DNA from: a virus
Virus record (IMG/VR): IMGVR_UViG_3300036715_001483
Coordinates: 1 to 21,175 of that record
Reading direction: 5' to 3' (one strand)
Length of the DNA stretch: 21,175 bases
Part shown: positions 1-21,175 of the stretch, piece by piece
How the letters are laid out: the number at the start of each line of letters is the position of its first letter
Numbering within the stretch: position 1 is the stretch's first letter
The notes under the pieces: model-generated
What the model was told of the DNA's origin: nothing
The model's input: only the letters and a program-made list of their open reading frames with translations
The model's database searches: none
Translations under genes and position numbers: made by a program

Positions 1-651
1 CAGTTAATCTGTAAGGGTGACATTGCCTATGTCAGCGAATACTCAAAGTTTGAATACTTGCTTATCAACGGTGACTTGGGTGACCAACTGTTTGGTTCTG
101 ATTTTTATCAGCAGGTTGATATGAAGTTGGGTAATCAGCGGCTTTATGATGCTGACTATCAAGCTACATTCATTGACTATCAGGTTCAATCAGGCTGTTC
201 TATCGCTGCAGCGGAAACAATCTTTGAACGATATGCACCGATTGTTGATGAAGCTCCATTTGGGGTTCATAACTTTGTTGACTTTGCATGGTGGTTGAAT
301 TTTACACAGAAGTGGCAAAGTGTTCGTCTACGGTATATGCTTCATGTACCAACAGAGAAGCGTAAGTTTGTGTTAGAACGCATGTATCCCTTCTTTGAGC
401 ACCCGTTGCTTCAAGAGTGGGCCATTGCAGCACCAACAGAGGCAAAAATTGACGGTTCGATTGAGACCTATAAGCTTAGCATTCGTAAGTTTATCACTCA
501 GTTCGGTAGTGAGGACTTCCTCGTACGTCGAAAGGTTTGGAGTCAAGTCAACATCCTGTTGTTTGACAACATCGGGTATGGTGGCGTTTTAGCCGATCTA
601 TCTGATTCTGATAGCAATATAGACGCATTGAATGCTGTCCGTAGTAAATAA
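1..651 (+). CDS. Asparagine-synthase-like protein, C-terminal part (5' end outside window)
   Basis: The frame is open from base 1, so the start lies upstream and only the last 216 residues are visible. They resemble the C-terminal amidotransferase (AsnB) synthetase domain. N-G-D-L-G-D-Q-L-F-G at window codons 23-32 matches the S-G-E-G-(A/S)-D-E-(L/I)-F-G loop of asparagine synthetases. PFFEHPLLQEWA at codons 130-141 matches the family's R-x-P-F-L-D-h-x-L-x-E-x-A motif, and the following K158, R162 and RRK at 176-178 fit its K..LR....RKK tail. In the family this domain adenylates aspartate or another carboxylate and then transfers ammonia. The substrate here is unknown and need not be aspartate. 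The N-terminal PP-loop and any glutaminase domain are out of view. The next gene starts 29 nt downstream, so co-transcription is possible. Assignment to the superfamily is fairly secure; the exact reaction is not. Confidence 0.65.
   Translation, partial: QLICKGDIAYVSEYSKFEYLLINGDLGDQLFGSDFYQQVDMKLGNQRLYDADYQATFIDYQVQSGCSIAAAETIFERYAPIVDEAPFGVHNFVDFAWWLNFTQKWQSVRLRYMLHVPTEKRKFVLERMYPFFEHPLLQEWAIAAPTEAKIDGSIETYKLSIRKFITQFGSEDFLVRRKVWSQVNILLFDNIGYGGVLADLSDSDSNIDALNAVRSK
643..650 (+). promoter_or_regulatory. Candidate late promoter box AGTAAATA
   Basis: The box matches 6 of 8 positions of the T4 late consensus TATAAATA, with the TAAATA core intact, and overlaps the stop codon of the preceding gene. 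It lies 30 nt before the ATG at 681, a spacing shared by several other boxes in the window. The mismatched first two bases keep confidence low. Confidence 0.3.
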
Positions 652-680
652 GACAGAAAATCCACTTTAGGAGACCCAAC

Positions 681-1283
681 ATGTTCGTTACTATTGAGAC
701 CCTTACACGTCCATCACTGGATGTTAAGTTCCCGACGGTTCATCTCGAAGGTGACCTCGGTGCTGCACTTACTGAGCAAGCAAACGCCCGTAAGACCAGT
801 GCAGCTTGGGTTGGTGCGTCGTTTGAGAAGAGTGAAGACGGCCTGACCGCTGTGATCACCAATATCTGGACTGACAAGGCTGGTAAAGATGAATTCGTTC
901 GTAATCATCCTGAGATTGTTAAGCGTGCAGCTGATCTGCGTGATGAATACATGAAGGCTAACGGTATTACCAGCACTATTAGTGCTCAAGTTGAAAACAT
1001 GACTCTTGCAAATGCAAATGCACGTTTGATTAACGCTCGTGAACGTAGCAAGAGGGTAACTGCTGCACGTCTTGCTCGTGCTGCCAAGGCTGCAAAGGCT
1101 GCTGCTGATGCAAAGGCTGCCTCGACTGCTACGACTGCTACGACTGCTACGACTGCTACGACTGCTGCCAATACGACTGCTGCCAATACGACTGCTGCCA
1201 ATACGACTGCTGTCAATACGACTGCTGCCAATACGACTGCTACGACTGCTACGACTGCTACGACTGCTACGACTGCTGCATAA
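681..1283 (+). CDS. Hypothetical protein with Ala/Lys-rich segment and Thr/Ala/Asn tandem-repeat tail
   Basis: This 200-aa protein starts at an ATG preceded by a good AGGAG site (668-672). Residues 1-107 look like an ordinary folded domain of mixed composition, with predicted helices around the DEFVRNHPEIVKRAADLRDEY stretch. Residues about 108-147 are Ala/Lys/Arg-rich and likely a basic helix. Residues 148-199 are a low-complexity tail built from TTA and ANTTA units encoded by nearly identical DNA repeats. I do not recognise the family. The tail could be a spacer or an exposed virion-surface arm; the preceding late-promoter-like box weakly favours a structural or late role. A strong terminator follows 18 nt after the stop. 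A long antisense ORF across the repeat exists only because the repeat lacks stops on both strands. Confidence 0.75.
   Translation: MFVTIETLTRPSLDVKFPTVHLEGDLGAALTEQANARKTSAAWVGASFEKSEDGLTAVITNIWTDKAGKDEFVRNHPEIVKRAADLRDEYMKANGITSTISAQVENMTLANANARLINARERSKRVTAARLARAAKAAKAAADAKAASTATTATTATTATTAANTTAANTTAANTTAVNTTAANTTATTATTATTATTAA
1122..1277 (+). repeat. In-frame tandem repeat array (9-mers flanking 15-mers)
   Basis: The order is one variant 9-mer (TCGACTGCT), four ACGACTGCT units, five 15-mers of the form GCCAATACGACTGCT, then four more ACGACTGCT units. The fourth 15-mer has one change (GTC for GCC at 1212-1214, Ala to Val). All units are multiples of three, so gain or loss of units changes tail length without breaking the frame. 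Near-identity at the nucleotide level, including third positions, indicates recent expansion or homogenisation. Confidence 0.95.
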
Positions 1284-1286
1284 ATA
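1279..1286 (+). promoter_or_regulatory. Candidate late promoter box CATAAATA
   Basis: It matches 7 of 8 positions of the T4 late consensus and overlaps the stop codon of the repeat-tail gene. Transcription would begin around 1293, immediately before the terminator hairpin at 1301-1330, and read into the cupin gene. The same octamer lies upstream of the gene starting at 4005 on the other strand. Confidence 0.3.
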
Positions 1287-1300
1287 TTAGGCAACTTGCC

Positions 1301-1330
1301 AAAAGCCCGTGCAAATTGCACGGGCTTTTT
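1301..1330 (+). terminator. Rho-independent terminator
   Basis: A perfect 12-bp stem (AAAAGCCCGTGC at 1301-1312 with GCACGGGCTTTT at 1318-1329), loop AAATT, is followed by one more T. It lies just after the repeat-tail gene and ends 14 nt before the cupin ATG. The A-run on the left makes it potentially bidirectional, but no opposing gene needs it. Confidence 0.9.
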
Positions 1331-1344
1331 CATTTGGAGATCAT

Positions 1345-2007
1345 ATGGATATTAAACAAGCCGATATCGAAAAACTCTTTGGTGTCAAATACTACCAACC
1401 CGGAACCCCCGTTCACGTGACATCTGATGCACATGACATGTATCGTTTCGATGCATATCATGGTGTAAATTCAGTAGAAGTCGAAAGTGGTGATTGTGCA
1501 TTCACTGTTGATGAGGAGCTTTCAATTGCTTCACTAATTCGTGGACCGGTTGATTTTACAAGCCCCCACTTTACAGTCGTTGTACGTGGTTATGCACCTG
1601 CAAACAAATGGTCATCGCTTGAAGGTGGAATGATTCTCCCATATGTTAATGGCTGTTCAACCCGTCAGGTCTTCCCGCCTGAGCGTCCTGGTGATCCAAC
1701 TCTTCAGTTGCTTACTATTCCACCTTACTCTTCGGAGCAAGCACATCATATTCACTCAACCGTGCGCGTCGTACATGTGTTGAAAGGCCGTGGTTTCAGC
1801 GTAGTGGGAATGAATGATATGTCCATCCGTCAAGAGCTGTTACCTGGTATGACAGCTGTGTTTGAGAAGATGTGCCCACATCACTTTGAAACTGAGGGTG
1901 AAGCATTGGTTGTAATGCCTGTGCATATTTGGTCCGCACCTCCTAATGGGATTGAAAATAATCATCCGATGTTCAACGGCACCTTTTTGATGAATCAAGG
2001 GACCTGA
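1345..2007 (+). CDS. Cupin-fold protein
   Basis: The chosen start is ATG 1345, with GGAG at 1336-1339. An upstream GTG at 1309 would lie inside the terminator stem and is rejected. The product is 220 aa. The centre has a cupin-like pattern: TIPPYSSEQAHHIHS, then a turn VLKGRG, then a second motif around LLPGMTAVFEKMCPHHFETEG. The H-x-H and the later H-H are plausible metal ligands; the Glu usual in cupin motif 1 is not evident. Cupins include dioxygenases, isomerases and sugar or amino-acid binding proteins, so the family name gives no reaction. A metabolic link with the upstream asparagine-synthase-like gene is possible, but the terminator between them argues for separate control. Fold assignment is moderate; function unknown. 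Confidence 0.6.
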   Translation: MDIKQADIEKLFGVKYYQPGTPVHVTSDAHDMYRFDAYHGVNSVEVESGDCAFTVDEELSIASLIRGPVDFTSPHFTVVVRGYAPANKWSSLEGGMILPYVNGCSTRQVFPPERPGDPTLQLLTIPPYSSEQAHHIHSTVRVVHVLKGRGFSVVGMNDMSIRQELLPGMTAVFEKMCPHHFETEGEALVVMPVHIWSAPPNGIENNHPMFNGTFLMNQGT

Positions 2008-2011
2008 TTTT

Positions 2012-2019
2012 CCTAAATA
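2012..2019 (+). promoter_or_regulatory. Candidate late promoter box CCTAAATA
   Basis: It carries the TAAATA core with mismatched first two bases and lies 28 nt before the putative holin ATG. A late promoter is expected here because lysis genes are expressed late. The spacing agrees with the boxes at 643, 4036 and 12344. Confidence 0.3.
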
Positions 2020-2047
2020 GTTCAAGCAATTACTTGCAGGAGCTATT

Positions 2048-2548
2048 ATGGAAACAGGACTACTGTACACAATCAACGATTTTGCCAATGAAGGGGCATT
2101 CATCATTGCGGCATTCATCGGTGGTCTTGCCCACTACCTGAAGAAGATGTTGCGTGGTGAAACAGCGGTTGCAATGCATGAGTGGTTTGGTGCTGCTAAC
2201 TTGCCAGCTACTATCTACACGGGTATCGTGTTCTTTTTTGTAATCGTAGGTGCACTTGCCGGTGGGATCGTTGATGCTAATACCTCATTTTGGGCTGCAT
2301 TGTATACCGGTTTTGCAACCGGCTTTGCGGTTGATGCAGGCTTTAACTCTGACGGCTCATTAACTTCGCAGCTGAACACTATTAAGGCTGAGACTGGTGA
2401 GCTGATGTTTGGTAGTCAGGCTGCTACCAAGGTGGTATCTAAAAATCCAACAGGCTTACCATCATTTCAGCCTATTGCTCAGGAATCAACTGATGTTGCA
2501 CAAACACAGTTAACGGGTAAGATAAAGGTTGTGATTAAGCGCCGTTAA
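2048..2548 (+). CDS. Putative holin-like membrane protein
   Basis: This 166-aa protein starts at ATG 2048 after GCAGGAG. It has about three hydrophobic segments: residues 16-29 (GAFIIAAFIGGLAH, followed by a basic KKMLR turn), about 56-78 (IYTGIVFFFVIVGALAGGIV) and about 81-97 (FWAALYTGFATGFAV). The tail from about 100 is soluble and ends in basic KIKVVIKRR. The holin call rests on these membrane segments and on the position directly before an i-spanin/o-spanin pair, not on recognised sequence similarity. The C-terminal tail is long for a small holin, so another phage membrane protein is possible. The next gene starts 30 nt later with its own AAGGAG site. Confidence 0.55.
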   Translation: METGLLYTINDFANEGAFIIAAFIGGLAHYLKKMLRGETAVAMHEWFGAANLPATIYTGIVFFFVIVGALAGGIVDANTSFWAALYTGFATGFAVDAGFNSDGSLTSQLNTIKAETGELMFGSQAATKVVSKNPTGLPSFQPIAQESTDVAQTQLTGKIKVVIKRR

Positions 2549-2578
2549 TCGGCCACTTGGCAGAAAGGAGCATACTAT

Positions 2579-3034
2579 ATGTTAAGTATTGCATGGTTAG
2601 CCTTTAGAGACACTGTTGGGAAGCTGCTCAAGGATTGGCGTATCATCGCGTTGATCCTTGTCGGTATTATTGTGGCACTGATTTATGTAAAGATTTACGT
2701 TTTACAGCACAAGCTTACAAAGGCACAGGATGCCGTGCTTGTTGAGCAACAGCATTCACAAGCATTGCAGACAAACTTAAACCAGGCTGTTAAGATCAAC
2801 GAGGAGAATGCCGTTGTGATTACTCAGCTGCAAACAGATAAGCAAAATGTGTTGGCATCTGTTAACAAGCTTAATACTGAGCTTCAACGAACCAGCAATA
2901 ATGTCAATCAGATCAAGGATCGAATCAATGCGTTAACGGTTGCTCCTACACAACTTACACCTTACTTGTCTGAAGCAGTCAAGGGTGTACAAGAGCTACG
3001 CGATGCTGAAGCTCAATCGGAGGACAAGAAATGA
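2579..3034 (+). CDS. Rz: i-spanin (Rz-like), inner-membrane lysis protein
   Basis: The 151-aa protein has a cytoplasmic N-terminus, one strongly hydrophobic segment at about residues 22-43 (IIALILVGIIVALIYVKIYVL), and a long periplasmic helical region rich in Gln, Asn, Lys and Leu (about 45-130) suited to coiled-coil formation. This is the usual architecture of Rz-type i-spanins, which join an outer-membrane lipoprotein to fuse the two membranes in the last step of lysis. Its stop overlaps the start of the downstream lipoprotein gene by ATGA. An AAGGAG site precedes the ATG. Architecture and gene order make the call good despite low sequence conservation in this family. Confidence 0.8.
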   Translation: MLSIAWLAFRDTVGKLLKDWRIIALILVGIIVALIYVKIYVLQHKLTKAQDAVLVEQQHSQALQTNLNQAVKINEENAVVITQLQTDKQNVLASVNKLNTELQRTSNNVNQIKDRINALTVAPTQLTPYLSEAVKGVQELRDAEAQSEDKK

Positions 3035-3345
3035 AAAAGCTGCTTATTGCCTTTATGGCTTTATCATTGTCTGGCTGTGCACACTTCCTTTGTAAAGAGC
3101 CGGATCAAATTGTCAAATACAAGTACATTGTAACAACGGTACCTGATGACTTATTAACCATCCCGGCTCCGATCTATAAAATTGACCCTACAAAGGCAAC
3201 TGATAAAGAAACAGGTCTGTGGATGATAGATTCAGAGCGTAGAGCTATTGAGATTGAGAAAAAGCTGAAGCAAATCAAAGAGCTGCAAGATAAGCAACTA
3301 CAAGATATGAAAAAGCTACCGGCTGATGATGTGATCACCAAATAA
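3031..3345 (+). CDS. Rz1: o-spanin (Rz1-like) lipoprotein
   Basis: The 104-aa protein has a classic lipoprotein signal: K2-K3, a hydrophobic core, and the lipobox L13-S14-G15-C16, predicting acylation of Cys16 and outer-membrane anchoring. The mature part has a short Pro-containing stretch (IPAPIYKIDP) and a charged helix rich in Lys, Glu and Gln (about 66-95) that could pair with the Rz coiled coil. The start overlaps the Rz stop by 4 nt and is served by GGAGG inside the Rz gene. It is a separate-overlapping arrangement, not the fully embedded one of lambda. The stop codon lies inside the terminator stem. The lipoprotein implies a Gram-negative host. Confidence 0.8.
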   Translation: MKKLLIAFMALSLSGCAHFLCKEPDQIVKYKYIVTTVPDDLLTIPAPIYKIDPTKATDKETGLWMIDSERRAIEIEKKLKQIKELQDKQLQDMKKLPADDVITK

Positions 3346-3371
3346 GAAAGGCACCTTTCGGTGCCTTTCTT
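3344..3371. terminator. Bidirectional terminator between convergent operons
   Basis: A perfect 12-bp stem (AAGAAAGGCACC at 3344-3355 with GGTGCCTTTCTT at 3360-3371) with a 4-nt loop TTTC has A-rich and T-rich flanks on both sides. It can terminate the + strand lysis cassette and the - strand oxygenase-like gene. The stop codon of the o-spanin gene (3343-3345) and that of the opposing gene (3370-3372) both sit in the base of the stem. Confidence 0.9.
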
Positions 3372-4005
3372 ATACTACATCATTAAACCAGGTTCGCATG
3401 TCACCTGGGAAGTTCTTCGGGTCATAGAGCCAAAGACCGTCAGCACAGATATGGAATCGAACAAGCTGCAGCTCACCTACTTGGATAGAGGTAGTCAGTG
3501 AGATGAAACGTTCACAAGCTGGATACACTACCATTGTACCGACTTGCGGTTGGAAGCCAAAGTTATAGACAGGAAACTCGAGCTTGCCGCCGTAGACATG
3601 CTTCTTAAGGTCAAACGGTGGGGCATCATTGAAGTCCTTCAACCAAATAACCCCTGTCAGGTCACGGTCATTCACACGAATCCACTTCTTGCGCTTGTAG
3701 ACAGCATTTTCACAATGCGGTTGCTCTGCCATTTGCCCATTAGTAACTGGGAATTGCTGGAACACCAAGCGTTCAGTTCCCCTGTACTTGATGCCAAAGT
3801 GCTTTTCAATCTGAGGGATGTACTGTTTGATTACGTTGAACAACGTAGTCTCATGTTCCTTATGCTGACGAGCTACTGGTTGTGCAACCCCATCTTCATC
3901 TACAGAGGGTTGCACTCTAAGATCAGCTGCAATCTTGTAGCAGAGATCGGCGTCAACCACATGTTGAAATACTAGAAAGGGTGATTTGCTTGCTTGTTCT
4001 GTCAT
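3370..4005 (-). CDS. Divergent 2OG-Fe(II)-oxygenase-like protein
   Basis: The 211-aa protein resembles the double-stranded beta-helix core of prolyl-4-hydroxylase-type oxygenases. It has an N-terminal helical part, then QPHCENA with H97-x-E99 in place of the HxD iron motif, then LTGVIWLKDFND, GGKLEFPVYNFGFQPQVG and a TMVVYP strand typical of the family's GG.L.F...P..G.lv.FP segment. In the last motif, where family members have H...V...G.R, I read S169 and L179 (FISLTTSIQVGELQL), so the distal iron His and the 2OG-binding Arg appear absent. It may be inactive, use other ligands, or only share the fold. It is transcribed alone from a likely CATAAATA promoter and ends in the shared terminator. 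Fold call moderate, catalysis uncertain. Confidence 0.55.
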   Translation of the reverse strand: MTEQASKSPFLVFQHVVDADLCYKIAADLRVQPSVDEDGVAQPVARQHKEHETTLFNVIKQYIPQIEKHFGIKYRGTERLVFQQFPVTNGQMAEQPHCENAVYKRKKWIRVNDRDLTGVIWLKDFNDAPPFDLKKHVYGGKLEFPVYNFGFQPQVGTMVVYPACERFISLTTSIQVGELQLVRFHICADGLWLYDPKNFPGDMRTWFNDVV

Positions 4006-4035
4006 GTGCTATCCGTATGAATATGATGGTCAGTT

Positions 4036-4043
4036 TATTTATG
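4036..4043 (-). promoter_or_regulatory. Candidate late promoter box CATAAATA
   Basis: Read on the - strand it matches 7 of 8 positions of the T4 late consensus and lies 30 nt before the ATG at 4005. It sits in the loop of a short inverted repeat (GGTCA at 4028-4032, TGACC at 4042-4046). It is the only promoter-like signal in the short gap after the preceding - strand gene. Confidence 0.45.
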
Positions 4044-4057
4044 ACCGTACATTATCA

Positions 4058-5506
4058 TTACTCTTCCTCTACTTCAATGTTGCTTGGGTTTGTTGCTATC
4101 ACCTGTGTACCGTCGGCATTGTATACTAACACCGGCAATCCGATCATTTTTAACAGGTTGCGACCGATAAGGGCCTCATACTTCATACCTGCACGGTCAG
4201 TGATGGTAAATTCCACCTGGTTGTAACGCTTACCACGGAAGACTACATCAAGCTTGATCACAGGCCGTGCATTCTTACCATGGGCATTGCGAATCTTGAT
4301 CTGGCGATCGATTGGCACCTTGTAGGTAATTTCACCACGAGTAAAGCGAATCCAATTATTCAGCTCCTCAACCTTGTCAACATGCAGGCTAGAGTATGCG
4401 GCACCTGTGTCAACACGGGCTTCAATGTCACCGTTTGTTAAGCGCACGATAGTCAATTTTTCAACATCGGTCAACGGTGCATCTGGGGATGTAGGCCCTT
4501 GCCCGGTTTGCTCAGGTTCAGCAATTTCAATGTCTGGGTCACCAGGAACTGGGTTACCGGGTGCAACATTGCTATCAAGCGTTGCACAGAATTCAACAAC
4601 CATCTTTGCAAGGTCGCGCTCACCTTCCCAGTCTTTTTGAATTGCTTCAAGGCCCGGGGAACCGTTAACCTCTAGGACGATGATCTCGTCGCCGACCATG
4701 ATATAATCGATAGCACAGAAACGACAACCAAACAGGTCAACAATCTTACGTCCGATCGCAAGTTCTTCTTCAGACGGTTCATACTTTTGCGTAGTGGAAC
4801 CGAGATGCGAGTTGGTACGGAACTCATCCTTCTCTTTAGGTTGCATGCGGAGGTTTGCTGCAAGCATCTCTTCACCGATCATGATGATCCGAGCTGACTT
4901 GTCATGCTCGATGAACTCTTGCAGCATAATCTGTACATCCTGTGCAATGAATGCTTGTGCAACAGATATTAAGGATGAACGGCTATCTACCTTCATCACA
5001 CCGATGCCATGGGTACCACGCAAGGTCTTGACGATCATTGGGAACTTCAAGTTACCTTCAGCTTCAGCAAGCTTCAGTGCCGGTTCAAGCATATTAGCCG
5101 ATCCTACGGCCATGCTCCATGGTGTACGAATGCCGGCGTTGTTCAGCACAACTTGGGAACCGAGCTTGTCATTACACAGCGCCATGGATTCTGCTGAATT
5201 TAACATGCAACCGCCATGAAGCTCCAAACGACGCAGGACCCCTAACTTGTATTCTAAATCATGTTCGTTCAGGCGTGGAATGCACACATAAGGTGTCTCC
5301 AACTGGATGAGTTTAGGCTCCTCACCTTCCTCGTGGCAGGTCTGAAATACTACTTTTGAGGCTGCATCCTTTGTTGTCGATTGCTCAATGAGAGCTGTTT
5401 TTGTAATGTCTACGATTTGTGCTTCATGATTCAGCTCTTCGGCGTGCTTAACAAAGAGTGCAGCGATCTCACTTTTAGGTTCAGCGGTAATGATAAACAA
5501 CTTCAT
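4058..5506 (-). CDS. Fusion: RimK-like ATP-grasp ligase + retropepsin-like protease (DUF785/RimB type)
   Basis: This 482-aa protein has two recognisable parts. Residues 1-305 are a RimK-type ATP-grasp ligase: N-terminal Rossmann-like strand, PMIVKTLRGTHGIGV (155-170, K160 and the Gly-rich loop for ATP), QEFIEHD (196-202), and the metal-binding triad region CAIDYIM...VLEVNGSPGLE (D267, E279, N281). A Pro-rich linker (about 315-345) leads to residues 350-475, which match the retropepsin-like family once called Zn_protease or DUF785: ARVDTGAAYSSLH with the D366-T-G-A motif, and TDRAGMKYEALIGRNLL. RimK adds glutamates to the C-terminus of ribosomal protein S6 in bacteria, and the partner protease RimB trims such tails. 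Here a writer and a possible eraser appear in one chain. It starts by ATGA overlap with the upstream gene and has GGAG nearby. The substrate is unknown. Confidence 0.85.
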   Translation of the reverse strand: MKLFIITAEPKSEIAALFVKHAEELNHEAQIVDITKTALIEQSTTKDAASKVVFQTCHEEGEEPKLIQLETPYVCIPRLNEHDLEYKLGVLRRLELHGGCMLNSAESMALCNDKLGSQVVLNNAGIRTPWSMAVGSANMLEPALKLAEAEGNLKFPMIVKTLRGTHGIGVMKVDSRSSLISVAQAFIAQDVQIMLQEFIEHDKSARIIMIGEEMLAANLRMQPKEKDEFRTNSHLGSTTQKYEPSEEELAIGRKIVDLFGCRFCAIDYIMVGDEIIVLEVNGSPGLEAIQKDWEGERDLAKMVVEFCATLDSNVAPGNPVPGDPDIEIAEPEQTGQGPTSPDAPLTDVEKLTIVRLTNGDIEARVDTGAAYSSLHVDKVEELNNWIRFTRGEITYKVPIDRQIKIRNAHGKNARPVIKLDVVFRGKRYNQVEFTITDRAGMKYEALIGRNLLKMIGLPVLVYNADGTQVIATNPSNIEVEEE

Positions 5507-6306
5507 TTAATGGCTCCACGGTCATATAGTTCTTGGTACTTATCACGCTTGATTGCAATGGCTTTACCACCTACCCAAACCTCACGACCGATTGGCAGCT
5601 GAGTAGAATCAGGTGTCATCAGCTCATAGCCGTTATCATCTGGATCAAACAGCTCATTTAAGTACATCATGGCATTGCCACGACGTTGTGCAAATTTAAT
5701 AAAGCGTTGCACATCAATACCTGCATCAGGCAGCTCCTTAGCCACGGCTACTTGCTTAATGCTGATCGGCTCAAGCGCGCTGAGCATGTTCTTAATGTCT
5801 TTGTAGTTTTGTGGATCTTTATATTCAACATCAAGCCCGACCGCATTTGCAACCTTGTACAGGCTCTCAAACCAAACGGCAATCCCTTCATTGTCAACCT
5901 TAGGGAGCTGTAATGCTATTGCGGCCTTCTTAAAGCTGCGAGTCAGTGCTGTATCACTAGTTACTGTAATACGTACACCGTCCAATGGGATGATGACGTA
6001 CATGCTGCCTTCACCACTTGCTTCGGCAACCTCACGGCTAGTATATGCAACAATGGACCGTGCACGGTTAGGGTAACGTGACCAGCTTGGAAGCTCAGCG
6101 ATCAATGATTCGATGTAAAATTTAGGACGCTTGGAGCCAATTGTTGGGTTCAACAGCAGAAAGTCTGAAGATGACCGAATAAGCTTAAAGATCGGAGTAC
6201 GTTTTGCCAGGGCATGTGAGTTGCGAGCTGAATGCTTGAGCAGGTCAAGAAATTTTAGCTCGCTGATCTTGCTCTCACGTTGTTCAGCTATTTCAAACAA
6301 CTTCAT
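5503..6306 (-). CDS. Hypothetical protein with capsid-targeting-like N-terminus, possibly ADP-ribosyltransferase-like
   Basis: The 267-aa protein begins MKLFEIAEQ. The first eight residues resemble the short T4 capsid-targeting peptide that ends in (I/L)-x-E and is cut by the prohead protease; I-A-E|Q would be the cut. The body contains ELPSWSRYPNRARSIVAYTS (about 70-90) followed by MYVIIPLDGVRITVTSD (about 102-118), an arrangement reminiscent of ADP-ribosyltransferase-like proteins found near late genes of other T4-type phages. I cannot confirm a catalytic Arg/Ser/Glu set, so this is only a suggestion. It overlaps its neighbours on both sides by ATGA, forming a tight operon with the 144-aa gene and the ATP-grasp/protease fusion, and could deliver an effector to the new host. 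Confidence 0.6.
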   Translation of the reverse strand: MKLFEIAEQRESKISELKFLDLLKHSARNSHALAKRTPIFKLIRSSSDFLLLNPTIGSKRPKFYIESLIAELPSWSRYPNRARSIVAYTSREVAEASGEGSMYVIIPLDGVRITVTSDTALTRSFKKAAIALQLPKVDNEGIAVWFESLYKVANAVGLDVEYKDPQNYKDIKNMLSALEPISIKQVAVAKELPDAGIDVQRFIKFAQRRGNAMMYLNELFDPDDNGYELMTPDSTQLPIGREVWVGGKAIAIKRDKYQELYDRGAIK

Positions 6307-6737
6307 CTCTTATAACCCTTTAGAGCATCAGCCAAGGAGTTACGCTTGATGCTAAGACCTGCTAACCGGCGCATATCAGCTAAGACTTTTTCTTCAAAGA
6401 CAGAAAGATCTACAACTTGATCTTGTTGTAGTTCGGGTTGGTCATCCGGGCCGGTCTTCGGTTGGGTCATTGATTGTGCACCGCTGTCATCAGTTGTTAC
6501 TGTGGCGCTGACATTTTCGAGCTCACTGCGTAGGCTAGCAATCTCTTGTTCGACCTGTTTAATGATAGCCTCACGGTTCTCATAGATTGTTACAGTTGAC
6601 GATAGTGCCCGCAGTTGAGAAACCAACGTGACCCAGAAGTTAATAGCGGTAATCATTTCGTCATTTGTACCGATGAACTTTGGGGTGATCAGTGGGTGCA
6701 TGCTTTCGATCAGTGTTTGGATGTTTTTTGTTTGCAT
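6303..6737 (-). CDS. Hypothetical protein with coiled-coil
   Basis: The 144-aa protein is not recognised. Residues about 1-50 are helical and amphipathic, about 52-76 (ENREAIIKQVEQEIASLRSE) form a probable coiled coil, 78-105 are a polar Thr/Asp/Gln/Pro-rich linker, and 108-144 are again helical, ending in basic LKGYKR. There is no signal peptide or membrane segment. The layout suits a small adaptor or structural component. It is the first gene of a three-gene operon with ATGA overlaps. GAGAG precedes the ATG, and a TAAATA box lies 53 nt further upstream. Confidence 0.6.
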   Translation of the reverse strand: MQTKNIQTLIESMHPLITPKFIGTNDEMITAINFWVTLVSQLRALSSTVTIYENREAIIKQVEQEIASLRSELENVSATVTTDDSGAQSMTQPKTGPDDQPELQQDQVVDLSVFEEKVLADMRRLAGLSIKRNSLADALKGYKR

Positions 6738-6790
6738 AAGGTTGCTCTCTGTGTCAAAACTTTAAGAAGGGCTAACTTGTTCTGTATGGG

Positions 6791-6798
6791 TATTTAGC
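6791..6798 (-). promoter_or_regulatory. Candidate late promoter box GCTAAATA
   Basis: The TAAATA core lies on the - strand in the 172-bp gap between the exonuclease gene and the 144-aa gene, 53 nt before the ATG at 6737. It is the best promoter-like element seen there, but two of eight consensus positions are mismatched. Confidence 0.3.
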
Positions 6799-6913
6799 AC
6801 CAGCAACCGGTTAGACTGTGTTGATGGAGATAACAACAGCCATTACAATGTTTGCTCATGCTGTTCACCAAGGAACTGTGCAACATCATACATGACTCGT
6901 ATAGCTGTTTCAT
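6794..6913 (-). CDS. Possible small Cys-rich ORF coupled to the exonuclease gene
   Basis: A 39-codon ORF begins with an ATG that overlaps the exonuclease TGA as ATGA, the same overlap used by at least five other gene pairs here. Its C-terminal 15 residues hold five Cys (CNGCCYLHQHSLTGCWC). A competing 16-codon ORF in another frame (6843-6893, MYDVAQFLGEQHEQTL) looks more protein-like but has a weak ribosome site. At most one is likely real, and neither may be. Confidence 0.2.
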   Translation of the reverse strand: MKQLYESCMMLHSSLVNSMSKHCNGCCYLHQHSLTGCWC

Positions 6914-7614
6914 TGCTTTGCCGCTAACTTTTCCATTTCATCATAAAATTCACCGGTACGAGCAGCCAGTTGAACAATTAGATCATCGGTAATCCGATGC
7001 TTGAACACCATTGGGAGCTTGTTTTCAACTCCCATCAGGATAACCAGTTTTTCAATCTTGGTACCAAACATCTCATTATGTGCAAGTGCATAGAATGCTG
7101 TTTGAACCCAATAATCCTCGATGTCTTCCTTGTTCTTGGCCCGTGTTGATGATTTATAGTCAACAATGGATAGCTCACCCTCATAGTCAGCAATCATGTC
7201 ACAACGACCTGCAATGCCTAAGTCATGGGAATAAAGCACAACCTCTTGACCATAGACTGTATTTACCTTGTTGAGCGCGACTTTCAAGCTGTTGAAAAGC
7301 TTAACATGCTCGGGTGGGAACTCATTAGTCTTTGGGTCCTCATGACGCATGTAACGCTCAAGCATAAGGTGCATATTTGTGCCACGGTCTGTAGCACGCT
7401 TGGAGACTCGAGCTGCTTCAGCTTCACCGACACGATTTTTCCATGCGGTCAACCATCCTTTTTGCTCTTCGGGGACGGTGTGACCAAGCACAGTAGTAAT
7501 TGACGGGTATGCCAACTCAGGGCTTAGCTCGTAGAAACGACGACCAAGCACAGTGATCGTCTGTTTATCTACATATGGGAAGCGGTTAAGCTCTAATACT
7601 GCGCGTGATGCCAA
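6910..7614 (-). CDS. PD-(D/E)XK exonuclease (Cas4/RecB/MGME1-like)
   Basis: The 234-aa protein carries the nuclease core in order: R78-G-x3-H82 helix motif (RGTNMHLMLERY), E124 in QEVVLYS, D139 in GRCDMIA, D152-Y-K154 in SIVDYKSS, and the Q171-x3-Y175 motif (WVQTAFYA). These are the metal-binding D, the D/E-x-K pair and the QxxxY motif of RecB/Cas4-type exonucleases. In phages such enzymes process recombination ends, degrade host DNA, or trim replication products. The start is TTG at 7614, supported by AAGGGG a few bases before and by the absence of any earlier ATG. It follows the 652-aa gene by 2 nt, so it shares that operon. Family call is strong; the exact polarity and role are not known. 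Confidence 0.85.
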   Translation of the reverse strand: MASRAVLELNRFPYVDKQTITVLGRRFYELSPELAYPSITTVLGHTVPEEQKGWLTAWKNRVGEAEAARVSKRATDRGTNMHLMLERYMRHEDPKTNEFPPEHVKLFNSLKVALNKVNTVYGQEVVLYSHDLGIAGRCDMIADYEGELSIVDYKSSTRAKNKEDIEDYWVQTAFYALAHNEMFGTKIEKLVILMGVENKLPMVFKHRITDDLIVQLAARTGEFYDEMEKLAAKQ

Positions 7615-7616
7615 GA

Positions 7617-9575
7617 TTACCCCTTAGACTCATTTGCTGCATTCAGTAAGTCATTAACTTGTTCTGGGTTAAGCTCGATGCGAGATGCAGCACCTACTTG
7701 TTTCAGCACAGCTGAACGACCACGTGGTGATACAATGTACTTCTTGTCATTAGTATCGTGTACACTTATCGTTTCACGGTTTGTAAGAGCTTTGAGCAGG
7801 CGCTCAAGGTTCTCTTCAATAAATTCAGCATCACCAACTTTGACACCGTCATCGGTTGCTTCGATAGTCAGCTTATCAATCTCATCAGCTTCGGTAATTG
7901 TACCGTTAGCTTTAGCCTTTTCAGCAAGTTCATCAACACGACGGCCGATTACCTTGAGTGCAACACGGATAGCAAACTTTTCTTCACCTTTTGCTCGAGC
8001 TAGCTTTGATGCAAGATCACCATCACTCATTCTCTTCAGTTCAGGCATCAATGTTCTGACACGGTTGTAAACAGCATCAGTGAGCTCAGCAACAGTACCT
8101 ACCGCCTTTGCTGCATCAATGATCTCGGGATCACGAGTTGCTTCAGCAAGTGCTTCGCCCTTGTAGCCATTCTTCTTCAGCTCAGCCTTTACATGGTCAA
8201 GCGATGAGTTAGGCCATGTCTTAACCTTCTTAAATGGTTGAGAAGCTTCGGTCATTGTGTAGTTATAGTGACCATTTTGCCAAATGATGAAGCTGCCGTT
8301 ACCCTTTTTAACACGACAGATAAAGTTAGCACCTTCAGTAACGGTGTCTTTTGCCTTCAGCGATGCAAGAATGCCTTTCAGGCTTTCAACAACAGGTTCA
8401 CGATTTAGCTCCTGTTCTACAGCATCAAGACGAGTCTTGATAGCGGAAGGCAAAGATGTTACACCTTGTTTGATACTACGCAGCAGAGTCTTAGCCGCCA
8501 TGGTGTTCAGCACGGCTGCAGCAAGCTTCTTGCCTTGTGATTGGTCAGCCATGTTGAACATACGAGTAACTAACTCAACTGCATCATCACCGGTTATTGC
8601 CTCTGCAACCGGTTGGGACAGTGTATTCATGGTCTCAACGGCTTGTGCAAGGCTATTAAGTTTGGTACGCAAGGTAGTGCCGACCTTCGTGTTGAGGAAG
8701 GATAACGAGCGCTTCTTCAAGTTTTGGTACTTACTGTCATTGAAGAGAGTTTCAGCATCAACACCTTTGCGTGACTTATCAAGGGCTTTTAGTGCGCTTT
8801 CAAATGCGGACCAGAATACATCAGCATTGCTTTCTGTCAGCAAGGATTCTTCGATTTGATCAGGTTCTTTAGCATTTTGGTCAATGGTGCGCTTCACAAA
8901 TATACGCAATGCTTGCTTCATCGACGAATTGTGCTGCAGCTGCATTGCAAGCTCACGAATATTACGGATGATTGTTGCACGATATGGGCTACGATCAAGT
9001 GCAACTTCAGGGATGCCAAGCTCAAGGATTGCTTGCAGGATCAGCTGTTGGTTAGGTGAGGTTAAGCGCGATACAATCCCACCTGGGATACCTTCGGCTA
9101 TTACATTGTTGGTCATAAAACGTTCTCCATAGCTCATGTTCTCTACACGTGGCTTAAGCTTTTGCTCGAGCTCTTTATTGGCTTGTGCATTATCATACAC
9201 ATCCGGGTTGAGCACTTCGCTACCGTCATCGGTCAGCTCATCATCCGGATTATCATCTTCATCTTTGTCAGGCCATTCAACGTCAACAATATCAACCTCT
9301 TTTGATGCAAGGTTGATTGCCTCTTCGATGTCATCGACCTTGCCCAATGCTTGAGACATGATCTTTTCAAACTTTTCGGCATCCTTTTCGGCAACATATA
9401 CTTTTACGATCTTACCGTCATCGGTCTCAAGACCAAATGACACGGTATCGACCTCATCGAGTGATGCTGCACGGTTGAGGCGGTCCATTATATCCGCTTC
9501 AAGGTTGGCGTCCTCGTTGAGCTGGAAGCCGAATTCAGGTGCGAGCTCTGTCACGGTTTTGAACAGCTCTTTCAT
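7617..9575 (-). CDS. Large hypothetical protein with many candidate prohead-protease sites
   Basis: The 652-aa protein is mostly helical and charged and shows no enzyme motif I recognise. An acidic segment (WPDKDEDDNPDDELTDDG, 101-118) lies after a small N-terminal domain. A compact segment at about 418-471 (FICRVKKGNGSFIIWQNGHYNY to HVKAELKKNGYK) may be a separate alpha/beta domain. The chain has several tripeptides of the h-x-E type followed by a small residue, as cut by T4 gp21-like proteases: IAE|G at 159-161, LTE|S at 246-248, LAE|A at 476-478, ITE|A at 560-562, with weaker VAE|A at 323-325, VTE|G at 412-414 and MTE|A at 441-443; the N-terminus itself reads MKELFKTVTE. A processed internal head protein is a reasonable guess. 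It starts as TAATG with the upstream stop and has AAGGAG. Confidence 0.7.
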   Translation of the reverse strand: MKELFKTVTELAPEFGFQLNEDANLEADIMDRLNRAASLDEVDTVSFGLETDDGKIVKVYVAEKDAEKFEKIMSQALGKVDDIEEAINLASKEVDIVDVEWPDKDEDDNPDDELTDDGSEVLNPDVYDNAQANKELEQKLKPRVENMSYGERFMTNNVIAEGIPGGIVSRLTSPNQQLILQAILELGIPEVALDRSPYRATIIRNIRELAMQLQHNSSMKQALRIFVKRTIDQNAKEPDQIEESLLTESNADVFWSAFESALKALDKSRKGVDAETLFNDSKYQNLKKRSLSFLNTKVGTTLRTKLNSLAQAVETMNTLSQPVAEAITGDDAVELVTRMFNMADQSQGKKLAAAVLNTMAAKTLLRSIKQGVTSLPSAIKTRLDAVEQELNREPVVESLKGILASLKAKDTVTEGANFICRVKKGNGSFIIWQNGHYNYTMTEASQPFKKVKTWPNSSLDHVKAELKKNGYKGEALAEATRDPEIIDAAKAVGTVAELTDAVYNRVRTLMPELKRMSDGDLASKLARAKGEEKFAIRVALKVIGRRVDELAEKAKANGTITEADEIDKLTIEATDDGVKVGDAEFIEENLERLLKALTNRETISVHDTNDKKYIVSPRGRSAVLKQVGAASRIELNPEQVNDLLNAANESKG

Positions 9576-10495
9576 TACGCTTTCTCCTTAGATGATTTGA
9601 AATGGGCCGGAGCCTTAAATTTGATAGCCTTAAAGCGACGAATACGTTTTTTGATTCGCTTATTTTGCTTCTCTGCATCCTTTTTGCTGCCTACCTGATG
9701 GTTAGACAGTTTAATGAACTTCATAGTGTTTGACAATGCAGCTTCTTGTTCAGAAGGGCCGTTGTCAATGATAGCATTTGAGGTTGAGCCGATGCTTGCT
9801 GCACTGGTGCCTGCAATAGCAGCACTGTTACCTGCAATAGCAGCACCTTCACCATCTTCGCGCAACCGGCTAAAGCTTACAATCTTCATAGCTGCAGCCG
9901 CAATGTCATTGACCATTGTTGAACCGGCCAGCTCACGCATACGGCTGAGCAATGATGATTTGGGGTCAGATTGCATCAGATATAAGAATGAATCACCTAC
10001 AGCACGACGACGAGCACCGGAGCTGAGCGAGTCCCACTTGAACAGGCTCTTCAATATTCGATCAAACAGCGAGCTGTTAAGCTCAAAGCGATGACGCAAC
10101 AGCACCATGCTGCCACAAACCTCTTGCCAGTTGATTTGATCAGGAGGTGTGAGCAGCACCTTCATTGTCTTTTCAATGCGTGCTTGTAGAATGCGTCCTG
10201 CGTCAACATTAAGCATATCAGCATGGCCGTGTTGCAGGTTCTTCTTAACAAGTGGGTCATTAGGGAAGAACAGCGCACGACCCCAAAAATTGACATCGCT
10301 CATGTTAGGGCCAAATTTGGTAAGCTTTGCGTGAGTTGGGTCATTGACCAGCAGCAAGCCTTTGAGGTCTTGTAAGCGCAACATAACCAGCGCCGCTAGG
10401 TAGTTTGCGAAGAACGCATTTTTTACACCATATGAGTCCATGCCTTGCAAGCGATGGACCAGAACTGACTGGTTTAATTCAAATAAGATGTTCAT
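9575..10495 (-). CDS. Hypothetical protein with AIAG-repeat linker and basic tail
   Basis: The 306-aa protein is not recognised. Residues 1-209 are a helical, folded region. Residues 213-242 are a low-complexity Gly/Ala/Ser linker with AAIAGNS-AAIAGTS-AASIGST repeats, matched by a 16-nt direct repeat in DNA (9810-9825 and 9831-9846). Residues 271-306 are very basic (KKDAEKQNKRIKKRIRRFK) and could bind nucleic acid or act as a packing tail. It overlaps the ligase-like gene by ATGA and the 652-aa gene by 1 nt, so the three are translated from one message. Position in a probable late operon suggests a virion or head-internal component; this is inference. Confidence 0.65.
   Translation of the reverse strand: MNILFELNQSVLVHRLQGMDSYGVKNAFFANYLAALVMLRLQDLKGLLLVNDPTHAKLTKFGPNMSDVNFWGRALFFPNDPLVKKNLQHGHADMLNVDAGRILQARIEKTMKVLLTPPDQINWQEVCGSMVLLRHRFELNSSLFDRILKSLFKWDSLSSGARRRAVGDSFLYLMQSDPKSSLLSRMRELAGSTMVNDIAAAAMKIVSFSRLREDGEGAAIAGNSAAIAGTSAASIGSTSNAIIDNGPSEQEAALSNTMKFIKLSNHQVGSKKDAEKQNKRIKKRIRRFKAIKFKAPAHFKSSKEKA
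9810..9846 (-). repeat. 16-nt direct repeat encoding AIAG linker
   Basis: CCTGCAATAGCAGCAC (given on the + strand) occurs at 9810-9825 and again at 9831-9846, 21 nt apart. On the coding strand it gives the repeated AAIAG units of the 306-aa protein's linker. Confidence 0.85.
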
Positions 10496-11982
10496 TCAGT
10501 AACCTCTGCATGCATCTCATCAATGGCCGAGCTAAAGAACACATTTAATAGCTCCTCCATTGTGGAGGCCTCTCGTACGGAGGTAAGCAGCTTGTTGACG
10601 GTCTTATGAGCTTCAGCAAAAGTCATTAATGTTCTACGTTTGATCTCAGGTGTATATTTAACCTTCTTGCCGTCGGCAAGCTTGAGGCTCATTTTGTCTG
10701 CATTCTTCTTAAAGTCCTCAAGTTCCTCATCAAGATCCACTAAAGCGTTGGTCAAGATAGCACGCATCTTACGCTTGATGGCTTCAAACTTCAGGCTATG
10801 AAGTGATTCTGCAATCGACTGAAGGGTCTCCTTCTTGGAGCTGCCTTTGAATTTTTCAAGCACCTTCTTAGCTTGGGATGGAACCTCGGTACCTGGGATA
10901 CCGAACATCCGAACACAACGGATCTTTGCATCCCCAACAATGCCGCCCCGTGACTCAATGTCGGCTTCATCATTGGCTGTTGAGATACGACCAGTTAAAC
11001 GGTTACGAACCTCATAGTTGAATTTGTTGACAGCGGTAAACTCTTCTTTGTCAACAACTTTGAATTGCTCTTTTGTCTTCGGGTCTGTTAAGATAATGCC
11101 TTCAATACCCGAGTATCCATTTTGTGCATCCGGATTCTGGCCGCGTAAGGACGGCTGAAGACTATTGACCACCTTAAGTATTTTCTTCTTGATCGGCATC
11201 ATGTACTTATCATGCACGATCTGAGTTAAGCGGTCCTTCTCATCCTTCAGTTTTGGACTGCGGTGCTTTAGTACTTCGAAGTTTGTCAGGTCGAAACCTT
11301 GATTATATGCAGCCTTGTTGATCTTTTTCAAGAAAGCTTCAAGCTCCTTGACATCATCCATCACATCAGCATGTGCAAGCTTCTCCGGTTGCACCGGATC
11401 TGACTTACTAAAGCCCCAATCGGTGATTTTTGGTGCACGTATAATGTTTGAACCATCGGTAGTATCACTAATCTTAGTTTGAACTGTAATCCGCTGATTC
11501 TTAAGCCTGTCATACAGCTTTGCTGGCAGGTTATCGTCAAGCTCCTTGGATGGATCATCACCAGGGATGGCTTCAAGGAATGCAATGTAGCTGAGGTTGT
11601 TTTTACCGTAGATGACTGTATTAGGTTGTGCACCAAACAGGATCTCACAGTTAACAGCTGTACCGGCTTGCACGATCTTTTTGATTGTGTCTTGCACCTT
11701 TTCAAGCACTGCATGTGCAGTTTTGAAGCCGTCATAGGCTGAATGTGCTGGGTAGTCGGTTACCTTGTAGAATCGCTTACCACCCTTTTGCTCTCGTGAG
11801 GTGTATAGCTTGCCCTCACGGTCGATACCCATAATTAGGTTTGCACCGTCTAGCTTTTGAACAGCCTTTAGCTGGTCAAGGCCTTTGATGAGCCGTAGGA
11901 AGGTCTCTACTGGAAGGTCTTCGATATGGGTGATCCCATATCCGGCTTCATTAAGCTGGAGGAATGATTTGAATGTTCGCAT
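10492..11982 (-). CDS. DNA/RNA ligase-fold nucleotidyltransferase with capsid-targeting-like N-terminus
   Basis: The 496-aa protein has the covalent nucleotidyltransferase motifs in order: motif I K43-L-D-G46, the conserved Arg region TSREQKGGKRFY (61-72), motif III VNCEILFG (E113), motif IV EGIILTD (E294-G295), and motif V FKVVDK (K308, K312). Lys43 is the predicted AMP acceptor. A helical domain of about 180 residues with no known OB-fold motif follows. ATG 11982 is preferred over the upstream TTG (11997) because it gives MRTFKSFLQLNEA, very like the T4 internal-protein peptide MKTYQEFIAEA, with L-N-E|A as the likely cut. The ribosome site is weak (GAGA). It heads an operon with the 306-aa, 652-aa and exonuclease genes. 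Whether it joins RNA, DNA or modifies another substrate is unknown. Confidence 0.75.
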   Translation of the reverse strand: MRTFKSFLQLNEAGYGITHIEDLPVETFLRLIKGLDQLKAVQKLDGANLIMGIDREGKLYTSREQKGGKRFYKVTDYPAHSAYDGFKTAHAVLEKVQDTIKKIVQAGTAVNCEILFGAQPNTVIYGKNNLSYIAFLEAIPGDDPSKELDDNLPAKLYDRLKNQRITVQTKISDTTDGSNIIRAPKITDWGFSKSDPVQPEKLAHADVMDDVKELEAFLKKINKAAYNQGFDLTNFEVLKHRSPKLKDEKDRLTQIVHDKYMMPIKKKILKVVNSLQPSLRGQNPDAQNGYSGIEGIILTDPKTKEQFKVVDKEEFTAVNKFNYEVRNRLTGRISTANDEADIESRGGIVGDAKIRCVRMFGIPGTEVPSQAKKVLEKFKGSSKKETLQSIAESLHSLKFEAIKRKMRAILTNALVDLDEELEDFKKNADKMSLKLADGKKVKYTPEIKRRTLMTFAEAHKTVNKLLTSVREASTMEELLNVFFSSAIDEMHAEVTE

Positions 11983-12017
11983 CCGCACTTGTCTCAACTA
12001 ATAGCATTTAATGCTTC

Positions 12018-12025
12018 TATTTATT
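12018..12025 (-). promoter_or_regulatory. Candidate late promoter box AATAAATA
   Basis: It matches 7 of 8 positions of the T4 late consensus on the - strand, 35 nt before the ligase-like ATG. A short inverted repeat (AGCATT at 12003-12008, AATGCT at 12010-12015) lies at the expected transcription start. The capsid-targeting-like start of the downstream protein also argues for late expression. Confidence 0.4.
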
Positions 12026-12050
12026 GAAACAATGTGCGGATGCCTTGGAA

Positions 12051-12064
12051 GCCGCTTAAGCGGC
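12051..12064. repeat. 14-bp perfect palindrome holding a stop codon
   Basis: GCCGCTTAAGCGGC is a perfect palindrome whose centre contains the TAA of the 85-aa gene on the - strand. No T-run follows on that strand, so it is not a standard terminator; it may protect the RNA 3' end or be chance. Confidence 0.6.
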
Positions 12065-12313
12065 CGGTGCTGCTTGGGAAGCTTCGATGACTTTAAGGCG
12101 AGCTGCGATCTCAGTAGCAAGAGCGCGCTGGGCTGCATCACATTTGTTTGCTTCGATTTGGGCTTCAACCTTCTCATTACCCCAACGCTGATACAGTGTT
12201 ACCAGCTCTTGTACATCCGGCGGTAGGGATGCAATCGGGTAGGATTGGTCACCAATGACCAGGTTCGGTTGCTCTTGAGCCGGAGCAGCGGCGGGTTTTT
12301 TCTTAGTTGCCAT
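12056..12313 (-). CDS. Small conserved-looking hypothetical protein
   Basis: The 85-aa protein has a Lys/Ala/Pro-rich N-terminal arm (residues 2-15), a segment NLVIGDQSYPIASLPPDVQELV (16-37) and a long helix rich in Ala, Glu and Arg (about 38-78). The pattern 'binding-like strand, then LP..V, then helix' resembles small proteins of other T4-type phages of unknown role, but I cannot place it in a family with certainty. The ATG follows AGGA. It sits between helicase and ligase-like genes with a TAAATA box 30 nt upstream, so it may be controlled apart from the helicase. Confidence 0.6.
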   Translation of the reverse strand: MATKKKPAAAPAQEQPNLVIGDQSYPIASLPPDVQELVTLYQRWGNEKVEAQIEANKCDAAQRALATEIAARLKVIEASQAAPAA

Positions 12314-12343
12314 GTGTTTATCCTATAGAATGGTTAAGGTTAG

Positions 12344-12351
12344 TATTTACA
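12344..12351 (-). promoter_or_regulatory. Candidate late promoter box TGTAAATA
   Basis: It matches 7 of 8 positions of the T4 late consensus and directly abuts the helicase stop codon, 30 nt before the 85-aa gene's ATG. Confidence 0.35.
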
Positions 12352-13725
12352 TCAAACCTGGAAGATGTCATTGAGGCTAGTCATTGACGGAGTCTTCGCT
12401 GGGCCTGATGGCTGAGCTGCGGAACTGTCAACACCTTCTTTATGCTGCTCTGGCTTACGGAAGCCAGAGATACGGCTTGCCAAAGTAGGTGCTGAGTCAG
12501 AGTCCTCTTCAAGGTTTGTAATGCGAAGGTTGTAGGGATTGAACTTGACGGTGAAGTATGAGCCAACACCAGATGATGAGCGAGTCTTCAGCATCTTAAA
12601 CATCATCTCACCGCGAGCCTTCATCTGAGGGGTTTGAATGATAGCTACGAGGTTGTCAGTAGTATTGATCTTGGAGATACCACCAGCGATGTGTGCTTGG
12701 TTCAAGTCTTCCAATGATTCGATCTGCTGAGCACCACGGTTCAGCTGAGAAGCAGTGATCATCATTAGGTTGAACTCGTTTGCAATGGCACGCAGCTCTT
12801 CGGTTACGAATTTATCCTTGATGAACATGTTTTCGGCCGAGACTTTTTCATTAGAGGCCATGATGTCAAGGTAGTCCACTACAATGAAGTCAGGGGTGCG
12901 TTTGTATTTAGTCTCATACTCTTTGATGAAGGAACGGATATGATTTGCATTGGTTGCAGACTCAGGCATACGCTTGATCACAAACTGCCCAGGTTTATGT
13001 GCCGTTTTCCGAACCTCGTGTGAAACTTTGGTGATGTTCTTCAGAATCTCGCCTTGAGCAATGCCGGTCACCATAGAGTCGAAACGCTTTGACACCATCT
13101 CTTCGGACAGCTCAAGGGTAATGTAAATACCGTAGTAGCCTTGGTCAACCAAGTTGCGAGCTATGTTGGACATTGTGATGGACTTACCGACACCAGACGG
13201 TGCGGCAAAGATGATCATTTCCTTGCGGTTGATACCGCCACCCAAGGCCTCATCAAGCTTCTTGATCTTGGTTGGAACGGAGGCTTGTGCTTGGGCCAGT
13301 AAGTTCAAGCGAGCTTCAGGATCAGCAAAGTAGTCGGTACCGATGTCGCGTTGAAAGCCTACGGCAACGGCATCACGAATGAGCTTAACGATCTCATTTC
13401 GACGATCCTCTTGGATCAGGGACACGGCTGAGAAAATTGCGGCTTCTGCTGCTTTATACTGACAATAGCTTTCAAGCTCATTCTCAGCATATAACAGCTC
13501 TTGCTTGCTCAAATTTTTCTGCTCAACCTTGACGCCTGTCTCAACAAAGACTTGCTCGGCCGTTGGCAGTGCACGATACTTGGCATGGTGGCTTTTGATG
13601 AACTCAACGGCTTTCTTTAGCTCAAGGTCAAAAAATGACGGTTGTAGCACCGGGTTAGCCTTAAGGTAAAGATCATTGCTGCTCATCAAGTACGTGAGCA
13701 TCAGTTTTTGTTTGTCTTGATTCAT
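12352..13725 (-). CDS. 41: Replicative DNA helicase, DnaB/T4 gp41 family
   Basis: The 457-aa protein matches the T4 gp41 size (475 aa). An N-terminal helical domain (1-150) leads to a RecA-type ATPase: Walker A APSGVGKS (175-182), the TLELSEEM strand (203-210), Walker B FIVVDYLDIM (280-289, D284), the sensor TASQLNR (324-330, Q327) and the Arg/Lys-rich KMLKTRSSSGVG (378-388). The hexamer would unwind the fork 5'-3' on the lagging strand and recruit the primase encoded just upstream. The polar tail ends SLNDIFQV, a possible protein-binding peptide. It starts 13 nt after the primase stop, with only a weak ribosome site, so coupling to primase translation is likely. Confidence 0.93.
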   Translation of the reverse strand: MNQDKQKLMLTYLMSSNDLYLKANPVLQPSFFDLELKKAVEFIKSHHAKYRALPTAEQVFVETGVKVEQKNLSKQELLYAENELESYCQYKAAEAAIFSAVSLIQEDRRNEIVKLIRDAVAVGFQRDIGTDYFADPEARLNLLAQAQASVPTKIKKLDEALGGGINRKEMIIFAAPSGVGKSITMSNIARNLVDQGYYGIYITLELSEEMVSKRFDSMVTGIAQGEILKNITKVSHEVRKTAHKPGQFVIKRMPESATNANHIRSFIKEYETKYKRTPDFIVVDYLDIMASNEKVSAENMFIKDKFVTEELRAIANEFNLMMITASQLNRGAQQIESLEDLNQAHIAGGISKINTTDNLVAIIQTPQMKARGEMMFKMLKTRSSSGVGSYFTVKFNPYNLRITNLEEDSDSAPTLASRISGFRKPEQHKEGVDSSAAQPSGPAKTPSMTSLNDIFQV

Positions 13726-13738
13726 TTAACTTGGCATT

Positions 13739-14770
13739 TCATTTTGTTTTATGTTGTTTCTTCTCACATTTCATTTCGAGAAGAAGTTTACCGGCAAATC
13801 CGGTAACCGCGGTGTTGGTGATGTGGTTCAAAAGCCACAGCCTTCCAAACCGTTTTCGTGCTTGGTTTGAGTCATCGATGTTGTCAGGCATAACGGTTAC
13901 AAACCATCCTTCAGCTAGGACCTTAAGCCCTAGCTTTAAGCCGTTGTCGTTCTTGTCAATGACAAAGATTAGCTTTCGATATTTAGCAGCCTTGCGCAGC
14001 TCACCTAGTTGCCACTCGCTTAAAGTGCTCCCTGTCATTGAGATTGCCCTAGGGCCAATGCTGATGGCATCAATAGGACCTTCAGTCACAAACAGCGGCT
14101 CTTGGGTTCGCTCATAAATCTCATCGTAGTTAAAGATGATCTTATCCTTCTCCACGAATGGGTTTATGTACCTAGGCTGCAAAGACTTGTCCATGGCTCG
14201 TGCTTGCCAGTAGATTAGACGGTCTTTGTGCATAAATGGAATGATGATTCGACATTCGAGCCGTTTGTCATCGCTGACAAAAAACGGCCAGTCATCAGGT
14301 TCCAACCCACGCTCAATGCGTAAGTACTCACGGGCTACCTCACACCAGGGAGATGCATTAGAGTTAATGTCAATCAGGTTCCCTGGTGGGGGTTCAATCT
14401 CTTTGGGAGGAGTCCAAACCGGCTTGTTTGGTTGATTGAGTACTTTCCCACCATGTTTGGCAAAGAATGCACGAGCCGCAATGTGTTCAACCTCATCTAA
14501 CGGGATACCGAAGGAAGTTAGCAGCTCTTTGAAGCGACGCGGAACCCGATCATGTTCATTCGGGTCATAGATGATAGAGGTACCACAGTTGAAGCAAGAG
14601 TAGTGGATAAACCCGGTTCCTTCAAACTTAAAACCGCCGCGCTCCTTGTAGTCATTGCATACCGCACAGACAGTAGGCTCATAACCTTTAGCGGAGCGTC
14701 TCCCTAAGGAAACATAGCGGCGGATTAGGTTCTCAAACTCTTGTGCGGGATCAATGTTGGTAACGTTCAT
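13739..14770 (-). CDS. 61: DNA primase, T4 gp61-like
   Basis: The 343-aa protein is almost the length of T4 gp61 (342 aa). It has an N-terminal zinc ribbon with C35-x2-C38 and C59-x2-C62, a linker rich in Pro (114-130), a catalytic region with EC-RIIIPF (172-179), and a TOPRIM fold with VTEGPIDAIS (228-237, E230) and FVIDKNDNG (269-277, D272 and D275). It makes the RNA primers for lagging-strand synthesis and works with the helicase encoded next. The ATG at 14770 lies inside the 3' end of the transglycosylase gene (20-nt overlap) with a poor ribosome site, so translation is probably coupled. Confidence 0.93.
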   Translation of the reverse strand: MNVTNIDPAQEFENLIRRYVSLGRRSAKGYEPTVCAVCNDYKERGGFKFEGTGFIHYSCFNCGTSIIYDPNEHDRVPRRFKELLTSFGIPLDEVEHIAARAFFAKHGGKVLNQPNKPVWTPPKEIEPPPGNLIDINSNASPWCEVAREYLRIERGLEPDDWPFFVSDDKRLECRIIIPFMHKDRLIYWQARAMDKSLQPRYINPFVEKDKIIFNYDEIYERTQEPLFVTEGPIDAISIGPRAISMTGSTLSEWQLGELRKAAKYRKLIFVIDKNDNGLKLGLKVLAEGWFVTVMPDNIDDSNQARKRFGRLWLLNHITNTAVTGFAGKLLLEMKCEKKQHKTK

Positions 14771-15464
14771 CTAATGATGCAGTCTTGATTAACTTAGCAT
14801 CAGATGATTCTACCACATTTTTGAGCTTGGGGATATTTTTAAGCTCTTTGGCCTTTTGCTTCACACCGACAGTGTAATGCCAGGTAGAAGGGTTGACGTT
14901 TTCAGCCCCGGCAGGCCCTTGGTTATATGCTGTGATTGCTTTGTCAGGGTTTTTGTTGGCACCCATCATCAGCGCATACTTACTAGTGACCCGAATGTTG
15001 AAGTGATCATCAAGGATCAAGCGAGCTTGCAGCTCCTCATCAGTCTTGGTGTCCAAGTACTTCCACATGTCAGGGAATGCTTTCATTACAGCCTTAGCTG
15101 CAACGAGTTTGATTTGCCCGATGCCGAAGTAACGGTCGCCCGCTTTATTTGTGAGACCGGCTACACGCCAGTCGGTCATGTTCCCAGCCTTGGATTCTTG
15201 CATGATGATCCCTTGCACATACTGTGGGTACTTATGACCGTCCTGAACGGCCACATCATGTGCAAAGTTCAACAGCTCCAGTTGACGTTGGGAGAGGTTA
15301 TTTGGTAGCACCGTGGTATAAGGCTTATTGCCTTCTTTTCCATCATTGGTAGCTACATAAATTACGGCAGTGCCGTTATCTTGAAGATGCGGCTTGGCTA
15401 ATGTATATGTAACCGCACCAAGCCCTAGTGTTATTGCTAACAGCGAAATGCTGAGCAGCTTCAT
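14751..15464 (-). CDS. Secreted or SAR-type lytic transglycosylase (SLT fold), probable endolysin
   Basis: The 237-aa protein begins with a hydrophobic segment at residues 3-22 that is rich in Gly, Ala and Thr, either a signal peptide or a signal-arrest-release anchor. The SLT domain follows: E90 in IIMQES (motif I, catalytic acid), YFGIGQI (112-118, motif II, usually G-L-M-Q) and ITAYNQGPAG (177-186, motif III A-Y-N-x-G). Such enzymes cut the glycan backbone of peptidoglycan, leaving 1,6-anhydro ends. No other lysin is in the window and the holin/spanin cassette at 2048-3345 lacks one, so this is the likely endolysin. A good AGAGGAG site precedes the ATG. It lies unusually at the head of the primase/helicase run behind its own sigma70-like promoter. 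Confidence 0.88.
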   Translation of the reverse strand: MKLLSISLLAITLGLGAVTYTLAKPHLQDNGTAVIYVATNDGKEGNKPYTTVLPNNLSQRQLELLNFAHDVAVQDGHKYPQYVQGIIMQESKAGNMTDWRVAGLTNKAGDRYFGIGQIKLVAAKAVMKAFPDMWKYLDTKTDEELQARLILDDHFNIRVTSKYALMMGANKNPDKAITAYNQGPAGAENVNPSTWHYTVGVKQKAKELKNIPKLKNVVESSDAKLIKTASLDERYQH

Positions 15465-15627
15465 CGGATGACTCCTCTTAAGTTACTGTAGTTTGGGATT
15501 GTCAAAAGTAATCTTTACCTACTCTGGCTCTTGATGAGATCAACGTACGACTACGCTCTTAGTAGTGTCGCAAGAAGATCACATAGTGTGATGATCGATA
15601 GGCTATCCTTTCTAAAGTTGTATGATG
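15465..15627 (-). promoter_or_regulatory. Long structured 5' leader of the transglycosylase gene
   Basis: About 155 nt separate the predicted transcription start (near 15621) from the ATG at 15464, with no ORF worth naming. Two short hairpins are visible: arms ACTAC and GTAGT at 15550-15554 and 15562-15566, and ATCACA with TGTGAT at 15578-15583 and 15587-15592. The ribosome site itself is not obviously paired. Confidence 0.35.
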
Positions 15628-15656
15628 ATTATATCATACTTGCTGCATAGTGTGTA
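15628..15656 (-). promoter_or_regulatory. Sigma70-like promoter for transglycosylase-primase-helicase
   Basis: On the - strand a perfect -10 TATAAT (15633 down to 15628) is spaced 17 nt from TACACA (15656 down to 15651), which matches 4 of 6 bases of TTGACA. The -10 lies inside a 7-bp inverted repeat (GTATGAT at 15620-15626 and ATCATAC at 15633-15639), an arrangement that could be an operator. It sits just past the terminator of the preceding gene. Confidence 0.6.
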
Positions 15657-15665
15657 CATAGCAGG

Positions 15666-15700
15666 AAAAAATAGGCCACCAAAATTTGGTGGCCTATTTT
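15666..15700 (-). terminator. Rho-independent terminator after the 152-aa gene
   Basis: A 13-bp stem (15668-15680 with 15688-15700, GGCCACC core) and loop AAAATTT are followed on the - strand by a T-run (15671 down to 15666). It ends the single-gene late unit before the transglycosylase promoter. Confidence 0.88.
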
Positions 15701-15730
15701 ATGTATAGTTAAAGCGGAATGCTTGAAGGT

Positions 15731-16189
15731 TTACAATGCACCTTCACCACCTATGGTACCCGAGGATGGGTCGGTAAAGCCAGCACCAACAATGGTGTTG
15801 CTTTGTGCCGAAACGGTTGCTAGGCCGCCACCCAGCGCGGTGTTGACCGAGCCCGGAGCAGCTTTAACCTTCACCAGTTGGTGGAAGTAGTCAAGCGCAT
15901 TCTTGCCGTTGGACAAGGTAACTTGAGACATGAGGTCCCACAGTGGGTACTTGTCGGCGTGTTGGCTGGTTACAATTGACTTGAGGCGGCCCTTGTCAAA
16001 GTTGTCAAGCGTGGCAATATCTACGTAGTAGAGCGTGCCGTTTGCTTCTTCCTTGACAACCGCCACTTCACGCAGCTGGCCGTTATCGGCGGTATCAACC
16101 AAAAAGACGTGGTTGAAACGAGTTGGATGCTTTACAATTGCCGGTTGTTTAGGTGCCGCTTGTGCAGCGGTTTGTTCATTCTTTGCCAT
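15731..16189 (-). CDS. Hypothetical, probably late structural protein
   Basis: The 152-aa protein has an Ala/Gln/Lys-rich N-terminal arm (2-20), a compact middle domain (about 21-115, RFNHVFLVDTADNG to LDYFHQLVKVK) and a Gly/Ser/Thr-rich flexible tail (about 118-152). It has no membrane segment or enzyme motif that I can name. A perfect TATAAATA box stands upstream and terminators flank it on both sides, so it is expressed as an isolated late gene inside the replication region. Late timing and the flexible termini suggest a virion component. GGAG precedes the ATG. Confidence 0.7.
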   Translation of the reverse strand: MAKNEQTAAQAAPKQPAIVKHPTRFNHVFLVDTADNGQLREVAVVKEEANGTLYYVDIATLDNFDKGRLKSIVTSQHADKYPLWDLMSQVTLSNGKNALDYFHQLVKVKAAPGSVNTALGGGLATVSAQSNTIVGAGFTDPSSGTIGGEGAL

Positions 16190-16257
16190 GTGGTATGCTC
16201 CAAAAGGTTAGTCTGGTATCAGTATGAATCTGATATGAGCTAATTGTTGCTCGGTTT

Positions 16258-16265
16258 TATTTATA
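16258..16265 (-). promoter_or_regulatory. T4-type late promoter TATAAATA
   Basis: Read on the - strand this is the exact T4 late promoter octamer, placed between the terminator of the RNase H gene and the ATG at 16189 (68 nt). It implies use of a gp55-type late sigma factor and the sliding clamp as activator. Confidence 0.65.
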
Positions 16266-16271
16266 TGTACG

Positions 16272-16297
16272 AAAAAACCACCCCGGAGGGTGGTTTT
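16272..16297 (-). terminator. Rho-independent terminator after RNase H
   Basis: A perfect 10-bp stem (AAAACCACCC at 16274-16283 and GGGTGGTTTT at 16288-16297) with a 4-nt loop is followed on the - strand by six Ts (16277 down to 16272, partly in the stem). It closes the polymerase-clamp-RNase H run. Confidence 0.88.
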
Positions 16298-16300
16298 ATA

Positions 16301-16322
16301 CTATGCATAGGTAAATATTTAC
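16301..16322. repeat. Two adjacent perfect palindromes
   Basis: CTATGCATAG (16301-16310) abuts GTAAATATTTAC (16311-16322) between the RNase H stop and its terminator. The second contains the TAAATA core on both strands. It may be a protein-binding site or a further late-promoter element; no function can be assigned. Confidence 0.5.
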
Positions 16323-16327
16323 TTTTC

Positions 16328-17362
16328 TCAAAAATCCAGCAATGCGGTCTTTGTAGTAAGCGGTACCTTTGCTATTGGAGCTGCCTCATTGAGCACTGAC
16401 GGTGTGTCAACCTTTACTTTTTCACCTTTCAAGAACTTTTGGTTGTTGGTAAACAACGCGATGAACTTGCTGGCTTCCTCTCCTACGCGCTTTAGGTTAA
16501 ACTGTCCTAAGAACTTGAGGAAGTGAAAGTGTGAGTATGTGCTGATTGACTTGGTTTGAGCGGCTACCGCTTCGAGCAGAGAAGCACGCAGCTCATCTGG
16601 TTGCTTTGTCAGGTCCATCAGCACCTCATTGTGCTTGAGAAGATCACCGACACGGTGGGTGACATCAAACTCGTCAGTCCAAGTCTCATTCAAGAAGTTC
16701 ATCATCTTGTACGGATCTTTGTAGGCTTCCCTGATCTTAGTTTCACGAACACGTGGAAAAGCTGCAGGGACATTATCTCCAGAGTCACCGCGGACACACT
16801 TCAAGAACATCCAATAGTCGATGTCTTCTTGGTATTCCTTGTCACCAGGTTGGTTGCGAAGCTTCCCATCATCTGGGTTGATCAGCTTTACATTCGGTAG
16901 CTTCAACAGCTGAATGAAGTCACGGTCACCTGAGACTACAAAAATCTCATGATCATCAGTCGCATTCAACTGACAATAAGCTGCAATTACATCATCCGCT
17001 TCCATCTTTGGTACCGTGAGGCAACAGATGGAAGTATGGTTGGTCATGATCTCTCGAAATGAGTCAACTAGCTGATAGAAATGCTTCATCTCGGGGTCAA
17101 CAGTACGGTTAGCTTTATACTGACGACGGTAGTTGTTGTCATTGGTGTACTTTTTTCGCCAGTTGTCACCACCTTCAAAGGCGAAGACAACGAAGTCGGG
17201 TTTGTACTTGACATACCATTTATTGATTGACTGGAGGGAGATATGCATGCACAACCCCACCAGGTCATCAATCGTTGCATCAGCGCCATACGGTGACTTA
17301 TGCTTCTGAACCGCTGCTACTCGGAACAGGATGTTCGAGATATCGTATACTAGAGACCTCAT
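16328..17362 (-). CDS. rnh: RNase H / 5'-3' flap exonuclease, T4 Rnh (FEN) family
   Basis: The 344-aa protein (T4 Rnh is 305 aa) shows the FEN-type acidic metal sites in order: D7 in VYDISN, E63 in FAFEGGDNWRKKY, E121-A-D123-D124 in KMEADDVIAAY, D146-x-D148 in VVSGDRDFIQL, and D193-x2-D196 in RGDSGDNVPA. It removes RNA primers from the lagging strand. The C-terminus, TKTALLDF, resembles the polymerase end KTLLDFG and is a likely clamp-binding peptide. The start overlaps the upstream 189-aa gene by ATGA, so translation is coupled. It is the last gene before the terminator. Confidence 0.92.
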   Translation of the reverse strand: MRSLVYDISNILFRVAAVQKHKSPYGADATIDDLVGLCMHISLQSINKWYVKYKPDFVVFAFEGGDNWRKKYTNDNNYRRQYKANRTVDPEMKHFYQLVDSFREIMTNHTSICCLTVPKMEADDVIAAYCQLNATDDHEIFVVSGDRDFIQLLKLPNVKLINPDDGKLRNQPGDKEYQEDIDYWMFLKCVRGDSGDNVPAAFPRVRETKIREAYKDPYKMMNFLNETWTDEFDVTHRVGDLLKHNEVLMDLTKQPDELRASLLEAVAAQTKSISTYSHFHFLKFLGQFNLKRVGEEASKFIALFTNNQKFLKGEKVKVDTPSVLNEAAPIAKVPLTTKTALLDF

Positions 17363-17928
17363 TGATCAATGTTCCGTTTTCGTGTCGTTCCGCGTGTTTG
17401 GGCACGGCGGCGGATTGTTCGCTCAAGACGGCGAAGCGTCTCAGGATCCATCGTATTAAGAACGTTTTCAATGTCCTCTTCAGAAGGTTCTGACGGCTGA
17501 GGTTGAGCATCATTCATCTCTCCCATAATGGCATCCATCTGTGATTGTCGTGTCATCATTGACAGATAGTTTTCAACCATCTCCTCCTCAGTTTCACCAG
17601 GAATGCCGCGCTCTTGCAGCAGCCGAATGAACGTATGGTTCCAATCGAGCTTCATGCGGATTCGACCTTCTTGGTCAATCCCCGAATGAATCACCTCCAG
17701 TCGTGGCTCTACACGCTCATGGTTGTAACGGTCAACCCACAGCTGAATTACTTCAGCATCATTTGCAGTTTGTACCAGCTCTTCAGGAAGCCGAGACCGC
17801 AGGTCCTTGACATACGCATGATTATAGTCAAGGATTTGCAGGGACCCGACATCATCCTTACGTTCAACGGCCCACGGCTGTTGGGCACCGAAAAGGTACT
17901 TGTGCCAAATTGCCTTAAGCCATTGCAT
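17359..17928 (-). CDS. Hypothetical protein with an internal duplication, between clamp and RNase H
   Basis: The 189-aa protein lacks a known family. Two similar segments are seen: LDYNHAYVKDL (33-43) followed by a helix ending IQLWVDRY, and LDWNHTFIRLL (94-104) followed by EEMVENYLSMM. Each begins L-D-aromatic-N-H, suggesting a duplicated small domain. An acidic segment (139-155) and a very basic tail (166-187) follow. Its size is near T4 gp62, the small clamp-loader subunit, but I see no sequence likeness to it. Position between clamp and RNase H suggests a replication role. The start has AAGGAG and shares a 14-nt upstream sequence with the clamp gene. Confidence 0.65.
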   Translation of the reverse strand: MQWLKAIWHKYLFGAQQPWAVERKDDVGSLQILDYNHAYVKDLRSRLPEELVQTANDAEVIQLWVDRYNHERVEPRLEVIHSGIDQEGRIRMKLDWNHTFIRLLQERGIPGETEEEMVENYLSMMTRQSQMDAIMGEMNDAQPQPSEPSEEDIENVLNTMDPETLRRLERTIRRRAQTRGTTRKRNIDQ

Positions 17929-17942
17929 AGTAAAGCTCCTTC

Positions 17943-18668
17943 TTAGGATTGCGGAAGGGTGAAGAACTCGAAGTCACCAATGTTGATGAACAGCAGGCCG
18001 CCGTTACCCATGGACAGCTTGACGGTATCACCGTTCTTGGCGGCCTCACGCATCAGCACGAGCAAGGACTTGCTTGGATACTTGTTGCAGAAGCTTGTGC
18101 CAGCGGTACCAGCACCTACCCATGCTGCTTCATTCTCGAGTTCGAAGGAGACCACGTCCTTGTTGGAGTCAACCAGCTCAAAGGTTACGGTCTTACCATC
18201 CTTGGAAGCAATAGTGATCCCGTCAGTGCTCATAGAGCCATCAGCTTGTGCTAGAAGCGGAATCAGCTTGCCTTCAACGGTCAGCTCCCACACTACCGGG
18301 TCAGAGAAGCCCTTCGGGATACCCTTGACTGCTTCAAGAGCGGCACAGCGAAACTGGGCCTTGGACTTACCACCCTTCAGGTCAAGGATAGCAATCTCAT
18401 TGCCGTTGCCGGCAACGGTTGCTTCGATGGATACATCACCTTGTGCCTTGGCCAGGTTCAGGCGGGTAACCAGCTGCTTCAGGCGATTCAATGCTACGGT
18501 CTTGCCGTCAAGATCAGGCACGTTCTTATCAGTTACAATGCCGACCGTGCGCTTTTCATCGATGCCACGAATCTTGCCGTCACCGATGATAAGACGTTCA
18601 ACACCAACCGTCAGCGCGGTACGGACCAGGTTATCGAGGGCAACGATTGCGTCTTGATCAAGTTTCAT
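17943..18668 (-). CDS. 45: DNA polymerase sliding clamp, T4 gp45-like
   Basis: The 241-aa protein (T4 gp45 is 228 aa) lies directly after a T4-type polymerase gene. Its alternating beta-strand pattern (for example LIIGDGKIRGIDEKRTVGIVTD and TVKLSMGNGGLLFINIGDFEFFTL) fits the two-domain trimeric clamp fold. It encircles DNA, holds the polymerase, and in T4-type phages also activates late transcription, which fits the TAAATA boxes in the window. The identification rests on position, length and fold-like pattern, since these clamps are poorly conserved. AGGAG precedes the ATG and an extended -10 promoter lies just upstream. Confidence 0.85.
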   Translation of the reverse strand: MKLDQDAIVALDNLVRTALTVGVERLIIGDGKIRGIDEKRTVGIVTDKNVPDLDGKTVALNRLKQLVTRLNLAKAQGDVSIEATVAGNGNEIAILDLKGGKSKAQFRCAALEAVKGIPKGFSDPVVWELTVEGKLIPLLAQADGSMSTDGITIASKDGKTVTFELVDSNKDVVSFELENEAAWVGAGTAGTSFCNKYPSKSLLVLMREAAKNGDTVKLSMGNGGLLFINIGDFEFFTLPQS

Positions 18669-18702
18669 ATAGTAAAGCTCCTGTTATGAGGATTGAAGTT
18701 AA

Positions 18703-18711
18703 ATTGTACCA
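18703..18711 (-). promoter_or_regulatory. Candidate extended -10 promoter for the clamp gene
   Basis: TGGTACAAT on the - strand fits an extended -10 (TGnTAtAAT with one mismatch), about 35 nt before the clamp ATG. No good -35 box is seen at the usual distance. It would let clamp, 189-aa protein and RNase H be made independently of the polymerase message. Confidence 0.35.
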
Positions 18712-18740
18712 CTAAACGATGATGAGTGATATTTTTTGAC

Positions 18741-21175
18741 TCAGCCAAAGTCTAGCAGAGTTTTTGCAGCTTCCATACGCTGAGCGTCTTGCTCTGGTGT
18801 AAGCTTTTGCTTCTTAGAGCCCGAGCTCTTCTTCGGTGCACCAGCATCATCGATGTCTAACAATGAAGCAATCTTCAAAGATTGGAAGGTCGGGACTGAC
18901 CAGTCGAGGGCATCAAAGATGTTTTGCAGCTTTTGGTCAACAAGCTTCTGCTCCATGGCAGCCATGTCAACGTCAAAATGTTTCTTGAACCACTCGGGCA
19001 AGGTCTCTGTTTCGGATGGGAAGGCAATGTTAGTAAAGCCGTATGGGTTTTCTTTCAACCACAGGATCTTGATCTTGCTACCTGAGATGATCTCAGGCTC
19101 ATCCTGAATTCCCAGCTTTTCCAAGATGAAGTTATAGTTGATAGTTGCACGGACATTGGCAGGCATCGATACCTTACCACGACCTACCTTTTCAAGGTTT
19201 TCCCATTTGACTTGATATTCCTCAAGCTCATTCACCGATACAATAGTCGAGAGGTCAAGCGGGTCGATGGTTTGATCACCTTCCAGCTTTAAGCTTGAAC
19301 GGAAGTTGATGATGACTTCATCAATCTCCTTCTTATCGCGCTTGTTGAGAATCATCATGACAACCTCCTTCAACATAGCACGAATTACTTCAGGTGTCGA
19401 GCTCAGCTTGATGTCAGAGCCCATTGTCTTCAACTCATCATCATCACCTTCCTTAACACGTTTACCTTCCTTGTCAACCACGGCCATCATGTACTTTTTC
19501 TTGGCTTGCAGGATACCGGTACGGCATACCAGCTCTCGAGCTGCCCTGATCAGCTCATCAAAGCCCGGACCGCAGTTGAAGGCGGCACGCATGAATGGTG
19601 GGAAGCTGTTGTTGATAGCTTCAGCAACATAGTCTGCCATTAAGATGGCATCATCAGCGTTGTTGACCAAGCCGGACATGGTGAAGTAGCATGAGTCGGT
19701 ATCACCATATAATGGGCCCATACCAGGCACGGTATCAATAGTGTATTCATTTTCGATCTTGTGCTCAATAGTACCGTTACGCTTGCGCTTGGTGATCTTG
19801 TGTACCTGCTTCTTCAGCTTCGGATAGTCATCCAAGCCGCACAACGTCTGTGATGCCGTGTTGATCATGTTGGTTGTGATCTGACGGCCAGTATAGGTGG
19901 TAGATGCACCAAGTCGAGGATCACCAAACCGCATGAAGGCATTCAACAGGGCACCGTACGTGCTGTTCAGCAAGACCTTGCGTACACCTTGCAGCATGTC
20001 ATAGTAGTCATACAATCGATAAGCCTCAACAACCTCAGGATCATCTTTAGCTTTACCTTCCTTGATCAGCTGATCAGCAAGCTTACCGTACTTCTTCTTC
20101 TCAGCTTGTAGCTGCTTCCGGCCTTTGAACCATGAAGACAGCACCGATGCAAGCAAGCCTTCACCTTTGCTTTGATCAAGGATTGTGCCATAGCCAGATA
20201 CGGCCCACTTTTGTGTGTTGCAGATGTCTACTAGCTCACCTGCAGTAAGCTCTACGGCTTCTGATTCACCTTCAAACAAGATCGGTACCATTGCATTCTG
20301 GTGCTCAAGGTTGTCAGGGAAGATGCGAGCATAGTAGAATGAACGCCAACCATCTTCATGGTTCAACAGCTGACCGATGATCATCTCGGGTGAGAGGTTC
20401 AGCGAACGGATAGTGCTTGGGTACAACGAGTTGATGTCACATGAGCCGATCCACTCATAGAAGCCCGGCTTAGGTGTCACAACGATAGCACCTTCAACGG
20501 GCGGGCCTTCTTCACGGACCTGACGGTCAAACACAATCTTACCTAGCTCATTATGGGCATAGTTGATGATGGCTGAGTCAATTAGCTGTACTGAACCGAA
20601 CACGGCCTCAAAGTTGACGGTAGCCATATGCACCATCTGGTTGGCCAGCTCGATGTACTTAAACTTGTCGTCCAAACGCTTGACGATTGTGACGTCGTGT
20701 GTGTTATAGGTTAGGAAGAGGATGAAGTCATTGTTGTACAGCTCTTCAAGGGTACCTGCATAATGAATCTTCGGCTCATTCAGCTCATCCATGCCAATTG
20801 AGTTCAGCGAGTAGGACTGACGTGAGGTAAGGTTGAATTTTTTGAACAAGCGCATATAGTCCAAGTGGACTCGACTGTTGAGCACAATGATCGGGTCCTT
20901 GACCTTCCCACCCTTGAAGCGTTCCATTTCGGACCAGCGTGGTGCAGGTCCGCCTTCAAATCCAAGCCGACGCAACGCATGTTTACCGAACACCATTTCG
21001 ATGCGCTTGCCGATATATGGCATGTCATAAAACTCACTGTTCCAGCCAGAAAGTACATCTATTTCATGCAAGAGGTCCAAGAAGAGCTCTAGCAATTCAG
21101 TTTCATTACGACAGAGGATTACATGGCTGAGGTTTTCAGGGAGCTGTGTGTTCCAGTCCCAGCTTTTAGGTGGGA
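18741..21175 (-). CDS. 43: Family B DNA polymerase, T4 gp43-like (N-terminal part outside window)
   Basis: The frame is open to the right edge, so 810 codons are visible and the N-terminus lies beyond; T4 gp43 has 898 residues. From the M at 21095: Exo II SGWNSEFYDMPYI (16-28), Exo III YNTHDVTIV with Y130 and D134, motif A CDINSLYPSTI (219-229, D220), motif B KVLLNSTYGALLNAF, motif C YGDTDSCYF with the two catalytic Asp, and AKKKYMMAV (KKKY motif). Both 3'-5' proofreading and polymerase sites look intact. The C-terminus KTLLDFG resembles the clamp-binding end of T4 gp43. It replicates the genome on both strands. A 72-bp gap separates it from the clamp gene. Confidence 0.97.
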   Translation of the reverse strand, partial: PPKSWDWNTQLPENLSHVILCRNETELLELFLDLLHEIDVLSGWNSEFYDMPYIGKRIEMVFGKHALRRLGFEGGPAPRWSEMERFKGGKVKDPIIVLNSRVHLDYMRLFKKFNLTSRQSYSLNSIGMDELNEPKIHYAGTLEELYNNDFILFLTYNTHDVTIVKRLDDKFKYIELANQMVHMATVNFEAVFGSVQLIDSAIINYAHNELGKIVFDRQVREEGPPVEGAIVVTPKPGFYEWIGSCDINSLYPSTIRSLNLSPEMIIGQLLNHEDGWRSFYYARIFPDNLEHQNAMVPILFEGESEAVELTAGELVDICNTQKWAVSGYGTILDQSKGEGLLASVLSSWFKGRKQLQAEKKKYGKLADQLIKEGKAKDDPEVVEAYRLYDYYDMLQGVRKVLLNSTYGALLNAFMRFGDPRLGASTTYTGRQITTNMINTASQTLCGLDDYPKLKKQVHKITKRKRNGTIEHKIENEYTIDTVPGMGPLYGDTDSCYFTMSGLVNNADDAILMADYVAEAINNSFPPFMRAAFNCGPGFDELIRAARELVCRTGILQAKKKYMMAVVDKEGKRVKEGDDDELKTMGSDIKLSSTPEVIRAMLKEVVMMILNKRDKKEIDEVIINFRSSLKLEGDQTIDPLDLSTIVSVNELEEYQVKWENLEKVGRGKVSMPANVRATINYNFILEKLGIQDEPEIISGSKIKILWLKENPYGFTNIAFPSETETLPEWFKKHFDVDMAAMEQKLVDQKLQNIFDALDWSVPTFQSLKIASLLDIDDAGAPKKSSGSKKQKLTPEQDAQRMEAAKTLLDFG

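What the first reader, a model, noticed from the sequence alone, without database searches (positions are those of the whole stretch)
4058..5506. ATP-grasp ligase fused to a retropepsin-like protease: a possible writer and eraser of amino-acid tails in one phage protein
The N-terminal ~305 residues have RimK-type ATP-grasp motifs (K160, GTHGIGV loop, D267/E279/N281). The C-terminal ~130 residues have the DTGA active-site motif and the IGRNLL segment of the DUF785/RimB retropepsin-like family, joined by a Pro-rich linker. In bacteria RimK elongates poly-Glu tails on ribosomal protein S6 and RimB trims them as separate proteins. A single phage chain could reset host ribosome tails, edit a tail to a set length, or modify a virion protein. 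Fusion into one lytic-phage polypeptide next to other putative modifying enzymes is unusual.
Basis: partly seen in the sequence, partly recalled or inferred. Interest (0 to 1): 0.75.

Follow-up and report, generated by a model that had tools for sequence, protein, structure and literature searches.

The report
Phage enzyme fusing glutamate-tail writer and trimmer
A bacterial virus carries one protein that joins an enzyme of the kind that adds glutamate tails to proteins with a protease of the kind that trims them, and its sea-going relatives carry what looks like the address label that phage T4 uses to pack proteins into its head; activity, packaging and target have not been tested.

Summary
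It encodes 482 aa: a RimK-type ATP-grasp ligase (Pfam 97.7 bits, cut-off 21), a disordered Pro-rich linker and a DUF785/RimB-type retropepsin domain (58.3 bits, cut-off 27), confirmed by AlphaFold2 and structure searches. Key active-site residues are invariant in 83 of 83 aligned fusions. The novelty claim needs trimming: a RimB-RimK hybrid is published and its protease works, but bacteria place the protease first (8 of 8 long fusions read), phages last. Only 3 of 50,697 phage records showed the fusion; 400 viral-contig stretches encode relatives. Two features are new here. (1) In the marine branch, 67 of 71 loci have a T4 capsid-targeting-type N-terminus with an L/I-x-E site, against 14 of 1,625 other ORFs; in T4 the motif finds only IPII and IPIII. 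A YerA41 relative, without the motif, is listed as virion-associated. (2) The window's branch lacks the tag but ends in a Glu cluster (11 of 13 distinct members; 11 of 1,034 background genes), resembling a RimK acceptor. Best reading: a poly-glutamate tail writer/trimmer, head-packaged and injected in the marine branch, perhaps self-tailing in the window's. Activity and substrate untested.

The parts
4058..5506 (-). Whole gene: 482-aa RimK-type ATP-grasp ligase fused to a retropepsin-like protease
   Evidence: ORF; Pfam PF08443 and PF05618 above cut-offs; AlphaFold2 model
4583..5506 (-). RimK-type preATP-grasp + ATP-grasp domain, residues 1-308
   Evidence: PF08443 97.7 bits; VIA Z 32.7 to P. 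aeruginosa RimK 7qyr, 2.4 A over 288 residues
5027..5029 (-). K160, ATP-binding lysine; followed by the G164-V170 loop (GTHGIGV)
   Evidence: K160, G167, G169 invariant in 83 of 83
4466..4582 (-). Pro/acid-rich disordered linker, residues 309-347
   Evidence: pLDDT below 50 at 313-339; variable in length and sequence in relatives
4133..4465 (-). Retropepsin-like (DUF785/RimB/RloA fold) protease domain, residues 348-458
   Evidence: PF05618 58.3 bits; own AF2 model pLDDT 86.9; Z 14.9 to RloA2 9g59 and DUF785 2pma
4403..4411 (-). D366-T367-G368 catalytic motif
   Evidence: invariant in 83 of 83
4061..4132 (-). C-terminal tail, residues 459-482, ending EVEEE: candidate glutamate acceptor
   Evidence: 467-482 pLDDT below 50; at least 3 Glu in the last 5 residues in 11 of 13 distinct branch members against 11 of 1,034 background genes
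5503..6306 (-). Upstream gene (PHROG 12810, function unknown) overlapping the fusion start by 4 bases; conserved neighbour
   Evidence: upstream of the fusion in 9 of 9 related loci L006-L014 (7 distinct fusions), gaps 6-1,431 bases; some relatives begin with a tag-like N-terminus, e.g. L008 MNLNFKHFLNEG
3370..4005 (-). Downstream 2OG-Fe(II) oxygenase-like gene; conserved neighbour
   Evidence: PHROG 61, weak, E 0.0044, no Pfam hit; 27-610 bases downstream of the fusion in 9 of 9 loci L006-L014 at 59-66% identity, on the opposite strand in L010

Best explanation
The gene makes one bifunctional enzyme of poly-glutamate tail metabolism. The N-terminal RimK-type domain uses ATP to add glutamates to a C-terminal carboxylate. 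The C-terminal retropepsin-like domain, acting as a dimer across two chains, binds and trims poly-Glu tails and may also stimulate the ligase, as RimB does for RimK. Shown here by sequence and model: both folds, both intact active sites, three conserved poly-Glu-binding positions, domain order inverted relative to bacterial RimBK. Inferred: activity, dimerisation, substrate, timing. In the marine branch the enzyme carries a T4-type capsid-targeting propeptide, so it is most likely packed into the head, clipped after L/I-x-E by the gp21-type protease, and injected with the DNA to retail host proteins (ribosomal protein S6 is the obvious but unproven candidate) at the start of infection. In the window's jumbo-phage branch the propeptide is absent; the conserved Glu-rich flexible C-terminus suggests the enzyme can tail itself (autoglutamylation, trimmed by its own protease domain) and/or acts on a host tail after being made in the cell.
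For: Profiles above Pfam cut-offs. RimK and RloA/DUF785 folds. Catalytic residues invariant in 83 of 83. Of the seven Pseudomonas RimK residues that touch a bound poly-Glu chain (PMC10092738 section 3.3), R64, R189 and N262 align with R78, R206 and N281: R206 and N281 invariant in 83 of 83, R78 in 34 of 34. RimB cleaves poly-Glu and raises RimK ATPase activity fourfold (PMC11957791). Head-targeting tag: 67 of 71 marine loci (56 distinct proteins) against 14 of 1,625 other ORFs, 12 of those 14 on two contigs; the same motif in T4 hits 2 of 632 ORFs, ipII and ipIII. N-terminal targeting and the L/I-x-E cleavage rule: PMC9026906. A prohead core scaffold/protease protein is annotated in Mosig and PF03420 is found in the two jumbo relatives above 300 kb (2 of 6 records searched). 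YerA41 homologue listed as virion-associated by LC-MS/MS (PMC7354516 Table 3). Glu tail in 11 of 13. Conserved flanking genes in 9 of 9 close loci.
Against: Nothing shows activity. NCBIfam equivalog cut-offs for E. coli-type RimK (89.8 against 331), RimB (32.9 against 200) and RloA3 (54.9 against 210) are not met, and rimK_fam is just missed (138.6 against 143.4), so S6 specificity cannot be assumed. The window protein has no head-targeting tag. YerA41_066, the one homologue with virion data, lacks the motif too (its N-terminus is MNTLNQSPARRLLNKFEAAD), and YerA41 virions held 63 phage proteins including replication enzymes, so association there may be carry-over. Window and marine branches are only 24-28% identical. 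The two S6 proteins I read, from MAGs that also held a related locus, end in DAN and GIDD, not Glu. L199 (34% identical) lacks the Glu tail, L013 has DDDEK, and the marine branch has none (0 of 71). RimK residues S68 and R216 are not kept in the window protein, H215 and R216 not in the marine consensus.
Confidence: 0.58

Rival explanations
1. Not a glutamate-tail enzyme but a different ATP-grasp peptide ligase (LysX/ArgX-, glutathione- or peptide-natural-product-like) whose protease domain cuts some other phage or host peptide.
For: Equivalog cut-offs for RimK and RimB are missed by wide margins. LysX/ArgX structures follow RimK in the fold ranking at Z 25.4-28.6. The Mosig and YerA41 homologues are annotated or noted as glutathione synthetase-like.
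Against: RimK structures top both PDB rankings, 3 to 4 Z units above the next family. The three mapped poly-Glu contacts are invariant. The fused partner is the poly-Glu protease family, which also joins RimK in bacteria.
Confidence: 0.2
2. The substrate is host ribosomal protein S6: the phage resets S6 tails to bias translation, as RimK/RimB do in Pseudomonas.
For: Known RimK/RimB substrate (PMC11957791); injection at the start of infection would suit host takeover, as with T4 Alt (PMC9026906).
Against: No S6-specific feature tested; RimB does not need the S6 fold; the two S6 proteins read here lack a terminal Glu, though neither is from a known host; host of the window phage unknown.
Confidence: 0.3
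3. The enzyme works during head assembly or on virion proteins rather than on the host.
For: Head-targeting N-terminus in marine relatives; virion association in YerA41; some neighbours in the window branch have tag-like N-termini.
Against: [quoted passage not shown] No predicted protein with 5 or more consecutive Glu in G001, G002 or Mosig, one in YerA41. The prohead has no obvious ATP supply (inference).
Confidence: 0.15
4. The capsid-targeting resemblance is fortuitous or serves another purpose.
For: Short motif, defined after seeing these N-termini; no cleavage shown in any of these phages; the virion-associated YerA41 homologue lacks it.
Against: 67 of 71 against 14 of 1,625; 12 of the 14 others lie on two contigs where several different-looking proteins share such an N-terminus; same spacing as T4 ipII/ipIII, the only T4 hits.
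Confidence: 0.22

Closest known systems
RimBK hybrid (Desulfotalea psychrophila DP2392; mostly Flavobacteriales and Rhodobacterales), PMC11957791
   Same: RimB-type retropepsin and RimK-type ligase in one chain; the hybrid has protease activity on poly-Glu RpsF
   Different: Protease is N-terminal there and in 8 of 8 bacterial fusions read here; C-terminal in the phage proteins. In the protease-domain tree the bacterial hybrids sit among bacterial stand-alone RimB, apart from the phage proteins
RimK + RimB, separate proteins (Pseudomonas rim operon)
   Same: Same two folds, catalytic residues and three poly-Glu contacts
   Different: One polypeptide, about 25% identical to RimK structures, fails RimK/RimB equivalog cut-offs, phage-borne, beside phage replication genes rather than in a rim operon
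RloA/RloC (Pseudomonas rlo operon), PMC12239564
   Same: RloA3 is the best-scoring NCBIfam retropepsin model (54.9 bits); RloA/RloA2 are among the nearest solved folds
   Different: RloA carries a signal peptide and is in an operon with RloB and RloC (passages); none of that here
R2K-family ATP-grasp peptide ligases of phages (PMC4431377, PMC7824862)
   Same: Phage ATP-grasp ligases predicted in print to modify host proteins (passages)
   Different: A different, divergent ATP-grasp clade; no protease fusion mentioned in the passages seen
T4 internal head proteins (IPII, IPIII)
   Same: Marine relatives share the N-terminal targeting and cleavage pattern
   Different: A peptide-ligase/protease cargo; the window's own protein lacks the tag
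Cyanophage 'S6 glutaminyl transferase' (PHROG 2599; PMC6722890) and Melnitz ATP-grasp protein
   Same: Phage RimK-type ATP-grasp; Melnitz also carries the tag (MTQKFSQFITEE from a TTG start)
   Different: No protease domain (296 and 349 aa)

Membership tests
RimK family (PF08443) | Profile match above the curated cut-off | tested here: met
   97.7 bits, cut-off 21
RimK family (PF08443) | ATP-grasp catalytic Lys, Asp/Glu/Asn and RimK fold | tested here: met
   K160, D267, E279, N281 invariant 83/83; Z 32.7, 2.4 A, 288 residues
S6--glutamate ligase RimK (NF007764 equivalog) | Equivalog score cut-off | tested here: not met
   89.8 against 331 bits; TIGR00768 subfamily 138.6 against 143.4, just missed
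S6--glutamate ligase RimK (NF007764 equivalog) | The seven residues contacting bound poly-Glu (S7, R8, S14, R64, S68, R189, N262) | tested here: inconclusive
   R64, R189, N262 align to R78, R206, N281, invariant in the sets examined; S68 is replaced by H82; S7, R8, S14 not covered by the alignment
S6--glutamate ligase RimK (NF007764 equivalog) | Adds Glu to S6 | not testable with these tools
   needs protein
RimB/DUF785 retropepsin-like proteases (PF05618) | Profile match above the curated cut-off | tested here: met
   58.3 bits, cut-off 27
RimB/DUF785 retropepsin-like proteases (PF05618) | D-T-G catalytic motif in a retropepsin fold | tested here: met
   invariant 83/83; Z 14.9 to 9g59 and 2pma
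RimB (NF052261 equivalog) | Equivalog score cut-off | tested here: not met
   32.9 against 200 bits
RimB (NF052261 equivalog) | Homodimer and poly-Glu cleavage | not testable with these tools
   monomer models only
RimBK hybrid | Both domains in one chain | tested here: met
RimBK hybrid | RimB domain N-terminal to RimK | tested here: not met
   ligase first in the window protein and the 83 aligned phage proteins; bacterial fusions read 8 of 8 protease first
T4-type internal head protein (capsid targeting sequence) | N-terminal aromatic-x-x-aromatic-[IL]-x-E in the window protein | tested here: not met
   0 of 107 window ORFs; in-frame TAA directly before the ATG
T4-type internal head protein (capsid targeting sequence) | The same in marine relatives | tested here: met
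   67 of 71 loci; not in YerA41_066
T4-type internal head protein (capsid targeting sequence) | Present and processed in the virion | tested here: inconclusive
   YerA41 homologue listed as virion-associated; no processing data, carry-over possible

The most novel reading that the evidence does not exclude
A virion-delivered protein-tail editor: T4-like marine phages pack a combined poly-glutamate ligase and protease into the head by a capsid-targeting propeptide and inject it, so that host C-terminal glutamate tails are rewritten before any phage gene is expressed; in the jumbo-phage branch of the window the same enzyme uses its own Glu-ended C-terminus as acceptor, a self-tailing, self-trimming enzyme.
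Probability: 0.33. Interest if true: 0.82.

Novelty: new variant of a known kind. Interest (0 to 1): 0.62.

Why it matters
Polyglutamylation of bacterial proteins is little explored. In the open-access library I found phage ATP-grasp ligases predicted to modify host proteins (R2K family, PMC4431377 and PMC7824862) and a cyanophage RimK-family gene discussed (PMC6722890; passages), but none reported to combine adding and trimming. A single-chain writer/trimmer with inverted domain order and both sites strictly conserved occurs in two deeply separated phage lineages. The head-targeting tag turns an annotation ('glutathione synthetase', 'structural protein') into a testable prediction: the marine proteins are in the virion, clipped at a stated bond, and enter the cell first. 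The published S6 assays of the Pseudomonas system can be applied directly.

Tried and rejected
Rejected: plus-strand reading of the ORF. A single-sequence scan of viral contigs found no relative; the alignment scan found 400 (only the best 80 could be kept, which favours full-length fusions, so no fusion-to-stand-alone ratio is claimed). The genome-contig scan found 11 loci: one long match (L086, residues 150-475, partly masked, on a contig that also holds a DNA polymerase gene like the phages') and ten matches to the ligase part only; the cap stopped a second look.

Common phage-encoded substrate: no support. No predicted protein with 5 or more consecutive Glu in G001 (501 genes), G002 (533) or Mosig (181), one in YerA41 (201); no shared Glu-ended protein stood out. 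The gene calls there are my own simple longest-ORF picks.

Head-targeting of the window protein itself: not met. A relaxed N-terminal motif (Leu also allowed) is about 3 to 4 times its internal mean at N-termini in G001 (6 against 0-5 of 298) and G002 (9 against 1-3 of 333): weak, and used only as a hint for neighbours.

Single origin of the phage fusions: not resolved. Midpoint-rooted FastTree trees show three separate groups (window branch, marine branch, bacterial) in both domains, which leaves their order open.

Iyer et al. 2009 on amidoligases is not held; I recall that it discusses RimK-retropepsin operons but could not check it, so prior mention of phage fusions there is possible. The T4 motif was first recalled, then read from the T4 record. 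Names such as KLDG nucleotidyltransferase motif and Rz/Rz1 spanins are recalled.

The PDB rows shown for the whole model are all ATP-grasp proteins, so the protease was folded and searched alone. In the viral structure library the rows shown are mostly other viral ATP-grasp proteins and stand-alone retropepsins; the first row, unnamed and 385 aa, spans 477 alignment columns at rmsd 24.4 and was not followed up.

Confidence was lowered slightly because the YerA41 homologue lacks the motif.
Full report
WHAT IS THERE. The gene at 4058-5506 is on the minus strand and encodes 482 aa. An in-frame TAA sits directly before its ATG, so there is no longer start. Its start overlaps the end of the upstream gene 5503-6306 by four bases, and a weakly 2OG-Fe(II) oxygenase-like gene follows at 3370-4005. 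By my reading of the ORFs the window also holds T4-type replication genes (gp41-type helicase, primase, B-family DNA polymerase; not searched). Its record is a 21,175-base virus contig.

DOMAINS. Pfam puts RimK (PF08443) at residues 112-294 (97.7 bits, cut-off 21) and Zn_protease (PF05618) at 349-454 (58.3 bits, cut-off 27). Stricter models are not met: NF007764 RimK 89.8 of 331 bits, NF052261 RimB 32.9 of 200, NF052264 RloA3 54.9 of 210, TIGR00768 rimK_fam 138.6 of 143.4. AlphaFold2 with 34 sequences gives mean pLDDT 81.5, with stretches below 50 only at 313-339 (linker) and 467-482 (C-terminus). The first 313 residues match RimK crystal structures best (7qyr, Z 32.7, 2.4 A, 288 residues), ahead of LysX/ArgX at 28.6; Foldseek agrees, with RimK in the first 22 rows. 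Folded alone (pLDDT 86.9), the C-terminal domain matches RloA2, Lpg0085 (DUF785) and RloA at Z 14.6-14.9 and HIV protease at about 10.

ACTIVE SITES. In 83 aligned fusion proteins (the window protein, two isolates and all 80 kept loci) K160, G167, G169, R206, R220, R230, N232, D267, E279, N281 and D366-T367-G368 never vary. The loci were found through ligase patterns, but the best-scoring 80 were kept, which favours complete fusions. The Pseudomonas RimK residues seen to hold a poly-Glu chain are S68, S7, R8, R64, S14, N262 and R189 (PMC10092738, section 3.3, read). From the alignment, R64, R189 and N262 correspond to R78, R206 and N281; R78 is invariant in 34 of 34. S68 falls on H82, and the three most N-terminal residues were not aligned. 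Both catalytic centres are therefore under strict selection, and the site for the terminal glutamate looks kept.

DISTRIBUTION. Among 50,697 phage records, tblastn with the window protein hits 27 and with the Mosig protein 26. Those matched over both domains are Pelagibacter phage Mosig ('glutathione synthetase') and Yersinia phages YerA41 and vB_Yru_GN1 ('structural protein'); more divergent fusions could be missed, since the protease part alone finds only four records. The cyanophage and Melnitz proteins read are ligase only, and three huge phages have a protease-only match. In IMG/VR the alignment scan found 400 relatives, 80 kept. They fall in two groups: nine close loci (47-55% identical in the best segment; seven distinct fusions; contigs up to 389 kb) and 71 marine-type loci at 25-30% (56 distinct). 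A second scan added members of the close group, among them one on a 360-kb contig. In the close group, homologues of g5503 (6-1,431 bases upstream) and of the oxygenase (27-610 bases downstream; opposite strand in L010) flank the fusion in 9 of 9, and the order helicase, g10492, g9575, g7617, exonuclease, g6303, g5503 is kept as far as contigs and detection reach; g6303 was not detected in L008, L009, L013 and L014. In the marine group a DNA polymerase gene lies downstream on the same strand in 55 of 71; of the other 16, four (L025, L051, L067, L082) have over 4 kb of downstream sequence without it. 'Marine' is my label for this group, from its isolates Mosig and Melnitz; the origin of each contig was not looked up.

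NOT A COPY OF THE BACTERIAL HYBRID. Little et al. 2025 (PMC11957791; [quoted passage not shown] I checked the order myself: PF05618 occurs in 55 of 289 genomes of one bacterial class. Of the 30 loci returned, the 8 with frames above 440 aa all have the protease first and the ligase second; 7 more frames of that length were listed without a locus and not read. The phage proteins are ligase first. In the protease-domain tree the bacterial hybrids sit among bacterial stand-alone RimB and the phage proteins form separate groups; a second, stand-alone retropepsin gene of jumbo phage G001 sits inside the window's branch. In that paper 'phage' occurs twice; one place, about a replisome, was shown to me, the other was not.

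HEAD-TARGETING TAG. Most marine fusions begin with sequences such as MKAPKFREFITEA. T4 internal proteins IPII and IPIII begin MKTYQEFIAEA (read from the T4 record). A review states that N-terminal propeptides of 10-19 residues target T4 internal proteins, with residues 4 and 7 of IPIII mattering for targeting and 8 and 10 for processing, and that gp21 cuts after L/I-x-E (PMC9026906, passages). One fixed motif, aromatic-x-x-aromatic-[IL]-x-E near a start codon, hits 2 of 632 ORFs in T4 (ipII, ipIII; it misses ipI and Alt), 2 of 472 in Mosig (the fusion and an internal start), 0 of 107 in the window, and in the marine loci 67 of 71 fusions against 14 of 1,625 other ORFs. Twelve of those 14 lie on two contigs, L025 and L067, where several different-looking neighbours share such an N-terminus, which is what a portable targeting tag looks like. 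The four fusions without it are L025 (Leu at the first position), L038 (truncated), L067 and L082 (variants). Cautions: the motif was chosen after seeing the N-termini, the marine fusions are related to each other, and YerA41_066, which the tree's counts place with the marine branch, lacks it. Mosig has an annotated prohead core scaffold and protease protein, and PF03420 was found in the two largest relatives of the window phage (E 8e-28 and 1e-29) but not in four shorter records.

VIRION EVIDENCE. In the YerA41 paper (PMC7354516, passages) Table 3 marks g112, 'Ribosomal protein modification protein', as found in purified particles by LC-MS/MS, in the block that I read as middle-expressed. Its place after the ribonucleotide reductase genes g109-g110 fits YerA41_066; that mapping is my inference. 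Sixty-three phage proteins were found there, including polymerases, so the evidence is weak.

GLUTAMATE TAIL. The window protein ends EVEEE in a disordered tail. In 13 distinct members of its branch 11 have at least three Glu in the last five residues and 10 end EEE, while most of the residues before differ. In the gene sets of G001 and G002 the figure is 11 of 1,034, two of these being the fusions. The marine group has 0 of 71. RimK adds Glu to the C-terminus of RpsF, whose encoded ends are DNADE in P. fluorescens and GDSEE in E. coli; RimB needs six or more contiguous Glu, or five if an encoded one counts (PMC11957791 section 7). EEE is thus a plausible acceptor that is too short for the enzyme's own protease until extended. 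That is an inference; branch members are related, so the 11 are not independent.

MECHANISM. Shown: fold, sites, order, tag and tail as sequence features. Inferred: a glutamate-tail writer/trimmer; dimerisation of the protease half; packaging and injection in the marine branch; self-tailing or action after synthesis in the window branch. Open: the target. S6 is the known RimK/RimB substrate, but RimB does not need the S6 fold, and the two S6 proteins I read, from MAGs that also held a related locus, end in DAN and GIDD; neither MAG is known to be a host.

VERDICT. Real, correctly read by the first stage apart from the unstated strand, and a new variant of a known kind. The strongest new point lies in the relatives: the marine fusion looks like an injected internal head protein. 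Earlier papers predict that phage ATP-grasp ligases of another clade modify host proteins (PMC4431377, PMC7824862; passages). Searches of the open PMC library showed me no paper describing a phage RimK-retropepsin fusion or its head-targeting tag; I saw listings and passages, subscription papers are not held, and Iyer et al. 2009 could not be read.

Noticed in passing
10492-11997 (-): Conserved neighbour with a KLDG nucleotidyltransferase-like motif (RNA/DNA ligase-like, recalled) and a tag-like N-terminus MRTFKSFLQLNEA; some relatives begin MKLNFK...FLAEG.
   Followed up: partly
L119:7613-8521 (G001 147613-148521): Second retropepsin protein in the 345-kb relative, with a tag-like N-terminus; its protease domain groups inside the window's branch.
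   Followed up: partly
L067:3706-7707: Seven different-looking ORFs upstream of the fusion share an MRFK..L.E(A/S)-type N-terminus: a possible set of head-targeted proteins; they were not compared with each other.
   Followed up: no
L005:5719-6378 and 6441-11168: In a 636-kb phage a stand-alone retropepsin gene sits directly beside a 1575-aa ORF.
   Followed up: no
681-1283 (+): Protein with a Thr/Ala/Asn low-complexity repeat tail, with long ORFs in several frames.
   Followed up: no
2579-3034 and 3031-3345 (+): Overlapping pair that looks like Rz/Rz1 spanins (recalled pattern; not searched).
   Followed up: no
L004:82-1131 (Melnitz-3): Ligase-only protein with the same head-targeting-type N-terminus, TTG start: the tag can go with the ligase alone.
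   Followed up: partly

Follow-up and report, generated by a model that had tools for sequence, protein, structure and literature searches.

The window analysed here, a viral record of 21 kb (21,175 nucleotides) with a T4-type replication module, encodes a 496-aa nucleotidyltransferase of the RNA ligase superfamily that begins with a capsid-targeting-like propeptide. The favoured reading, which is considered probable, is that this is a tagged, ATP-dependent RNA-ligase-type enzyme that is packaged in the head of a jumbo myophage, injected, and mends broken RNA. The propeptide, MRTFKSFLQLNE, comprises residues 1-12 (11947..11982, minus strand), is disordered in the structural model and has a predicted cut at Glu12↓Ala13 (arrows mark the position of the cut). 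Sequence comparison strongly supports the N-terminal peptide as a capsid-targeting sequence processed by the prohead protease, and the tag very probably loads the ligase into the virus particle. Packaging of the ligase is strongly inferred, injection is proposed by analogy with T4, and a role in RNA repair is suggested by the fold, by a companion enzyme and by the published pairing of RNA ligases with Pol-beta-type proteins (PMC7824862).

A divergent enzyme of the RNA ligase superfamily

The first-pass annotation had placed the gene at 10492-11982; these coordinates hold, and the strand is minus (11982..10492). The protein begins MRTFKSFLQLNEAGYGITHIEDL... and had been described as carrying a full nucleotidyltransferase motif set. 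Motif I (K43-L-D-G46, 11845..11856, with K43 as the predicted adenylylated lysine), the invariant acidic residue E113 of the nucleotidyltransferase pocket (11644..11646), motif IV (E294-G-I-I297, 11092..11103) and motif V (F307-K-V-V-D-K312, 11047..11064), all on the minus strand, are found where that description put them. One member of the set is missing: motif V lacks its second basic residue, which is usual but not universal in the superfamily, and has Val at this position in 65/66 homologues. The deviant Rnl2 enzyme DpRNL likewise has Val (V177) there (PMC4599027).

A scan of viral contigs returned 80 ligase loci, and a non-redundant set of 69 homologues was compared. Throughout this set K43, D45, G46 and E113 are retained (69/69), as is R63 in 68/69, and E294, G295 and K308 are present in 66/66 homologues. 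The KxDG lysine, E113, the EG pair and K308 are kept in the alignment down to ~25% identity, and motif V reads K308-[IVL]-V-D-[KR] in nearly all homologues.

The AF2 model of the window ligase has a pLDDT of 88.7; residues 1-15 are disordered (pLDDT < 50), and the ordered chain begins soon after. In a structural comparison with the PDB by a second aligner, RNA ligases came first, matching residues 14-320 with Z about 9 over ~190 residues: TbREL1 at Z 9.5 (197 aligned, 3.6 A), NgrRnl at about 9.2 and T4 Rnl1/Rnl2 at 8.4-8.8. The same output held many helical-bundle matches to the C-terminal domain, which were disregarded. Foldseek, run with the whole model against the PDB, gave nothing below E 0.001, and searches of Pfam, PHROGs and PDB sequences with the window protein alone gave chance matches only, with no match to Pfam RNA_ligase (PF09414) at the curated cut-off. 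The same Pfam family matches 11/21 aligned members weakly, below the cut-off (best 1.1e-4). Several relatives also carry separate canonical RNA ligases above the Pfam cut-off, so the window-type ligase is an extra, divergent enzyme. The RNA-ligase-type predicted fold and the invariant catalytic residues support the original assignment of a ligase-fold nucleotidyltransferase, with an active site that is intact and conserved.

The C-terminal ~180 residues had been said not to be a known ligase accessory domain. Residues 314-491 (10510..11043, minus strand) form a predicted all-helical domain with a pLDDT of 96 when folded alone, and a DNA-ligase-type OB-fold after the nucleotidyltransferase domain is absent. 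Compared with the PDB, the domain alone recovered common helical arrangements only; the best Z of 9.9 is below the warned level of about 13, so neither a known nor a new fold is claimed. The earlier description agrees with the helical prediction and with the lack of a specific PDB match; a new domain is unproved.

These features bear on the target of the enzyme. Once packaged and injected, it could instead close nicks in the phage DNA that enters with it, or adenylylate a host protein or small molecule. Enzymes of the ligase fold are versatile, the motif V of this one departs from the norm, and the separate canonical RNA ligases in several of these phages make a distinct job possible. On the other hand, the structures closest to the model are those of RNA ligases, a helical domain and not an OB fold is predicted at the C-terminus, and the linked Pol-beta-type enzyme best suits RNA end repair. 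A target other than RNA is accordingly judged unlikely, and broken RNA is retained as the favoured substrate.

Neighbouring genes, fusions and a Pol-beta-type companion

The replication module of the window is made up of polymerase B, primase, DnaB-type helicase and PD-(D/E)XK exonuclease (the primase being assigned by position and by eye), and its helicase is closest to those of the jumbo phages Phosso, Atu_ph07, XaC1, PA5oct and RaK2. The replicative helicase (12352-13725) and primase (13739-14770), together 12352..14770 on the minus strand, are a conserved landmark upstream of the ligase locus; in PA5oct-like phages, Phosso and Atu_ph07 the ligase homologue lies directly downstream of these two genes.

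Several genes near the ligase carry sites of the same type as the ligase. The 306-aa partner protein (9575..10495, minus strand) forms a single ORF with the ligase in many relatives, and in six relatives its gene starts with L-x-E↓S or G; the window partner reads L-N-Q↓S, so that the predicted P1 Glu is replaced by Gln. Ligase and partner are one ORF in 26 homologues, with LxE↓(A/G/S/N) at the junction in 17/26. The 652-aa protein of the cluster (7617..9575, minus strand) has L-N-E↓D at residue 21, and the ligases of one clade carry a fused sequence that looks similar to it by eye. A 144-aa protein (6303..6737, minus strand) has L-I-E↓S at residue 11. The 267-aa protein (5503..6306, minus strand), ADP-ribosyltransferase-like by eye only, has the N-terminus MKLFEIAE↓Q and is related to tagged tandem paralogues of Atu_ph07, which begin M[KR]W[HQD]QL[TN]E.

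Other features of the region were observed. At 4058-5506 (-) of the window, a RimK-type ATP-grasp domain and a retropepsin-like Zn_protease domain (PF05618) occur in one protein, and the 200-aa protein at 681-1283 (+) has a long Thr/Ala/Asn low-complexity repeat at its C-terminal end. Between ligase and partner in one fused ORF (L125), residues about 505-640 are ADP-ribosyltransferase-like by eye (IYRGLSFSS...), and a Pfam search with this inserted domain gave no match.

The fusions to the partner and to the 652-aa-like sequence in relatives, with protease sites at the junctions, could also be read as marks of a head core or scaffold-associated protein, one that is targeted to the prohead, processed and works in assembly, with its nucleotidyltransferase activity incidental; T4 core proteins have the same kind of site. 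Such a role is improbable, as the catalytic residues are invariant across the family down to ~25% identity and as untagged free-standing members exist, so that the enzyme has a function that does not depend on the head. An enzyme that is carried in the head as cargo is preferred.

A Pol-beta-type protein (family A6) adjoins the ligase in Phosso, Atu_ph07 and two further loci (L015 and L017), and the PA5oct homologue is nearby. The family has the signature GS...GDID...QVD, in which G, S, D72, D74 and D141 are invariant, and gave no Pfam or PDB sequence match. It is present in 15/15 searched genomes with the ligase and 0/9 without it, counts that come from related and hence not independent phages; the ligase-free genomes are nine related phages (including RaK2, CBB and XaC1) in which a ligase search found none. 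A scan of viral contigs for further Pol-beta relatives gave two known ones only, and was outperformed by A6 profile searches of genomes.

Within the window's jumbo group, A6 is tagged in 12/12 genomes (G001, G002 and ten further genomes). Tagged proteins start, for example, MVSFKQFLTE↓GGHATA or MINFKTFLLME↓GGAATA, and untagged ones MGGNAF or similar, so cleavage of a tagged A6 would restore the untagged start. In 2/12 (L209 and L210) the tag precedes AKSSGK or ARKSSGK, not GG, and in another two genomes (G012 and G015) the ligase is untagged and the A6 nucleotidyltransferase tagged. Pairing of RNA ligases with Pol-beta nucleotidyltransferases of the RlaP type has been described in jumbo phages (PMC7824862). 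The presence of the A6 companion strengthens the case for a role in repairing RNA broken by anti-phage nucleases.

Conservation of the probable capsid-targeting tag and of the prohead protease

Residues 4 and 7 of T4 IPIII serve in targeting, and residues 8 and 10 in processing by gp21 (PMC9026906). The first-pass annotation had likened the ligase peptide to this T4 type and had read a prohead protease site in it. The site is present as L-N-E12↓A, and F4 and F7 match Y4 and F7 of IPIII; the spacing departs from the T4 pattern, with Glu at 12 where T4 has it at 10. A single LxE match near the N-terminus is weak evidence, and from the tag alone it could be due to chance: in the proteins of one relative, about 3.6% of internal windows of the same size (46/1,266) contain (L/I)xE(A/G/S).

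Among the 69 non-redundant homologues, (L/I)-x-E↓(G/S/A/D) abuts the conserved (G)I.H.EDL core in 52. The residue at P3 is Leu in 44 of these, Ile in 7 and Met in 1, and that at P1' is Gly in 38, Ser in 9, Ala in 3 and Asp in 2. The search pattern made Glu obligatory at P1 and left P2 and P1' free; Val and Phe were allowed at P3 yet never occur, and PA5oct, with MNIAE↓I, was scored as untagged. The peptide ahead of the site varies in sequence and length among tagged homologues, one of which (L178) reads MRSFKQYLSE↓GITHIEDL with exact T4 spacing.

The 17/69 untagged homologues mostly begin with Met on the core, e.g. MSIQHLEDL. Untagged ligases include those of Phosso, Atu_ph07, the PA5oct-like phages, L015 and L017, and the homologues in the annotated phage collection were all untagged. 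Gene starts in contigs were picked from sequence, and a wrong start hides tags more often than it creates them. On a tree of 66 the tag label changes at least 7 times, with 5 changes forced by supported branches, and the clade of the window is tagged in 11/11 members. The homologue search proposed earlier for the N-terminal peptide thus recovered a T4-rule site in the majority of the family, with modular gain and loss at the start codon.

An S77 prohead protease (PF03420) was found in 15/15 searched relatives above 250 kb, and the capsid protein homologues of three relatives have YLVE↓T or YLTE↓T near residue 40, with further LxE sites N-terminal. In an ORF-wide test, N-terminal sites were enriched 2.6x in G001 (p = 7e-6), 1.7x in G002 (p = 0.03) and 3.0x in T4, for which the known MKTYQEFIAE↓A internal proteins were recovered. 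A run of similar-sized genes at 286-303 kb of G001 starts MKFKQFLxE↓(A/S). Tandem genes with a common tag-like start are seen both in this run (MKFKQFLxE...) and at 10600-16489 of L005 (MRWHQLTE...), and the two runs are probable arrays of injected effectors. At 140515-141147 of G002, a cytidylyltransferase-like protein (VVFGGRFQPFHRGH) has the tag-like start MKLSQIFE↓A.

Chance was considered as the origin of the tag and rejected on the basis of its conservation in 52/69 homologues, the changes on the tree and the genome-wide N-terminal enrichment. The earlier claim of a tag for the capsid is also upheld by the S77 protease in relatives, the tagged neighbours and the tagged partner enzyme. 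A reading as an ordinary RNA ligase of the cytoplasm, in which the N-terminal leader varies and L-x-E is either coincidental or conserved as part of the fold, would suit the untagged homologues and the background of lone N-terminal LxE sites (not rare, at about 3.6% of control windows), but is very improbable where 52/69 homologues keep the T4-rule positions only, the tag sits at a disordered chain end, relatives encode the S77 protease, and unrelated neighbours and the nucleotidyltransferase bear the same tag.

The available mass spectrometry concerns relatives with untagged copies. In the PA5oct list, the untagged ligase homologue is unmarked and neighbouring proteins are marked as found, as is the untagged Pol-beta-like protein. 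The list includes ribonucleotide reductase and metabolic enzymes and is therefore not clean or decisive evidence on packaging; the unmarked status of the untagged ligase agrees with tag-dependent packaging. For Atu_ph07, whose ligase copy is untagged, the text of the article gives 29 detected proteins for CDS 31-76, a range that spans the ligase locus.

Proposed role and comparison with known systems

In the proposed sequence of events, residues 1-12 would act as a capsid-targeting propeptide that brings the ligase into the prohead core, where the S77 (T4 gp21-type) protease of the phage, as conservation of the site suggests, would cut after Glu12. The mature ligase, with Ala13 at its N-terminus, would stay beside the DNA inside the head and, as T4 IPI-III and Alt are the model for this step, would enter the cell on infection. 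There, ahead of all phage gene expression, it may seal broken RNA, the likeliest targets being tRNA or other RNA that the host's anti-phage ribonucleases have cut, and the tagged Pol-beta-type nucleotidyltransferase would probably put back lost nucleotides ahead of ligation. In a wider form, for which the case is evenly balanced, the jumbo phages of this group would share a virion-delivered kit of RNA ligase and RNA end-repair nucleotidyltransferase, with detachable tags and some polyproteins cut by the prohead protease, serving early anti-ribonuclease repair.

The head-packaged phage proteins known to work on entry are for the most part restriction inhibitors, ADP-ribosyltransferases and RNA polymerases. 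A literature search, mostly outside subscription journals, found no paper joining phage, virion, RNA ligase, packaged and capsid targeting. If the favoured reading is true, some phages import RNA repair (ligase and nucleotidyltransferase) rather than produce it after infection, which would explain how phages survive defences that cut tRNA or RNA at a time when phage genes are not yet on. The modularity of the tag, with tagged and untagged homologues sharing the same start point, offers a simple rule by which injected effectors could be found in jumbo phages.

With the Rnl2/REL and Rnl5 ligases (T4 Rnl2, TbREL1, NgrRnl) the window enzyme shares the fold predicted for its residues 14-320, together with motifs I, III-like and IV and the first motif V lysine; it differs in its 9-15% identity to them, its KxVD motif V, its own helical C-terminal domain and its propeptide. 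PA5oct EST35_0228, Phosso XYS97603 and Atu_ph07 gp066 have the same locus downstream of primase/helicase and the same catalytic residues, whereas they are untagged and annotated as hypothetical proteins only. By eye, DUF6267 (PF19782, of cyanophages and pelagiphages) is also similar, with KWDGAP, EG...K-L-V-D-R and a HLEHLED-type start; profile comparison of the ligase family with PF19782 gave a weak match (probability 22%, E 0.001, ~110 N-terminal columns), and PF19782 weakly matches 2/21 ligase members. Most of the cyanophage DUF6267 copies seen lack a tag, whereas some copies have a leader with LVE↓D or ITE↓D at its end. Such leaders stand before the KWDGAP nucleotidyltransferase-like domain in the DUF6267 proteins of pelagiphage HTVC008M and Methylophilales phage Melnitz, and a relative is present in jumbo phage XaC1; the loci noted are L082 1471-2700, L100 1183-2436 and L104 1774-2850. 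The companion A6 is like RlaP-type Pol-beta proteins in its GS...GDID...QVD signature and its association with an RNA ligase, and differs in having no Pfam or PDB sequence match.

The closest precedent for the tag is T4, in which IPI-III and Alt are internal proteins with capsid-targeting sequences (PMC9026906) and internal proteins have anti-GmrSD roles (PMC12373910). Both systems have a short N-terminal peptide with aromatics at 4 and 7 and an (L/I)xE↓ cut site, an S77 protease (here in the genomes of relatives), and unrelated cargoes with only the leader in common. They differ in the position of the Glu, which is at 12 and not 10 in the window protein, and in the cargo, which in T4 consists of restriction inhibitors and an ADP-ribosyltransferase and here is of RNA-ligase type and Pol-beta type.
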